From contig CAIOMN010000058.1 of assembly GCA_903859415.1 (NCBI GenBank), positions 62,001-126,000 of the forward strand: a stretch of DNA of 64,000 nucleotides, in the 5' to 3' direction. The DNA comes from an uncultured Methylococcaceae bacterium (GTDB lineage Bacteria; Pseudomonadota; Gammaproteobacteria; Methylococcales; Methylomonadaceae). Shown piece after piece: positions 1-64,000 of the stretch. A model generated the notes under the pieces. The model was not told the origin of the DNA. It was given only the letters and a program-made list of their open reading frames with translations, and did not search any database. Within the stretch, counting starts at the first letter, position 1, and every line of letters starts with the position of its first letter. A program made the translations under genes and the position numbers.

Positions 1-2540
1 CACAATGCAGGGAGTGTCGCGGGTAAGGAACAGTTTAATTCCAGCCCTTTAGGATAGGCTCGATGAGATAACAAAGCACAAACATCCTCGACCAAATCAA
101 TCAGATTGAATTCAACCTGCTCTATTTCAACTTTATCGGCTTCAAGTTTGGTCAAATCCAAAATATCGTTGATGATGTCCAGCAACGCTTCTCCAGAAGA
201 TTGGGCGGTTTTAAGATAATCTAACTGATTGGGCGACAGCATCGTGCCACCCAATAACTCCAGCATCCCTAATACACCGTTCATCGGTGTACGGATTTCA
301 TGACTCATATTCGCTAAAAAGTCTGATTTTAACTGGGTTGCTTCTTCGGCGATGTCTCTTGCTTTAACTAACTGTTCGAATACTTCATGTTCTTGAGTAA
401 TGTCATCAATGATGATGACAAATCCTTTAGTCGGATCATTGTTATCAAGGACTTTGCCGGAGAGTCGAGCCCAAAACAAGCTACCATCCTTGCGAACCAA
501 TTCCAGCTCCATACGCTCAACGAGATTTCCTTTAATCTGCTTGTAAATGTCTACACCTTTCTTGTCACAAGTCGTTTGGTCCAAGTGCCAAATGCGGGTA
601 TGTTGTCCTATGAGTTCACCAGCAGCATAACCAAAAATAGTCTCCAGCTTTTGGTTGCAGCGTTGAATGATAAATTCATTGCTAATGAGTATAATGCCCG
701 AGGTCGCTGCATCAAAAATGGCGAGTTCTTCCTTATGCGCTTTTCGTAAGGTTTCTTCTGCTTCGCAACGCGCACTGGCATCAATGTGGGTGCCGCTCAT
801 GATTAGCGGGGCGCCGCCTTCATCGCGTTGGGTGACTTTACCACGATCCGAAATCCACACCCAGTGACCGTCCTTATGGTGCATCCGTAAGTCGCATTCA
901 TAATAATCGAGTTCACCAGACAAGTGCTTTTGCATCAGTTCATTGGAACGCTTTAAATCATCCGGATGAACGAATTGCTCCCAGCTTTCCATCGTAAAGG
1001 GTACCAATTCATCCAGTTGATAACCAAAAATTTCAGCCCAACGCTCATTGAATTTCGTTTCACCCGTTTGCAGGTTCCATTCCCAGGTGCCGGCATTGGT
1101 TCCTTCAATAATATTTTGCAGATGCTTACGCTCTTCAGCCAACTGTTTCTTAATATAAAGACGCTCGGTGATATCCTGAAACACCACGACAGCTCCCTGA
1201 ATGATGCCTTCTTGATAAATTGGATGGGTTGTGTAACCGACTGGAAAGCAGCTATTATCTTTACGCCAGTAGACTTCATTGTCAAACGTTCTTACTTTGC
1301 CATCTATTAGTGTGAAATGCGTTGGACACGTTTGCCAGGGGTAAATACTTCTGTCGGCATGGCTATGATGGATCGTTTCATGCATCGGGATTCCAGTCAA
1401 TTCTTCTGGAGAATATCCCAACATTTTTGCTGCAGACGGATTCACGAAGGTAGTGCTACCATCCATGTCTATCCCAATAACGCCACTAGGTGAAGATTCC
1501 AAAAGCAAACGGTTACGCGCTTCACTTCTGATTAATTCTTGGGTAGCATCGATGGCATCCAGCTTAAAAGACACATCACTGACCAAGGTATTGATTAAGG
1601 TTATAACTTCGTCATCAAAAAAATTCACTTCCGGGTTGTACACGGTGAATACGGCGTAGATATTACCGTGCTGGAAAATCGGGAAACTAGCAATGGCATG
1701 CCAGTTATGCTCCAACGCATGGTCTCGCCAAAGAGCCATCGCAGGATTATTAGAAGTGTCATTATTTATACTGGCTTTTTGCTCACGGTAAGCCGTACCC
1801 GCTACTCCCATTCCATCGACTCTATCAGCTCGAGTTGAGATAGTCACCTGGTCGAGATAATCAAGGCCTTGTCCGTACTTAATGAGCGGTACAATGCTCT
1901 GACTATCAGGATCTTCGACACCGATCCAGGCCATAGTCATCAATCCGCTTTCAATCGGTATTCGGCAGAGATTATCCAGTAATTGTTGCGCATCGGTTGC
2001 ATAGAGGATCTGCTCATTAAGAGTCGTGAGATTTTTATAAAACTCTTTGAGTTTTACCATATGCGCTTCAGTCAGTATTTTTTTGGTAATATCTTCAAGA
2101 GTTGAAATGATATATTCCGCTTTGCTATCAGATTGCCGCACGCATCGTGTTTCAACCATAGCAAATATTACCTGGCCATTCTTACGGATAAAGCGATTCT
2201 GAAACGCATAGTGATTAATTTCACCCTGCAACAACTGATGATACTGAGTATTGCTTAACAGATCATCAGGGTGTAATAAACCCTGCCACGTCATATTGAT
2301 AAGCTCTTCTCGGGTATAACCCAATAGCTGACAAAATCGGTCGTTAACTCTTAGAAATTGATTGGTTTCAGGGATTATAATGGCCATACCAATAAAAGGC
2401 AGCTCATAAAACTGTTGTAATAATTGATCTGATTTGGACTTCTCTGCCTTAAGAGTGAAACGCTGTGTTATCTTTTGCTGGCGAAATAAATAAAACAAAA
2501 CGACCATCATTCCAACGATGGCAACACATAGAATACCCAT
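1..2540 (-). CDS. Multi-PAS/GAF hybrid-type sensor histidine kinase, partial (C-terminus beyond window)
   Basis: The minus-strand frame is open from an ATG at 2540 to the window edge (about 846 residues), which is why the ORF track omits it. My translation shows one membrane segment ([10 protein letters not shown]), then PAS (about 40-160, [10 protein letters not shown]), GAF (about 165-330), and three more PAS domains (about 345-460, 470-595 and 600-715, each ending in a PAC-like DIT motif). A HisKA box [15 protein letters not shown] with the phospho-accepting His follows. The ATPase and any receiver domain lie outside the window. SHEIRTPMN is typical of hybrid kinases that feed a phosphorelay. 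There is no good ribosome-binding site before the ATG. The frame continues upstream through one TAG into the periplasmic sensor ORF 2544-3434, so this is probably the cytoplasmic half of one gene. The signal sensed is unknown. Confidence 0.85.
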
Positions 2541-2543
2541 GAT

Positions 2544-3434
2544 CTAGCCCAGCAAGCTCCACATAGGAGCCAAGACTTCCTCCCGATCAATTTTAACTTC
2601 CAGTCGCCACTGAGTACCTTCAATCGGACTATAACCACACAGAACTTTCACACCACGATAGTCAACACCCTGCACGAATCCCAATTTATCAGCAGCCACT
2701 GCAATCACTGCAGGCAGCGTTGATTGGCTCAAAGACTGTCGCAAGTTTAACGCACTGTTTTTGTTAAACCGCAACTCATTCATATAAAGAACCGAATCGC
2801 CATCCTGCCTGACTAACAAGCTCTCAGCACTCTTACTCGGAACCGGCCAGGATTGGATCATCGGATAAAAAAATCGATTGGGATCGATCCGCAACACAAT
2901 AAAAGCAATAACCGGCCCTTCTGCCACTGGACCACCTAAAATAGGCACTACCCAATCCATATGAATATGACCATTTTCTTCCCGGTACAGATCAGTATGC
3001 TCTGTTTCCTTGTTAGTGATAACATGAGGAAACAATGTTTGTACCGCAGAGGAAACATCCAGTTGATTACCTAGACCGAATAAAAGTTTACCTTGCGTAT
3101 CCACTAACAAGACACTTTCATAATCATAGCTCCTCTTAAGTGAGCCAAACCGCTTTAACAGGGCACGATTTATAAATGAATCGTTTGGATGCTTTATGAA
3201 TTGTTGGATACCTTGTGCTAAATAAACTGATTCTTCTAAAGAATTGCCGTCACCTTGTCTTTCTCTTAACCAGCTCTCAATCTGCCCGGTCTTAAGCCGG
3301 AGAATACTTTCCAGATTGTTGTTGGATTCCTGTTCAACTGCCGGGATACGGATCGCAAGGTACGTGACGCTGACTAATATCGGCAACATTAGCAACAGAA
3401 AGAAAATTTCAAAGTTGTAATATTTATTCTTCAT
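2544..3434 (-). CDS. Periplasmic Cache-like sensor domain, N-terminal half of the downstream kinase
   Basis: The 296 residues begin with a membrane segment (FFLLLMLPILVSVTYLAI), followed by an extracytoplasmic region that resembles a double-Cache/CHASE sensor (alternating strands, YESVLLVDTQGKLLFG, GYSPIEGTQWRLEVKID). Such domains normally end in a second membrane helix leading to a kinase. Here the ORF stops with TAG right where that helix should start. Two codons later, in the same frame, an ATG opens a protein that starts with exactly such a helix and carries PAS domains. I therefore read 1-3434 as one sensor kinase interrupted by a nonsense codon, or as two tightly coupled ORFs. Alone this product would have a membrane anchor and sensor but no output. 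Cache assignment is by general pattern and is moderate. Confidence 0.75.
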   Translation of the reverse strand: MKNKYYNFEIFFLLLMLPILVSVTYLAIRIPAVEQESNNNLESILRLKTGQIESWLRERQGDGNSLEESVYLAQGIQQFIKHPNDSFINRALLKRFGSLKRSYDYESVLLVDTQGKLLFGLGNQLDVSSAVQTLFPHVITNKETEHTDLYREENGHIHMDWVVPILGGPVAEGPVIAFIVLRIDPNRFFYPMIQSWPVPSKSAESLLVRQDGDSVLYMNELRFNKNSALNLRQSLSQSTLPAVIAVAADKLGFVQGVDYRGVKVLCGYSPIEGTQWRLEVKIDREEVLAPMWSLLG

Positions 3435-3698
3435 TGATAATTGATTTAGCTATTGATAGCTGTTTCTGAAAGATTCAAATTGATCGCACTGTTTATGCTA
3501 GAGCGAGGTGGTTGAAAGTATGTCGTATGTGCTAAACAATACCAGAAATATTCTTATTTAAATATTTTAATCGAATGTACTCAATGTCACCGATTAGATT
3601 TGTAACAGTATGTAACAAATACTGAATTTGTTACATACTGTTACAAAAATGTCGGAGTCAGGCAATCTAAAGCAATGACTGTCAAATAGCTAGACTCA
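3435..3698. other. Intergenic region upstream of the sensor gene
   Basis: No coding frame is convincing here. The stretch holds the TGTWACA inverted repeat (3599-3647) and an AT-rich segment around 3550-3580. It lies between the stop of the unknown gene at 3699 and the sensor start at 3434, so the sensor promoter is probably inside it. Confidence 0.4.
3599..3647. promoter_or_regulatory. Perfect 22-bp inverted repeat built from four TGTWACA motifs (possible operator or terminator)
   Basis: Arms 3599-3620 and 3626-3647 are perfectly complementary around a 5-base loop. Each arm holds two copies of TGTAACA 10 bp apart (starts 3601 and 3611; inverted copies at 3629 and 3639). The one-turn spacing suggests an operator for a dimeric regulator. 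A hairpin after the gene at 3699-4388, or control of the sensor gene starting at 3434, are both possible. The stem is AT-rich and has no long U tract. Confidence 0.5.
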
Positions 3699-4388
3699 TC
3701 ACCCGCCCACTGACATACTCATCACGTCACTCCATTGCCCAACCTGTTCATCATGTAATAAATAGATGGCTTTATATTGCCACGTTTGACTTTTGCCAGG
3801 TACTGGAAGTGGCCATTTATCCATCGTGTTGGGTTCGGTATTGATGGTTAAAAAGCCAAAATTATTGCCATCACCCCGATCCACCCAAATTTCTATCGCA
3901 GCTGCATTACCTTTGGTCCAGACAATAATCGGATGACCGGCTTGATTCTGGGTACTTAAAATAGGTTTCCAGGCGCTAGGATCAATAACATGTGCTGACC
4001 CGATTAACCATAAATCTTTACCAATGGCATCGGTGTAGTTTTTATTCGCTTTAATCAGCCCGACCATCGCTGATAAGCGGGGTACAATACCCGGGTTAAC
4101 CGCAGAGGGAATGGGTTGAGCCAACGCGGGTGGCACCGGCCAGCCCGCTGCGCCACTGGTGCCATCACGGAGTTGATTTTTATAGTTCGTCCAGCTTTGA
4201 GAGTAGGCTTGCATATCGCTGGTACTCTGAAGGGCATAACGGAAACTGGCGCTATCGGCATTCAGTAAATTCAAATCGTCAGCAGTCATATTAAGCAAGG
4301 TGGCATACTGCGGTAAGGCAGTGCTCAGATGATTAAGCAAGTCAGCTTTACCGCTATCGGTACTCGGCATAAATGTAATTGTGCTCAT
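3699..4388 (-). CDS. Hypothetical protein, 229 aa
   Basis: I do not recognise this protein. The N-terminal half is helical and polar (TADDLNLLNADSASFRYALQ). It is followed by a Pro/Ala linker (about residues 83-100, VPPALAQPIPSAVNPG), a helical stretch, then a beta-rich C-terminus (IIVWTKGNAAAIEIWVDRGD, WQYKAIYLLHDEQVGQWSDV) that looks like an Ig/fibronectin-III-type strand pattern. No signal peptide or membrane segment is visible, so it is probably cytoplasmic or exported by another route. It stands alone, with an inverted repeat downstream and the unusual AGCGCT-phased region upstream of its start. The C-terminal pattern would fit a binding module, but I give no function. Confidence 0.65.
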   Translation of the reverse strand: MSTITFMPSTDSGKADLLNHLSTALPQYATLLNMTADDLNLLNADSASFRYALQSTSDMQAYSQSWTNYKNQLRDGTSGAAGWPVPPALAQPIPSAVNPGIVPRLSAMVGLIKANKNYTDAIGKDLWLIGSAHVIDPSAWKPILSTQNQAGHPIIVWTKGNAAAIEIWVDRGDGNNFGFLTINTEPNTMDKWPLPVPGKSQTWQYKAIYLLHDEQVGQWSDVMSMSVGG

Positions 4389-4442
4389 ACTGGTTTGGTT
4401 CCTTTCTAATGATCAATTTAAGAGGTGATGCAGAACTGACTC

Positions 4443-4993
4443 AACACTCTGCAAGGGTTTTTTAGCGTCCTGCTGTTATTAAAATGCATCTAGCCGAAAC
4501 GATGAATCACTGGCCCACGCTATAACTCAGTTTGAACAAGCTTTTTGAGAGCTAGAAAGTCATGGAGCTATAAAAATGATGACTTTTGACCAATATAATA
4601 GATACTTTGGAGTACTAACGCGTTATGGCGAAGTACTGCAAAAGACCGATGGATAGGTAGAAAAGGTTGGGCTAGCGCTAGCCGAAGTGATTTGAGCGCT
4701 AGCCCACCCTGTTTTAGTGCTGGAATACTACTGGATAGCGCTAGGTTGTCATAAAAGTAGAAATTTTTGTGATTATCTAGCGGTTAAATAGCCTGTTCAA
4801 GCACTCTAAACTGTTTCCTCAGTGGCGAGTAAGGCCGATTGCTGTACTGTTTGACCCCTTCAGAGACTAGCCAGCATACGCTTAGCGCTCGGTCAGGTTG
4901 CGCCAGCGCTCGGCAGGCTACTGCTAGCGCTAAGCTATGAGGGTTTAAACTAATTTATGATTGCTGATCGCTAGCGAGTGTTGAGCGAGCGCT
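4443..4993. repeat. 21-bp-phased AGCGCT hexamer array
   Basis: Seven exact AGCGCT palindromes start at 4674, 4695, 4737, 4884, 4905, 4926 and 4988. The first six are separated by exact multiples of 21 bp (21, 42, 147, 21, 21). Intermediate phase positions often carry one- or two-mismatch versions: AGTACT at 4611 and 4632, AGTGCT at 4716, AGCGGT at 4779, AGCACT at 4800, AGAGCT at 4548, and ATCGCT at 4967 (one base out of phase, but 21 bp before 4988). The 15 bases between hexamers are not conserved. All reading frames I checked contain stops. The array lies between the res gene and the unknown gene 3699-4388. Confidence 0.7.
4668..4706. repeat. 12-bp perfect inverted repeat inside the AGCGCT array
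   Basis: The arms TGGGCTAGCGCT (4668-4679) and AGCGCTAGCCCA (4695-4706) are perfectly complementary around a 15-base loop. They include the first two phased hexamers. It could form a stable hairpin. Confidence 0.6.
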
Positions 4994-5195
4994 GCTTAAC
5001 AGTAAAAAATCAGTTGACTCATTGAGGTTGGTGCTAACTCAGGAGGCTTGACTAGAACTATAAACCTATTTACACAAACCGCAAGATAAATACTGTATTT
5101 ATTTAATAGCTCTGCCAAGCTGTTTTCATGTCTTTGAATTTATGGAATTTAAAGAAGACTTTCATTTAGGATTTGAATCGCTTAAAAAGATTCAT

Positions 5196-7889
5196 TTACA
5201 TCAGTTTTAGCTTGTTTATCGCATCTGCTAAGCGCTCTGCGCCGTATATGGGATTATTATCAAATACCATCATATACTTAAATTTAGCACCGGCCTTGGA
5301 CTCCCAAAGTTTACCCAGCTGAAGTTTTAGCTCTGAATCAGAGTTATCCCTATCATCGCCTTTAGTTTCTATAATAATGATTTTGCCACTCTCGGTTTTG
5401 ACAATAAAATCAGGATAATGGTTGATAAAGCCATTAATCCTAAAACCTTTGCCTTTGGAAAGATTTCTGTGCCACCAGATAATATTTTCAAGATTAGCAA
5501 ACTCATTAATCACTCTGGCCTCAAAAATCCCCATTGAGGCTTCAGTACTATAAAGACTCTTAGGTATATCCGGTGCGTTGGCGGAGGGTGTAATGATTTC
5601 CGGCAAAGTAAAATGTGGTTGAATGCCGATAGTATCAACATCAAGAAAATCAATAAACGTTTTCTGAGCATGGATACCCGATAGAGTGTTGATTTTTTGT
5701 TTTATTTTCCTGACATAGTAAATGTCCCGTTCCAGTGCATCGTGTATCTGGTTGTCACTAAACGAGTCGGTAATTCGACTGATGTAACTTTTTATTTCCG
5801 GTTCAGAAATTGGATACATATTACCAATGAGCATGGTTAGTCGGGCATTTAAGTTCATCAACCGACTCTCCCGATCACCTTTTAAAATGATCTGGTTGTA
5901 TTTCTTTCGTTCCTCTGGCTTGGCTTTAAAGGGTGTGATTTTATATTCGCCTTCATCCACATATTCAAGGTCAAGTCGATATAATTCGGTTTCAACATCT
6001 TCAAAGTTGATAGTGGCATCTGCCTTGCCGAGATTAAATGCTTTTAATAATAAATCCTTCTCAAACAGTTGAGTGGTTTCGTCTTCAATCCAGCCTTGGG
6101 GTTCGACATGAATAAAAAACTGAGGTATTTTCAATGCTAAGGCATCGTCTCTAAAATTACCTTTAAGCTTATGTTTGTTCATTTTATCTTCCAGCTCAAT
6201 CGGAATATCAACATTCAATGCCTCTCGGGCTTGTTCTTCGTAGGTCTTCGTGGCAATAATGGCTTGCCTAGTTAATTCGTCAATCGCTATTTCACTGGTG
6301 GTTCGATTATCATTCTGGGTGTTATTTTCAGCATTGACGACTGCATTGATTATTGCTGGATTAATCACAAGCTCAGTTACATCGTAACTCGCTTGATTTT
6401 CAACGGAGTTATTTTCGTTAATCTGGTTTGGTAAGGCTATCGGTGGATTTTCTTGCTCATCACCGTTGTCTATTGTGAATAGATCATTGGTCTCAGGCGA
6501 ATGATTATCTTCTGTGATGATATGTGTAGTGACGCGATAATCTTTGTCAGAAAACCCGGCCCGATTAAGGCCCTTAACAATATTTTGCAAAGTTGCACTA
6601 AACAATGCGGAGGCCGTAAAGACATAACTGGTATTTAACAACTCATGACCGTGTTGTTGAACATGGGGCATACGCAGTATTCGACCCAGAATTTGTTCGA
6701 CATCAACTGCAGAGGACTTATCAGCGAGGGAGGCCAGAATATAAGCAAATGGACAATCCCAACCTTCTTTAAGTGCATTGATCGTAATGATGTAGCGTAC
6801 CGGACAATCGCGGCTCATTAGATCCAGGCCTTTTAGCTCATTGATGTCCGCTGTTTTGATTTTAATCTGTGCTTCTGGAATACCGGAATTAATTAACTGC
6901 TCTTTGGTTTTCTCAAAGGTAGTCTTGTCTTCACCGGAACGGGGTTGAGCCTGAAATAACACGATAGGGCGAATGTATTTTCCACCAGCCGCCTCCTCTT
7001 TAATGGCGATATCTTCCAGTCGTTTACGCATTAAGATAGCGCTTTCAATGGCTTCATTACGACTGGGCTGGTTTGAAACAATCACTGGCAGTTTAACCAT
7101 GTGCTGTTTTTTAAGTGCCATCGCATCGACATAGCTGATGATGTTACTGTTATTTCTGGGGGTTGCGGTTAGATCAAAAATAAAATGCGGATTGAGATTA
7201 ACCAGCATTTCTACCGAAAGCTCAGTTTCGGCATTATGACTTTCATCAACAATGACAATCGGCTCCAGTCCACGAATCACGTTGATTAACGCTGTCGGGT
7301 CGTAGCCAGGTAATAAGACGGCCTGTTCTTCCGTCTCATTGATGGCAAAAGAAGCGAGATACGCATTGTCCTGAAAGATTTTACGGTCTTCTTTGTTCTT
7401 GGCTTTTAGGCTACCAAAGCTCATCACAATAATAGACAGTTGCTCACTGACCGTATCAGCCGAAAATCCAGCACCCATGAGTAGATCACGTTTTTCAAAT
7501 ACCGCCACACGATTACTGAAAAGCTGGTTAAGCCTTCGACGGTAGGGGTGTTCTGGATTGTCTAAATTACGAACGGTTTGTTCAAGAATGGACAGGGACG
7601 GCACTAACCAAACGACCAATTTACTCCGTTCTGGATGATGAACGGCGAGTGCGTCAAAAATGGCTTTAATGGCATTCACTGCAATAAAGGTTTTACCGCC
7701 CGCTGTGGGTACTTTGGCGCAGACATGGGGGATACCGGGTACATTATTTTTATAAGGTGCAATGCCTGTTACACCTTTTTCATGCCAGTAAGCTTTAAAA
7801 GCAGTGCCTGGGCTGGTATGAATAACCAGTTCCGCTAAATACTCATCCAAATTATCAATGACGCGCTGTTGGTAATCTTTTAATTCCAT
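5196..7889 (-). CDS. Type III restriction endonuclease, Res subunit
   Basis: The protein (897 aa) is the ATP-dependent translocase and nuclease subunit of a type III restriction-modification system. It acts with Mod on unmethylated foreign DNA. Superfamily 2 helicase motifs are in order: Walker A PTAGGKTF (about residue 63), Walker B VDESHNAE (about 210), motif III LTATPRN (about 240) and a C-terminal helicase half (NALKEGWDCPF, QILGRILRMP about 400). The C-terminus has a PD-(D/E)XK nuclease pattern: YPDFIVKTESG followed by IIIETKG. Length and motifs look complete. It is co-directional with mod (8302-9909), but an antitoxin-like gene and a REP-like palindrome separate the two. The order mod then res is usual for the family. 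Confidence 0.93.
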   Translation of the reverse strand: MELKDYQQRVIDNLDEYLAELVIHTSPGTAFKAYWHEKGVTGIAPYKNNVPGIPHVCAKVPTAGGKTFIAVNAIKAIFDALAVHHPERSKLVVWLVPSLSILEQTVRNLDNPEHPYRRRLNQLFSNRVAVFEKRDLLMGAGFSADTVSEQLSIIVMSFGSLKAKNKEDRKIFQDNAYLASFAINETEEQAVLLPGYDPTALINVIRGLEPIVIVDESHNAETELSVEMLVNLNPHFIFDLTATPRNNSNIISYVDAMALKKQHMVKLPVIVSNQPSRNEAIESAILMRKRLEDIAIKEEAAGGKYIRPIVLFQAQPRSGEDKTTFEKTKEQLINSGIPEAQIKIKTADINELKGLDLMSRDCPVRYIITINALKEGWDCPFAYILASLADKSSAVDVEQILGRILRMPHVQQHGHELLNTSYVFTASALFSATLQNIVKGLNRAGFSDKDYRVTTHIITEDNHSPETNDLFTIDNGDEQENPPIALPNQINENNSVENQASYDVTELVINPAIINAVVNAENNTQNDNRTTSEIAIDELTRQAIIATKTYEEQAREALNVDIPIELEDKMNKHKLKGNFRDDALALKIPQFFIHVEPQGWIEDETTQLFEKDLLLKAFNLGKADATINFEDVETELYRLDLEYVDEGEYKITPFKAKPEERKKYNQIILKGDRESRLMNLNARLTMLIGNMYPISEPEIKSYISRITDSFSDNQIHDALERDIYYVRKIKQKINTLSGIHAQKTFIDFLDVDTIGIQPHFTLPEIITPSANAPDIPKSLYSTEASMGIFEARVINEFANLENIIWWHRNLSKGKGFRINGFINHYPDFIVKTESGKIIIIETKGDDRDNSDSELKLQLGKLWESKAGAKFKYMMVFDNNPIYGAERLADAINKLKLM

Positions 7890-7921
7890 ATTGAGACTTT
7901 TTAGTTAATGACAAACAATAA

Positions 7922-8002
7922 GTAGCCTCGATGAAACGCAGTGGAATCGAGGATGTCGGAGTGCTGTAAATCCTCGATTCCGCTTTGCTACATCGAGGCT
8001 AC
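7922..8002. repeat. REP/BIME-like imperfect palindrome
   Basis: The arms 7922-7954 (GTAGCCTCGATGAAACGCAG...) and 7970-8002 (...CATCGAGGCTAC) pair over about 33 bases with a few mismatches and a 15-base loop. The motif resembles the dispersed GTAGCC-GGATG-AGCGCAG family of extragenic palindromes found in many proteobacteria (from memory). It sits between the antitoxin-like gene and res. Confidence 0.7.
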
Positions 8003-8055
8003 GGACTGGCTTTAGTCCACGGCGCTCTAGGCCAGATACAGTTTTAACGTGGTGA

Positions 8056-8283
8056 CTAAATACATTCCTTATCCTCTTCATTACGCAATGTTTTGTAATC
8101 GTAGTCTTCACTAATGCCGCCTGCACCATAAAGTTCTAGCAGTCTTGATATTTTATGTGATTCTTTATGATGGTTAATAAACTCGTGCAATGCCAGTTCG
8201 ATGACTTGGCTTTGATTGTCGATATTAGCTAACTTGGCGGCTTGTTCAAGCAGGCTGTCATCAATGGTAATGGTGGTTTGCAT
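8056..8283 (-). CDS. VapB-like antitoxin, orphan
   Basis: The 75-residue protein starts with MQTTITIDDSLLEQAAKLANI, a ribbon-helix-helix DNA-binding pattern of the VapB/DUF2191 class. A polar tail (YGAGGISEDYDYKTLRNEED) in such proteins embraces a PIN toxin. No toxin gene adjoins it: downstream (7905-8055) there is only the REP-like palindrome. It lies between mod and res in the same direction, 18 bases after the mod stop (8302). It may be a leftover of a lost toxin-antitoxin pair or a regulator of the restriction genes. The latter is speculation. Confidence 0.75.
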   Translation of the reverse strand: MQTTITIDDSLLEQAAKLANIDNQSQVIELALHEFINHHKESHKISRLLELYGAGGISEDYDYKTLRNEEDKECI

Positions 8284-8301
8284 GGTGTCTGTGCTCCTAA
8301 A

Positions 8302-9909
8302 TTAAAAGCGGGTAATATCGCGGGGTATTTTCTTAAAGATAATACCGTATTGAGTCATGAACTCTTTAGTTAACAGGCATTTGTCGGCATAGATGATAGC
8401 TGTGCCGGGCTTGGCTGCACCAAACTTTAAGGTGTTTAAAAAGTCCAGATCAAGACAGGTTACTTCATTGGGTTCGTAGTAGAATAACCAGGCTGTATCG
8501 CTATTGAGGCCCATCAAATAAGGCGTGTAGGTATTATCTTGCGGTGTTTGGTCTGCATTTGGAATGCCTTCACTATAAGCCACATAATGACGGATGACTT
8601 CAATACCGACTGCTTCGTTTAGGGTATCGTCAGGGTTAAAAATTGCTTCGCCGATGGTGTAATAATCAAAGCTACCACCGAGCCCAGCGACTTTTTTAGT
8701 GCCTTCACCGTAGCCGGATATGACGCGGCGTACACGTTCGGCGGTGATGGTATCGGCGTAGTCTTCCATTTCAACCAGGATAAAGCGGCGATTGCCACCG
8801 TCTTGGGCATTTAGATCAAGGGTTGCATGAGCAGTTGTGCCACTGCCTGCGAAAGAGTCCAGTATAATGGCTTGTTTATCAGTGGCGATTTGTAAAATAC
8901 GTTTAATTAAACTAGGCGGCTTAGGTGTCTCAAAAGGTGTCTTAGATTCAGGAAAAATTCTTTTTAAGATTTGTTTAGAATCTTGATTGTTTCCTACTTC
9001 AGTATGCTTCCATATTGTTAATGGAACTATACCTTCTTGGACATCGGTCAAAAATCTTTTGAGCCTAGGAACTCCATCTCCTTTTTGACCAAACCAAATC
9101 CTATTATCTTGTACAAGTACATTAAAATTCTCCTCGGATGTCGCCCAGCATCTACCATCTGTAGGACTAACTTTTCTTCCTGAAGGCGTTATGATTTCAT
9201 AATCATAATCTTTAGAATAAGTTTTAACAGTAAAATTATCTGATGCCCATACGCCCCTTGAGTCTTTATCTATATTTTTATACCTATCGTTTTGTATTTC
9301 AGTTCTTGGTAAAAAGTTTCTATTCCATAAAGTTTTATTTTTAGCATAAGTCACTATGAAATCATGATTATCTGAAAAATACTTTGCGTCATTTTGAGGG
9401 TTAAACTTTTTTTCCCAAATAACATTATTGATAAAATTCGCACCACCAAAAATCTCATCACAAATTAACTTTAAATTGGCCTGTTCATTATCATCAATAG
9501 ATATAAAAATAACCCCATCTTTAGCCAACAAACGATGCAACAACTTCAGCCGTGGATACATCATGCACAACCATTTGTCATGACGTGATAAATCCTCACC
9601 CTCTTTGCCAACCACCTGGCCTAGCCACTTCTTGATTTTAGGATCATTGACAGCATCGTTATAAGCCCAGCCCTCATTGCCGGTGTTATAAGGGGGATCA
9701 ATATAAATACAATTAACTTTACCCTCAAACTCAGGTAACAGGCTTTTTAATGCTTCCAGGTTGTCGCCATGAATAATCCGGTTGCCTGTACTATTAATCG
9801 GTGAACCCTCCGGCGCATCAAAATGACTTTCATGGCGTAATACTTTAAACGGTACGTCATGATGATGGTTGACCACCTTGTCTTTCCCGACCCAGGTAAG
9901 TGTTGGCAT
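8302..9909 (-). CDS. Type III site-specific DNA-methyltransferase, Mod subunit
   Basis: The protein (535 aa) is the modification and specificity subunit of the type III system: it methylates adenine N6 in the recognition site and directs Res. Catalytic motif IV reads YIDPPYNTG (about residue 90) and the SAM-binding motif I FAGSGTT (about 355). Motif IV precedes motif I, so this is the beta-class order. The part between them (about residues 165-320, bases about 8950-9420) is the target recognition region. It is visibly more AT-rich than the flanks, as expected for a variable, exchangeable domain. No frameshift-prone simple repeat is seen in the gene, so phase variation is not indicated. Start ATG at 9909 gives MPTLTWVGKDKVV. 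Confidence 0.93.
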   Translation of the reverse strand: MPTLTWVGKDKVVNHHHDVPFKVLRHESHFDAPEGSPINSTGNRIIHGDNLEALKSLLPEFEGKVNCIYIDPPYNTGNEGWAYNDAVNDPKIKKWLGQVVGKEGEDLSRHDKWLCMMYPRLKLLHRLLAKDGVIFISIDDNEQANLKLICDEIFGGANFINNVIWEKKFNPQNDAKYFSDNHDFIVTYAKNKTLWNRNFLPRTEIQNDRYKNIDKDSRGVWASDNFTVKTYSKDYDYEIITPSGRKVSPTDGRCWATSEENFNVLVQDNRIWFGQKGDGVPRLKRFLTDVQEGIVPLTIWKHTEVGNNQDSKQILKRIFPESKTPFETPKPPSLIKRILQIATDKQAIILDSFAGSGTTAHATLDLNAQDGGNRRFILVEMEDYADTITAERVRRVISGYGEGTKKVAGLGGSFDYYTIGEAIFNPDDTLNEAVGIEVIRHYVAYSEGIPNADQTPQDNTYTPYLMGLNSDTAWLFYYEPNEVTCLDLDFLNTLKFGAAKPGTAIIYADKCLLTKEFMTQYGIIFKKIPRDITRF

Positions 9910-10139
9910 GGATGATTTGTTCCTATAAAAATATTATAGGTACATTATAGTGTATCTTTGCCTCCAAGATTGCTTCCAACCCAGCACATCGAAAAGTCAG
10001 TTCTAAATTGAGTGCTCAAAGCCCCTTGTTAACGGATATTGTTCGAGAGGAGGGCGCAAAGTATCCTATGTGAGATGTGTTTTGTTTTTAATTGAAAAAC
10101 ACAACAAAGCTGTTATAGTTGAGTACGAATTAAAGACAG

Positions 10140-10241
10140 ATGAAAAAATGGCTAGAACAACAAGGCGCAACTTTTCTGCCCGGTAAAGGTTCGCACTTAA
10201 AAGTATTTTTGAATGGCAAGCAAACCACGTTAGTTTTTTGA
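10140..10241 (+). pseudogene. Truncated HicA-like toxin relic (33 codons)
   Basis: The ATG at 10140 opens a short frame reading MKKWLEQQGATFLPGKGSHL, then KVFLNGKQTTL, then VF and TGA. The KWLE, GKGSH and NGKQTT blocks match the start and middle of HicA mRNA-interferase toxins (dsRBD-like fold with the catalytic His in GSH). Functional HicA proteins continue about 20-25 residues more. Here homology stops after QTTL, exactly where sequence resembling the downstream EAL gene begins. No HicB antitoxin follows. Too short for the ORF track. A recombination or deletion junction probably removed the end of hicA and hicB. Confidence 0.6.
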
Positions 10242-10273
10242 GTCTACGCTTGCGTTGCAGGCTATGGATTAGA
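10231..10273 (+). repeat. Scrap resembling two separate parts of the PAS-GGDEF-EAL gene
   Basis: The first part (TTTTTTGAG, then GCTTGCGTTGCAGGCT) matches about 11770-11803 of the gene downstream with about 30 of 34 bases identical. The second part (TTAGAAACAAAACCAC) matches the gene end near 12551-12567. The order is the same as in the gene, as if an extra copy had lost about 750 internal bases. Confidence 0.5.
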
Positions 10274-10301
10274 AACAAAACCACGATAGCAGGCATCAAC
10301 T

Positions 10302-10745
10302 ATGAATGATCAGCTTTATCGACTGGTGTATATCAGTCGCAATGAAATTACAGGCGATGATGAAACGGTGCATTGCGAAATTGAAAAGATTTTGAGTGTT
10401 TCCCGGAAAAATAACGCTATTGCAAATATATCGGGAGCACTCCTATTCAACGCGGGCTGCTTTGCGCAGGTTCTAGAAGGACTTCATGATGATCTTCAGA
10501 ATAGTTTCGAGCGTATTCAATGTGATTCAAGGCATTCCAATGTTATCGTGCTTGCATTTGAGAAAATGGCGGAACGTCGATTTCCCAGCTGGTCTATGGC
10601 TTATTTCGGCGCAGATTCTGATGCTTCGGCCAAGTTTGGGGACATTATGCAACAGTCTGAACTGGATGCTTCGTTGCTGAAGGGTAATCAGATCTTCGAC
10701 GTGCTCAATGAGCATCTATTAGACGCCGAACCTTCCTCGGTTTAA
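10302..10745 (+). CDS. BLUF-domain blue-light sensor
   Basis: The 147-residue protein is a single BLUF (sensor of blue light using FAD) domain with a short tail. The flavin-site Tyr is in YRLVYISR (residue 6 or 9), the key Gln in CFAQVLEG (about residue 51), and WSMAYFG (about 104) supplies the Trp/Met region that relays the signal. Such short BLUF proteins bind FAD in the cytosol and signal to a partner by protein contact. The gene lies about 180 bases upstream of a PAS-GGDVF-EAL protein in the same direction. BLUF and EAL activities are linked in known light-regulated phosphodiesterases (BlrP1, YcgF/BluF), so this neighbour is the natural partner. No strong ribosome-binding site is visible; start ATG chosen at 10302. 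Confidence 0.93.
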   Translation: MNDQLYRLVYISRNEITGDDETVHCEIEKILSVSRKNNAIANISGALLFNAGCFAQVLEGLHDDLQNSFERIQCDSRHSNVIVLAFEKMAERRFPSWSMAYFGADSDASAKFGDIMQQSELDASLLKGNQIFDVLNEHLLDAEPSSV

Positions 10746-10922
10746 ATTTTCAGTATTATCAAAGAGGTTGTTAACGTGAAAGCATTCAGGCATAATAAAA
10801 ATGCGTAACTTAGGGTGCTAATGACAGGCTAGTAAAACATTACTTCATTAAGACCTGCTGTGTATTCATTGATATGATGACGATACTAAGGATTGATCAC
10901 ATTCTTTACAAATATTTATCAT

Positions 10923-12569
10923 ATGCCAAACGAAGTAGCACAAATTCTGGGAAATGCAGTGCATTTATCGTCAATCGGTTTCGCGGTTGTTACTGCCGAC
11001 GGTGTCGTTAACTATGCTAATCCTGCATTTTGTGAGATATTCCTTATCTCTTTTTTTGAGACTCATGTGGGATGTCTATTGGTAGAATACCCCTTGATTC
11101 GTTTCAATTCAAGTATCTCCAAACTCAAGTTGGCGCTTAATTGCCCAGCCCCTGCCTTTATTCAGTTACACGTCGATCCAGACTTGATGCCGCTGACTTT
11201 GGATATTGCTGCACTCAATGATGGGGCGCGGGTCATGGTTGCGAAACGTGGGCAAGGATCACAGATCGAATTCGAACCTCCCAACGGCCCTTATTACCGA
11301 GACCACTTGACTGGGCTCGGCAACCGCAGGTTTCTAGACGAAATACTTGCAAACTGGCAACCCAATAGTCCTAATGCTTTATCGCTGGCGGTTATCATGA
11401 TTGACATTGACCGCTTCAAGAAAGTGATCGATGCGCTGGGTCACTGTGCTGGAGACACGTTATTGAAACTCGCAGCCAGGCGTATTCAGTCTGCCATACG
11501 AGAGCAGGACACGCTGGTTCGAGTGGGTGGTGATGTGTTTGTGATGCTGCATACCATTGGCTTGCAATCTATAGGCACCGAATCGGTTGCCAGGCGCATT
11601 GTCGAGCTTATGGGGCGGTCATTTTTAATTGATGGTCAGCAGGTGAATATTAGTGCAAGTATCGGTATAGCGGCTCTTAATCATGGCACCGATACGATAA
11701 CCGATCTGCTGAGGCACGCAGAATTTGCACTCTACAAGGCTAAAGAGTCTGGCCAGGGCAACGTCAGATTTTTTGAGCCGTCGCTTGCGTTGCAGGCTTT
11801 GGTAAGGTATAGGTTCGAAATCGATCTGCGTCGCGCTTTAGTGCTCAAAGAGTTCATTATAATGTATCAACCGCAAGTCAATTTGACTGACGGTAGCTTG
11901 CAGGGCTTCGAAGCACTGATACGCTGGCAAAATCCAGCACGGGGCCTGTTGTCGCCGCTAGATTTTATACCGTTAACTGAAGAGACAGGTGACATTCATG
12001 CGATAGGCGAGTGGATCTTGCACACGGCCTGTAAGGAAGCGATGAGTTGGGACGGAAATTTTTCTGTGGGAGTCAATGTCTCGCCCATCCAGTTCGAGAG
12101 CGAACGTATCGTTGATATCGTTAGCAATGTTCTTGCAAATACTGGACTTCCGCCAGACCGACTCGAACTCGAAATCACTGAGAGTGTATTGATTAAGGAT
12201 TTTGATAACGCGCTGAAGCAACTTTGGGCACTTAAATCTCTGGGAGTAGGGATTGCAATGGACGATTTTGGCACGGGCTATTCGTCGCTGAGTTATCTAA
12301 ACAGATTTCCTTTCTCCAAGATCAAGATTGATCAATCGTTTGTGCGTGGGGAAAGCTCTCCCAAGACGAGAGTTTTGGTACAGTCCATCATTAGCCTGGG
12401 CGCAACGCTTGACATAATCACGATAGCAGAAGGTGTGGAAACCCAAGAGCAGTATGACCAATTGGCCGCTGATGGATGTAAAGGGGCACAGGGTTATCTT
12501 ATCAGTGCTCCCATACCCACAAAAGCGATTGGCAAGTTTATATCTGATTTTAGAAACAAAACCACTTAA
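10923..12569 (+). CDS. PAS-GGDEF(degenerate)-EAL protein, probable c-di-GMP phosphodiesterase
   Basis: Domains in order: a short PAS-like sensor (FAVVTADGVVNYANPAFCEIF), GGDEF (YRDHLTGLGNRRFLDEIL onward) and EAL. The cyclase signature reads GGDVF (11526-11540) instead of GGDEF or GGEEF. The metal-binding acid is lost, so cyclase activity is unlikely, though GTP may still bind. The EAL domain keeps FEALIRW, ELEITES, DDFGTGYSSL and the later IAEGVETQEQ motif, so it should hydrolyse c-di-GMP. The ORF track starts at a TTG (10893); I prefer ATG 10923, although neither has a well-placed ribosome-binding site. It lies behind the BLUF gene, probably co-transcribed, and ends tail to tail with the DabB gene 6 bases away. 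Confidence 0.9.
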   Translation: MPNEVAQILGNAVHLSSIGFAVVTADGVVNYANPAFCEIFLISFFETHVGCLLVEYPLIRFNSSISKLKLALNCPAPAFIQLHVDPDLMPLTLDIAALNDGARVMVAKRGQGSQIEFEPPNGPYYRDHLTGLGNRRFLDEILANWQPNSPNALSLAVIMIDIDRFKKVIDALGHCAGDTLLKLAARRIQSAIREQDTLVRVGGDVFVMLHTIGLQSIGTESVARRIVELMGRSFLIDGQQVNISASIGIAALNHGTDTITDLLRHAEFALYKAKESGQGNVRFFEPSLALQALVRYRFEIDLRRALVLKEFIIMYQPQVNLTDGSLQGFEALIRWQNPARGLLSPLDFIPLTEETGDIHAIGEWILHTACKEAMSWDGNFSVGVNVSPIQFESERIVDIVSNVLANTGLPPDRLELEITESVLIKDFDNALKQLWALKSLGVGIAMDDFGTGYSSLSYLNRFPFSKIKIDQSFVRGESSPKTRVLVQSIISLGATLDIITIAEGVETQEQYDQLAADGCKGAQGYLISAPIPTKAIGKFISDFRNKTT

Positions 12570-12574
12570 ATTAC

Positions 12575-14506
12575 CTATTCTGATGTTAAGCCATGAGTCA
12601 CTTCGGCATCAGATGAAATTGTTTTTACTTCTATGGCGGTTATGTTGAGCTCGTTTGGACTGCCCATACAGAGTCTTTGGAAGACTTTTGCCGCAGCTAT
12701 CCCGTTTATAACAAAAGCTATTGTGATGGGTACTGCAAACCACGGGCCTTCACTGCTAGCATGAGAAAGTAATAAGTCTTCGCCAAGGAAAGCAGGCGAA
12801 ATAGGGAAGCCCACTAAACCTAAGAAACTTAAAAATAGCAGTAATGAAAGCTTGGGCTGAGTTTCAGACAACGCTCGATAGGCAAAAGGTGATTCTGAAA
12901 AATTGTTGTTTTTAAGTAGGCGGTTTAGCGCAAATATACCGAGTGCCCAGGCAGGAACAATACCGCTAGCAAATATAACGATGTCAAATAGCGCCTCTGG
13001 ATTTAAAAACCATACAGCCGCGCCGGCTAATGTTGAGCTAAGGCCGATTGCATTCCAGACACTGTAGGGGCTGTGTTTTTGACTAAATGCACTTAATGAT
13101 GCAATCACCATAAGAATTGATACGGGATAGGCGAAATATTTGGTCGTTAGTCCTAAGCTGAAAATAATAAGTCCCAATAATCCGAAACTTCCGAAAATAT
13201 AAACAAATTTCTTAGAAGATTTCATCGCATTGATGGCCGATCCTACACGTTTTAAGGGCGTCCAAAGCACTGAACGAACTAATAGCTCTAAACACCCTTC
13301 TTGCAATGAGAATACATAGAGGGTGTTTTTTAAGATATCGGGGATTATGGATCTTAGCGAAGGGGATAGAAACTGGAATTTTGTATTGTTTTGAATGTAA
13401 AAATCACTATCGATTGCACCTTCAACTCTCAGTAGATGTACGACAATTGAAGGCGAAACCAGTAGTTGATAGCAGCGTAAAAAAGCATTACCCAGAAAAT
13501 GGATCAATACTAATGTCTCAAGGCCAAGTGCAAGTTCCATAAACATAAAGCCCACTTGAGTGATTGATCCGTAGGCAATTTTTCCTTTGATGTTTGATTG
13601 GGTTTTTTCAGAAATACTAGCAAATATAACGGTCAGCAAACCAATGTTAAATACGCTCCATCGCGTGACATAGTTATAAGACCAAATTGGGATTGTTCTA
13701 AGCAATAAGAACACACCCAAGTGTACCGATAAGGCACCATAAAAAATGGCACTTGAGGGCGTGGGTCCTTCCATTGCTCTAGGTAACCAAAAGCAGAAAG
13801 GAAATTGTGCTGATTTTCCTGAAGCCGCAATTAATATTAAAGTTGAAATTAGCCATAAGGAACCGTAGCTTGCTGGAGGCATGGCGGGGTTGTTAAATAA
13901 GTTGGCTAGTTGGCTAAAATGCTGGCTTTCATGAAACAATAAGTGGCTCATCCAACTGCCTAATAACAAGCCGATGTCACAGAATCGGTAGATGGTATAG
14001 GCTCTTAAAGAGTTTCGTATGGGTTGCATTCTGTGCCGGTAGAAGGCAATGAGTAAGAATGAGGATATTCCCACAATTTCCCAGCCTGCGAACAGGATGT
14101 CGATCGATCCAGAAAGAATGACTAGATTGAGTCCAAAGACGAAGCTAAAGATCGTTAGAAAAAAACGTTTATAGCCCGCTTCTCTATGTAAGTAGTAACG
14201 ACAATATTTGACGATGATCGAAAAAATAGCCCAGGTGCAGAAGAGGTAAACGGCACTGATTCGATCCAGATAAAATAACAGTGGAAATTTATAGTCATCA
14301 GTTTCATAGAGTGTCAGCCATTGGTATTCGTAATTTGGAAAACCCGCTATAGCCCATAGGGTTAATAATGTAATGATGCTGATTCCTAAGGCGTGACTAC
14401 TCCAGTAGCTGATGAAGGCAATTTTTTTCTCGTTTGCCTCGGATAAAAAAATCAATAAAAAGCCCAATAAGGGTAAACCTAAACAGGTTAAGATTAATGC
14501 GTTCAT
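12575..14506 (-). CDS. dabB: DabB-like proton-conducting membrane subunit (NuoL/MrpA family)
   Basis: The protein (643 aa) has a dozen or more hydrophobic segments and the NuoL/ND5-type core (WEIVGISSFLLIAFYR near residue 140, SGKSAQFPFCFWLPRAMEGP near 230). That Lys-containing segment and the preceding Glu are typical of proton-translocating antiporter-like subunits. With DabA (start overlaps DabA's end by 4 bases) it forms the DAB inorganic-carbon accumulation complex in the inner membrane, in which proton flow is thought to drive vectorial hydration of CO2 to bicarbonate. No other Nuo or Mrp subunits are near, which argues against complex I or an Mrp antiporter. Family knowledge: DabAB of Halothiobacillus and relatives. 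Confidence 0.88.
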   Translation of the reverse strand: MNALILTCLGLPLLGFLLIFLSEANEKKIAFISYWSSHALGISIITLLTLWAIAGFPNYEYQWLTLYETDDYKFPLLFYLDRISAVYLFCTWAIFSIIVKYCRYYLHREAGYKRFFLTIFSFVFGLNLVILSGSIDILFAGWEIVGISSFLLIAFYRHRMQPIRNSLRAYTIYRFCDIGLLLGSWMSHLLFHESQHFSQLANLFNNPAMPPASYGSLWLISTLILIAASGKSAQFPFCFWLPRAMEGPTPSSAIFYGALSVHLGVFLLLRTIPIWSYNYVTRWSVFNIGLLTVIFASISEKTQSNIKGKIAYGSITQVGFMFMELALGLETLVLIHFLGNAFLRCYQLLVSPSIVVHLLRVEGAIDSDFYIQNNTKFQFLSPSLRSIIPDILKNTLYVFSLQEGCLELLVRSVLWTPLKRVGSAINAMKSSKKFVYIFGSFGLLGLIIFSLGLTTKYFAYPVSILMVIASLSAFSQKHSPYSVWNAIGLSSTLAGAAVWFLNPEALFDIVIFASGIVPAWALGIFALNRLLKNNNFSESPFAYRALSETQPKLSLLLFLSFLGLVGFPISPAFLGEDLLLSHASSEGPWFAVPITIAFVINGIAAAKVFQRLCMGSPNELNITAIEVKTISSDAEVTHGLTSE

Positions 14507-17073
14507 GCTTGATTCCGAATAAATTGATGTACGGGTATCGTTTGGGTTTTACCTGCAAAGATGTCTTGAGATTTAAAAGAAATCGGGGCTTCTTCGTTTT
14601 CTGGCAAAGTGACCGATTCCCATCCTTTGACGGAATAAAGAAAAAGTTGATGACTATCTGGGTGGCAAGAGACGAGTCTTACCCATTCATTATCTAACCA
14701 CTCCTTAAGATGATTAGCCAGCTTGGCAATGGTTTTATCGATAATATCGCAAGTTTGTTCAACGACAATCAGTAAGCGTGCGGGTTGATGCACTTCGATC
14801 ATTTGGTGCGGTAATCCAGTCCGTAAATCGCCTTCGACGCCATTAGCCACCCCGAGTAAACCGATAACGTTGTGGGGTAGTTTAGTGCCGGCTCCATAGA
14901 CTGCATTATCAATACGGGAAAATAAGTATTCCAGATTGATACCGCCACAAACAGGAATAACAGCTGAAAGTATGCGAGCCATAATCTCACCCTGTGCATC
15001 AGTTTGTGGGTCGTAGGAGTGTAAAAATGCCCTTCGATCCATAAACAGGTCTCGTGTTAATTGGCGTCTACCAACAATGGCGTAAAGGTTATTGGAGTGG
15101 TTATATTCTGGCCGGGGTTCAAATATGGAGGTGGCACGATTTTTAACGTGAGCATGAGCAATTTCATTGGTTTGATCTTGTGGAGCCAATTCGAACCAGC
15201 GACTTCGTTCTCTGGCATTACATTGAAGGGCTGTACTCATGTTATCTTGAAAAGCGGCCAAAGTGGGAATCGGGTGTTTAACGAGTAGATGAGGGTCGAA
15301 ATAAGTCACTTCGTCACGACTGGTATTATGCAGGGCAGCTACAAAACGGGTTTCGTCTGGGATAATAATGCCACGTTCACGCAAAATGGCACGCACCGAC
15401 TCATTATTTGCCATCCAGGCAAAAGCACGCGCATTGGGTGCGCCGGGCTTTCCTGAGCAGGCACCACAATCATAAGCCGCAAAATGGGGATTGTTGACGC
15501 TACTTGATCCATGAGCAACCACGACAACTAAGGGTGCAAAGTGTTCTGTTAATCCGATATTACGGAGTAACCCACCCAAACGATCTGCCATTTCAGTGTA
15601 TGAAAAACCCAATAAATGGCCGTCGGGCGTTAGTTCATCTGATTCTCTGAGTAAGTGAAGCTGGGAATGGGATTCGATTTCGCTTAATGCTCTGATGTTG
15701 GGCAGTTTTGAGCCAGGGCGGAAAACATCCCAAGCCATTTTTGCGGCGTAACCGATGCCTAAAGTTTGTGTATAAAACCAACCTCTAAACATTGAATGTG
15801 CGGTGAAATGCATGTTTGTCAGGTTGGTCTTCTTTGGTTTGGTTCTGGGTTTGGGTGTGTTGCTTAGCTCTTTGATTAGGTGTTTAGGAATAATGATGTT
15901 TGGACATTGCGCGACCGGGTAGGCATCATCTAATCCTTGATAAAAGAAGTCGATGCCAAAAAAGCCGGCTGCACCAAACGTTTCAATGGCTGGGTTTATT
16001 TCTTCCAAATGTCGTCTTAAGGAGCATTCCCTATCGTCTATGCAGAAGAGTGCCTGTGCTATGGGTTGAGTTTTTGCTGATTGACCTGGTTTTGAATGCT
16101 TGGTTTTTAAAGCTCTCAGCAGTTCTGTATGCAATGACCATTCCATGGCTTCATGCCAGACTCTTAGGCGTAATGGAATGGTTGGTTTAACCCAGCCGTG
16201 TTTCAATAAGGGCGTGTCAATGTTATACGGTATCGATGAGATGTTTTCGAGCGGTAAGCCATATTTCTTTTCAAGAAACATGAGTTCGATCAATAGTTCT
16301 AACGCAATGATTTCTTTAAGTGAAATCTCGCGGTGGGCTAGTAGCATGTTCGGATTTTGTTCAATCACACGTACCATTCCAGACCAGCCGGGGTGAGCCA
16401 ATAACATTTCTAATAAATATTGCTCATAAAGTTGTTCATCACCGACTATTTTCTCAAGACAGGTTTGAATTACTTCATCTGGGCTTTTAGATAGTAGGTC
16501 ATAGGCAATGGGACCATTTAAAGGATACAGGGGGAGTAAGCTATGTTGTGTTAAACGAACAATGCAGTCCCAGAAATGCTCACCATTTTTAGGTAGGCTC
16601 CAAGTGCTAATGCCTTGATCCAAAAAGTTTCCTAACAGTCTAAAGACGATAGGGTGTACCAAGGCATTTAGGTTGAATTCTAAGTGCGTTAACCAAGCAT
16701 TGCGAATGCCATGATTAGCTAATGAAACGGGGGGGTAGTGGCTGGTATGGTCTTTTTCAAAGAGTGAGCTTCGCAGTTTTTCTTGTTCTAAAACAGTGCA
16801 TCCAGAATGTTCAATAGCCCAATCAATAGCGTTTGGTTTGATTCTGTCCTCTTTGTATAAGGTTTGATAATCGGCTAGGGGCAAGTAACTCCGTGCACCA
16901 AAAACTTTTGCGGCAATAGCAATACCTTCATGAAAGGGATGGTCTTGAACGGCATGCAAGGTGTTGTGATGAATAAAATCTTTGATAGGGCCTTGGGCGG
17001 GTAGCCAATGAGCAATATGTTCTATTGCTATGTCTAAATTAAAAGTCGTATCGGCAATTTCAGGCTTAGCCAT
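14503..17073 (-). CDS. dabA: DabA inorganic-carbon uptake protein (UPF0753/DUF2309)
   Basis: This large cytoplasmic protein (856 aa from the chosen start) is the beta-carbonic-anhydrase-like half of the DAB pump. Zinc-site motifs are present: CIDDRECSLRRHLEE (Cys and Asp), then VVAHGSSSVNNP (His) and YDCGACSGKPGAP (Cys). These match the Cys-Asp...His...Cys set described for DabA. It also has an N-terminal HNTLHAVQDHPFHEG block typical of the family. The ORF track begins at 17136 (MRLSDK). I prefer ATG 17073 (MAKPEIADTTF), with a GAGG about 15 bases upstream, but this start is uncertain. It is first in the dabA-dabB operon, and a 12-bp palindrome lies about 140 bases upstream. Confidence 0.92.
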   Translation of the reverse strand: MAKPEIADTTFNLDIAIEHIAHWLPAQGPIKDFIHHNTLHAVQDHPFHEGIAIAAKVFGARSYLPLADYQTLYKEDRIKPNAIDWAIEHSGCTVLEQEKLRSSLFEKDHTSHYPPVSLANHGIRNAWLTHLEFNLNALVHPIVFRLLGNFLDQGISTWSLPKNGEHFWDCIVRLTQHSLLPLYPLNGPIAYDLLSKSPDEVIQTCLEKIVGDEQLYEQYLLEMLLAHPGWSGMVRVIEQNPNMLLAHREISLKEIIALELLIELMFLEKKYGLPLENISSIPYNIDTPLLKHGWVKPTIPLRLRVWHEAMEWSLHTELLRALKTKHSKPGQSAKTQPIAQALFCIDDRECSLRRHLEEINPAIETFGAAGFFGIDFFYQGLDDAYPVAQCPNIIIPKHLIKELSNTPKPRTKPKKTNLTNMHFTAHSMFRGWFYTQTLGIGYAAKMAWDVFRPGSKLPNIRALSEIESHSQLHLLRESDELTPDGHLLGFSYTEMADRLGGLLRNIGLTEHFAPLVVVVAHGSSSVNNPHFAAYDCGACSGKPGAPNARAFAWMANNESVRAILRERGIIIPDETRFVAALHNTSRDEVTYFDPHLLVKHPIPTLAAFQDNMSTALQCNARERSRWFELAPQDQTNEIAHAHVKNRATSIFEPRPEYNHSNNLYAIVGRRQLTRDLFMDRRAFLHSYDPQTDAQGEIMARILSAVIPVCGGINLEYLFSRIDNAVYGAGTKLPHNVIGLLGVANGVEGDLRTGLPHQMIEVHQPARLLIVVEQTCDIIDKTIAKLANHLKEWLDNEWVRLVSCHPDSHQLFLYSVKGWESVTLPENEEAPISFKSQDIFAGKTQTIPVHQFIRNQA

Positions 17074-17214
17074 ATTATTATTTTTCAACCTCAGCTGGGT
17101 TATCATTAAAGGGTAAGGCTTGTCTGACAAGCGCATACTTTACTTAAAGTTTAAGCATGAAATACGCCACAGTTATTTGACGAACGCCATAAAAAATACT
17201 TTGGATAGTTTATG

Positions 17215-17226
17215 GTGTTATAACAC
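17215..17226. promoter_or_regulatory. 12-bp palindrome GTGTTATAACAC upstream of dabA
   Basis: A perfect palindrome, GTGTTATAACAC, lies in the 280-base gap between dabA and pgaD, about 140 bases before the preferred dabA start. The flanks extend the symmetry (ATgGTG...CACtAT). It could be an operator, for instance for a LysR-type CO2-responsive regulator, but no regulator gene is nearby. Confidence 0.35.
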
Positions 17227-17358
17227 TATGATTGTTTAAATATTATAGGTAAAACTACGTATTGGAGTTTTCATAGCCGTGTTTGATTAAGCGAAATTGA
17301 ATGGCGTTTAGGAAGAATTAGGAGGCTGTCTTTGTTCAAATAAACCAAGTAATTTGGT

Positions 17359-17814
17359 TTATTTGCCCCGTTTATCAAGATGAGGTTCAAGTCGAATAAT
17401 GTGCCCCTGATCATTAAAAAAAACGGTGGTCAGCGTGGCGTTTCGACATTGGTTTAATTCATCAGCGTTTACTTGATAAAATTCGCATAGCTCTGTATCA
17501 GTAACCACTTGCTGGGTTTTAGTTCGTTTTGATGATTTTCTTATTAATTTAATAGAAATCCAGCTGAACCAGAGTACGATCATAACCAGCAACGTGAAGG
17601 CATAAAGTTGCATAAGTTCCAGTAAACTTTTGTATCCACCAAACCAGCGCATTTGGTTAATCAATTTTTTTTCACCCAGCATCCAACTCGTTAAGGTAAC
17701 TAAGGGGATCAGTAAATAAATCCACATAATCCAACAAATAGCCCAAGCACATAAAGAGCCGAGTCTTTTTTGTAGGCTTTGCAGTTGTGGCACATTAATA
17801 ATGTAATTTTTCAT
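17359..17814 (-). CDS. pgaD: PgaD, PNAG synthase accessory membrane subunit
   Basis: This small protein (151 aa) has two strong membrane segments (AWAICWIMWIYLLIPLVTLTSWM and LYAFTLLVMIVLWFSW) and a basic cytoplasmic tail with a late strand (TTVFFNDQGHIIRLEPH). Its order after pgaC, with a 4-base overlap, and its topology fit PgaD. PgaD with PgaC forms the c-di-GMP-responsive glycosyltransferase that polymerises and exports poly-beta-1,6-N-acetylglucosamine. Sequence conservation in PgaD is low, so gene order carries much of the weight. Confidence 0.85.
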   Translation of the reverse strand: MKNYIINVPQLQSLQKRLGSLCAWAICWIMWIYLLIPLVTLTSWMLGEKKLINQMRWFGGYKSLLELMQLYAFTLLVMIVLWFSWISIKLIRKSSKRTKTQQVVTDTELCEFYQVNADELNQCRNATLTTVFFNDQGHIIRLEPHLDKRGK

Positions 17815-19139
17815 TTCTGGCGCAACCCTCTATCGACTGTAACCCATAAGGCACGTTGTCCTCTTTTCTTTTTTACGGCTTTAACCGAACCCACTATGGT
17901 GGTGCCCACGTTAATGATCCAATACACAATGGGGTACCATACCATCCAATAGTAATAGCGTGCGACTCCACCGGTTTTTAATTCGTAATGTGAATCTATA
18001 AAGAGACTCACACCAAATTGAATTAGACAGGTCAGGCTGAGTAGCATACTGGTCCAACTGGGACTTAAATCGTGCAGGGATTGCCAGGTTGATTCAGTAA
18101 ATAATTCTATAGGCGCGAAGAGTAGGTGCACTAGAATTAAAAATGCCCAAACTATGCTGATTAAACATTCTCCGTATAACAGCCACATTCCACGTGAAGA
18201 CCAATGAAATAATTCTTTAAAATAACGGAGTAAGACTTCTGTTCCACCTTGTGCCCAACGTGTTCTTTGTTTCCATAACCCCTCAAGTGTTTCAGGCATA
18301 AGAACCCAACAGAGGGAATTGGGTTCAAAATAGATAGACCAGCCTCCGAGTTGTAATTTCCAACTGATATCGATGTCTTCGGTCACCATATCATTGCTCC
18401 AATAGCCGATATCATGCAGAGCTGATTTACGGAATGCAGCAATGACGCCGGACACTGTAAATATTTTCCCGTAAGACCGCTGTGCTCGTTTAATCATGCC
18501 GACAATGGCTGAAAACTCACCAACTTGAATCCTGCCTAATAAGGTTGAACGATTACGGATTCTTGGGTTTCCTGTGACTGCGCCAATGTGTGGTTTATTT
18601 ATAAAATGCCTAACCATCCATGCAATCGCTTCAGGTGCTAGTAGTGCATCCCCATCGATACAAACTAAAATTTCGCTATTTGCCAGTAATGCGCCAGTAC
18701 GTAACCCCATTGCTTTACCTTGATTGGTATGTAAGTTAACAATCCGTAATTGTGTATGCTGTTGGGTTAAAGATTGCAATATTTCCAGGGTGTTGTCTTT
18801 ACTGCCATCGTTGATCGCAATAATTTCAAAATTAGGATATTTTTGTTCAAGTAGAATTTCAACCGTTTCTCGAATGTTTTCAGCTTCGTTGTAACAGGGA
18901 ATTAAAATTGAAACAGGTGGGAACTCGGTTAACTCAGGCAAATTTTCCGAGTTGCCTTGTTGACGCCATTCAAAACGAAAGTAAAATATTAGGGCGCCAA
19001 AAATCCATATATAGGCCATGAATAAAGGATAGTAATAAATAAAATCTTCGAGGAAGGCATCAAATGGTGTCCATGCCGATACCAAAAAACGCCATAGGGA
19101 GTGTAGGTCTTCAGCCATATTTTGGAATGAAAAGGTCAT
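17811..19139 (-). CDS. pgaC: PgaC, poly-N-acetylglucosamine synthase (GT2 family)
   Basis: The protein (442 aa) is an inner-membrane processive glycosyltransferase using UDP-GlcNAc. The N-terminal membrane helix is followed by the GT-A fold. SILIPCYNEAENI, DGSKDNTLEIL and CIDGDALLAPEA (substrate and metal Asp residues), TEDIDISWKLQ (catalytic base TED) and QRTRWAQGG (QxxRW) are all present and in order. Two or three C-terminal helices (SIVWAFLILVHLLFAP, MLLSLTCLIQFGVSLF) would form the translocation channel with PgaD. It matches the PgaC/IcaA length. It lies 60 bases downstream of pgaB and overlaps pgaD. In E. coli this complex is activated by c-di-GMP, which matters because a c-di-GMP phosphodiesterase lies 5 kb away. 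Confidence 0.95.
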   Translation of the reverse strand: MTFSFQNMAEDLHSLWRFLVSAWTPFDAFLEDFIYYYPLFMAYIWIFGALIFYFRFEWRQQGNSENLPELTEFPPVSILIPCYNEAENIRETVEILLEQKYPNFEIIAINDGSKDNTLEILQSLTQQHTQLRIVNLHTNQGKAMGLRTGALLANSEILVCIDGDALLAPEAIAWMVRHFINKPHIGAVTGNPRIRNRSTLLGRIQVGEFSAIVGMIKRAQRSYGKIFTVSGVIAAFRKSALHDIGYWSNDMVTEDIDISWKLQLGGWSIYFEPNSLCWVLMPETLEGLWKQRTRWAQGGTEVLLRYFKELFHWSSRGMWLLYGECLISIVWAFLILVHLLFAPIELFTESTWQSLHDLSPSWTSMLLSLTCLIQFGVSLFIDSHYELKTGGVARYYYWMVWYPIVYWIINVGTTIVGSVKAVKKKRGQRALWVTVDRGLRQK

Positions 19140-19199
19140 ATTCTTTTAAGGTGGCTAACGTTGAATAATCTAAATTTATTTGGCTGTTGAAAATACATG

Positions 19200-21137
19200 T
19201 TAGGGTAATGCTGGAACTGTAAAGTATTTTTGCAAATCAGTTAGCTGTGGCTGATTTTCAAAGACATTATCGGGGTAATAACCAAGATGCTTTACACCTA
19301 GTTTTTTTAGTAGCTCTACTTGCTCAATGAATATTGGCATCGGAATTTTCTCTTGGGTTTTCCAGTCAACTGTCTGAAGCTCAAAGACTGTTTTTTTAAG
19401 CCCTTCTGGATAATTCGCGGTCTTTTTTACTAATTGACTTAGCCATTCCATTGGTTTTTCGGCTTTTTCCATAAAGGGCATTGCTTCAATGGCAACATAG
19501 TCATAATGATTTAAAAAACTATCGAAGGATTGCGCAAACCATTCTTCACTATCTGGAGTCAGTAAGGGGAGTGCATAAAAGTTTCTGGCCGTTTTTATTC
19601 CAGGTCTGTAAATACGTACTCGATTAGCTAGCTCATCAGTTAATTGATTGATTAACTCGGTTTTGTGTTGAGCCCAAGCCAAGCGCATTTTACCGGTTGC
19701 ATGTAATTGTTCGAATTGATCAGGTAGGCCCCAGACTTCTTTTCCATAAGCGAGGGCGGCCGGTGAAGCGTCTTCAAAGTCTGATAAAATGCCATCGTCA
19801 TGAAATAAAATGCCATCAAAATTACAATATATCGCCAAGTCCTCGTAAATTTCAGCAATATATTGTCGTGCTTCTGCGTTAAAAGGGGATAAGCGAGTGT
19901 AAATATGACTGGATTTTTGAGCCTTACCCTCATGCCATTCCTGGACGTACCATGATTCTGGAATATTTCCTTGATAAGCCAAAATAGGCATCCATGCATA
20001 GACTTTTACACCAGCGATTTTTTTTAATTGCCAGGCAACTCGATTAAATAAGTCCTGTTTTACAGGCAAATGACGATTAGGGAAATATAAAGCATCGGCG
20101 TTGCCGTCGCCATCAGGATCTGTATAGGCTTGCAAGTAGACAGTATTAATGTGCATATCTTTAATTCGTTGAACTTCTGCATCCATGTTATGTTCTAGTT
20201 GCTCAGGGTTTTTATCATAAAGATAATCCATGTCCAAATGGGCTACGCGTAGAGGACGGTCTGCTCTCAGTGAATTAATAATTTCTTTAAAATCTTTTAA
20301 GTTAGGGTTATCTGCAATAATTATTCGTCGTAAATTACTGATGTCAGCCAATGTATTTGTTCCGTCAATCAGTCCCATGGTGATGGGCATGCCGGCTTCA
20401 CGTGAAGCCTCAATGCTAAGCTCATTATATTCACCATAAGGCCATACCATGACCCGGGGTCTTGTTCCGGTATGTTGGAATATAAATTCTGCGCTCTTTA
20501 AAAGTGCGCTATTAATCCGTTTACGATAATCTTCATCAGACTCATAACTTATCATCGGGTCATCATAGAGACGGGTAACTGCGGCGGCTTGAGTATTTCC
20601 TTGCGGGTTAGCAATGATGCCCTTGTGGAGATCGTAACTGTGTGAGGCTATTTCTACTAAACCAGATTGGGTTAATTCTCTAAGCTGTGACCACGTTAAT
20701 AAAGGTTTTCCTATCTCCTCTTTACTGACAATACCCTCCATCCATGATCCAATTAAAGCAACTGTCGCAGATAAATTATATTTCTTTAAAAGAGGAAAAA
20801 CTAGCGTATAAAAACTTTGATAACCATCATCAAAGGTGAGTAATACACTTTTTTCTGGTAATTGGGTTTTACCTTTGGCTGCATCAAAAACGTTCTGTAC
20901 ACTGATGATCTTGTAGTTATTTTTGATTAGCCACTTTAAGTGCTCTTCAAGATGCTCGACACTGGTATCAATTGAATTGGGTGGTTTTTTACTATGGGCA
21001 TCAATGATGTCGTGATAGTTTAGCACCAGAAAACGAGGTTCCAAGGCATAAGCACTGCAAGCAAAAATACTCAGAAAAATAAACAAACATATTTTCTTTA
21101 ACTGGCTAATGGAGATAACGGATAAAAAAATGGTCAT
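19200..21137 (-). CDS. pgaB: PgaB, PNAG N-deacetylase / glycoside hydrolase lipoprotein-type enzyme
   Basis: The protein (645 aa) opens with a signal segment (ICLFIFLSIFACSAYA). It then has a carbohydrate esterase 4 domain: YHDI, LTFDDGYQSFY (catalytic and metal Asp pair) and ASHSYDLH (metal His). The C-terminal half (from about residue 300: AHLDMDYLYDKN, LFHDDGILSDFED, YVAIEAMPFMEK) is the PgaB-specific hydrolase domain. It deacetylates PNAG in the periplasm and so permits export. The signal region ends AFACSA, with a Cys that could be a lipobox, as E. coli PgaB is a lipoprotein. The outer-membrane porin gene pgaA, which normally precedes pgaB, is not in the window. Confidence 0.95.
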   Translation of the reverse strand: MTIFLSVISISQLKKICLFIFLSIFACSAYALEPRFLVLNYHDIIDAHSKKPPNSIDTSVEHLEEHLKWLIKNNYKIISVQNVFDAAKGKTQLPEKSVLLTFDDGYQSFYTLVFPLLKKYNLSATVALIGSWMEGIVSKEEIGKPLLTWSQLRELTQSGLVEIASHSYDLHKGIIANPQGNTQAAAVTRLYDDPMISYESDEDYRKRINSALLKSAEFIFQHTGTRPRVMVWPYGEYNELSIEASREAGMPITMGLIDGTNTLADISNLRRIIIADNPNLKDFKEIINSLRADRPLRVAHLDMDYLYDKNPEQLEHNMDAEVQRIKDMHINTVYLQAYTDPDGDGNADALYFPNRHLPVKQDLFNRVAWQLKKIAGVKVYAWMPILAYQGNIPESWYVQEWHEGKAQKSSHIYTRLSPFNAEARQYIAEIYEDLAIYCNFDGILFHDDGILSDFEDASPAALAYGKEVWGLPDQFEQLHATGKMRLAWAQHKTELINQLTDELANRVRIYRPGIKTARNFYALPLLTPDSEEWFAQSFDSFLNHYDYVAIEAMPFMEKAEKPMEWLSQLVKKTANYPEGLKKTVFELQTVDWKTQEKIPMPIFIEQVELLKKLGVKHLGYYPDNVFENQPQLTDLQKYFTVPALP

Positions 21138-21204
21138 GAAAAAGTTTGTAGTTGAGTGGGTAACTTGTTACATTCGCTTGATACAAATCAACGCACATAT
21201 AAAA

Positions 21205-21957
21205 TTAAAATGTAAGAAAGTCTTCAAGGTGTTGCAAAGTAAGGGCTTGTTGAGCAGCAAAGGCTTTATCTTCTGCGGTATTATAACCCCATAAAGCAAG
21301 CACCCGCTGAATGCTGGAAAGTTCAGGGGTTTTTAAAACATTAAGTAGGGTAGGTAGCCGATCTTCAACAAATACGATTGTTTGATTTGGATGAACTTTT
21401 AATAAATCCTTTAATAGTTCTACTTTGTTCATATTGCGATCCAAACCAAAAATTCGTTCCGGTTCTAATTCAATGCCATTGGCTTTTAAGATCTGGTTAA
21501 CAAAACGTTCTTGCTTAGTCGTGACAATATACCATGTGGATTGTGCGCTTAACTGTTGTAGCTTTGTCGCTATGTCTTTAAATAGTGGATTCATATTGAC
21601 CCAATCGCTTAGGTCGTTATTTATCCATGCATCTCGGGTGTTACCAAATAAGTGCTTTAATTCATTAATATCAACGTTTGCTTCTAATAATAATGCTTTT
21701 ATTTTACTATCATAATTTTGATGGATATCTTCAATAGATTCTTTATTATGGAGCAAGCGCATAGCTAATATCGCTTCATAACCTGTTTCTATATTGGGTC
21801 TTACTAACCGAAACAACTCAATAAGTTCAGGTGGAACTTGTTCAGGCATATCTTTCCAGATTTGAGATGCGGCTTTCCATCCCGTTATAGCGGTTTCAAC
21901 AGCGCTGTCACAGATGACACCATCAAAATCGAGAGCAAATATCATTGAATCGTTCAT
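21205..21957 (-). CDS. HAD-superfamily hydrolase
   Basis: HAD phosphatase motifs are present: motif I FALDFDGVICDS (nucleophile Asp), motif II YIVTTKQERF (Thr) and motif IV IVFVEDRLPTL (acidic pair). An all-helical cap lies between them. The ORF track starts at 22002 with TTG; I prefer ATG 21957 (MNDSMIFALDF), which leaves the motif near the N-terminus as usual. The substrate cannot be told. Family members act on phosphoglycolate, sugar phosphates and similar. It lies between pgaB and the deformylase, with an intergenic gap on either side, so it is probably independent. Confidence 0.85.
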   Translation of the reverse strand: MNDSMIFALDFDGVICDSAVETAITGWKAASQIWKDMPEQVPPELIELFRLVRPNIETGYEAILAMRLLHNKESIEDIHQNYDSKIKALLLEANVDINELKHLFGNTRDAWINNDLSDWVNMNPLFKDIATKLQQLSAQSTWYIVTTKQERFVNQILKANGIELEPERIFGLDRNMNKVELLKDLLKVHPNQTIVFVEDRLPTLLNVLKTPELSSIQRVLALWGYNTAEDKAFAAQQALTLQHLEDFLTF

Positions 21958-22092
21958 TTTTCTTGGGCTTTTATTCGTTAAGTGAGAATTGACTAGTCGC
22001 AACTAATCTAAAAAAATAGATTAAATTATTGTAAAGGTTAACTAGGGTCTTGCAAAATGCTTGGGTGACCGATGGTGGGGGGTGTACCAGTG

Positions 22093-22620
22093 TCAGGTGT
22101 TTATGAGTTTAAAATACTCACTTTCAGAAAAAATATCTTGATTATCTTCTACGCTATCAAGATATACCTTGCTATTTAAATGATCAAATTCATGTTGAAA
22201 TATTCTTGCAACGAAGCCTTCAAATTTAGTTTCTACCAAAATGCCATTCGTGTCCGAATAAGATACTAGTATATTTTTATACCGAGGAACTAAAGCCCGT
22301 ATACCAGGAATACTTAAACAGCCTTCCCAGTCTTTTTCCTTTTCATTAGATAACGCTTGAAAGCTCGGGTTAATCATTACCGTGGGCGTCATCAGTGGCG
22401 CATTAGGGTAACGTGCAGAAGGCCGGGAGGCGATAATGATAATTTGCTTTGATAGGCTGATTTGAGGTGCAGCAATCCCTACACCTTGTGTTGACGCAAG
22501 GGTATCCTGCAAAGCTTTAATAATGTCTTGCGTTTCTGAACTATTGATATCAGTGATAATTTCGGCTGGGCGACGTAATATAGGGTTACCCAATTGAGCA
22601 ATTTCACAAATATGAGTCAT
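22093..22620 (-). CDS. def: Peptide deformylase
   Basis: The protein (175 aa) is an iron/zinc metallopeptidase that removes the N-formyl group from nascent proteins in the cytosol. All three motifs are present: GVGIAAPQ (motif 1, residues about 46-53), EGCLSIPG (motif 2, metal Cys) and QHEFDHL (motif 3, HExxH with two metal His). It is close to the usual length. It starts 2 bases after the stop of the methyltransferase-PPK fusion and is probably the last gene of that operon. This is not the common def-fmt arrangement, so it may be a second, accessory deformylase. That is inference. Confidence 0.95.
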   Translation of the reverse strand: MTHICEIAQLGNPILRRPAEIITDINSSETQDIIKALQDTLASTQGVGIAAPQISLSKQIIIIASRPSARYPNAPLMTPTVMINPSFQALSNEKEKDWEGCLSIPGIRALVPRYKNILVSYSDTNGILVETKFEGFVARIFQHEFDHLNSKVYLDSVEDNQDIFSESEYFKLINT

Positions 22621-22622
22621 TA

Positions 22623-25388
22623 TTATCCCTGTAATTCATTTAGTATGACTGATTGAGCTTGTATTTGCTCTTCATTAATCGTATTTAACAATTGTAAATA
22701 ACTACCGTCAGCCTGTAACAGCCAAGCTTGGGTGTTATCTTTAAGATATAAGTCAAGGTCATGTAAGATTCGGTTATAGAGTCGTTTACTTTCAATAGGG
22801 AAACATATCTCAACACGTCTAAACATATTTCTATTCATTAGATCCGCGCTTGAGGCATAAACCTCTTGATTGCCATCATTGGCAAAGGCATAGATTCGAG
22901 CATGTTCCAAAAAGCGTCCAATAATAGCGCGAACTTCTATGTTCTCAGAGACTCCCGGAATCCCCGGTCTAAGGCAGCAGATTCCACGGACCATCAGTTT
23001 AACTTCAACACCTGCTTGAGAGGCTCGGTATAGGGCTTGTATAGCTTGTTCTTCTACGATGGCATTAACCTGAATGATGATCTTTGCAGGTTTACCATTT
23101 TTTGCGTGGGTTATCTCACGTTCAATTTTTTCCAGTATGCCTTTGTGTAAGGTAAAAGGAGATTGCAATAATTTGTTTAGCTTAGTCACTTTACCTAAGC
23201 TGGTGAGTTGAGCAAATACGCGTCTTACATCTTCACCCAGTTCTTTATTACAGGAAAATAAACCATAATCAGTATAAATCTGTGCTGTTTTGGGGTGGTA
23301 GTTTCCGGTACCTAAATGCACATAATTTCGTAGTTCTTTGCCTTCTCTACGTAACACAAGACACATTTTTGCGTGGGTTTTATAACCTACTACACCATAC
23401 ACAACATGGACTGCCGCTTCCTGTAATTTGGACGCTAAATCGATGTTGGCTTTTTCATCAAAGCGGGCTCTTAGTTCGATAACTACGGTGACTTCTTTTC
23501 CTGCTCTAGCTGCTCTAATTAAAGCGGCAACGATCGGTGAGTCTGCGCCAGTGCGATACAGTGTTTGTTTAATAGCCAGTACTTCGGGTGAGACTGCTGC
23601 TTGGCGTAAAAACTCTACAACGGGTGAAAATGATTCAAAGGGGTGATGCAACAATATGTCATGGCGTTTTATTGCAGCAAAAATATCTTTATTACGTGAA
23701 AGTTGAGGTGGCGTGCTAGGTTTAAAGGCCGTAAATTTAAGATCAGGCCTGTCAACCAGGCTATTGACTTCTTGAATCCTATTAAGATTGACGGGGCCAT
23801 CAACTAAAAATAATCTGTCCCGATTCATTTCGAATCGACCCAGTAAGAAATCAACGGTATCATCCGGACAGGCAGCATCTATTTCCAGACGCACTTCATC
23901 TCCATAATTACGCATGGCCAGTTCACCCTGAACAGCGAGTAATAAATCATCAATAGCATCATCGTCGACAAAAAAATCGCTATTACGGGTGACTCTAAAT
24001 TGATAACAGCCTTTAACGATCATTCCTGAAAATAATTCACTGACAAAGGCGTGAATAATAGACGATAAAAATACAAAGTCGCTTGGGCCGCTTTGGGTTT
24101 CTTCAGAGGGTAATTGAATGACGCGGGGTAGGGCTCTAGGGGCTTGTAAAATAGCTCGGCCACTATTTCGGCCAAATGCGTCTTTACCTGTCAACGAAAT
24201 AATGAAGTTTAAACTTTTATTAAGTATCCGAGGAAATGGGTGCGCAGAATCGAGGCCAACGGGGGTCAAGATGGGTAGTAATTCATCATTAAAATACTTT
24301 GCTAACCATTTTTGTTGAACTTCATTCCATTCAGTTCTTCGAATAAAACGAATGTTTTCTTCGTTGAGCTTTGGAATTAAAATTTCATTAAGAACCTGAT
24401 ATTGTTCCTCTACTAATTTATGAGAGTGGATAGAAATCTGCTCTAGTTGTTCTTTTGGGGTTAGCCCATCAGGCCCAATCGTTTTGTGGTCAATAGCGGC
24501 CATCTCAAGGACGCTGGCAACACGCACTTCAAAGAACTCATCCAGATTTGAACAGGAGATGCAAAGATAGTTGAGTCGTTCAAGCAAAGGAACTGACTCA
24601 TTTTTGGCTTGAGCCAAAACGCGTTTATTAAACTCCAGCAAGCTGAGATCACGATTAATATAAAGTTCTGGCTTCTCAAGGTTTATTTCTTCAATGCTCT
24701 CTAGGGTATCCATCTCGTTCCTTAAACTATCGGGTATAACACCGCTGATTAAAACATGTCGATCACTCACTTGCATGATATCTAAATTTAAATCAGCTTG
24801 TGCTAATTGGGAATTTATTTCTTTCATGCTGAAAGCTGCCAACAGTGAGTTATAAAAGTCTTGCTTTAAAACCTCAGGTTCGTTAGCAACATATTGTTTG
24901 ACCATTTCCTGCGCTTCTTCAATACTGCTTGGACGCAACAAGTCCATAACGAAGACAACTGACTTGGGTTTAGCATATTTCTTTATAGTTTGCCAAAGCA
25001 CTTGCGGATCAGGTAAGTGATGTAACAGACTGTTACTGAAGATTATCTCATAGCTGGATTGCGGTAATATGACATCCGGTAATAGTCCTTTAATAAAACT
25101 AATTTGCTCACTTAGGTCAGGTGTTAAAGCGGCTTTTGCATAATTAAGCATAGCCTCTGAGCCATCAAGCGCATGTAGCCTAGCTGATGGAAAGGCTTTG
25201 GCAAAGCGGAAGCTAATGTCACCTGGACCACAGCCTAAATCCAGTGCTGTCTCATTAAAGTCAGGGTTATTAATAAAAGCTTGTAGCTCGTGAATAAAAT
25301 CATTATGAGGTGCATTGAAATCAGCTTCAGCGTAAGCTTTTACTTGAGAAACATCTTCCATTAATTCGGATTCTAATACTCGATTCAT
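22623..25388 (-). CDS. ppk1: Methyltransferase-polyphosphate kinase 1 fusion protein
   Basis: At 921 residues this is well above the usual PPK1 length (about 690). Residues about 1-225 form a class I SAM-dependent methyltransferase: LDLGCGPGDISFRFA (motif I), LHALDGSEAM and SNSLLHHLPDP. From about 236 it is a standard PPK1: LYINRDLSLLEFNKRVL (N domain), LSRNKDIF in the middle, the catalytic domain with YKTHAKMCLVLRR (phospho-His) and HLGTGNYHPKT, and the second domain with YASSADLMNRNMFRRVEICFP. PPK1 makes polyphosphate from ATP. The role of the methyltransferase part is unknown. No frameshift or stop lies between the halves. It overlaps the PLP-enzyme gene by 4 bases upstream and precedes def by 2 bases, so all three are an operon. 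Confidence 0.93.
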   Translation of the reverse strand: MNRVLESELMEDVSQVKAYAEADFNAPHNDFIHELQAFINNPDFNETALDLGCGPGDISFRFAKAFPSARLHALDGSEAMLNYAKAALTPDLSEQISFIKGLLPDVILPQSSYEIIFSNSLLHHLPDPQVLWQTIKKYAKPKSVVFVMDLLRPSSIEEAQEMVKQYVANEPEVLKQDFYNSLLAAFSMKEINSQLAQADLNLDIMQVSDRHVLISGVIPDSLRNEMDTLESIEEINLEKPELYINRDLSLLEFNKRVLAQAKNESVPLLERLNYLCISCSNLDEFFEVRVASVLEMAAIDHKTIGPDGLTPKEQLEQISIHSHKLVEEQYQVLNEILIPKLNEENIRFIRRTEWNEVQQKWLAKYFNDELLPILTPVGLDSAHPFPRILNKSLNFIISLTGKDAFGRNSGRAILQAPRALPRVIQLPSEETQSGPSDFVFLSSIIHAFVSELFSGMIVKGCYQFRVTRNSDFFVDDDAIDDLLLAVQGELAMRNYGDEVRLEIDAACPDDTVDFLLGRFEMNRDRLFLVDGPVNLNRIQEVNSLVDRPDLKFTAFKPSTPPQLSRNKDIFAAIKRHDILLHHPFESFSPVVEFLRQAAVSPEVLAIKQTLYRTGADSPIVAALIRAARAGKEVTVVIELRARFDEKANIDLASKLQEAAVHVVYGVVGYKTHAKMCLVLRREGKELRNYVHLGTGNYHPKTAQIYTDYGLFSCNKELGEDVRRVFAQLTSLGKVTKLNKLLQSPFTLHKGILEKIEREITHAKNGKPAKIIIQVNAIVEEQAIQALYRASQAGVEVKLMVRGICCLRPGIPGVSENIEVRAIIGRFLEHARIYAFANDGNQEVYASSADLMNRNMFRRVEICFPIESKRLYNRILHDLDLYLKDNTQAWLLQADGSYLQLLNTINEEQIQAQSVILNELQG

Positions 25389-26290
25389 ACTATAAAGCCT
25401 CTGTTCCCCTGTAATCCGCCAGTGTGAATAGCGATAAGCCGCTCACCCGGTTTAAATGTGTGTTTTGTGATTAAATCATAAAGTCCAAACATCATTTTAC
25501 CTGTATAAACAGGTTCTAACACTACACCTGTTTTATTTTCAAAATCTTGCATAAAGAGTAATAATTCTGCAGTGGTTTTAGCAAAACCACCTAAATGATA
25601 GTTTAAATTAATGTCCCAATGGTTACGAGGCTTTGCTATTAAGGCTTTAACATCGGTTGCTAAGAATCCAGCATTTTTTAAGGCTGCAAAACCTAGTAAA
25701 TTTACCTGACTGGGTGCGGCGTCAATAACTCCAGCCAGGGTTGTTCCCGTGCCACAAGGGACGCAAAGTGTGTCGTAAGTGACATCAATTTCATTAACGA
25801 GTTCCGCAACCCCTTTTAATGCCAACAATTGTGCGCCGCCTTCTGGTAACCAATATTCATTGGGCTTAATGTCGGGTAATGCCTTAGGATCTTTGTACTG
25901 TCTTAATAGTCTGTACTCAGAGCGAGATACAAAGGTCAGTTTCATTCCCCAGTTCTGCATATCAATCAACGTGGCTGTTAACAGACTGGGTTGTTCGCCA
26001 CGGATAAAGCCATGGGTTTTTAGACCTAAAAGTTTGCCGGCGTAAGCTAAGGCATGTAAATGATTTGAATAAATACCACCCATACTGATAATGGTGTCAG
26101 CATTTAACGTCAGGGCGTGATCAAGACAATACTTTAATTTTCGCCATTTATTGCCTGAAATGATGGGATGCAGTAAATCATCCCGCTTCATCCATAACTC
26201 AATTGAAAACTCAGCCAATAAAGGATCATCAATCTTTGTTAAAACGGATGGCTTAAAACTTTTTTCTAAGTTTATTAGGTCTGGATGCAT
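25385..26290 (-). CDS. PLP-dependent D-cysteine desulfhydrase / ACC deaminase family enzyme
   Basis: The protein (301 aa) is a fold-type II PLP enzyme. ISGNKWRKLKYCL holds the Schiff-base Lys, MGGIYSNHLHALAYAGK the substrate and PLP contacts, VPCGTGTTLAG the phosphate-binding loop, and HTGGLQGNRGF the C-terminal family signature. Members act on D-cysteine (to pyruvate, sulfide and ammonia) or on 1-aminocyclopropane-1-carboxylate. Which one applies cannot be told here. It overlaps the PPK fusion start by 4 bases and appears to be the first gene of that operon. Confidence 0.88.
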   Translation of the reverse strand: MHPDLINLEKSFKPSVLTKIDDPLLAEFSIELWMKRDDLLHPIISGNKWRKLKYCLDHALTLNADTIISMGGIYSNHLHALAYAGKLLGLKTHGFIRGEQPSLLTATLIDMQNWGMKLTFVSRSEYRLLRQYKDPKALPDIKPNEYWLPEGGAQLLALKGVAELVNEIDVTYDTLCVPCGTGTTLAGVIDAAPSQVNLLGFAALKNAGFLATDVKALIAKPRNHWDINLNYHLGGFAKTTAELLLFMQDFENKTGVVLEPVYTGKMMFGLYDLITKHTFKPGERLIAIHTGGLQGNRGFIV

Positions 26291-26334
26291 CAGGGTACGA
26301 GCGTTTTAACTAAAGGCCTGGATAAAGACATGGC

Positions 26335-26814
26335 TCATAGCTGTTTAGTTGCTTTTTTCAGACGGTATTCTTTAAATTGCGCCTTTAATTGCTTCACTAA
26401 GCGATAGACAGGACTTTCAGTAATTTTATCATGTGCCCACTTTAACCACCTCGTAATGGTGGTGTAAATGCTATTTATAAATGAGAAGGTGAGTAACTGT
26501 GGTTTAGTCAGTGCGAACACTCTAGCGACTAATAAGGTGCCCAATAGCTTTGCTAATATTTCGGTGAGAATACCTTGTAGAATTAATCCATTTGCTATTA
26601 AAGCGAAGGCGATGAAGTTTAGAGGTGCAACAATCAAGAGTGGAATTGCAAAGGCAATCAAAGCGATAGTCGGTTTTGTCTGTCTTAGCCATTCTTCAGC
26701 TTGTTCAAGATGCAGCCAGTGAGATAAGGAGCGTCCCAACGCGGTGAGTAAATCCCATAACCACTCTTCAATAAGTAGTAAAATTGCCAATAACGAGAGT
26801 AGGAGCTTGTTCAT
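26335..26814 (-). CDS. Conserved hypothetical membrane protein
   Basis: A 159-residue protein with an N-terminal amphipathic or membrane segment (LLLSLLAILLLIEEWLWDLL), a helical linker (HWLHLEQAEEWLRQTKP), a long hydrophobic pair (ALIAFAIPLLIVAPLNFIAFALI and LILQGILTEILAKLLGTLLVARV) and a basic tail (KAQFKEYRLKKATKQL). I do not recognise a named family. It is probably an inner-membrane protein. It lies 45 bases downstream of the start of the PLP-enzyme gene and reads the same way, so it could be first in that operon. Confidence 0.7.
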   Translation of the reverse strand: MNKLLLSLLAILLLIEEWLWDLLTALGRSLSHWLHLEQAEEWLRQTKPTIALIAFAIPLLIVAPLNFIAFALIANGLILQGILTEILAKLLGTLLVARVFALTKPQLLTFSFINSIYTTITRWLKWAHDKITESPVYRLVKQLKAQFKEYRLKKATKQL

Positions 26815-27450
26815 TGATTACCTAGCAGGGGGCTAAAGGGGTAATTGTAACGGATTATTTGTTAATGAAAACTTAATATCATGAGAGGCTGTTGCTATTT
26901 TCTAATCAAAGTTGGGTGCATTTATGTAAACTACACTATAATCCCATCGTTTTTTGTCAATTGCCAAGTCCATGGAATGGGCTGTTATCGCAACCGATTG
27001 CAAATTTGGTCTGATCTCTTCGGAACTTATGCCACCCGATTCGCATTTGTTTAGACAAACATGGCCAAAGAAATGATTTAATTACGAAAAGGTCTCAATA
27101 GTTTCTTCCTATTAACGGATTTGTGTTGCAATTGTGTCGGGCAAGCATAGTTACTCTTCGCCTTCGCTTCGCAATCGGGAGCCCGATATTCCGATGTTTG
27201 TTCAAAGAGTTCGCATTTTTGATGAGAGGAATGGCAATCGAGAGCGGTCAATTGCCATTCTGGAGCGGTAAAATCCCCTGATTTTTAGCACTCTACGCTA
27301 GGCCGGGTTAAAACTCGGTGGTAATCTATGAACCATTTATGTTAGTTAGGTAAGACAGCATTATTGTAAAATCTTTGTCATATATGGAAATAGAAATAGT
27401 TTGCAATGTTACAATATTGATTGTTACCCTGGTTTTATATATAAAGCGTT
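26815..27450. other. Gene-free stretch upstream of moaA
   Basis: About 630 bases without a convincing coding frame. It holds a 10-bp inverted repeat (GAATGGCAAT at 27229-27238 with ATTGCCATTC at 27251-27260) and a short TCGGGAGCCCGA hairpin near 27176-27187. Scattered palindromic scraps suggest a degraded repeat or insertion-sequence remnant. I saw no clear molybdenum-cofactor riboswitch. The last 100 bases are AT-rich and probably carry the moaA promoter. Confidence 0.4.
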
Positions 27451-28458
27451 ATGACCCCATTACCTAGCCCAACTGCACTAATCGATCGTTTTGGTAGAAA
27501 GGTTGATTATTTAAGAATCTCTATCACGGATCGGTGTGATTTTCGCTGCGTCTACTGTATGGCAGAAGATATGACCTTTTTGCCTCGCTCACAGATCTTG
27601 ACGCTCGAAGAAATAGAGACATTGGCTGAAGCGTTTGTAGAATTGGGTGTCAAAAAAATTCGCGTAACGGGTGGAGAACCTTTAGTTAGAAAAGGCGCTT
27701 TAAACCTGCTTACAAATATCGGTAGAATTGAAGGCTTAAAAGAGCTGGTTATAACCACTAATGGTTCACAGCTAGTCAATATGGCCTCGCAGTTGAAAGA
27801 CTCCGGTGTCAAACGGATTAACATTAGTTTGGATACCCTGGATGCTGATAAGTTTAAAGCGATTACGCGTACCGGTGATCTGCACCAAGTATTAAGCGGT
27901 ATTCAGGCTGTTAAAGCGGCTGGGTTTGAGCATACTAAAATCAATGCTGTGATCCTGAAAGATAGAAATCATCTGGAAGTTAATGATTTAGTGCAATATG
28001 CGGTTGATAACGAAATTGATATTAGCTTTATTGAAGAAATGCCGCTGGGGATTGTGGGCCAACATGACCGCTCAGAAGCTTATTATTCGAGTGCTTTAAT
28101 TCAGGCTGATTTATCACAAAAGTTTTCATTAGTCCCTTCAGTTGAAAAAACCGGAGGTCCCTCTAATTACTTTAAAGTCTCTGGAACGCAAACGCGTGTG
28201 GGTTTTATTTCTCCACACAGTGATAATTTTTGCAGTACCTGTAATCGAGTACGATTAACCGTGGAAGGGCGATTATTATTATGTTTGGGAAATGAGCATT
28301 CAGTTGATTTAAAAGAAGTGCTAAGAGCTTATCCAGATGATAAAGATAAGCTTAAACAGACTATTATTGACGCTATGCTGATTAAGCCAGAAAAACACGA
28401 ATTTAATATTCATGAACAACCCGTGATATTGCGTTATATGAATATGACGGGTGGGTGA
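27451..28458 (+). CDS. moaA: MoaA, GTP 3',8-cyclase (molybdenum cofactor biosynthesis)
   Basis: The protein (335 aa) is a radical-SAM enzyme making the first step of molybdopterin synthesis from GTP. The N-terminal 4Fe-4S motif is RCDFRCVYCMAED (CxxxCxxC) and the second cluster site is FCSTCNRVRLTVEG plus LLLCLG. The C-terminus ends MNMTGG: the double glycine is required in MoaA for activity. No moaC, moaD or moaE is next to it. A moaA near a nir cluster might be confused with nirJ, but the second-cluster spacing and the C-terminal GG identify MoaA. A short GGTGGGT...ACCCACC hairpin (28450-28473) covers the stop codon. Confidence 0.95.
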   Translation: MTPLPSPTALIDRFGRKVDYLRISITDRCDFRCVYCMAEDMTFLPRSQILTLEEIETLAEAFVELGVKKIRVTGGEPLVRKGALNLLTNIGRIEGLKELVITTNGSQLVNMASQLKDSGVKRINISLDTLDADKFKAITRTGDLHQVLSGIQAVKAAGFEHTKINAVILKDRNHLEVNDLVQYAVDNEIDISFIEEMPLGIVGQHDRSEAYYSSALIQADLSQKFSLVPSVEKTGGPSNYFKVSGTQTRVGFISPHSDNFCSTCNRVRLTVEGRLLLCLGNEHSVDLKEVLRAYPDDKDKLKQTIIDAMLIKPEKHEFNIHEQPVILRYMNMTGG

Positions 28459-28515
28459 TTATAGTTACCCACCACTTCCGGTTGTTCTTGTAACATAGGT
28501 TTTCTCCACTGACGT

Positions 28516-28537
28516 TATAAATACTGTTTCAAGATGG
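28516..28537. repeat. Direct repeat copy 1 flanking the vapBC cassette
   Basis: TATAAATACTGTTTCA followed by A and GATGG recurs at 29165-29186 with one mismatch over 22 bases. The distal copy is the end of the hsdS remnant (ILKQYL-stop on the minus strand). This copy encodes the same tail, so an hsdS end has been duplicated around the vapBC genes. Confidence 0.65.
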
Positions 28538-28544
28538 TTGGTAT

Positions 28545-28931
28545 TCACCACACAATGTTCACGGGGTAATCCACAAAAGCATGATCAATACTGATGATGC
28601 TCATACCCTCAATAATAGCCTGGGCAATTATAATGCGGTCAAACGGGTCTTTATGATGTGAGGGTAATTGCTCTAAATAATTAATATGCGATAAATCTAT
28701 CGGCAATAACTGGATGTTATTTTCCTGTGTATTTTTAATGACTAATTCAGCAATGGGCATGGCTAATGATAACTTGCCTAATTGATGTTTTATTTGCATT
28801 TCCCAAGCAGAAGCCATACTCAAATAAAACTCATGCTCGCCAGAACTGCACAGTTCTTTGACTGTCTGGGTGAGTCGTTCAGACTCATCGTTAAGCCAAA
28901 GAAAAGCATGGGTATCGAATAAATATTTCAT
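28545..28931 (-). CDS. vapC: PIN-domain toxin, VapC family
   Basis: The toxin is 128 residues from the preferred start (MKYLFDTHAFLWL). The acidic residues of the PIN nuclease are visible: FDTHAFLW (first Asp), SAWEMQIKHQLG (Glu), KDPFDRIIIAQAI (Asp, typical HKDPFDR of this subgroup) and SIDHAFVDY. Such toxins cleave RNA, often tRNA, when freed from VapB. The ORF track starts at 28949, but an ATG at 28931 overlaps the antitoxin stop in the classic ATGA arrangement, so I choose it. It is translationally coupled to the antitoxin gene. The cassette is bracketed by 22-base direct repeats. Confidence 0.93.
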   Translation of the reverse strand: MKYLFDTHAFLWLNDESERLTQTVKELCSSGEHEFYLSMASAWEMQIKHQLGKLSLAMPIAELVIKNTQENNIQLLPIDLSHINYLEQLPSHHKDPFDRIIIAQAIIEGMSIISIDHAFVDYPVNIVW

Positions 28932-29155
28932 AACTGCCCTGATGACCAAAAACTGTCGGGCAAGGGTTCATTAAAATCATCGCTTAACTGTATTTTTCCT
29001 TTGAACAAGCCCAGTGTCAGCGGCTTTAACGGCTGTACAATCTCTTCTTCATACATCACAATTACTTTGGCTTTATGGGCATGAATAGATTTAGGCAATT
29101 GCAAATGAATTTGCTGGTTGTGGTCAATTTCTGCGGCTAATTCGATGGCTTGCAT
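28928..29155 (-). CDS. vapB: VapB-type antitoxin (DUF2281-like)
   Basis: The antitoxin (75 aa) begins with an AbrB/MazE-like beta segment (ELAAEIDHNQQIHLQLPKSI) and ends in the toxin-binding tail (GLFKGKIQLSDDFNEPLPDSFW). The GKIxxxDDFxEPLPD pattern is typical of antitoxins paired with this PIN subgroup. Its stop overlaps the VapC start (ATGA). Antitoxins of this kind usually repress their own promoter. Confidence 0.88.
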   Translation of the reverse strand: MQAIELAAEIDHNQQIHLQLPKSIHAHKAKVIVMYEEEIVQPLKPLTLGLFKGKIQLSDDFNEPLPDSFWSSGQL

Positions 29156-29163
29156 GGTTTTTC

Positions 29164-29610
29164 CTATAAATACTGTTTCAGGATGGCTTGTTTTTTACTG
29201 GCTGCTGCGTCAATGATATGTTGGGCGTTGGCTATGATGGTTTCTATTTGTTCTATTTCTGAGACTATCGACAATTGAATATCAATAGGTGGAACAGCAA
29301 TTTTAATACTATCGAAAGTTTTTGTAGTAATTGAACCAAATGTACTGCCATAGGCATTATCTTTAAATTGAGCGACTTCACGTTTTAAAACATAGTACAA
29401 GTAGCCATTGTCTACTTCTGCCAATCCGCGTAATCCATAACATGACTGATTGAAAGTCATTGGAATAGCTAATTGTGCAACTACGCCCACGGTTCCACGA
29501 GCTGAAATAATTAAATCATCTACTTGCAAATACTTGGTGCTACTATTATTCAAACCTAATTCAGAAATTGTTTTTGTCTGGTATGACTTTATAAGAACTC
29601 CATAATACAT
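29164..29610 (-). pseudogene. Type I restriction specificity subunit HsdS, C-terminal remnant
   Basis: At 148 residues this is about a third of an HsdS protein. It holds one target recognition domain end (LQVDDLIISARGTVGVVA, FNQSCYGLRG) and a coiled-coil spacer (VPPIDIQLSIVSEIEQIETIIANAQHIIDAAASKKQAILKQYL), which is the usual C-terminal conserved region of HsdS. The N-terminal recognition domain, HsdM and HsdR are all absent. It is therefore a relic of a lost type I system, now next to vapBC. A 29610 ATG exists but there is no ribosome-binding site of note. Confidence 0.8.
29165..29186. repeat. Direct repeat copy 2 flanking the vapBC cassette
   Basis: The partner of 28516-28537, identical over 21 of 22 bases. 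It overlaps the last codons and stop of the hsdS remnant. Confidence 0.65.
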
Positions 29611-29673
29611 TGTTTTATAGGCGTTATTAAATCTTTTATTATCAGTCAGTTATTGCTTGAGCTAATTTAATCT

Positions 29674-29698
29674 ACTCAACTCAACTCAACTCAACTTA
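29674..29698. repeat. Pentanucleotide tandem repeat (ACTCA)4 + ACTTA
   Basis: Four ACTCA units and one variant follow each other, and the variant contains the nirH stop codon (29696-29698, complementary strand). A change in copy number would affect only the 3' non-coding side. Confidence 0.75.
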
Positions 29699-30178
29699 AC
29701 CACCACTCCTAAACCCAGTCTTCTTAAGAATCTCAGTGCTATACAGCACCTCATGTCCTTGATTATATGCCCCTAACAACTCACTCATCACCTTAATTTG
29801 TTGATCAACGGCTGCTTGGCTTTTGCCATGTACCATGGCAAATAGATTATAAGGCCATTCGGGTAAATGTCGGGGGCGGTGATAACAATGGCTAACAAAA
29901 TCCAGTTGTCCAACCTTCTCACCCAGTTCATCAATCACCTCATCAGGGATATTCCACACAGTCATCCCATTAAAACGATAACCGAGTTTATAATGATTGG
30001 GTACGACACCGATGCGGCGAATAACGCCTTGTTCTTGCATATTGATCATACGGCTCATTACGTCTTCCGCACTGAGTCCCAATTGTTCTGCAATAGTCTG
30101 ATAAGGGCGCGGTGTTAAAGGCAAGCCCGATTGCGTAGCACGCATAATCGCTAAATCAGTTTCATCCAGGCTAAACAT
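29696..30178 (-). CDS. nirH: NirH, siroheme decarboxylase subunit (heme d1 biosynthesis)
   Basis: The protein (160 aa) belongs to the Lrp/AsnC-like NirDLGH family, which removes acetate side chains from siroheme to give didecarboxysiroheme. It has the N-terminal helix-turn-helix-like part (RPYQTIAEQLGLSAEDVMSR) and the conserved RIGVVPNHYKLGYRFNG and WPYNLFAMVHGKS segments. The latter distinguish NirH/NirL from NirD/NirG. It starts at ATG 30178, overlapping the nirG stop by one base. It is the last gene of the nir operon. A pentanucleotide repeat follows its stop. Confidence 0.9.
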   Translation of the reverse strand: MFSLDETDLAIMRATQSGLPLTPRPYQTIAEQLGLSAEDVMSRMINMQEQGVIRRIGVVPNHYKLGYRFNGMTVWNIPDEVIDELGEKVGQLDFVSHCYHRPRHLPEWPYNLFAMVHGKSQAAVDQQIKVMSELLGAYNQGHEVLYSTEILKKTGFRSGG

Positions 30179-30621
30179 TAAGCCTCCAATTTTAAGCCGA
30201 CAAAATATTCATTCAGCTTGGGCATGTTATAAACCCTTAAACCGGTTTGCTGTTCAATTACGGTAATCGTATTCTGTTGTTGTGCTAGGGATTCAGTCGC
30301 CAGCACAAACCACATATTTAATTCATGGCTGCGGGCATAGTTATGGGCGACTTCAGGAAAGGCATTAATTATTGCGGTCACTTCAGCAAAGCGTTCGGGG
30401 GGCACTTTAACGGCGGCTAAAGTCAACGCACCGCCCATGCGTTCAGCATGATACAAAGGCCCAAAGCGCGTCAGGGTGCCATTCGCTAATAACGCTTGCA
30501 GGCGCTCAATTAAGTTCGCTTCAGTTAAGCCTAAGCGTTCCGCAACCACTTGATAAGGCGCTTCGCAAATAGGGAAATCACTTTGTAATTGATTAATAAT
30601 TAAACGATCAATAGCATCCAT
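30178..30621 (-). CDS. nirG: NirG, siroheme decarboxylase subunit
   Basis: The protein (147 aa) has the family's winged-helix start (SDFPICEAPYQVVAERLGL) followed by LTRFGPLYHAERMGG and EVAHNYARSHELNMWFVLATES. The last block, with NMWFVL and no WPYNL segment, marks the NirD/NirG type. It overlaps nirL by 14 bases and nirH by one, so translation is coupled. In the known pathway NirG acts with NirD, NirL and NirH in one decarboxylase complex. The D/G naming rests on gene order. Confidence 0.88.
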   Translation of the reverse strand: MDAIDRLIINQLQSDFPICEAPYQVVAERLGLTEANLIERLQALLANGTLTRFGPLYHAERMGGALTLAAVKVPPERFAEVTAIINAFPEVAHNYARSHELNMWFVLATESLAQQQNTITVIEQQTGLRVYNMPKLNEYFVGLKLEA

Positions 30622-31114
30622 GAGCTAAAATCGGCTTATCAATCGGTTGATACAGTGCGCCACGTTGCTTAAAACAGCGCAGACTAAATAACACCGTAGA
30701 CTCTAAATGCTCAATCCCGCAATCCGCATTCAGTTGTTCTAACTGGGCTAACACCGTCTGCCGATCTTTACCGTGAATCATGCAATACAGGTTATAAGGC
30801 CATTCCGGTTGTTTAGGGCGTTGATAACAGAGCGTCACAAAACTAAATTGGCTAATGCGTTGCCCCAAGGCTTTAATTAACTGCTCCGGCACATTCCAGA
30901 CAATCATGGCATTGGCGCGATACCCTAAACGATGATGTTTAACAATCACCCCTAAGCGTTTAATCAGGCCTTGTTGCTTTAAACGGTTAAGGCGTTCAAG
31001 CACTTCCTGTTCGGACATATTGAGTTCAGTACCTACGGCTTCATAAGGTCTAGGGCAGAGGGGTAAACCTAATTGCACATGCGCCAGTAATTCATAATCA
31101 CGGGCATCAAACAT
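30608..31114 (-). CDS. nirL: NirL, siroheme decarboxylase subunit
   Basis: The protein (168 aa) has LGLPLCPRPYEAVGTEL, RLGVIVKHHRLGYRANAMIVWNV and EWPYNLYCMIHGKDR, the NirL/NirH type pattern. The C-terminus (FKQRGALYQPI) is slightly extended. It overlaps nirD by 8 bases and nirG by 14. Four separate subunits rather than fused NirDL/NirGH are kept here, as in Pseudomonas. Confidence 0.88.
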   Translation of the reverse strand: MFDARDYELLAHVQLGLPLCPRPYEAVGTELNMSEQEVLERLNRLKQQGLIKRLGVIVKHHRLGYRANAMIVWNVPEQLIKALGQRISQFSFVTLCYQRPKQPEWPYNLYCMIHGKDRQTVLAQLEQLNADCGIEHLESTVLFSLRCFKQRGALYQPIDKPILAHGCY

Positions 31115-31625
31115 GCGGTAGATCCAAATTAAACCCTAAGTCTATAAAAAACTCATCGACCAAAGGCAATGATAAGGTTTGATAACCGGTTTCTTCATCA
31201 ATACTATCCAGTACCTGTTGTAAATGCACGGCATCGGACGCAATCAGCACAAACCACAGATTAAAGCGATGCTCGCGCTCATAATTATGATTCACTTCGG
31301 GACGGGCACTAATTTGATCAGCGACACGTTGCAACTGTTCAGGCGGAATCGCCATCGCCACTAAAGTACTCACACCCAATTGATTGGGGGGGATAATCGG
31401 CCCGACCCGGCTGATATAATCATGCTCACTTAAGTCACTGAGTGCCGATAACACCGCCTCTTCACTGACTCCTAAATGTTCAGCAATCTCTAAATAGGGG
31501 CGGGGTGATAACGGGAAATCTCGTTGAAAGTCATTCAGCAGACGGGTGTGTAACGGGGTTATCTGTAGCGCGTTGCTTAAGGGTTGTTCATAAGTCAACG
31601 GGTGCGAAGGTAACGGGTTTAACAT
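31107..31625 (-). CDS. nirD: NirD, siroheme decarboxylase subunit
   Basis: The protein (172 aa) has RDFPLSPRPYLEIAEHLGV, ISRVGPIIPPNQLGVST and EVNHNYEREHRFNLWFVLIA, the NirD/NirG pattern. An extra N-terminal stretch of about 25 residues precedes the conserved part, so a later start is possible. It is 3 bases from the nirF stop. With NirL, NirG and NirH it decarboxylates siroheme. Confidence 0.88.
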   Translation of the reverse strand: MLNPLPSHPLTYEQPLSNALQITPLHTRLLNDFQRDFPLSPRPYLEIAEHLGVSEEAVLSALSDLSEHDYISRVGPIIPPNQLGVSTLVAMAIPPEQLQRVADQISARPEVNHNYEREHRFNLWFVLIASDAVHLQQVLDSIDEETGYQTLSLPLVDEFFIDLGFNLDLPHV

Positions 31626-31628
31626 CCC

Positions 31629-32801
31629 TTAGAAACCTATTTTATTCGCTCGCGAAGTAAAGAACACGCCATTCGGTTTTTGTGCAGGCAAGTGCGCAAT
31701 TTCTTTTAAGGTATGGGTGTCGTATACCAAGACTTGATCATCATCTCTTACCGCGACCCAAACATTTTCACCGCGTGGGGTAAATTCCATGTGTAAGACG
31801 GCATGGCCGGGGGTTAAGGTCGATTGCAAGTTTAGAGTCTTAACATCAATCACTTGCAGTTTGTTATTCTCTGGAGTGGCGAAGTTAACCCAGACTTGAC
31901 GACCATCCGGTCTGGCCATCACAAATACTGGTTGTCCCGCTACAGGAATGGCTTTAACCAGTTTCCAGCTTTGTTTATCAATGACTAAGACTTCATTTTT
32001 ACCAATCGCAGGCACAAAGATGTAATCATCTGCCACCGCCCAACCTTCAAGGTGAGGCATTTTGTAAACGGGTAATTGCTCATCGGGTTTAACGTAATCA
32101 GGAAGAATACGTTTAATGCCTTTTTCAGGTTCCCATAAGTCTAATAAGCTCAGGCCACTTTCACCAAATAGACCGGCAATGTAAAACCGGCCATCTGAAG
32201 TAATTAAGCCATCATAAGGGAACTTGCCAACATTCTTAAACTTTTCAATCTTGGGCTTTTTAGGGGTCGACATATCGACCGTCCAAATTTCACCGGCATC
32301 AAATAAACTAAACACAAAGCGTTGATCCGGTGCATCGACTAAACCGACTACTTTTGATAGCTTACCATCAGCATATTCAGCCGGAATATCCGCAACCAGT
32401 TCTAAAGTGTCTGCAGAGAATATTTTTACACCACCAGGAGTGTAGTTGGATACAGCAATTAAAGTACCATCTTGCGAGATAGCGCCACCGATACTATTAC
32501 CCGCTTGCACGATGCGTTTATCGAGTTTGTCTTGCAATAAATCGATTTTACTTAAGCCTCCATCGCGGCCAAAGATATAGGCAAAACGTTGATCACGTGA
32601 GAACACGACGGAAGCATGGGACAAATCACCGAGTTTATCAATTCTGGCCAGTTGTTTATGTTCAGTGGTATCAATGATCAGGGCAGAGCCGGCTTCTCGC
32701 TCAATGATAAGGCCTAAATCACCGGTAGCACGCAGTTCAGCCTGCACATTAAAGGCCATTAACAGCCCTATCAATAGAGGCAGTGGTTTTTTTATACTCA
32801 T
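31629..32801 (-). CDS. nirF: NirF, heme d1 biosynthesis protein
   Basis: The protein (390 aa) is an eight-bladed propeller related to the cd1 d1 domain but without the cytochrome c domain. The signal segment (LLIGLLMAFNVQA) sends it to the periplasm. LIIEREAGSALIID, IFGRDGGLSKIDLL, GLFGESGLSLLDLWEPE and VYKMPHLEGWAV are characteristic NirF blocks. NirF binds a d1 precursor and acts in the later steps of the pathway. It sits directly after the two small cytochromes and before nirD. Confidence 0.92.
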   Translation of the reverse strand: MSIKKPLPLLIGLLMAFNVQAELRATGDLGLIIEREAGSALIIDTTEHKQLARIDKLGDLSHASVVFSRDQRFAYIFGRDGGLSKIDLLQDKLDKRIVQAGNSIGGAISQDGTLIAVSNYTPGGVKIFSADTLELVADIPAEYADGKLSKVVGLVDAPDQRFVFSLFDAGEIWTVDMSTPKKPKIEKFKNVGKFPYDGLITSDGRFYIAGLFGESGLSLLDLWEPEKGIKRILPDYVKPDEQLPVYKMPHLEGWAVADDYIFVPAIGKNEVLVIDKQSWKLVKAIPVAGQPVFVMARPDGRQVWVNFATPENNKLQVIDVKTLNLQSTLTPGHAVLHMEFTPRGENVWVAVRDDDQVLVYDTHTLKEIAHLPAQKPNGVFFTSRANKIGF

Positions 32802-32822
32802 GATTCGTTTAGCGTAAAGAGT

Positions 32823-33128
32823 TTATTGGGGGACTTTGCGTAATTGCCGGACTAACCAGAGTGCATCATCCGCATTCATAAAAGCTTTCCAAGGCGGCAT
32901 GGCGGTGCCTTTTCGGCCTTGTAAAATGGTATTAATTAAAAACTCGTCGGGTTTGCCTTGTAGGTTGTCGGGCAATAAAGCCGGGCCCATACCGCCTTTT
33001 AAAGTTAAACCATGACAGGCGCCGCAGTCATTTTTAAGTAAATGCCGCAGTTCATCCTGCCGAACCGAGGTAGGTTCGGCGGCTAAGCAATTAAGACTGA
33101 CGCACAGGAGTAGCAGAATTTTTTTCAT
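32823..33128 (-). CDS. nirC: NirC-like monohaem cytochrome c55X
   Basis: This is a 101-residue periplasmic cytochrome: signal peptide (KKILLLLCVSLNCLAA), haem motif CGACH followed by GLTLKGGMGPALLPD, and the distal Met in GTAMPPWKAF. The GLTLKGGxGP block and position before nirF match NirC (cytochrome c55X), which is thought to supply electrons during d1 maturation or to the reductase. Confidence 0.85.
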   Translation of the reverse strand: MKKILLLLCVSLNCLAAEPTSVRQDELRHLLKNDCGACHGLTLKGGMGPALLPDNLQGKPDEFLINTILQGRKGTAMPPWKAFMNADDALWLVRQLRKVPQ

Positions 33129-33152
33129 AGTGATAAGGTTTAGTGTAAGCCG

Positions 33153-33467
33153 TTATTTTATTTTTAGGTTCGCATAATAGGCAGCAATATTACTAATATC
33201 ATTGTCGGTTAACGAGCCTGCCAGTGCATTCATCACGTCATTTTTACGGGTTTTATCCCGATACTGACCTAAGGCGGATTTAAGGTAGTTGACATCACGG
33301 CCTGCTAAAGACGGAAAAGGCGCATCCGCAGATGGTTTAATTATGCCGTGACAATGTGAACACACCGCCATGGCTTTTTCTTGGCCTGCATAAATCACAG
33401 CGGCATTAACAGGATTAAAACTCAGTAAGCCTAATGTTAAAGCACTCAGAAGGACTAAGCGTTTCAT
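33153..33467 (-). CDS. Class I cytochrome c
   Basis: This 104-residue protein has a signal peptide (LVLLSALTLGLLSFNPVNA), haem motif CSHCH, the SLAGRDVNYLKSALGQYRDKTRKND segment typical of half a cytochrome c4, and an axial Met in DVMNALAGSLTDND. It lies between the cd1-like gene (1-base contact at 33467) and nirC. It is a likely electron donor to the cd1 protein, playing the role of NirM/c551. Its precise class is uncertain. Confidence 0.88.
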   Translation of the reverse strand: MKRLVLLSALTLGLLSFNPVNAAVIYAGQEKAMAVCSHCHGIIKPSADAPFPSLAGRDVNYLKSALGQYRDKTRKNDVMNALAGSLTDNDISNIAAYYANLKIK

Positions 33468-35059
33468 TATTTCACCCCTTTATCGCCATTACGTTGGGCT
33501 AATTCATCGGGTGATAAGCCACGAGTCATATAACGCACTCGACCATGCGAGAAGATACCCGCTGGGCTTTCCATACCGATTGAAGCGACTTTTTCTAACG
33601 AGTGAGAATCATACACCACCACTTCATCACCATTGTAGCCTGCGCTGATGTATAGAAACTTACCATCTGCACTGTATTCAGGGAAGTACGCATGACCACC
33701 GACATCTAACGTTTTAACAACTTCCAGGCTTTTCTTATCGATTAACTGGACAGTGCGGGCGCGTCTATCTTTTGAGATAATATCAACCGCGACATAGGGC
33801 GCATTAGCGTGGGCAGCGGGTGATTCAGTGCCACCGGAAACGGGCACTTGTTTAACCACTTCCATTTTATCTAAATCCCAAACACTGACCACCATTTTGT
33901 CACAATCACCAAAGTTAGTGCCAAAGCCCAAGGTACGACCCTCGACTTCAACCACAGAACCACCACCTACGTGGGGCACACAACCGGCTTCTAGTTTTTT
34001 AATGATTTTACGGTCTTTTAAATCAATGGCCGTTACGATGCTATCATCATAAGAGGCGACCATTAATTTACTGCCGCCATGTGATAAGAAAGCATCATGC
34101 AAATGGCGACCGACATTTTCAATGCGAGTGACTGGAAAGCCTTCTTTTAAATCGACGACCCAGACTTGACCGGCATTTTCTAAAGCAATGGCAAAGATGT
34201 CTGCAAACGGGGTGCCAATGATCATCCCAGAGTCAGACGAGACTTGTTTGCCGTCAGGATCAATGCCTTCTAGTTCAAACGTTTTTAACGGTTCTAAGGT
34301 GTTGGCATCTAAGATGACGGCATTATGGGGTACATAAGAACCCGCCATGATGTATTTACCATCACGAGAGACACCTAAACTGGGGCCATTAAAGCCTGTC
34401 TTAACACTGCGCACAATTTGCATTGAATACAGGTCAATTTTGAAGAGTTCTGCTGAGTCATTCTTCACATAAGCCCAACGTGGATTAGCAGGGTCATAAT
34501 CAATGATATGCGCAGCGGTACCGGTAGGAATTTCACCAATGACTTTATGGGTGACGCTATTAATAAACACCGCTTTAGAGCCTTCACCACGACCGTATTT
34601 ACCCCGGGCAGCGACACCGATAATATTATTGATGTCGTCAATTTGATAAGTGGGTTTTGCGGGTAGGGTGCTTTCGTCTTTAACGTAAACCTTGATGGAC
34701 GCTTTAATGTCATCAATGCTCCAAGCGGGGTTAGGTTGCTTGGGTGTGGCTTTTAGATAGCTGATTAAGCCACGAATATCATCATCTGCTAAGCGACCAT
34801 AAAACGGAGGCATCAATGTGTCAAAGCTGCCAGCCATGATCAATGTGCGTAAAGAAGTCGTGCTTCGGCCTTTTAATGTGTCGGCATTTAAACCAGGTGC
34901 TATAAAGCCACCCAGATCGGAACCATGACAACTGGCACAGTTTTCTTCATACAATTGATGTATTTTGTTGTTGTCTGCTGCGGGTGCATTGAGCGGAAGT
35001 AATAGGGAGGCTAAGCTTGTTATGACTGAGGGTAAGAGAAGTTTTTTTATTGTTTTCAT
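33467..35059 (-). CDS. nirS: Cytochrome cd1-type protein (NirS-like; NirN not excluded)
   Basis: The mature protein has a cytochrome c domain (CASCHGSDLGG, axial Met in TLMPPFYGRL) followed by an eight-bladed d1-haem propeller of about 400 residues. Blocks align with NirS: TGTAAHIIDY (proximal d1 His), ASYDDSIVTAIDLKDRK, and HLHDAFLSHGG (one of the two distal His). The other distal His of Pseudomonas NirS, in SHEHPEF, has no counterpart: here the segment reads GTPFADIFAIAL. This leaves open whether it is a nitrite reductase or a NirN-type d1 dehydrogenase. I prefer start 35059 (MKTIKKLLLPSV, signal peptide, GGAG 9 bases upstream) over 35089. First gene of the nir operon. Confidence 0.85.
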   Translation of the reverse strand: MKTIKKLLLPSVITSLASLLLPLNAPAADNNKIHQLYEENCASCHGSDLGGFIAPGLNADTLKGRSTTSLRTLIMAGSFDTLMPPFYGRLADDDIRGLISYLKATPKQPNPAWSIDDIKASIKVYVKDESTLPAKPTYQIDDINNIIGVAARGKYGRGEGSKAVFINSVTHKVIGEIPTGTAAHIIDYDPANPRWAYVKNDSAELFKIDLYSMQIVRSVKTGFNGPSLGVSRDGKYIMAGSYVPHNAVILDANTLEPLKTFELEGIDPDGKQVSSDSGMIIGTPFADIFAIALENAGQVWVVDLKEGFPVTRIENVGRHLHDAFLSHGGSKLMVASYDDSIVTAIDLKDRKIIKKLEAGCVPHVGGGSVVEVEGRTLGFGTNFGDCDKMVVSVWDLDKMEVVKQVPVSGGTESPAAHANAPYVAVDIISKDRRARTVQLIDKKSLEVVKTLDVGGHAYFPEYSADGKFLYISAGYNGDEVVVYDSHSLEKVASIGMESPAGIFSHGRVRYMTRGLSPDELAQRNGDKGVK

Positions 35060-35090
35060 TATTAGTAACTCCAAGTAGTATTGAATCAAT

Positions 35091-35117
35091 ATTATATTGA
35101 ATTGATAAAAAGCTCAA
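35091..35117 (-). promoter_or_regulatory. Candidate promoter of the nir operon
   Basis: On the minus strand a TTGAGC (35117-35112) and a perfect TATAAT (35096-35091) are 15 bases apart, upstream of the nirS-like start. ATCAAT and ATTGAT half-sites overlap it (ATCAATTCAATATAATATTGAT). They resemble FNR/Dnr half-sites but not the full TTGAT-N4-ATCAA box. Confidence 0.4.
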
Positions 35118-35165
35118 GTTAGATTTAGAGATTGTACAAAGCTACTTAATTGATAGCCAAGCGGA

Positions 35166-35195
35166 CAGGTGCACAGGATTAGACTCGTACACCTG
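35166..35195. terminator. Hairpin between gltA and the nir operon
   Basis: CAGGTGCAC (35166-35174) and GTACACCTG (35187-35195) pair with one mismatch. The hairpin lies downstream of gltA (stop 35270) and before the nir promoter, where a terminator is expected, but the U tract is weak. Confidence 0.35.
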
Positions 35196-35269
35196 AAAGA
35201 AGTTAGATAGTATAGTTTGAGCGTGTTTTCTCATTTTAGGAATGACTTGGGTCACCTGAAAACAGACTA

Positions 35270-36577
35270 TTAAATTGTTTTGCCGTGATCTTCAGGGACA
35301 TCACGTTTGGTATGGCCCGTATAAAGCTGTCTGGGACGGCCAATTTTTTGATGAGGGTCTGCTATCATTTCATCCCAATGTGCAATCCAGCCAACCGTTC
35401 TGCCCATTGCAAATAACGCGGTAAACATATTGGTAGGTATGCCAAGTGCATGAAAAACAATACCAGAATAGAAATCTACATTTGGATAAAGTTTTTTCTC
35501 GATGAAGTAATCATCTTCAAGCGCAATTCGTTCTAGTTCAAGCGCTAATTTAAATATTGGATCATCGTGCAAACCTAATTCTGTTAGAACTTCATGGCAG
35601 GTTGCACGCATTAGCTTAGCTCTCGGATCATGGTTTTTATAAACGCGGTGCCCAAACCCCATCAGCCTAAAGGAATCATTTTTATCCTTGGCTTTAGCTA
35701 TATAGGTTGGTATACGGGAAACATCACCTATTTCCATTAACATATTCAGAACGGCTTCGTTAGCACCGCCATGAGCTGCACCCCAAAGACAAGCTATACC
35801 TGAAGTAATACAAGCATAAGGATTAGCGCCACTAGAACCTGCTAAACGAACAGTAGAGGTTGAAGCATTTTGTTCATGGTCGGCATGTAGAATTAAAATG
35901 CGGTCTAAGGCTCGGACTAAAATAGGGTTGGGAACAAAATCATCACAAGGTGTCGCCAGCAGCATCCGCATAAAATTTTCCACATAATTAAGTTTGTTTT
36001 GTGGATACATGAATGGTAAGCCGGTACTGTATTTATGGCACATCGCTGCAATGGTGGGCACTTTTGCAAGTAAGCGAATGGCACTGATATCACGGTCTTT
36101 TTTGGATCTTATATCGAGAGCATCATGATAAAAAGCAGATAAGGCACCAACAACACCCACCATAATGGCCATAGGATGAGCGTCTCGACGGAAGCCTTTA
36201 AAGAAATTAGTTAGTTGATCATGTACCATGGTGTGCATGGTAATTGTTCCCTGAAACTGTTGTAATTCAGCTGGTGTCGGTAGCTCACCGTTAAGCAATA
36301 AATAACAAACTTCAAGGAAGTTACATTTTTCTGCCAGCTGTTCAATTGGGTAGCCCCGATAAAGCAATATTCCAGCTTCGCCGTCTATAAAGGTAATACT
36401 TGAGCTGCAACTGGCTGTGGATGTAAAACCCGGGTCGTAGGTAAACATACCTGTTTGCTTATACAATGTTTCGACATCAATGACGTCAGGGCCGGTTGTT
36501 CCAGATAAAATAGGTAACTCGCATACAAGCTGAGTGTTCTCATTTAAGGTCAGGCTGCGTTGATTGGTCATGGTCAT
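35270..36577 (-). CDS. gltA: Citrate synthase
   Basis: The protein (435 aa) condenses acetyl-CoA and oxaloacetate in the TCA cycle. Catalytic residues of the hexameric type II family are visible: [10 protein letters not shown] (first His), [14 protein letters not shown] (second His) and [14 protein letters not shown] (Asp). The N-terminal [21 protein letters not shown] block is typical. Two candidate starts, ATG 36577 and ATG 36571, are both plausible. AAGAG sits six bases before the second, so MTNQRSL may be the true start. It lies downstream of eda in the same direction. Confidence 0.96.
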
Positions 36578-36633
36578 CTCTTAAGTTTAGGAGGAGTCAA
36601 TCTACAAATTGAGTAGGATATTTACTGAATATC

Positions 36634-36653
36634 GGCTTTAGCCACGATTATCA
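36634..36653. repeat. REP-like repeat fragment (copy of 63127-63173)
   Basis: GGCTTTAGCCACGATTATCA is identical over 20 bases to part of the palindrome at 63127-63173, followed by a decayed second arm (TAACTAAAGCT). It lies between eda and gltA. Confidence 0.65.
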
Positions 36654-36717
36654 TAACTAAAGCTAATAACACTATAACAGTTTTTCTAAGCGATTTTATC
36701 CTAGGATATTTATTACA

Positions 36718-37368
36718 TTAGCCATTTGTTACGTTTGCAATGGCTTGTCTTGCCAATTCAGTGACTTGATCCCAATCTTTGGCTTTGACAGCATCAGCGG
36801 GAACCAGCCATGAACCACCTACACAAGCTACATTACTTAATTTTAAATAAGCATTGTAGTTATCGGGCGAAATTCCACCGGTAGGGCAAAAAGTAGCTGA
36901 TGGAATAGGTCCCGCTATTGATTTTAACATTGGAATACCACCAGCCGCTTCAGCAGGAAAAAACTTAAAGTGGTCAAGGCCATATTCCATGCCTAGCATG
37001 AGTTCTGACAAACTTGCGATACCTGGAATCAAGGCAATGGTGCCCGTTTTTGCTGCAGCCAATAAACTGGGTGTTAAGCCTGGGCTAATTGCAAAAACAG
37101 CTCCGGCTTCTTCAGCGGCTTTTAATTGTTCTGGAGTTGTAATGGTGCCGGCACCCACGATAGCATCTTTAACTTCTTGACTAATTAAACGAATCGCATC
37201 CAGTGCTATAGGGGTCCGCAAGGTGATTTCCAAGACTCTAATGCCGCCTGCAACCAAGGCTTTTGCTAAAGGAACCGCATCTTCAAGATTCTGAATGACC
37301 ATAACAGGCATAACAGGACCAGCGTTTAAAACGTCAGTGGGTTGAATTTTCCAGTTATTTGAACTCAT
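36718..37368 (-). CDS. eda: 2-dehydro-3-deoxy-phosphogluconate aldolase
   Basis: The protein (216 aa) is the second Entner-Doudoroff enzyme, splitting KDPG into pyruvate and glyceraldehyde-3-phosphate. [16 protein letters not shown] holds the catalytic Glu, [11 protein letters not shown] follows, and the Schiff-base Lys lies in [20 protein letters not shown] is the phosphate-binding loop. It lies downstream of edd (81 bases) with a REP-like palindrome in the gap. Confidence 0.96.
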
Positions 37369-37407
37369 GGTTTTACTCGCTAGTTTAAAAAGTAATTTGA
37401 TTATAAT

Positions 37408-37435
37408 TGTAGGAGCGGCTAAGCCATCTCCTACA
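37408..37435. repeat. REP-like palindrome between edd and eda
   Basis: TGTAGGAG (37408-37415) and CTCCTACA (37428-37435) flank a GGCT/AGCC inner stem. It resembles the Pseudomonas-type GTAGGAGCGGCT repeat family and may attenuate or stabilise the edd-eda message. Confidence 0.6.
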
Positions 37436-37448
37436 TGCCTGATTCTAT

Positions 37449-39269
37449 TTAATCAACTAAAAATAGGTTAGATGCCCCTGTTTCAGCAGACGAGGCTCCC
37501 AGTCTAAAACCACCAAACATTTCGCGGCCCATGCCGTAATGATGGTTTTTAGCAGAATTAGGAACTGGAATACGAGCATTAAATTCAGCTTCATCAACCA
37601 AGACATTAATATCACCGGTTTGAAGATTTAGTGAGATAATGTCGCCATTATGAACTTTTGCTAAAGGTCCACCTGACTCACATTCGGGGCATAAATGTAT
37701 GACTGACGGTACCTTACCAGAGGCTCCTGACATACGGCCATCGGTTACCAAAGCCACTTTAAAGCCTTTATCTTGCAGTACACCCAAAGGTGGAGTGAGT
37801 TTATGAAGTTCAGGCATGCCATTAGAGCGAGGACCTTGAAAACGAATCACAGCAACGAAGTCTTTTTCTAATTCACCCCGTTTAAAGGCGGCTAACATAT
37901 CTTCCTGGTCATCAAAAACGACCGCTGGTGCTTCAACGATTTGATGCTCAGCGGAAACGGCAGATAATTTAGAAATACCACGGCCTAAATTACCATGCAT
38001 AACATGCAAGCCTCCCCCTGTTGCAAAGGGCTTTTCAACAGTGCCTAACACCTCTGTGTCTAAAGACGTTTCAGGTACAGGCACCCAGGTTAGTTTTCCA
38101 TCAATTAACTTGGGCTCCTGGCAGTAATTCTTCATTCCTCTTTCATCCGCAACAGTTAAGATGTCTTCATGTAATAGACCATTTCTTAATAATTCAGCAA
38201 TTAAAACACCCATGCCACCTGCGGCTTGGAAATGATTAACATCAGCAGGGCCATTGGGATATATTTTTGTAATTAACGGAACTGCTTTAGATAATCGGTC
38301 AAAATCATCCCAATTAAGTACAATGCCAGACGCCCGTGCAATCGCAATTAAGTGCATAGTATGGTTGGTTGATCCACCGGTTGCCAATAACCCAATGACA
38401 GCATTAACAATCGCTTTTTCAGATACCATGTGAGCAATGGGACGGTAATCATCGCCCAAGGCAGTAAATTTTAAGACTTGTGTGGCTGCTGCTTTGGTTA
38501 ACTCATCACGTAACGGCGTATAGGGGTTAATGAATGAACTACCGGGCAAATGCAAGCCCATAATTTCCATCATCATTTGATTGCTGTTCGCGGTACCATA
38601 AAACGTACAAGTGCCTGGACTATGATACGAGGCTGATTCTGCTTCAAGTAATTCTTTACGACCGATTTTCCCAGTGGCATAGGCTTGGCGGGCGCGAGAT
38701 TTTTCTTTATTGGTCAAGCCACTAGGCATAGGTCCAGCGGGAACAAATAGGGCAGGTAAATGGCCAAAGCTAAGAGCGCCAATCAACAAGCCGGGTACGA
38801 TCTTGTCACAAACTCCGAGATAGAGCGCACCATCAAACATATTGTGGCTCATGCCTACAGCAGTGGTCATCGCAATTAAGTCACGGCTAAACAGGGACAA
38901 TTCCATGCCTGGTTGACCTTGAGTAATACCGTCACACATTGCAGGTACGCCACCCGCAACCTGAGCGACTCCACCGGCTTCTCTGATGGCTGACTTAATT
39001 AAGTCAGGTGCATATTTATACGGTTCATGCGCGGACAGCATGTCATTGTAAGAGGTAATGATCGCTATATTGGCTTTTTGATCGCCGGTTAAATCCGCTT
39101 TCTCGCTGGCACTACAAGCAGCAAAGCCATGTGCTAGGTTTCCACAGCCCATGCCTGAGCGAATGGGGCCTTTTTTAGCGATAGCATCAATATAATTTAA
39201 ATAAGCTGAACGAGTTTTATGGCTACGCTCAGTGATTTCTTGAGTGACTTGATCAATTACTGGATGCAT
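37449..39269 (-). CDS. edd: Phosphogluconate dehydratase
   Basis: The protein (606 aa) is the 4Fe-4S dehydratase turning 6-phosphogluconate into KDPG. Conserved IlvD/Edd blocks: [39 protein letters not shown] (a cluster Cys), [13 protein letters not shown] (cluster Cys), [23 protein letters not shown] and [15 protein letters not shown]. It starts at ATG 39269, 39 bases after zwf, so zwf and edd are an operon. Confidence 0.96.
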
Positions 39270-39308
39270 GATTATTTCCTTGGTTTAAGGTTATACGCGG
39301 AGGATTAA

Positions 39309-40778
39309 TTATTCTTCCCAAGCTCGGCCGTCTCTGGCAATTAAAGCCACCGAGGCAACGGGGCCCCAAGTGCCAGCAGCGTAGGGTTTAGGTGCATCTT
39401 TGTAATGCTGCCAAGCGTTTTGAATAGAGTCAACCCAGGTCCACGCCTGCTCAATCTCTTCACGACTTAAGAACAGCGTCGGATTGCCACGCATGGCTTC
39501 CAGGACTAACTTTTCATAACCGCCAAAAATACGGCTTTCTTTAAAGGTATCAGAAAAGCTTAAGTCCAGTTTGGTCTTTTTAAGTTTAATGTGCTCATCG
39601 ATACCGGGGATTTTGTTAAGCATTTCAATTTCTACACCTTCATTCGGTTGTAAATGAATGATCAGCTTATTAGGCGGTAATTCTCTGAAACTATCTTTAA
39701 AGATATTGTGCGGCAATTGTTTAAAGTAAACGACGATTTCTGTGCGTTTTCCAGTTAAACGTTTACCTGTACGTAAGTAAAAAGGTACGCCTGCCCAACG
39801 CCAGTTATCAATATCAACTCTTAAAGCGACAAAGCTTTCGGTTGTGCTTTCAGTATTTGCACCTTCTTCTTCAAGATAGCCGGGTACTAATTTGCCTTTA
39901 ATATAGCCACTGGTATACAGACCGCGAACGGTTTTTTCTTCAACATTCTGAGCAGTTATAGGACGTAAGGCTTTAAGAACTTTGATCTTTTCGTTATGAA
40001 TGCTTTCAGCTTCCAGGTTGACAGGGGGTTCCATCGCAATAAATGTCAGAATTTGTAACAAATGGTTTTGCACCATGTCACGTAACTGGCCAGTTTTATC
40101 AAAGTAGTCCCAACGGCCTTCAATACCGACTTCTTCACCGACGGTAATTTGAATATGATCGATGGTGTTGTGATTCCAATTAGTGGTAAAAATGGAATTG
40201 GCAAAACGTAAAGCCAATAAATTTAAAACAGTTTCCTTGCCCAAATAATGGTCTATCCGATAAACCTGACTTTCGTTGAAAACACTGGCGACGACATCAT
40301 TAATTTCTATGGATGATTTAAGATCGTGACCGATGGGCTTTTCCATGACCATGCGTGATGTATCAGTGAGTACGCCTGATAGTTGCAAGCCTTGACAAAT
40401 GCTTTTAAACAAAAAAGGTGAAACGGCAAAGTAATTGACCATAATTCTGGATTTTTGGTCAATAACGGTGTTAAGTTGTTTGTATTGCTCTGGTTGAGTT
40501 AGATCAATTTTAAGATAGGCAAGTCTCGCTGAAAAGCGTTCCCATACCGTATTATCTATCGTATCGTGCAAAAACGCTTGCAAGCTCTTATGAGCGATAT
40601 CAATAAATTCTGCACTGTTAATGTCATGTAAATCAACGCCGATAATGCGAGTGTCTGGCTCAAGGAAATTTGCATTTTCAAGACGATACAAAGAAATGAT
40701 CAGTTTGCGTTTCGATAGATCACCCAGTGCACCATAAATTACTAAATCACAGGGGTTAAATGTATTTTTGGCTTTCAT
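39309..40778 (-). CDS. zwf: Glucose-6-phosphate 1-dehydrogenase
   Basis: The protein (489 aa) oxidises glucose-6-phosphate to 6-phosphogluconolactone and feeds both the Entner-Doudoroff and oxidative pentose phosphate routes. The nucleotide-binding GALGDLSKRKL lies near the N-terminus, and the substrate and catalytic signature RIDHYLGKETV is intact. It is the first gene of zwf-edd-eda. No 6-phosphogluconolactonase gene adjoins. Confidence 0.96.
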   Translation of the reverse strand: MKAKNTFNPCDLVIYGALGDLSKRKLIISLYRLENANFLEPDTRIIGVDLHDINSAEFIDIAHKSLQAFLHDTIDNTVWERFSARLAYLKIDLTQPEQYKQLNTVIDQKSRIMVNYFAVSPFLFKSICQGLQLSGVLTDTSRMVMEKPIGHDLKSSIEINDVVASVFNESQVYRIDHYLGKETVLNLLALRFANSIFTTNWNHNTIDHIQITVGEEVGIEGRWDYFDKTGQLRDMVQNHLLQILTFIAMEPPVNLEAESIHNEKIKVLKALRPITAQNVEEKTVRGLYTSGYIKGKLVPGYLEEEGANTESTTESFVALRVDIDNWRWAGVPFYLRTGKRLTGKRTEIVVYFKQLPHNIFKDSFRELPPNKLIIHLQPNEGVEIEMLNKIPGIDEHIKLKKTKLDLSFSDTFKESRIFGGYEKLVLEAMRGNPTLFLSREEIEQAWTWVDSIQNAWQHYKDAPKPYAAGTWGPVASVALIARDGRAWEE

Positions 40779-41005
40779 AGGCTAGTCGTCGAGTAAAAGA
40801 TTATTTGGCTGGTATAATAAATCGAAGATTTTAATGGGATAACGAGGCTTTATTATCGCAGAATTTTCCGCAAGATGCTGAGTAGATTGTAATGAAATTG
40901 CAACTTATGGCACAACTTTCAAGAACTGTTATGGTTAGAATCCAAGAAGGTCTATCTTTAAGCTATTCTATTTATGACTGTCTAAATAATGACAACTAAA
41001 AATAA

Positions 41006-41752
41006 ATGATATTACTTGATTTATCACTTTACCAAATGATAGTGGTTACCTTTGTGTTTGTTTGGGCCGGCTTTGTAAGGACAGGGTTAGGGTTTGGTGG
41101 GGCAGCCCTAGGCTTACCGCTCATGCTGTTTGTGCAGAATAACCCTTTAACATGGTTACCTATCATCAGTGTACATTTATTGTTTTTCTCCGGCTTAACG
41201 TTGCTAAATCGTTTGCATAATGTTGATTGGCGCTATTTAAGAAGCTCTTCTTTTTATATCATTCCTCCCGCTATTATCGGTGTGTTTGGATTGGTGAATT
41301 TACCTGTGTTATGGCTAAATAGTTTTATTTATGCCATCACCTTATTTTATGGCTTTATATGGTTATTCAATCGAGGTATTGAAAGCCATAATGTATGGGC
41401 AGATAGAATGTTGCTTGTTTTAGGGGGATATGTAGCGGGTATATCTTTGACTGGCGCGCCGTTAATGGTTGCAGTATATATGCGCAATGTGAGTAAACAT
41501 CAATTACGGGATACGCTTTTTGTGCTGTGGTTTATTCTTGTTAGTATAAAAATGACGACGTTTGTGGTTTTATCGGTGAACTTGCATTTTCTTACCGCGC
41601 TGACCCTGTTACCCATTGCGGCAATTGGACATGTGCTGGGGTTAAAGGCTCATAACGTAATAATGCGCAATGATTTACTATTTAAACGCTGGATTGGTGG
41701 CGGATTGATTATTGTCAGTTTGTTGGGTTTAGTCGAGTTATATCGTCATTAA
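41006..41752 (+). CDS. TauE/SafE-family permease
   Basis: The protein (248 aa) has about seven or eight membrane segments and GFVRTGLGFGGAALGLPLM near the N-terminus, the hallmark motif of the TauE/SafE sulfite/sulfonate exporter family. It is slightly short for the family. Its substrate is unknown. It is read alone on the plus strand and meets the phoR end with a 4-base overlap, tail to tail. Confidence 0.82.
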   Translation: MILLDLSLYQMIVVTFVFVWAGFVRTGLGFGGAALGLPLMLFVQNNPLTWLPIISVHLLFFSGLTLLNRLHNVDWRYLRSSSFYIIPPAIIGVFGLVNLPVLWLNSFIYAITLFYGFIWLFNRGIESHNVWADRMLLVLGGYVAGISLTGAPLMVAVYMRNVSKHQLRDTLFVLWFILVSIKMTTFVVLSVNLHFLTALTLLPIAAIGHVLGLKAHNVIMRNDLLFKRWIGGGLIIVSLLGLVELYRH

Positions 41753-43026
41753 TTACATATTCGGTTAACAGGAAAAAGACAGCTAAAACAGCTACCTTTA
41801 CCAAGTTCACTTGTGATGCTTAAGTCTGCATCATGACGCATCAGAACGTGTTTGACAATGGCTAGTCCTAAACCTGTTCCATTAACTTTTTTGGAGCGTT
41901 TGGTTTCAACCCGATAAAAGCGCTCAGTAACACGCGGAATATCTGCTTTTGAAATACCTTCACCCTGATCAGTGATATCCAGGATTACTGATTCTTTAGT
42001 TCGGTACCAACGAACAAGTATAGGTAAATTATCGGGTGAATATTTAAGTGCATTAGTGACTAAATTAGAAAACGCGCTACGTAATTCCTGTTCTTCACCA
42101 ACAATATTGGCGTTTGTTTCTACAGTCAATTGGATACGTCCAGCAGCATTGCCAAGTGTGTCGCCCTCTGTGCAGACTTGGTGTAATAAAGAGGGGACAT
42201 CGACACATTCCGTCTTTTTTTGCTGGGTCTCAAGACGAGTTAACAGTAATAAATCATCAACCAGATGCTGCATACGTTCCGTTTGCCCTTGCATTTGTTG
42301 GAATGAACTGGTTAATAAGGGGGATTGTCCATCATCCATGTCTTGTAAGGTTTCTAAGTAACCTTTTAATACGGTGAGTGGTGTTCTAAGTTCATGAGAG
42401 ACATTCGCCACAAAATCCTTACGCATACGTTCCATTTTTTTGAGCTGCGTAATGTCTTGTGCTAAAAGCAATCTTAAGCCAGCACCATAAGGAACGATAC
42501 GAATTTCCAGGATAATTCTGTTATCGATCGGTGAGGGTACTACTACAGATTCTTTGTAGTTTTCAGCTTTTAAATAACGAATAAACTCAGGAAAACGAAT
42601 CAAATTTGGAATGCGTTGACCTTTGTCAGACATTTTTAAACCAAATACTTGTCGAGCCGCTTTATTGGCCCAATCAATTTCATCATTAACACCCAAAACG
42701 ACAGCAGCATCAGGTAATGCTTCTGTTGATCGACGGAACTGGTTGATCATCCGGCTTAATTTCTTCTTACGGATCTTTTGATTTTTTCTAATACGGTAGA
42801 CATGATAATAAATTTCTTCCCAGATGCCTTTGACTTTAGGATATTTACCACGTCCACCGGTTCTTATCCATCTTTCAAAGCGGTTAATCTGCTTGACCTG
42901 ATTAATAATGATCGTAAGCATAAGCAATAAGAGCAAAATCAGAAAGTGTCCTGTAAACCCACCGATAATGGCCGTTGCTAAAAAGAGTAGCAGCGTCGTT
43001 GTAATTTCTTTTTGCCAAGAGCCCAT
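41749..43026 (-). CDS. phoR: PhoR, phosphate-regulon sensor histidine kinase
   Basis: The protein (425 aa) has two N-terminal membrane helices (EITTTLLLFLATAIIGGF and LILLLLLMLTIII), a positively charged linker typical of PhoR, a PAS domain (residues about 95-205) and HisKA with SHELRTPLTVLKGYL. An ATPase domain follows with NLVTNALKYSP, DQGEGIS and GTGLGLAIV. It senses phosphate status via the Pst system and phosphorylates PhoB. It follows phoB with 9 bases between. Confidence 0.93.
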   Translation of the reverse strand: MGSWQKEITTTLLLFLATAIIGGFTGHFLILLLLLMLTIIINQVKQINRFERWIRTGGRGKYPKVKGIWEEIYYHVYRIRKNQKIRKKKLSRMINQFRRSTEALPDAAVVLGVNDEIDWANKAARQVFGLKMSDKGQRIPNLIRFPEFIRYLKAENYKESVVVPSPIDNRIILEIRIVPYGAGLRLLLAQDITQLKKMERMRKDFVANVSHELRTPLTVLKGYLETLQDMDDGQSPLLTSSFQQMQGQTERMQHLVDDLLLLTRLETQQKKTECVDVPSLLHQVCTEGDTLGNAAGRIQLTVETNANIVGEEQELRSAFSNLVTNALKYSPDNLPILVRWYRTKESVILDITDQGEGISKADIPRVTERFYRVETKRSKKVNGTGLGLAIVKHVLMRHDADLSITSELGKGSCFSCLFPVNRICN

Positions 43027-43035
43027 ATTTTATAC

Positions 43036-43728
43036 TTAACCCTGCAATGAAAACCGATACCCGAAGCCACGAACGGTTTGTACCAAATCTTCACGACCGT
43101 GTTCTTCAAGGATTTTTCTCAGGCGACGAATATGAACATCAATAGTGCGTTCTTCAATATAGACGCTACGGCCCCATACCTGATCGAGTAATTGAGTGCG
43201 GGTATAGACCTTATCAGGATGCGTCATAAAGAATTGCATGAGTCGAAATTCTGTTGGGCTGACTTCTAATTGTTTATCGCTAATACTGAGACGATGTTGT
43301 TCCGTATCTAGAATTAAATCTCCCAGCGTGATTTGCGCCTGCCCTTGTATTTTTCCACTCCTACGTAAAACAGCACGGATACGAGCGATTAATTCTTTTG
43401 GTGAAAATGGCTTGGTCATGTAATCATCAGCACCAATTTCAAGGCCTCTGATCTTATCTTCTTCTTCACCTCTGGCTGTCAATAAGATGATAGGAATATC
43501 TTTGTAAACGGGTTCTTTTTTTAAACGTCTAGCCCACTCAACGCCACTAATCCCTGGCAACATCCAATCCAGTAATATAAGGTCTGGTATTTTATCATCA
43601 AGAAGTTTTTGTGCCTCTTCAGCATCAGCTGCTTCTATGGAGACAAAACTACTCTGATCAAGAACCATCACTAACATTTCTCTGATAGCATCTTCATCTT
43701 CAACAATGAGAACTGTAAAACTAGACAT
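43036..43728 (-). CDS. phoB: PhoB, phosphate-regulon response regulator
   Basis: The protein (230 aa) has a receiver domain (VEDEDAIRE, phospho-acceptor in LILLDWMLPG, Lys in DYMTKPFSPKEL) and a winged-helix output domain (SPTEFRLMQFFMTHPDKVYTR, VDVHIRRLRKIL). It is followed directly by phoR. Upstream of its start a TTGTCAT half-site (plus-strand ATGACAA near 43784) is the beginning of a possible Pho box, which would give autoregulation, but the second half is poor. Confidence 0.95.
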   Translation of the reverse strand: MSSFTVLIVEDEDAIREMLVMVLDQSSFVSIEAADAEEAQKLLDDKIPDLILLDWMLPGISGVEWARRLKKEPVYKDIPIILLTARGEEEDKIRGLEIGADDYMTKPFSPKELIARIRAVLRRSGKIQGQAQITLGDLILDTEQHRLSISDKQLEVSPTEFRLMQFFMTHPDKVYTRTQLLDQVWGRSVYIEERTIDVHIRRLRKILEEHGREDLVQTVRGFGYRFSLQG

Positions 43729-43963
43729 AATAAATAAAGGAAAGATAAATCAGGTATTCTAACAAAGGAGTTGTTACCATTTTATGACAATAATGAAATA
43801 GAGTTATAGCGGTGATTTGAAAATTGTACTCGTTCTGCGATTAAATTGTTTGCTATTGATATTCATTTTTTCGATTTATCGTAGTCTACGAAATTTCCGC
43901 TGAGTGAAATACGGTAATCGCTTACAATATATTTTATTGAAACCACTGAACTACGATTGATCT

Positions 43964-44242
43964 ATGAGTGATTCGAAAACTTATCTCACTGTTCCTTATG
44001 CCCAAAAAGATGCGGCAAAAGCACTGGGTGCAAGATGGGATCCAGCTATTAAGAAATGGTATGTGTCAGGTAGTGTTGATATCAATTTGTTTTCTGCTTG
44101 GCAGCCAGTCGTATCTAATAACACCAATATTTCACAGATTAAGACGAAAGCCTCCTCTAATGATAATGGGAAAGGTGCAGTGACTTATCCGACCGATAAC
44201 GGGTTTGTAGCTTATAGTGGCGAGAGACCACCTTGGGATTAA
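43964..44242 (+). CDS. DUF5710-domain small protein
   Basis: The protein (92 aa) opens with YLTVPYAQKDAAKALGARWD then PAIKKWYV, the DUF5710 motif (nucleic-acid-linked; also found at the start of phage and plasmid primases and TraC-like proteins). A low-complexity middle follows, then a conserved tail FVAYSGERPPWD. Here it is a stand-alone protein of unknown role. The ATG at 43964 is the only good start. Confidence 0.82.
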   Translation: MSDSKTYLTVPYAQKDAAKALGARWDPAIKKWYVSGSVDINLFSAWQPVVSNNTNISQIKTKASSNDNGKGAVTYPTDNGFVAYSGERPPWD

Positions 44243-44273
44243 AAAAAGTGTTTGTTAAGGCTATTTGATCCGA

Positions 44274-44654
44274 TTACTGATTAATCATGTGCGTAGCTAG
44301 TTGTTGCAATGCATTTTGCAGATTGATTTTCAGACGTGGATCCATTGTTATTTCGTCCAGCGCTTTATTCATGCACAACATCCACTGGTCTCTTTCTGAT
44401 TCGCCTATAGTGAACGGTAAATGACGCGCACGCAACATCGGATGACCAAATTCTTCGACGAACAAATCGGGGCCACCTAACCAGCCTGACAAGTATTTGA
44501 AAAGCTTAGACTTGGCTGAATCAAGATTAGGTTGGTGAATTGATCGTATGCCTTGAGTCTCTGGCAAGCTATCCATATAGAAGTAAAATCGATCAACCAA
44601 GGTGAGTATGGCCGATTCACCGCCGATGAGGGTATAAGGCGTTATGGTAGTCAT
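44274..44654 (-). CDS. Group II truncated haemoglobin
   Basis: The protein (126 aa) has IGGESAILTLVDRFYFYMD (B/C helix with Tyr near CD1), SKLFKYLSGWLGGPDLF, and the family signature FGHPMLRARHLPFTIG, which contains the proximal His, then W at G8 in ERDQWMLCMNKAL. These are typical of trHbO. It binds O2 or NO, with likely roles in NO detoxification or oxygen handling. It is divergent from kup. Confidence 0.93.
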   Translation of the reverse strand: MTTITPYTLIGGESAILTLVDRFYFYMDSLPETQGIRSIHQPNLDSAKSKLFKYLSGWLGGPDLFVEEFGHPMLRARHLPFTIGESERDQWMLCMNKALDEITMDPRLKINLQNALQQLATHMINQ

Positions 44655-44730
44655 TGCTAATTGCTCTTTAATGTTGTTTAGTCGTTATACTATAGTTACC
44701 GGCGATATTATTCAAGGTTAGGAAAATCAA

Positions 44731-44829
44731 ATGAAGATAGTTGATATCCAAGCCGTTATCAGTTGTTTATTTTTACAACTTTTTTATATCGTTTTGTTTA
44801 GAATTCTTCTCTTACAACTGAACAATTAA
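44731..44829 (+). CDS. Possible 32-aa membrane peptide ahead of kup
   Basis: The ATG at 44731 follows AGGA with 7-base spacing. It encodes MKIVDIQAVISCLFLQLFYI then VLFRILLLQLNN: one membrane helix with almost no polar residues after position 7. The stop is 12 bases before the kup ATG. Its size and position recall KdpF and other small transporter-associated peptides, but it may be a chance frame. Too short for the ORF track. Confidence 0.35.
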   Translation: MKIVDIQAVISCLFLQLFYIVLFRILLLQLNN

Positions 44830-44841
44830 TTAGAAAATATC

Positions 44842-46719
44842 ATGACAGTACAGAATCAATCTAAAGAGCACCTGACAGGGCTAATACTTGGGGCCATCGG
44901 CGTTGTGTTTGGTGATATTGGCACGAGCCCATTGTATGCGCTTAAGGAAGTTTTTCTCAGCGGTTTGACGATTGATAGGCTGCATGTACTGGGCGCACTG
45001 TCTCTGGTTTTTTGGACATTAACGCTAGTGGTTACCACCAAATATGCAATATTCATTATGCGTGCCGACAACAAGGGAGAAGGCGGTATCATGGCTCTCA
45101 TGGCACTGGCATTACAAGGTTCCAAAGATAATCCGAAAAAAATACATTTTATTATCACTGTCGGTTTACTTGGCACCGTATTGTTTTACGGCGACAGTAT
45201 TATCACCCCAGCGATTTCGGTGCTAAGTGCCGTCGAAGGTTTACAGATTATCGCGCCCTCATTAGAGGAGTATGTGTTACCGATTACCATCACAGTACTC
45301 GGTGGACTGTTTATTTTACAAGTCAAAGGGTCGGGCAAGATGGGCAAACTATTTGCGCCTATCATGTGTATCTGGTTTTGTTTACTGGCTGTATTGGGCG
45401 TTATTAATATAATCGAAGAACCCACGGTATTGATGGCGATAAATCCCTATTACGCGGTACACGTACTGATTGAGTTAGGATGGCATGGCTTCTTGATTAT
45501 GGGCGCGGTGGTGTTGGTGATTACCGGTGCTGAAGCACTGTATGCGGATATGGGACACTTTGGCTTAAAGCCGATTCGTTACGCATGGTTCGGTTTTGTG
45601 TTTCCTGCGTTGCTACTTAATTATTTTGGGCAGGGAGCTTTATTGATCAATCATCCCGATGCAATACAAAACCCTTTCTATTTATTGGCTCCAACCTGGG
45701 CACTGTATCCCTTGCTGATTTTATCGACAATGGCAACGGTTATTGCCTCGCAAGCCGTGATTTCAGGTGCTTTTTCAATGACGAAACAAGCTATCCATTT
45801 AGGCTATTGCCCACGGATGAATATTTTTCATACCTCAGGTAAAGAACAGGGGCAAGTTTATATACCGGCTATCAATTGGTTGTTGATGGTGTCGGTTTTT
45901 GTACTGGTACTGAGTTTTAAGTCATCGACTGCCTTGGCTTCTGCTTATGGACTTGCCGTAACAGGTACCATGATGGCGACTACGCTACTAGCGTTTATTA
46001 TCATTCAAGCACTCTGGCAATGGAGTCATTTTAAAAGTATGGTCTTTTTGTCGGTTTTTTTGACGATAGACATTGTTTTTCTGTCTTCCAATAGTGTGAA
46101 GATCCCAACGGGTGGCTGGCTCCCGCTGGTAGTTGCAACTGTTTTGTTTCTGATGTTAACAACATGGATTAAAGGTCGTCAGTTACTTTCGGCCTATATG
46201 GATGAAAGACGGGTATTATTTGAGGACTTTGAAGAAAAAGTAAAAGATAAATTACTGAGAGCACCGGGTACTGCTATTTATTTGACTAGAAGTTTACACG
46301 GTGTACCTCAAGTATTGCTGCACAATCTTGCACACAATCATGTATTGCATGAGCAAGTTATCGTGCTAACGATTGTTACTACAAATGCACCTTATGTTGA
46401 CGAAGCACATTTAGTGAAAATAAGAACCTTCGGTCAAGACCAGACTTTTTACCGCGTGAAACTTTATTATGGCTTCAAGCAAAATGCAGATGTACGCCGT
46501 GCTCTAGAGTTATGTGTACAACAAGGTCTCAATTTTGATCCAAAAGAGGTTTCATTTTTTATCGGTAGTGAACAAATATCTTTTCGTAATAAAAGTCCAA
46601 TGCCGAAATGGCGCAGAGCATTGTTTAGATTTTTGTATCATAACTCCAGCAGTGCCATTGATTTCTTTAAAATACCGGTTGATCAAGTGGTGGAGCTTGG
46701 AATCCGTATTGAGCTTTAA
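44842..46719 (+). CDS. kup: Kup, low-affinity potassium transporter
   Basis: The protein (625 aa) is a KUP/HAK/KT potassium-proton symporter with about twelve membrane helices. LGAIGVVFGDIGTSPLYALKE (first helix signature), ADNKGEGGIMALMAL, GDSIITPAISVLSAVEGL and TGAEALYADMGHFG are family blocks. The C-terminal soluble part is usual length. ATG at 44842 has a weak ribosome-binding site, consistent with coupling to the short ORF just upstream. Confidence 0.96.
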   Translation: MTVQNQSKEHLTGLILGAIGVVFGDIGTSPLYALKEVFLSGLTIDRLHVLGALSLVFWTLTLVVTTKYAIFIMRADNKGEGGIMALMALALQGSKDNPKKIHFIITVGLLGTVLFYGDSIITPAISVLSAVEGLQIIAPSLEEYVLPITITVLGGLFILQVKGSGKMGKLFAPIMCIWFCLLAVLGVINIIEEPTVLMAINPYYAVHVLIELGWHGFLIMGAVVLVITGAEALYADMGHFGLKPIRYAWFGFVFPALLLNYFGQGALLINHPDAIQNPFYLLAPTWALYPLLILSTMATVIASQAVISGAFSMTKQAIHLGYCPRMNIFHTSGKEQGQVYIPAINWLLMVSVFVLVLSFKSSTALASAYGLAVTGTMMATTLLAFIIIQALWQWSHFKSMVFLSVFLTIDIVFLSSNSVKIPTGGWLPLVVATVLFLMLTTWIKGRQLLSAYMDERRVLFEDFEEKVKDKLLRAPGTAIYLTRSLHGVPQVLLHNLAHNHVLHEQVIVLTIVTTNAPYVDEAHLVKIRTFGQDQTFYRVKLYYGFKQNADVRRALELCVQQGLNFDPKEVSFFIGSEQISFRNKSPMPKWRRALFRFLYHNSSSAIDFFKIPVDQVVELGIRIEL

Positions 46720-46763
46720 TTAATGGCTCCAAGGTAACGCATGTTTAATGCTGTCGGAAGCAA

Positions 46764-46808
46764 CCTATCCTGATGTTTTGTACTTGAATTAAGTAACACC
46801 AGGATAGG
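46764..46808. terminator. Hairpin between convergent genes kup and 46837-48549
   Basis: CCTATCCTGATG (46764-46775) pairs with CACCAGGATAGG (46797-46808) with one mismatch and a 21-base loop. It may act as a bidirectional terminator. Confidence 0.5.
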
Positions 46809-46836
46809 AATTATTTCATTTTGTTAATTAGACAGC

Positions 46837-48549
46837 TTATTCGTTGTCACCGTCTTTATCATGCTCTTTAGCTAATTTAAATTCCTCGTTAACTAAAGCA
46901 ACCCCTCTTAACACTTCACCGTATTCAGAAGTTTTCAGAGTACGGAATGACTCATCGTCAGGTAACGTTGTTGCATGCAGCTTATCAGTAATTTTTACTA
47001 ACTTATTGGGATCAGCGCCTTGATCACCCGAAGTACTGACCGTTGATGTAGTTGCAAATATTTCTACAGTGCCATCGTCAGTTATGCGACCCGTTAAGTT
47101 TCTTAAACCACCAGTCGCTGTTGTATAGCTGCCGACAGATCCGTCACGAGCTGTACCTGAAACAGTGTAATTAACACCTAAGTCAAGGCCGTTTTGTAAT
47201 GTATAAGCCAGGTTCCAGGTGGTGCCGTCAAATACCCATTTTTCCAGGCCGGCGTATTTGTTTGCAGGTGTGCTAACATCGACAAGATTACCGTTGCCTT
47301 CATCGGCTACATATAATGTATTCGCGTCAGCGAACCAGATGCCGAATGGGTAATGGCCCGCATTAACTTCTAATCCAGTACCAGAAACCAGATTGGTAGC
47401 TAAAATAGTCGGTAAGCCGTTTAGAATAGTGATAGGGCTGTTGCCGTTAAGCGTGTCCAGATCTCCGCCATTACCTACTTGATAAACAGTGTTTACACCA
47501 TTACCACCGCTGCCTTTAGTGGCATAGAGTGTGTTATTGAAAACTGTAGTGCCACGAAAGTTGTCATCTTTGCCAGTTTTGTCGGGTGCGTAAGGTAAAC
47601 CTGTTGCTGGATTAGTCAACTGAGTAATCGAGAAACCATGCTGGTCACCTTTAGCATTGCCAGTTGTTGTGTTGGTATAGATGCCAACTACTGATGTAGT
47701 CGGGTTTAAGCTACCGGCTAAAATGCTTTCTACACCCGTATCGGCACTTAACGTATCTAGCGTAGTATTTTTGGGGCCTGTTCCAGAGTTTCCTGCGTTA
47801 CCTACCATAAAATAGGTTTTAGTGGTGCTGTCCAAAATTGCAGCACGTCCATTGTTACCACTATAGGCGTTTGTTTGGGTCACATGAAGACTTCCGTCTG
47901 CATCAATCTGAGCCACATTTCTGTAAGTTGGTTTAGCAATAAAACCTGTGCCGTTGGCCGCTGTAGCACTACCATTAGTTGGATTAGTTGGATCAAAGAC
48001 ACCGGGTGTATTACTATTAGAAATGTCCAATAATGCAGGGGTTGCATCGTAGCCCATGAAAGTTAGCGATTTACCATCGGTAGACAGATTAATAGCCAAT
48101 TCTGATTTAGAGCTGAAACTAGTGACCAGCGCATCACCCTGATTCGCAGCGATATCAGTTATGTTATAGCTTTTTTTAGTTTTTCCAGTGTGGCTATTAA
48201 CAAGACTAACATAAATAGGTGTGGTCACACCGAAGCTACCATCAGTCGTGTTGTTATTAAATACTTCTGGAAATTTGCCATCGGCAATCGCATTGACAGT
48301 TTTGCCAGCTGTTTTACCTGCAAGCTGTGTATATAATCCTGGGTTGGTTGCAATAGTGCTATTGAGTGCAGGGCTGATAATAGGATCAACTTCGTAATAG
48401 CTGCTGGTTACAACCAGGTGGCTTAAGTTAGATTCTTCACTTTCAGCATATGCGTTTCCAGGTAAGCTGATTAACAACAATCCGCCCGCTAAAATAGTAT
48501 GTATTGCATGAGATAAACTTGTACGGCCTAACAATCTTTCTTTATTCAT
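46837..48549 (-). CDS. Secreted repeat-rich protein of unknown function
   Basis: From the chosen ATG 48549 the product is 570 residues. It has a good signal peptide (HTILAGGLLLISLPGNAYA) and a GGAG ten bases upstream. The ORF track starts 46 residues earlier. The body is rich in Thr, Asn, Gly and Ser, with propeller-like repeats (GIWFADANTLYVADEGNGN, LVKITDKL), and the C-terminus is acidic (KEHDKDGDNE), which may bind calcium. Similar proteins are annotated as exported NHL- or WD-like hypotheticals. It has no partner gene in a clear operon. I do not assign a function. Confidence 0.75.
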   Translation of the reverse strand: MNKERLLGRTSLSHAIHTILAGGLLLISLPGNAYAESEESNLSHLVVTSSYYEVDPIISPALNSTIATNPGLYTQLAGKTAGKTVNAIADGKFPEVFNNNTTDGSFGVTTPIYVSLVNSHTGKTKKSYNITDIAANQGDALVTSFSSKSELAINLSTDGKSLTFMGYDATPALLDISNSNTPGVFDPTNPTNGSATAANGTGFIAKPTYRNVAQIDADGSLHVTQTNAYSGNNGRAAILDSTTKTYFMVGNAGNSGTGPKNTTLDTLSADTGVESILAGSLNPTTSVVGIYTNTTTGNAKGDQHGFSITQLTNPATGLPYAPDKTGKDDNFRGTTVFNNTLYATKGSGGNGVNTVYQVGNGGDLDTLNGNSPITILNGLPTILATNLVSGTGLEVNAGHYPFGIWFADANTLYVADEGNGNLVDVSTPANKYAGLEKWVFDGTTWNLAYTLQNGLDLGVNYTVSGTARDGSVGSYTTATGGLRNLTGRITDDGTVEIFATTSTVSTSGDQGADPNKLVKITDKLHATTLPDDESFRTLKTSEYGEVLRGVALVNEEFKLAKEHDKDGDNE

Positions 48550-48687
48550 AATGAGAATGCTCCGAAATTCCGAATGAGGATTTCTATTGAAAAATAGAAC
48601 CCTAAATGTGGTAAACAAGTAACCTGTTTTTAACAACATCTGTAGATTTCCGTTTCTACTGAGTAATAAATTTAGTTTTATCACCAC

Positions 48688-49242
48688 GGTAGAGTAGCAA
48701 GCCTATGTTATGAGCATATGACACTAAGAAATATGTCAGTATATTGTTGCTTTTCTATCGAGATCATATTGGTATTACAATTGGTTCTGTTAGAATGACT
48801 CGCTAGAATAAAGCAGATGGGAGATTAGTTTATAATGAGTTGCTTGAGGTTGAATTAGTAAGTTATCTGAAACAGAATACTAGTTCATTTAATCTGATTG
48901 TGTCCTCTGATACTTTAGTGTATTTTGGTGAACAGAAAGGTTTTTTCCTGGCGGTAAAAATGCTTTGTTACCCGTGTCCACGTGATTTTTAATTTTGAAA
49001 AAAAATGGATGATGCTAAAAATTTAAATTCAATCTACATAGTCTTTATAGTCATTCCTAAGACTATTTGGAAACAGTTATAAATGAAGCAGCTTTAACGC
49101 TTTGTGGCATAGAACAAGTTATTCTGCTCAAAGAGGCGCGAGCCGATATTAGGATTATTGGTTACCGCAAAGCATTAATTTAGCTGAATGGCATGACTTT
49201 AAGTTAGTTCTTACTATTTTTTGTAACAGGAAATACGCACTT
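48688..49242. other. Gene-free stretch upstream of vgrG
   Basis: About 550 bases that hold the degraded methyltransferase gene described separately. The last 40 bases before 49243 (ACAGGAAATACGCACTT) contain the vgrG ribosome-binding site (AGGA). Confidence 0.5.
48805..49182 (+). pseudogene. Decayed SAM-dependent methyltransferase fragment
   Basis: One frame (about 48822-48985) reads YNELLEVELVSYLKQ, then NTSSFNLIVSSDTLVYFGE. It matches the YDELVEAEL and DLIVSADTLVYFGD blocks of TPR-associated class I methyltransferases (from memory). A second frame (about 49068-49182) reads LETVINEAALTLCGIEQVIL and then EARADIRIIGYRKAL with a stop, which resembles the C-terminal end of the same family. Between them the frame is broken and the SAM-binding GxGxG start is missing. 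It is just upstream of vgrG. Edges are approximate. Confidence 0.5.
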
Positions 49243-51288
49243 ATGTCTGAACAAGATAATCGTTTTGTATCGGTAACAACTCCTTTAGGTACTGATTACA
49301 TGCTATTTGCTAGTATGAGAGGAACAGAGGAGTTAAGCAGGTTATTTGAGTATGAACTGGATTTGTTAGTAGACAGTCAAAATATAAGTTCCATAGCTTC
49401 GGGTGGTTTTCCAATTGAAAGTGTACTCGGGGAAGCAATGACCGTTACCTTAGCTTTACCCTCAGGTGGCTCTCGGTATTTTCATGGTTTGGTCACCCAA
49501 CTTAGGCATGTTGGCTCAGAAGACGAGTTTTATTTATATCGTGCAGTTTTGCGACCCTGGTTATGGTTTTTAACCCGCACCAGTAATTGCCGTATTTTTC
49601 AGGATTTATCTGTTCCTGATATTATTAAAAAAATATTTTCATTAAATAACTTTAGTGATTTTGAAATGGATCTATCGAGTACTTATAAGACTCGTGAGTA
49701 TTGTGTTCAATACCGTGAAAGTGATTTTAATTTTGTTAGTCGATTAATGGAACATGAGGGTATTTTCTACTATTTTACCCATGAAAATTCAAAGCATTCT
49801 TTAGTGATTGCTGACAGTATAAATGCCTATCAAACCACTAATAGCAACGCTTCAATACCTTATTACCCACCTGAAAATACCGGACAAAGAGCTAAAGAAC
49901 ATATTTTTGGATGGCGAACCTCACATAGCGTAAAGTCCGGTACTTATGTTTTAAATGATTATGATTTTATAAATCCTAAAAGTAATCTTGTTACTAAATA
50001 CACTTCTGCCAATCAACATAGTAAGGCAGAAGGGGAGCATTATGATTACCCAGGGAGTTACATTGAATCGTCCGACGGCGAAGCCTATGCCAATATACGA
50101 TTGGATGAGTTAAAAACGGATTATGAAGTAATACAGGGTGAGGGAAATGCACGTAGTTTAACTACTGGGATGCTGTTTATTCTGGATGGTCATTACATTT
50201 CCTCTGAAAATGTTAAACATATTGTTGTCTCTTCTGAGATAAATGTTGTTTCAAATGAATATCGTACCAGTAAATCATCAGAAGGAACCAAGTTTGAATG
50301 TGCATTTAAAGCCATACGTGCTACCCAACAGTTTCGCCCAAAACGCTTAACTCCTGTGCCTTTTGTTCAGGGTCCACAAACTGCTACAGTGGTTGGTAAA
50401 GACGGTGAAGAAATATGGACTGATCAATACGGGCGTATTAAGGTTCAGTTTCATTGGGAAAGAGACGGTAAAAAGAACGAAACAAGTTCTTGCTGGATGC
50501 GTGTTGCTTTTCCTGTGGCTGGCAAGGGTTGGGGATGGGTTTCTTTACCACGTATTGGACAAGAAGTGGTCATTAGCTTTTTGGAAGGTAATCCAGATAA
50601 GCCGCTGATTACGGGGTGTGTCTACAACGGTGATAATCCGCCTCCTTATGAGTTACCGACCAATCAAACACAAAGTGGTATAAAAAGTCGCAGTTCAAAA
50701 ACCGGTACTGGTGAAAATTTTAACGAAATTCGTTTCGAAGACAAAAAGGATTCTGAAGAGGTTTATGTGCATGCCGAAAAAGATTTTAACTGCATCATTG
50801 AAAATAACGAAACCCGACAAATTGGGGTCGTTAAAAAGGATAAAGGTGACCAGACCATTGAAATTCAAAATGATAGAACAATCACTTTAAATCAGGGTAA
50901 TGATACTCTGCATGTTAAAAATGGTAATCGAGAATCTAATATAGATGTTGGAAACCATACTTTAAATGTAAAACAGGGTAATCATTTAGAAAATGTTGAT
51001 CAAGGAAATGCTACCTTAAACGTTAAGCTAGGCAATAACAACATTAATGTTTCAGTGGGAGATCACATTGTAAAAGTTGATGCTGGAAACGCGAAAGTCA
51101 CTGCAATGCAGTCTATTGAACTTAAAGTCGGTGGCAGCAGTATCAAAATGGACCCAGGGAGCATTACCATCAAAGCCCCCATGATTACGATTCAAGCTGA
51201 TGGTATGTTAGAGGCTAAAAGTCCAATGACGACTGTTAAAGGTGATGGAATTTTGATCTTAAAAGGCGGCATCACCCTTATTAACTAA
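49243..51288 (+). CDS. vgrG: VgrG, type VI secretion spike protein
   Basis: The protein (681 aa) forms the trimeric needle tip of the type VI secretion system. The N-terminal gp27-like half has GTEELSRLFEYELDLLV and FHGLVTQLRHVG. The OB-fold/gp5 segment includes GRIKVQFHWERDG, CWMRVAFPVAGKGWGW and GWVSLPRIGQEVVISFLEGNPD. The C-terminal beta-helix is built of short repeats around GNHTLNVKQGN and NATLNVKLGN. It ends GGITLIN with no extra effector domain. No other T6SS structural genes are in the window, so this is a dispersed vgrG cargo locus. Confidence 0.95.
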   Translation: MSEQDNRFVSVTTPLGTDYMLFASMRGTEELSRLFEYELDLLVDSQNISSIASGGFPIESVLGEAMTVTLALPSGGSRYFHGLVTQLRHVGSEDEFYLYRAVLRPWLWFLTRTSNCRIFQDLSVPDIIKKIFSLNNFSDFEMDLSSTYKTREYCVQYRESDFNFVSRLMEHEGIFYYFTHENSKHSLVIADSINAYQTTNSNASIPYYPPENTGQRAKEHIFGWRTSHSVKSGTYVLNDYDFINPKSNLVTKYTSANQHSKAEGEHYDYPGSYIESSDGEAYANIRLDELKTDYEVIQGEGNARSLTTGMLFILDGHYISSENVKHIVVSSEINVVSNEYRTSKSSEGTKFECAFKAIRATQQFRPKRLTPVPFVQGPQTATVVGKDGEEIWTDQYGRIKVQFHWERDGKKNETSSCWMRVAFPVAGKGWGWVSLPRIGQEVVISFLEGNPDKPLITGCVYNGDNPPPYELPTNQTQSGIKSRSSKTGTGENFNEIRFEDKKDSEEVYVHAEKDFNCIIENNETRQIGVVKKDKGDQTIEIQNDRTITLNQGNDTLHVKNGNRESNIDVGNHTLNVKQGNHLENVDQGNATLNVKLGNNNINVSVGDHIVKVDAGNAKVTAMQSIELKVGGSSIKMDPGSITIKAPMITIQADGMLEAKSPMTTVKGDGILILKGGITLIN

Positions 51289-51300
51289 CGGAACCTAATA

Positions 51301-51885
51301 ATGGCAGAGATTAATTTAGTTAAAATTAAACATCCAAATGCTTTGGCTATCTGTCAGGGCTTAGAGCTTGAAGAGCAGGCCACTTCATTACTCAATGAAT
51401 TTCCGGTGACATCGGACTTTATTGATCAACTAATTGAGCAAAAACTTTATCCTGATGCGGTTCGTTTTTTGGCACATGCTTTACCTAAACGAGAAGCAAC
51501 GTGGTGGGCTTGTTTGTGTGCACGCAAAGGCTTAACAGATAAAACCCCTGCGATACAAGTAAAAGCGATTGAACTGGCTGAAGCCTGGGTTTATAAGCCC
51601 GTTGATGAAAATAGTAAATTAAGTTACCAGGCTGCTGAAGCAGCCGGATATAAAAACCCAGCAAGTTGGGCAGCTACTGCGGCTTTTTGGAGCGGCAATG
51701 ATATATCGCCAGTACCTGAAGCCATTGTTCCTCCGGATGAAAATCTATATGCAAAAGCGGTGATCGGAGCAGTAATGCTTGCCGCAACCCAAGGCGAGGC
51801 TAATCAAATTGAGAGTAATTATGCACTCTTTTTGAAACAGGGACTTAATATAGCCAGTGGAGGAGATGGCAGAAAAGTTCAATAA
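51301..51885 (+). CDS. VgrG-linked hypothetical protein (DUF6931-like)
   Basis: The protein (194 aa) starts 13 bases after vgrG and has a ribosome-binding site in that gap. Helical repeats rich in Ala and Glu (DAVRFLAHALPKREATWWACLCARKG, KAIELAEAWVYKPVD) and a Trp pair (WAATAAFWSGN) are visible. I believe it matches the DUF6931 family found next to T6SS genes. There is no signal peptide. It could be an adaptor or chaperone loading something on VgrG, or an effector. Neither can be shown here. Confidence 0.7.
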   Translation: MAEINLVKIKHPNALAICQGLELEEQATSLLNEFPVTSDFIDQLIEQKLYPDAVRFLAHALPKREATWWACLCARKGLTDKTPAIQVKAIELAEAWVYKPVDENSKLSYQAAEAAGYKNPASWAATAAFWSGNDISPVPEAIVPPDENLYAKAVIGAVMLAATQGEANQIESNYALFLKQGLNIASGGDGRKVQ

Positions 51886-51892
51886 TTGTGTT

Positions 51893-51931
51893 GAGTAGTT
51901 TTAGTCCGTTTATTCAGTGCTAAAACTACTC
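51893..51931. terminator. Bidirectional terminator between the vgrG-linked gene and the decarboxylase
   Basis: GAGTAGTTTTAG (51893-51904) and CTAAAACTACTC (51920-51931) are perfectly complementary over 12 bases around a 15-base loop. A T-rich stretch follows (TTGTTTGATT). It lies exactly between two convergent genes. Confidence 0.75.
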
Positions 51932-51942
51932 TTGTTTGATTA

Positions 51943-53094
51943 CTAAAGGTTAACGTGGATTACCTTGGCAGGTGGAAAGCCGTTAAAATAAGTAGAAGTT
52001 GCACCACTGTAGGCGCCAATATTTTTACTATATAAAAGATCGCCACGCTCTAGTATTGATGGGAGTTCTTCTGTCATTGAAATCACATCAAGCCCATCAC
52101 AGGTTGGACCAAATACCGTACATATTTCAGTCGGACCGTCCTTTTTAAAGGGTTCAAAATGATATTGGCAGTGATCAAAAATAACACCTGAGAAAGTGTG
52201 ATACACGCCATCATCAATGTAATAACAAAGCTTGCCATGACGAACTGCTTTGCCAATAATTTTTGATACGGCTGTTGCCGCGGTTGCAACTATAAACCTT
52301 CCAGGTTCAGCAACAATGTCTACTCCACAACCCACTGGGAAAAGGCGGTCTAATTCTGTATTGATTCTTTTTGCTAATTCACTAAATGGCTTAACCGATT
52401 CATCGTAAGGCGCTGGAAAACCTCCGCCGATATCCAGTAAGTCCATTTTATCGTAGCCACGTTCTTTAACTTCTTTAAATATCAACGCAGCCAGATTGAT
52501 AGCTTGCATGTAGTTTTCAAAGTTAGTGGTTTGGCTGCCGACGTGAAAACTTAATCCTTCGACAATAAGACCGGCATCAATGGCTTCAAAAATAAGTTCA
52601 AGTGCTTCATCATGGGATGCACCGAATTTTGAAGATAATTCAACCATTGCGCCCGCATTGGAAACTCTTAAACGAAGAGCAACACCCGAGTCTGGCGCGC
52701 ATTCTTTAATTTTACGGATTTCTTCACGATTGTCGAAAGTGAGCAATGGTTTATATTTGTTCAGTTTCTTTAACGTGTCATCAGCTTTGATAGGGTTTGC
52801 ATAAATCACATTCTTCCATAGCCAATCATGCTGCTCTTGTTCGGGTAAGTCTTTTATATTTTCATAAACAGTTTCAAATTCTGCAATTGAAGAGATATCA
52901 AAACTGGCGCCTTCTTCGAATAGCGTTTTCACGATCAATGGCTCTGGATTTGCTTTAACTGCGTAATAAGCTTGAACTCTTGGCAGATTCTTTTTAAATA
53001 TCGAATAGTTATTGCGAAGTTCATCGTGATCGATTACAAACAGCGGCGTGCCGTGAGTTTCGACGAGTTCTTGTAACGTTTCTTCAGTAATCAT
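51943..53094 (-). CDS. Ornithine/lysine decarboxylase-like enzyme (fold-type III PLP)
   Basis: The protein (383 aa) is an alanine-racemase-fold PLP enzyme of the eukaryotic-type ornithine decarboxylase family. AYYAVKANPEP holds the Schiff-base Lys, DIGGGFPAPY the phosphate region, AEPGRFIVATAA a second PLP loop, and FGPTCDGLDVI the catalytic Cys with the substrate-specificity Asp. The CDGLD pattern supports ornithine decarboxylase over diaminopimelate decarboxylase. It would supply putrescine. Specificity for ornithine versus lysine is not settled. Confidence 0.88.
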   Translation of the reverse strand: MITEETLQELVETHGTPLFVIDHDELRNNYSIFKKNLPRVQAYYAVKANPEPLIVKTLFEEGASFDISSIAEFETVYENIKDLPEQEQHDWLWKNVIYANPIKADDTLKKLNKYKPLLTFDNREEIRKIKECAPDSGVALRLRVSNAGAMVELSSKFGASHDEALELIFEAIDAGLIVEGLSFHVGSQTTNFENYMQAINLAALIFKEVKERGYDKMDLLDIGGGFPAPYDESVKPFSELAKRINTELDRLFPVGCGVDIVAEPGRFIVATAATAVSKIIGKAVRHGKLCYYIDDGVYHTFSGVIFDHCQYHFEPFKKDGPTEICTVFGPTCDGLDVISMTEELPSILERGDLLYSKNIGAYSGATSTYFNGFPPAKVIHVNL

Positions 53095-53397
53095 GGTTAT
53101 CCTTGGTATTGATGTTATTTGTACTACGGCTCACAATTTTAGGAGCGAAACAATTTTTTTCGGTTGACTTAAAGAGCAAGGTCAAATTTTGGTATTAAAA
53201 GTGCGGGGATATTAAACTATAGGGACATATAGGCTACCCTTGTTTAAGGTAGTGTTTGTGATATGTTGATAGACTTTAATAATAACTAGGCAAGATTAAG
53301 GTTTTATGACAATAAACCGAAAGTTTCAATTTATTATTGTAACTAATTCTCGGACATTGTCATAAATAACATTTAAAAAAGCAGAACCTAAATCAAA
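53095..53397. other. Intergenic region between the decarboxylase and creA
   Basis: No coding frame. It holds the TTGTCATAAA inverted pair and a weak CTACC/GGTAG hairpin near 53233. The decarboxylase promoter is expected here. Confidence 0.4.
53303..53366. promoter_or_regulatory. TTTATGACAAT / ATTGTCATAAA inverted pair
   Basis: Perfect 11-base inverted copies at 53303-53313 and 53356-53366. TTGTCATAAA resembles a Pho-box half-site and recurs upstream of phoB. Here they lie downstream of creA and upstream of the decarboxylase, so their role is unclear. Confidence 0.3.
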
Positions 53398-53859
53398 TTA
53401 ATCTTTCCAGGGCATGATAGGCACAGTGGATATACTGTTAGCAGGCGCGCCTTCGATCAGTTTTCTACTGATAGCGACATAAACTAAGGTATTGCGTTTA
53501 GCATCAAACATACGAGTCACCTTGGTTTCTTTAAAAAAGAGTGAGGTGTCTTCTGAAAATGCAGTTTCCTGTTCTGGTAAGGCGCCCTTTATAACAATCG
53601 GACCAATCTGACGACAAGCAATAGAAAATTGAGAAGGGTCTTCTGCGACACCCAAAGCACCTGAAATGCCCCCAGACTTGGCTTGACTGATATGGCAGGA
53701 TACGCCCTGAACTTTAGGATCATCAAACGCCTGGACACAGATTTTATTGTTTGCACCGATCAGTTTCCAAGTGGTTGTCACACAACCGATATCTTCGGCA
53801 TACACTGAGGGCGCTAACAATATGAGAGACAAGGTACTGCACAGTAGTAATTTTTTCAT
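53398..53859 (-). CDS. creA: CreA-family periplasmic protein
   Basis: From the chosen ATG 53859 the protein is 153 residues and starts with a signal peptide (MKKLLLCSTLSLILLAPSVYA). The ORF track start at 53979 would add 40 residues that overlap the cupredoxin gene. Conserved CreA blocks: DDPKVQGVSCHISQAKSGG, GLAEDPSQFSIACRQIGP-like segments and VYVAISRKLIEGAPANSISTVPI. CreA is a widespread periplasmic protein of unknown function with a conserved Cys pair. Confidence 0.9.
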   Translation of the reverse strand: MKKLLLCSTLSLILLAPSVYAEDIGCVTTTWKLIGANNKICVQAFDDPKVQGVSCHISQAKSGGISGALGVAEDPSQFSIACRQIGPIVIKGALPEQETAFSEDTSLFFKETKVTRMFDAKRNTLVYVAISRKLIEGAPANSISTVPIMPWKD

Positions 53860-53890
53860 AAGTAGTTTGCTAAAGTAAGTGAATAACGAT

Positions 53891-54577
53891 TTAGTGTTGA
53901 CGACGAATTTTGCCAATAATCTTTTGGTAAAAGTTATTGATACCCGTTGCATTAATAATAATAAAAAAGGGGATGGCAATACCTAATAAGGCACTCAGCA
54001 ACAACACTGACCAGGTTAGCTGAGTCCAGTCCACGGGATAACTATCTGCTTTAACTGGTTTAGTAAGACCCGGTATACTGGGTAAATCCACATCACCACC
54101 ATCGACTTTTAACTGGGCCTTCATGCCTTTTTCCATATGCTGCGGTAACTCACAATGCACTAAATAGGTTTTCTTTTGGCTGGGCATAATCAGAGAGGCC
54201 TGTAGTTGACCCTCTCCATAAAGTTCTAAATGGAACATACCTTCGGGATATATATAACCAGGTAAGCCATGAATCATGAGCTGATGACGAACTTGATCAT
54301 CATTGATAAAGGTAATGTTGATTTTTGCACAAGGTTTAACACTCCATTCCTGCTGGTCAAAGGCAAACATTTTACCGACAAACTTCAACGCATGTTTCTG
54401 GCCCGCATGGATAGTAATATCTACATTTTCTGAAATCTTTGGACAGTCACGTGGCAGCCTGTCAGTATTGGCATTCATGATCATGCCTTTTTCATCCATA
54501 ATCATGCCAGCGTGATCCATCGCTAAAGCTGACTGTAGATTGCCTAACAGGACTAGGCTGAGTAGTAATGCTCTCAT
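53891..54577 (-). CDS. Membrane-anchored cupredoxin-like protein
   Basis: The protein (228 aa) has a signal peptide (LLLSLVLLGNLQSALA), a Met-rich start (MDHAGMIMDEKGMIMNAN) that could bind copper, and a cupredoxin fold. Type-1 copper ligands are visible: VRHQLMIHG (His), YLVHCELPQHMEKGMKA (Cys, His, Met). One C-terminal membrane helix (LLLSALLGIAIPFFIIINA) anchors it facing the periplasm. It starts at the base of the multicopper oxidase stop, so the two are coupled. It probably passes electrons or copper to that oxidase, which is inference. Confidence 0.88.
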   Translation of the reverse strand: MRALLLSLVLLGNLQSALAMDHAGMIMDEKGMIMNANTDRLPRDCPKISENVDITIHAGQKHALKFVGKMFAFDQQEWSVKPCAKINITFINDDQVRHQLMIHGLPGYIYPEGMFHLELYGEGQLQASLIMPSQKKTYLVHCELPQHMEKGMKAQLKVDGGDVDLPSIPGLTKPVKADSYPVDWTQLTWSVLLLSALLGIAIPFFIIINATGINNFYQKIIGKIRRQH

Positions 54578-56235
54578 TATCGTTGTTTCCGTTTATAAAT
54601 GACGACACTAAAGACCAGTAAACCGATGATTAAGCCAACTGCCAATCCAAACAAGACGATTTGTAAATATTTGGGTGACAATAAGCCCGCATCGCCGAGT
54701 AAGGGAGCATAAGTGCCTTCCGCCCACACAGCTTGTTTTTTAGCATAATAATCTTTGTTAAAGACCTGATCGAATAAGTGATCATGCATTTTTGGCATAC
54801 CCTGTTCATCAAGGAATTCTTTATAAGCCAGAATAGCAATATTGCCTCCCGGTTCCATACCATCGGTAGTTGTGCCAGTCGGCACATGATCATGAAACAT
54901 CCATAAGCCAGGGCCATAGCTGTTTAGGCCATTATTTTTAGTTTGTAGATGTAGGTCATTCCGTTGGGCAGGCGCAATGTCAAACACATCACGGGTGATT
55001 TGCTGGGCGGGGGTTAAATCCACACCATCCAAAGCTGTTATAGTCGCCTTATGACCATGGATATGAAGCGCAATTGATGAGCGTTGTAAGTTAGCGATAT
55101 GCAGTTTTATGTCTTCATTTTCTGAAGTGATAATCATGGCATCACGTAACGTGTAGGGAAAAGAATGACCATTCAATAAGAAGTAATTCTCAAAAGATTC
55201 GGTCATATTATAGTCACGACTCATGCGTTGGGCGATGAGTCGGGGGTCATTCGCTTCCTGAATGATCTTGGCCAGCTTTTTATCGATAGATTGATAATGC
55301 AGGTCATACTCCTGGCTATAGGTCTTCTTAATCAACTCAGAAGGATGACGCACTTGACCGGCACCTATGTTAAAGGTTTGCAACCAGTTATTGGGTTGAT
55401 TTTCTTCAACAATAAACATCCCACTGAGTCCCATCATAAAATGCTGGGCTGTTTGTACATGACAATGGTAAAGCATAGTCCCTGAGTGTCTGGGCTGTAT
55501 TTCATAAGTATGGCTTTTACCTGGAAACACGGCATGTTCTTCCATACCATCATTCTCTTCACCTTTGTCTGTTACCCATGCATGATCAACACCATGCAGA
55601 TGAATGGTGTGGGGTAAATAATGAGTATTTTCAAGCGTGATATAAACCTTATCACCCTGCTCGACCCGGATAACAGGGGAGGGGGCTCTTAATAGTGGAT
55701 TGGCAACCACCGAGTTAAAATTCTTCAGTGCCATACCTCTGGATTTAGGCGCATAAACCCACAGTCCGGGTTGAATGCCAGGCGCAATATCAAAGGTATT
55801 GATTAAAAATTCACCATCAGGCGTGGAGCCATTCAGCTCTACTACCTCAAGTTTGATGTGAATCACATCAGGATCACCATCATTATCCAGGTCATCTGTC
55901 ATGGTGAGGGCATCTTGCGCTAGATTAGTTTGCATCAGCGTCGCCATTGATATGTTATTAGTCCCTTTAACTGACGCGGCAACATCATAGGGATTATCAG
56001 GCTCACAGGCCGGTGCTGCTTCTATGCTTACACCATCAATTATTTGTGCAGGCCGCCATTCTGGATGATCATTAGAGCAAGGTTTAACGATGCTGGTATT
56101 ATCTTTTGAGCCAACGAAAACCGTTGCCGGTGGAGTAATATCGGCTTTATCTTGTAGACTGGGAACTGTAACAATTGCAAGTGATGCTAATGCAGAGAGG
56201 AGCAGTATAAATAGTAACGTGCGTAATAAGGTCAT
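54577..56235 (-). CDS. Membrane-anchored multicopper oxidase
   Basis: The protein (552 aa) has an N-terminal membrane/signal segment (LFILLLSALASLAIVTVP) and a C-terminal helix (IVLFGLAVGLIIGLLVFSVVIY). Copper sites: HTIHLHGVDHAW and LYHCHVQTAQHFMMGLSGMF in the first half (type-1 Cys plus T2/T3 His), and ALHIHGHKATI and LWMFHDHVPTGTTTDGMEPGG in the second, which lacks a Cys. The type-1 site thus lies in the first domain only, an arrangement like two-domain oxidases and copper nitrite reductase relatives. Activity as laccase, cuprous oxidase or other cannot be told. It heads the pair with the cupredoxin. Confidence 0.88.
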   Translation of the reverse strand: MTLLRTLLFILLLSALASLAIVTVPSLQDKADITPPATVFVGSKDNTSIVKPCSNDHPEWRPAQIIDGVSIEAAPACEPDNPYDVAASVKGTNNISMATLMQTNLAQDALTMTDDLDNDGDPDVIHIKLEVVELNGSTPDGEFLINTFDIAPGIQPGLWVYAPKSRGMALKNFNSVVANPLLRAPSPVIRVEQGDKVYITLENTHYLPHTIHLHGVDHAWVTDKGEENDGMEEHAVFPGKSHTYEIQPRHSGTMLYHCHVQTAQHFMMGLSGMFIVEENQPNNWLQTFNIGAGQVRHPSELIKKTYSQEYDLHYQSIDKKLAKIIQEANDPRLIAQRMSRDYNMTESFENYFLLNGHSFPYTLRDAMIITSENEDIKLHIANLQRSSIALHIHGHKATITALDGVDLTPAQQITRDVFDIAPAQRNDLHLQTKNNGLNSYGPGLWMFHDHVPTGTTTDGMEPGGNIAILAYKEFLDEQGMPKMHDHLFDQVFNKDYYAKKQAVWAEGTYAPLLGDAGLLSPKYLQIVLFGLAVGLIIGLLVFSVVIYKRKQR

Positions 56236-56328
56236 CTTTTGGTTAAGCTGTTTTGAATAATGACAACTATTGTAATAGTCGGAGAGTCTATTACCTAATA
56301 TGAAGCAAAATTATAAATTAATACTATA

Positions 56329-57651
56329 TTAACGTCGTTTTCTAATACGCCAAATAATAAAGCCGGTAGTGATTAACACTAGCGGTATGACAATTAAAAA
56401 ACCAAAACTCATTAGGTTAATCTCGGTATCAGTTAATTGTAACGACTTGTCATGGGTGTTTTTTGCCGGGATATTGATAAAACGGTCTTCATGAATTAAC
56501 CATGATATAAGCCTGAGGCTTAAGTCGAGATTGCCCAGCGTATTAATATAGGCATTAGATAAAAAATCGCCATCTGCAAAAACAATAATACGTTGTTGAT
56601 TTTTTGCTTTCGTGGTTCGGGTTAACACATATGCAAAAACAAACGCTTGTTGATCGGACTTAGAGTACGTATTACGCACTTTTAAGGATGATTTTTGTGA
56701 GCTATTGAGTAGTTCATCAGTTGTCAAATCAGTCTTTCCTGTTTTCTCTAATGCCGCGACAATAGGGAACAGTGTCATCGTTTGAAGACCTTGAGTAACA
56801 GGGTGTTGCTTATATTGATTGATTACTAAAAAGCTCGGATCTTTAATGCCATTAATCGGGGTGTTCTCATCTACAATGAAACCCTGCCGTTGTTTAATGC
56901 CTAAGGTTTGAAGCAAATCATCAAGTTCTGTTTTATCGGGATCATTTAAAACCAAAAGATTGCCACCTTGTACAATATACTGTTGAATTGCGCTTATTTC
57001 ATTAGCAAGCAGAGGTACTTTAGGCGCTGAAATGATCAACAATGCAGTGTTATCAGGTAGGGCAGATTGGGTCGTTAGATTGACTGTTTGAACATTAATT
57101 TTTCTCAGAGCTAATGCTTTAGCCAATTTGCTCACATCGGTATTCGAGTTTCCTATAGGTGAGCGCTCACCATGGCCGCTCAGAAAAGTCACCCAGTGTT
57201 CGTTTGCATTCGCTAGTTGTAGTAAGGCATTGCTTAGGGTAGATTCATCAATAAAACGTAGTTTTTCAGTTCTACCTTGATATTCAATCAGGATAAGTCC
57301 TTCTGGACCGATATCTAAATCCCGGGCTTTTTCAGGTTCTAAGTCAGGGTCTGTAAAAGTCAGTGTTAAATTTGATTTAATTCGATGATAACGATCAACC
57401 AGTTGGGTAATTTGCGCTCTGAGAGATTGGCCTTTTTTAATATAAGCCATAATCTTAACGTCATCTGGCAGCGCAATGAGTAACTGAACTGAGACAGGGG
57501 ACAAGGTATTACTGGCGTTGTCTGTTATATCCGTTTGCAGGCTGTATTGGGTAGTCAACCAGCCGACAGCGCCCAAAATACCTAATAACATAAAAGTCTT
57601 TAAAGTGGTTTTTAAACGTTGTTGCTGATTAAAGTGCCAGGTGAACTTCAT
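56329..57651 (-). CDS. GldG-like ABC-transporter-associated protein
   Basis: The protein (440 aa) has an N-terminal helix (TFMLLGILGAVGWLTTQY), a large extracytoplasmic part with VTFLSGHGERSPIGN and GGNLLVLNDPDKTELDDLLQTLGI (typical of the GldG/intraflagellar-transport-like family), and a C-terminal helix (SFGFLIVIPLVLITTGFIIW). In Bacteroidetes GldG works with GldA and GldF; in proteobacteria the trio has no settled role. It overlaps the permease gene by 4 bases and is the last gene of the trio. Confidence 0.88.
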   Translation of the reverse strand: MKFTWHFNQQQRLKTTLKTFMLLGILGAVGWLTTQYSLQTDITDNASNTLSPVSVQLLIALPDDVKIMAYIKKGQSLRAQITQLVDRYHRIKSNLTLTFTDPDLEPEKARDLDIGPEGLILIEYQGRTEKLRFIDESTLSNALLQLANANEHWVTFLSGHGERSPIGNSNTDVSKLAKALALRKINVQTVNLTTQSALPDNTALLIISAPKVPLLANEISAIQQYIVQGGNLLVLNDPDKTELDDLLQTLGIKQRQGFIVDENTPINGIKDPSFLVINQYKQHPVTQGLQTMTLFPIVAALEKTGKTDLTTDELLNSSQKSSLKVRNTYSKSDQQAFVFAYVLTRTTKAKNQQRIIVFADGDFLSNAYINTLGNLDLSLRLISWLIHEDRFINIPAKNTHDKSLQLTDTEINLMSFGFLIVIPLVLITTGFIIWRIRKRR

Positions 57652-58406
57652 TTCTGAAAACGCTCATTAGCCAGATAGCGGATACTAAGCAAAAGAAATG
57701 TTGCAATGAATAGAACAAAGTAGCAGAGATCCATTGAGTTGATTTGTCCACTTTGAATAGCTTGAAAATGTCTAAGGATAGATAGGTACTCAAAGAGTTC
57801 ACTGCGTTGATCTTTGATGCTATTGGTCCAGTCTAAAATCCATAACAAGAGGAGAATTCCAATGCTGCCAATGGCTGCAACGGTTGGATGTCCGGCGACG
57901 GTCGACATGAAGAGTCCAACTGCACTAAAGCCTGCTACCAAGAGGTTTAAAGCCAAGAAGTTTGCAAAGAATTTGCCATTATCAAGTTCACCACCCATCA
58001 GTAAAAATAAGGGCATGAGGGCTATCAATGCAACAATTACTAAAAGGAGTCCCAGCGTACCTAAATATTTGCCGATGATAATGTCGCTATTGGAAATAGG
58101 GGCTGACAGTAGCAACGATAGCGTTTTGTTTCTGCGTTCTTCACAAATAAGACGCATGGTTAATAGGGGGGTGACGAGTAATAAAATAATGCCGGCATTA
58201 CTGAATAAAGGCGTCACGACAATATCGGTTAAGCCAGGAGCGCCTTCCATACCGACTAGTTTTGCTTGGATTAGGGTAAACGTCTCAACCTGATTTAAAA
58301 AAAGATACCCTAAGATGACTTGTAATGCCGCCAATATCGACCACGCTAATGGAGATAAGAATAGGCTTTTAAATTCGCGAGTGGCTATAACTAAGGTAAC
58401 ACTCAT
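57648..58406 (-). CDS. ABC transporter permease (GldF-like)
   Basis: The protein (252 aa) has six membrane segments (including LAWSILAALQVILGYLFL, AGIILLLVTPLLTMRLI and LLVIVALIALMPLFLLM) and the ABC2-type ERRNKTLSLLLSAPISNSDII loop. It overlaps the ATPase gene by 4 bases upstream and the GldG-like gene by 4 downstream, so the three are one operon. Confidence 0.9.
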   Translation of the reverse strand: MSVTLVIATREFKSLFLSPLAWSILAALQVILGYLFLNQVETFTLIQAKLVGMEGAPGLTDIVVTPLFSNAGIILLLVTPLLTMRLICEERRNKTLSLLLSAPISNSDIIIGKYLGTLGLLLVIVALIALMPLFLLMGGELDNGKFFANFLALNLLVAGFSAVGLFMSTVAGHPTVAAIGSIGILLLLWILDWTNSIKDQRSELFEYLSILRHFQAIQSGQINSMDLCYFVLFIATFLLLSIRYLANERFQK

Positions 58407-59326
58407 GATTCAACTTGGGTTAATGCCAGAAAAATATCTTCCATCGATTTTTTTATGGGCGTCATTTCTTCCAAACCCCAACCTTTAGCAATAATGGTTT
58501 CAGCTATCTGATGAGTTGGATTGCCTTTCATGGAATAGTGTATGTTGTGACGATTATGAGCAATTTCTTCAATACGGGTGACGTAGGGGATTGCTAATAA
58601 AATTGTGTTGTCAACGGGTGTCCTTGTGATGACTTGAAGACAGCCTTGAGTCATGGTTCGATTAAGCTCAAAGATACTTTCATTAAGAATGATTTTGCCA
58701 TTATTAATAATCTGTACATGTGAACATGTTTCCTGTACTTCAGGCAAAATATGCGTTGATAAAATGATGCCATGATCTTTGCCAAGCTCTTTAATTAATG
58801 CTCGAATCTCTTTGATTTGTATAGGGTCCAAGCCAACGGTTGGTTCATCTAGAATAATCACTTCTGGATTATGCAAGATTGCCTGAGCAATACCAACACG
58901 TTGTTGAAAGCCTTTGGATAAATTGGCAATTAAGCGCTTGGATACTGTTTGTAAACTACAGCGCTCCACTGTTTTGTCGATGATTGGGTAAATAGCTTGC
59001 TTAGTAATACCCTGTAATTGAGCGCAGTAATGTAGAAACTCCTGCACTGTAAGGTCTTTATATAGCGATGGAATATCAGGTAAATAGCCCAGGCTACGTT
59101 TAGCTTTAAGAGGTGCGTTGAGTAAATCAAAGCCATTGATTTTAATTAAACCAGAACTCGGTGCGAGATTGCCACTCAGCATTTGCATTGTAGTCGTTTT
59201 ACCAGCGCCATTGGGACCCAAAAAACCAACAACCTCTCCTTTGGCTAAAGTGAAGCTGATGTTATTAACAACGCAATATTTGCCGTAATATCGGCTTAGG
59301 TTTTCAACTTCAATCAGGTTTGCCAT
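58403..59326 (-). CDS. ABC transporter ATP-binding protein (GldA-like)
   Basis: The protein (307 aa) has Walker A GPNGAGKTTTMQML, the ABC signature LSKGFQQRVGIAQA, Walker B VIILDEPTVGLDP and the switch His in ILSTHILPE. A C-terminal domain of about 90 residues follows. It is first in the ABC operon, 12 bases after the hflD stop. The substrate is unknown. Confidence 0.93.
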   Translation of the reverse strand: MANLIEVENLSRYYGKYCVVNNISFTLAKGEVVGFLGPNGAGKTTTMQMLSGNLAPSSGLIKINGFDLLNAPLKAKRSLGYLPDIPSLYKDLTVQEFLHYCAQLQGITKQAIYPIIDKTVERCSLQTVSKRLIANLSKGFQQRVGIAQAILHNPEVIILDEPTVGLDPIQIKEIRALIKELGKDHGIILSTHILPEVQETCSHVQIINNGKIILNESIFELNRTMTQGCLQVITRTPVDNTILLAIPYVTRIEEIAHNRHNIHYSMKGNPTHQIAETIIAKGWGLEEMTPIKKSMEDIFLALTQVES

Positions 59327-59338
59327 GTTGGCAGAGGG

Positions 59339-59962
59339 CTAAATTTGCTTTAATAATATTTGTAATTCAGCCTGGATCTTTTTTCGATAAAACAGGAACT
59401 TCCAGCGAGTACCTCCACATTGGCGCCATAAGATGGCAGAACGTATCCCAGCAAGTAAACAAGCCCGTATTTTATTGGCCACTTCGTTTCTTGATAAATA
59501 ATTTTGTTCACCATTAACCATGATTCTGGGTTGAAGCGTGCTGATTGTATTCTGGTAAACCTCACCCAGATTAGCGAATACATTCTCATGCATTAAACCA
59601 AAATGCTCGCTTTGAGACTGGGCTTTAATAATTCCCGTCTGAATAATCTTTAACAGGTTTTTATGCTGGCTCAGCTGGTTCTCAAGAAAAACCAATGAAG
59701 CGGAGTAACGCGCTTGTTCAGGGTTAACAATTTTGTAACCTGTCATTTGAATATCAAGTTGTGTTAATCCAAGGCTTAAACCCGATAAACTGCCGTAGAC
59801 ATCAATCACACTGTCAGAATCAATTTTCAAAACACTAGCAATGCTGGTTTCCAGGGCAACTGGGTCACAGCTTCCTTTAGTTGCAAATTGTTGAACCAAG
59901 GCGGCTGCTTGTGCAATACCAGCAAGTGCAATGGTTTGATTGGTAATGGTGTTTAATTGCAT
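59339..59962 (-). CDS. hflD: HflD homologue
   Basis: The protein (207 aa) matches HflD (YcfC), a membrane-associated helical protein found in Gammaproteobacteria. Typical blocks: ITNQTIALAGIAQAAALVQQ, SGLSLGLTQLDIQMTGYK and LSRNEVANKIRACLLAGIRSAILWRQCGG. In E. coli it lies between mnmA and purB and affects lambda CII stability. Here it is placed ahead of the ABC trio. Its presence supports the gammaproteobacterial assignment. Confidence 0.92.
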   Translation of the reverse strand: MQLNTITNQTIALAGIAQAAALVQQFATKGSCDPVALETSIASVLKIDSDSVIDVYGSLSGLSLGLTQLDIQMTGYKIVNPEQARYSASLVFLENQLSQHKNLLKIIQTGIIKAQSQSEHFGLMHENVFANLGEVYQNTISTLQPRIMVNGEQNYLSRNEVANKIRACLLAGIRSAILWRQCGGTRWKFLFYRKKIQAELQILLKQI

Positions 59963-60131
59963 CGTTACTATGTATCCAAGTCATTTAGATGATTATCCTA
60001 CCAAGAAGATACTTATTGGTTCAATGGATATTATTGATAGCTACTTTATAATTTTAAGTTGTATCATGAGTAACACACATTAATCGAATATGATATAAAG
60101 TCAAAATTATTACTAATGATTGGAGATTAAA

Positions 60132-60341
60132 ATGATTGAATCTGAAGTTTTAACCGTTACTGGAATGAAATGTGGTGGTTGTGAAGCGAATATTACCGGT
60201 AAGTTAAGTGCAACTGACGGAGTTATTTCTGTCGTCGCCTCATTCAAAGAGAATGAAGTAAAAGTTGAGTATGATACCGATAAAACCACGCTTGACGATA
60301 TTGAAGATATTATCACGGGAGCAGGATTTAAAGTGGATTAA
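60132..60341 (+). CDS. Heavy-metal-associated (HMA) domain protein, copper-chaperone-like
   Basis: A 69-residue ferredoxin-like protein with the metal motif MKCGGC (GMKCGGCEANI). The start ATG 60132 has GGAG six bases upstream; the ORF track begins at a TTG (60120) in that ribosome-binding site. It resembles CopZ-type chaperones, which hand Cu(I) to P-type ATPases, though no such ATPase is here. The MKCGGC motif, rather than MTCxxC, is also seen in mercury and general HMA proteins. Confidence 0.9.
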   Translation: MIESEVLTVTGMKCGGCEANITGKLSATDGVISVVASFKENEVKVEYDTDKTTLDDIEDIITGAGFKVD

Positions 60342-60502
60342 TTTTTAATTTTATTTCTTAAGCAATTATTATGGAAAGCTATTATTTGTATGACGTAACT
60401 GGTATTAATTGGCTGTTCAAATTAAAATAGGCGGTTATACATTATATTGAGTACACTCAATTATCTTATCGTGATAATCAACACCCCCCTGACGGACTTT
60501 TA

Positions 60503-61411
60503 ATGACTGATCATAAATTAACACATCTTAAAGAGCTCGAAGCTGAGAGTATTCATATAATTCGTGAAGTAGCGGCTGAATTCGAGCGTCCTGTTATGTT
60601 GTATTCCGTCGGAAAAGATTCTGCCGTTATGTTACATTTGACCATGAAGGCATTCTATCCGGGAAAGCCTCCTTTTCCTATGATGCATGTGGATACCACG
60701 TGGAAGTTCAAGGAAATGATAGCCTTTCGTGATCAACTGATTGAGAAGTTGGGCCTGGAGCTTTTGGTTTATATTAATCAGGACGGCGTTGATCAAGGGA
60801 TTGGTCCTTTTACTCACGGCAGTAAAAAACATACTGATGTGATGAAAACAGATGGACTAAAACAAGCCCTGGATAAGTATCAGTTTGATGCTGCTTTTGG
60901 TGGTGCTCGTCGTGACGAAGAGAAATCCAGAGCTAAAGAACGAGTCTATTCTTTTAGAGATAAGAATCACCGCTGGGACCCTAAAAACCAGCGCCCTGAA
61001 TTATGGAATATCTATAATGGGAAAATTGATAAGGGTGAAAGTATTCGGGTATTCCCCCTCTCTAACTGGACAGAACTGGATATTTGGCAATACATTCATT
61101 TAGAAAATATTCCCATCGTGCCTTTGTATTTTGCTAAAGAGCGCCCTGTCGTTAATCGGGATGGTATGCTGATCATGGTCGATGATGACCGAATGCCAAT
61201 TGGCCCTGATGAAAAAGTTGAAATGAAAAAAGTACGTTTCCGTACTTTAGGCTGTTATCCGTTAACCGGTGCAGTTGAGTCAACCGCCACGACACTGCCT
61301 GAAATTATTCAAGAGATGTTATTAACCACGACCTCTGAGCGTCAAGGACGATTGATTGATCATGATCAATCAGGATCGATGGAACAAAAAAAGCGTGAAG
61401 GCTACTTCTAA
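60503..61411 (+). CDS. cysD: CysD, sulfate adenylyltransferase small subunit
   Basis: The protein (302 aa) is the catalytic half of ATP sulfurylase, making APS from sulfate and ATP. The PP-loop is [10 protein letters not shown] and other family blocks are [27 protein letters not shown] and [15 protein letters not shown]. It is 45 bases ahead of cysN in the same direction, an operon. Confidence 0.96.
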
Positions 61412-61456
61412 TTAAAGCCCAGTCTCTGTAAATATAACAAGAATTCCGAGAAAAAT

Positions 61457-63082
61457 ATGTCCCACCAATCCGATTTAATCAGTACTGATATTGATGCTTA
61501 TCTAACGCAACATGAAAACAAGGAGCTATTAAGATTTTTAACCTGCGGTAACGTTGATGATGGCAAAAGTACACTGATCGGTCGTTTGCTACATGACTCT
61601 AAAATGATTTATGAAGATCAATTGGCTGCAGTTCAGGCGGATAGCGTTAAATCAGGGACAACCGGCGCCGGAAAAATTGACTTGGCTTTGCTGGTGGATG
61701 GTTTGCAAGCCGAACGTGAGCAAGGCATTACCATTGATGTGGCGTATCGTTATTTTTCTACCTCTACCCGCAAGTTTATTATTGCTGATACCCCAGGGCA
61801 TGAGCAATATACCCGTAACATGGCAACGGGTGCTTCTACCTGTGATTTAGCTATCATTTTGATTGATGCCCGTTATGGAGTACAAACGCAAACCAAGCGT
61901 CATAGTTTTATTGCCTCCTTGTTAGGTATTCGTCATATCATTGTTGCCATTAATAAGATGGACTTAGTGGCTTACAGTGAAGAAACCTTTAATAAAATCA
62001 AACAGGATTACCTGGATTTTACTACTACCCTGGATTTGCACGATATTCACTTTATTCCCATGTCAGCCTTAGATGGTGATAACGTCGTTAACCCCAGTGA
62101 AAATATGCCCTGGTTTACCGGGTATCCCTTAATGGAAGCACTGAATAGCGTTGAAATTGCTAATGACCATAACTTTACTGATGCACGTTTCCCTGTGCAA
62201 TATGTTAATCGGCCTAATCTGGATTTTCGTGGCTTTTGCGGTACGGTAGCTTCAGGGATATTTAAAAAGGGTGATCTGATTACAGCGCTACCTTCTGGTA
62301 AAAGCAGTAAGATTAAAGCGATTGTCACGTATGATGGTGATCTTGAAGAAGCTTATCCTCCTATGGCGGTTACCTTAACGTTAGAAGATGAGATTGACGT
62401 CAGTCGTGGTGATATCCTGGTCGGCACTGAAAGCCAGGCACCGACAGTCGATGATAAGTTTAAAGCAACCATTGTATGGATGGCTGAGCAGGCGTTAGTT
62501 CCTGGCCGTCAGTATACTTTTAAATTGGGAACACGCAGTGTTTCAGGCTCTGTCGCTTTAATTCATCATCGAATTGATGTGAATACGCTAGAGCATCATG
62601 ATGCGATTCAACTAAAGTTAAATGAAATCGCCTCTTGCACAGTGACTGTTAACGCCCCTGTGGTTTTTGACTCCTATAAAGTTAATAAAGGCACCGGTGC
62701 TTTCATTATTATTGATCGTTTAACCAATGGTACTGTCGGTGCAGGTATGATTACCGGCATCAGCGAGTCTGAAAATCAACTTCCAGTCAGTCTGGAAGAA
62801 CGCGCTGCACGCTATGGTCAAAAGCCCGTTGCTATCGCTGTTATCGGTGCGAATAATACTGAAAACGCCTATAAGCTAGAAAGAAAGCTGTTTGATAATG
62901 GTCATGCTATTACGGTTTTAGAAACAGCTGAGCCTGCCTTGATTCAGGCTATTAAAAATGCTGGGCTGATCTGTTTATGCGTCACTGATAGTACAGTTGT
63001 TGCAGACATTACCTTTGATACTGAACATCAGTCGATCGATGAAATTTATACAGTATTAAAAGACCAAGCGATCGTTTACTAA
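61457..63082 (+). CDS. cysN: CysN, sulfate adenylyltransferase large subunit with vestigial APS-kinase tail
   Basis: The protein (541 aa) is the GTPase half of ATP sulfurylase. The G1 motif is [17 protein letters not shown], the G3 motif [13 protein letters not shown] and the G4 motif NKMDL. The EF-Tu-like domains end near residue 440. The last 97 residues (from 62789) align with the CysC part of bifunctional CysNC proteins: [30 protein letters not shown] and [12 protein letters not shown]. The kinase P-loop GLSGSGKST is missing (the place reads GANNTEN), as is the DGDNVRHGLN segment. APS kinase activity must come from elsewhere. E. coli CysN is about 475 aa and CysNC about 630, so this length is intermediate. 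Confidence 0.95.
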
Positions 63083-63126
63083 CACACCTTACCCAATGTC
63101 ATTAAGTTAAAGGAATTTAGTATGCT

Positions 63127-63173
63127 GTGGGAGTGGCTTTAGCCACGATTATCATGGCTAAAGCCACGCCCAC
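63127..63173. repeat. REP-like palindrome between cysN and the helicase gene
   Basis: Arms 63127-63145 (GTGGGAGTGGCTTTAGCCA) and 63155-63173 (TGGCTAAAGCCACGCCCAC) pair over 18 of 19 bases around a 9-base loop. Twenty bases (GGCTTTAGCCACGATTATCA) recur identically at 36634-36653. It may end the cysDN message or be a passive repeat. Confidence 0.75.
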
Positions 63174-63203
63174 AATTCTACGTTACCTATGGATAAATAA
63201 CCT

Positions 63204-64000
63204 GTGACAGATACGAAACAGTTTTTCAGTAATAAGGGTGCGTTATCGACTGTCATATCGGGTTATCAAGCACGTGAAGCTCAGATGGAAATGGCAGAAG
63301 CCATTGCAACAGCTATTGATAAAAAACAGCACTTAATCGCAGAGGCAGGCACTGGAACGGGTAAAACCTTTGCCTATTTAGTCCCCGCTATTTTATCCGG
63401 TAAAAAGACCATTATTTCAACGGGGACTAAAAATCTCCAGGATCAGTTATTCAATAAAGATCTGCCCGTAATACGCAAGGCTATGAAAAAGCCCTTTCTT
63501 GCCGCGTTATTAAAAGGGCGAAGTAATTATTTATGTACTTATCGCTTACAAAATGCCTTAACCTCAACCATCGGCTTTACCAAAGAAGACGCGGGGGCCT
63601 TAGCAAAAATAAACGCTTGGGCTAAACGCACTCAGACAGGCGACATTGCAGAAATGTCCGGTGTCAATGAAGGCGATCCTATCTGGTATCAGGCCACCTC
63701 TACCCCAGATAATTGCCTAGGACAAGACTGTCCTGATTATGCCGAGTGTTATCTGGTTAAAGCTCGAAAAAATGCTCAAGAAGCGGATGTCATTGTGGTT
63801 AATCATCATCTGTTATGTGCAGACTGGTCAATACGGGATAATGGCTTTGGGGAGTTATTGCCCAATGCTGAAGTGGTTGTCATTGATGAAGCCCATCAAC
63901 TGGCTGATACAGCATCGAACTTCTTGGGTGTTAATCTGGGGGCAAAACAATTGAGTGATTTAGCTCAAGATGCCTTGATGGAATACTTTAAGGACGCAAC
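63204..64000 (+). CDS. DinG/YoaA-family ATP-dependent DNA helicase, partial (C-terminus beyond window)
   Basis: From GTG 63204 the frame stays open to the window end (265 codons). An in-frame TAA lies just upstream (63198), and GTG is the only early start. Walker A is AEAGTGTGKTFAYLVPA, followed by IISTGTKNLQDQLFNKDL. The iron-sulfur Cys set is CTYR plus CLGQDCPDYAECY, and the DEAH box is VVIDEAHQL. This is the XPD-like iron-sulfur helicase pattern. YoaA and DinG act in repair of stalled or damaged DNA. The two cannot be separated on this fragment, though the length before the FeS site favours YoaA. Confidence 0.9.
   Translation, partial: MTDTKQFFSNKGALSTVISGYQAREAQMEMAEAIATAIDKKQHLIAEAGTGTGKTFAYLVPAILSGKKTIISTGTKNLQDQLFNKDLPVIRKAMKKPFLAALLKGRSNYLCTYRLQNALTSTIGFTKEDAGALAKINAWAKRTQTGDIAEMSGVNEGDPIWYQATSTPDNCLGQDCPDYAECYLVKARKNAQEADVIVVNHHLLCADWSIRDNGFGELLPNAEVVVIDEAHQLADTASNFLGVNLGAKQLSDLAQDALMEYFKDA

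Follow-up and report, generated by a model that had tools for sequence, protein, structure and literature searches.

A 21-bp periodic array of non-coding DNA lies upstream of most examined genes of an unnamed protein family in Methylococcales and Bacteroidota

Direct repeats of about two helix turns, composed of dyad units and lying beside a gene, are found in iterons and phased operator arrays, among them parC, plasmid origins of replication and the sites of cooperative repressors. A different group of bacterial tandem repeats, constant in length (20-21 and 52 nt) and variable in sequence, was described by Subirana and Messeguer, who termed them enigmatic, noted the correspondence to two helix turns and proposed protein polymerisation or a small RNA (PMC8161180). 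These constant-length repeats of drifting sequence are a recognised puzzle without a function. By a term search, the same paper mentions neither upstream genes nor Bacteroidetes nor Methylo- species, and no published link between constant-length repeats and a gene family was found in the openly available literature; an earlier description elsewhere is possible. The initial annotation of the locus studied here knew of no described element with this pattern, a statement that was too broad as regards the repeat class.

The locus lies in a window of 64,000 nucleotides, the whole stretch of DNA that was analysed, in which the hexamer AGCGCT occurs seven times within a short gene-free interval, exactly where it had first been reported (4674, 4695, 4737, 4884, 4905, 4926 and 4988). 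The features of this interval are as follows.

4443..5062 (approximate extent), no strand: phased 21-bp array of about 29 strongly degenerate units with one -1 slip near 4947, drawn from a phase display and from how the lag-21 match fraction varies along 8 + 6 related copies
4674..4742, no strand: three in-phase AGCGCT sites (4674, 4695, 4737), with the near-match AGTGCT at 4716 and the palindrome GGCTAGCGCTAGCC
4884..4931, no strand: three in-phase AGCGCT sites (4884, 4905, 4926), where TRF gives period 21
4988..4993, no strand: seventh AGCGCT, one base off phase (62 after 4926)

Of the 17 AGCGCT sites in the 64 kb, 7 fall in this stretch, compared with an expected average of 0.54 and a maximum of 4 in first-order Markov sequence matched for composition. 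The exact 21-bp phase of the first six was confirmed, and in 15 of the 21 pairs of sites the two positions lie a multiple of 21 apart, a count never equalled in 100,000 random placements, for a hexamer that was picked after the sequence had been seen. Across the genome the pattern AGCGCT-N15-AGCGCT was counted at 14 places and its reversed control at 0; most of the 14 cluster in non-coding arrays of a similar kind, and the place on contig C174 is coding (KRFEQVD heptads). Paralogous small proteins with coding KRFEQVD repeats, a 21-bp DNA period and AGCGCT in places were also seen at L013 4096-4560 and L014 411-755. The spacers between the sites, first described as unrelated, are not so, several of them carrying GCCCAACCTGTT or its reverse complement. 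Autocorrelation of this stretch alone against shuffled sequence gave an excess at lag 21 (z = 3.2, 6/5000 shuffles), which fell to 67/1000 after correction for scanning lags 5-60, so that the window copy by itself is only moderately convincing. The repeat class has at least four units per array; TRF saw only 2.6 copies in the window array, which is too degenerate for it, and a simple tandem repeat detectable by that program was rejected for the window. The case for periodicity rests on the relatives of this array and not on the window copy alone.

A scan of window positions 4300-5300 for sigma-70 promoters and terminators gave no excess. At 4429-4463 a TGCAGA...TCTGCA inverted repeat is followed by a T-run, and it is kept at the gene-proximal end in several copies of the surrounding element. 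Two other lag-21 regions of the window were set aside, one at 50701 inside a VgrG-like gene and one at 26976-27626, which is intergenic, with raised lag-21 self-match and no clear units.

The relatives were found through the gene that adjoins the array, which belongs to a family referred to below as P.

3699..4388, minus strand: P-family gene, 229 aa, unnamed, with a predicted helical N-half and FN3-like C-half; the array lies directly 5' of it, its homologs lie downstream of similar arrays, and it is under purifying selection

Autocorrelation was run on the 750-800 bp upstream of each P start codon against first-order Markov sequences, with start codons set by alignment and many of the genomes being draft metagenome assemblies, sampled from two groups (the order Methylococcales and the phylum Bacteroidota). 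The 99 P upstream regions formed 50 blastn-independent clusters, and the strongest lag was 21, 42 or 63 in 41 of these 50, a result which, as the survey began from P genes, shows that P genes have arrays and not that arrays mostly have P. Among controls the top lag fell at 21 or a multiple in 7/120 regions upstream of neighbouring non-P genes, 5/50 downstream of P and 11/64 far upstream. The tie between the 21-bp array and the P gene is well supported, and the link first proposed with gene 3699-4388 was borne out by the recurrence of the period upstream of that gene's relatives. In some loci, such as L142 (about 17 units of GGCTGCTCCGTTGGGGTCCAC type) and L185 (many near-identical units, GGATTTCTTCACGTGAATCCC), the array is plain by eye, with many clear units where the window has 2.6 copies by TRF; in others, the window among them, it is discernible only by statistics. 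Little or no 21-bp signal was present at L179, L180, L181, L211, L245, L247 and partial genes.

The arrays share the period alone; every P gene has a unit sequence of its own, and this holds between P genes of the same genome as well. It is therefore unlikely that one factor reads AGCGCT throughout the species, and the hexamer is to be regarded as a local motif of the window copy, since the repeat changes from gene to gene. The related copies hold the 21-bp register but swap the hexamer, and in-phase hexamers differ among P genes inside a single genome; the conserved recognition site that the initial annotation had seen in AGCGCT thus found no support, and AGCGCT as a genome-wide recognition word was rejected.

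The proteins of the P family are about 200-235 aa long, and the substitutions that separate gene 3699-4388 from its counterpart in L115 (31/20/85 by codon position) indicate clear purifying selection. The structure predicted for the L136 relative (mean pLDDT 83.7, pTM 0.50) combines an N-half that is long and helical with a beta-sandwich at the C-terminus, the latter matching the FN3 fold in the PDB (3mpc, TMt 0.64) and viral FN3 proteins as well, so that the C-half of P is assigned, on this model, as a predicted FN3 beta-sandwich. No solved structure was convincing for P by sequence, no DNA-binding fold could be recognised in it, and the protein is slightly acidic (mean net charge -1.4 in the N-half and -3.0 in the C-half). 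A profile search placed P relatives at 24 loci in named assemblies of Methylococcaceae and Bacteroidetes, including Polaribacter; P is present in 38/201 genomes of the order, with up to 17 detected matches per genome, and, in the phylum to which the Polaribacter assembly belongs, in 6/396 genomes. Among genes neighbouring P, none is conserved besides P itself and no mobile-element gene recurs; since no other adjoining gene is conserved, array and P form a stand-alone unit. In the window, positions 3600-3646 hold a perfect inverted repeat with arms of 21 nt and a loop of 5 nt (TTGTAACAGTATGTAACAAAT / ATTTGTTACATACTGTTACAA), placed past the 3' end of gene 3699-4388 and before the gene that follows.

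The window array is itself part of a longer dispersed sequence.

4395..5176 (approximate), no strand: dispersed non-coding element with the 21-bp periodic array, about 720-780 bp; blastn copies at 71-78% identity, with a core of ~650 bp at ~70% identity

Three further contigs of the same genome carry copies, C107 and C187 (each at 71-72% identity) as well as C154, and copies also occur in 5 of 34 other genomes of the genus, with eleven matches in one genome. At eleven loci the element lies directly upstream of homologs of gene 3699-4388 (65-80% identity), and elsewhere it stands alone. Among full copies the core is 646-653 bp long at ~70% identity, with indels that are almost all of a single base; the window and copy L108 differ by only one large indel, exactly two units (42 bp) that L108 lacks. 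The element is less conserved than the gene. All six frames contain stops in all copies, with 8-27 per frame in those of full length, and substitutions between copies are spread evenly over the three phases, which agrees with the non-coding status originally assigned. In related copies the lag-21 excess covers most of 4389-5100, and the array therefore does not end where it was first taken to end. Neither a lack of 21-bp excess in orthologous regions nor an old coding gene was found.

At the orphan copies (L013, L015, L106, L107 and L109) no P homolog was found within the fetched flanks. A sequence of ~75 bp beside one orphan array (L015 2300-2377; contigs C103, C104 and C187) has at least six further copies in the genome. 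The region adjoining the window array, 5196-9909, encodes a Type III restriction subunit, a VapB-type antitoxin and an N6/N4 DNA methylase, and a VapBC-like pair is also near the orphan array of L015. Phage, plasmid and viral-contig collections searched for an origin gave no matches.

Averaged over 77 upstream regions, the spectrum rises to peaks at 21, 42, 63 and 84 alone, with nothing at 3 or 7. Between these peaks the best-fitting period is 10.5 bp (cosine r = 0.74), one of few options available since a 21-bp-periodic sequence can hold only harmonics of 21; regions downstream of P and far upstream of it lack this component. The unit also has an elevated second harmonic (t = 5.6), above all in purine/pyrimidine, with no rise at 7 or 3. 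Both the period and its 10.5-bp component support the two turns of the helix per unit that were first suggested. In dyad symmetry the consensus units exceed their column-shuffled counterparts (30/43 at p < 0.05). Because the array is non-coding, peaks at multiples of 21, carries the 10.5-bp component, is built of dyad units and has no strand preference, a DNA-level array acting in cis on one helix face is favoured, and these observations favour, without proving, DNA rather than RNA as the working molecule.

The best-supported explanation is that of a cis-acting, helically phased DNA array serving the P gene. The feature in the window would belong to a stand-alone unit of two parts, in which it forms the upstream half, the non-coding 21-bp array, and a P-family gene follows. 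The array may work as DNA that offers a site at every second turn, on a single helix face, to a cooperatively binding protein, either an oligomerising regulator or P itself, and the resulting nucleoprotein array would control P transcription. Selection would act on register and symmetry while base sequence drifts, and each P gene would therefore acquire its own unit sequence, AGCGCT being the unit core of this copy. We infer the protein binding, the control of transcription and any participation of P, and we give this reading, drawn from sequence comparison, about an even chance of being right. P as the binder is doubtful because it is slightly acidic and lacks a recognisable DNA-binding fold, and the arrays that occur alone without P count against an array that serves P. 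Also against this reading, within-unit covariation was nil when the centre was chosen blind, a first positive test for compensatory change having used a centre picked from the same data.

The array might instead act as RNA, whether in a long leader 5' of P or in a separate transcript, with repeated hairpins of ~21 nt that bind protein or control translation. In several loci it stops ~12-90 bp before the start codon, which leaves little room for a promoter, and in B. coagulans repeats of 52 nt are known to be transcribed (PMC8625621). Arrays are self-complementary beyond column-order shuffles, but equally so on the two strands (z of -2.5 on one and -2.6 on the other, with the sense strand lower in 19/43), so that G-U pairs leave no strand signal; G-T versus A-C mismatches likewise had no clear skew, and per-copy RNA fold z-scores were uneven. 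No Rfam family matched the window array, and among 12 other loci the only two matches were group II introns, at L013 3887-3956 (outside the array) and L136 58-140 (the far edge of the upstream region). With a secondary period at the B-DNA value of 10.5, we consider an RNA role unlikely, though not negligible.

A by-product without regulatory function, such as a satellite kept by slippage or a platform for recombination or mobility that spreads the P unit, would fit the multi-copy, scattered P units with their unrelated neighbours, the orphan arrays and the near-identical units of arrays like that of L185. Neutral slippage, however, fails to explain one exact period across two phyla and leaves unexplained both the nearly indel-free core length at ~70% identity and an indel of exactly two units, and no mobile-element gene is conserved alongside. 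This explanation is improbable compared with the phased DNA array. We place far lower a centromere- or partition-like site of the ParR/parC or ParB/parS kind with P as its partner, a very unlikely arrangement: phased dyad sites beside one gene do resemble parC-type iterons, but no ATPase (ParA/ParM-type), Rep or filament-forming neighbour is conserved, copies per genome are many, the plasmid and phage collections searched lack it, and P is acidic. A decayed gene for seven-residue repeats, suggested by 21 bp being seven codons and by AGCGCT-containing coding heptads elsewhere in the genome (L014), is hardly credible and was excluded by the stops in every frame, flat substitution phase, single-base indels and missing 3- and 7-bp signals.

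We therefore return to the phased DNA array, and tentatively, at somewhat under an even chance, propose a genetic unit not described before, widespread among Methylococcales and occurring also in Bacteroidota, in which a locus-specific dyad array, held in step with two turns of DNA, would be joined to a single FN3-tailed protein controlled by, or assembling on, its own array. In the fold of its C-half P resembles FN3-domain proteins (PDB 3mpc; phage tail proteins), and its helical N-half has no convincing structural match; the multi-copy family is missing from Pfam, NCBIfam and PHROGs (the last queried with Methylococcales members only), which marks it as worth study. The P arrays are like iterons in being direct repeats of about two helix turns, with dyad units and an adjacent gene, and unlike them in having no conserved Rep or partition gene nearby, in being multi-copy and in differing in unit sequence at each locus. 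With the repeats of PMC8161180 they share the traits of the class, a constant length of 20-21 nt, sequence that varies between arrays, non-coding status and several families per genome. Unlike those repeats, P arrays are often too degenerate for tandem-repeat finders, and where such programs fail they can be recognised from period alone; they are also tied to one protein family, on its 5' side. A 21-bp period consistently 5' of one family in two phyla opens the puzzle to direct experiment, and the two-part unit, if true, would give the enigmatic constant-length repeats their first genetic partner.
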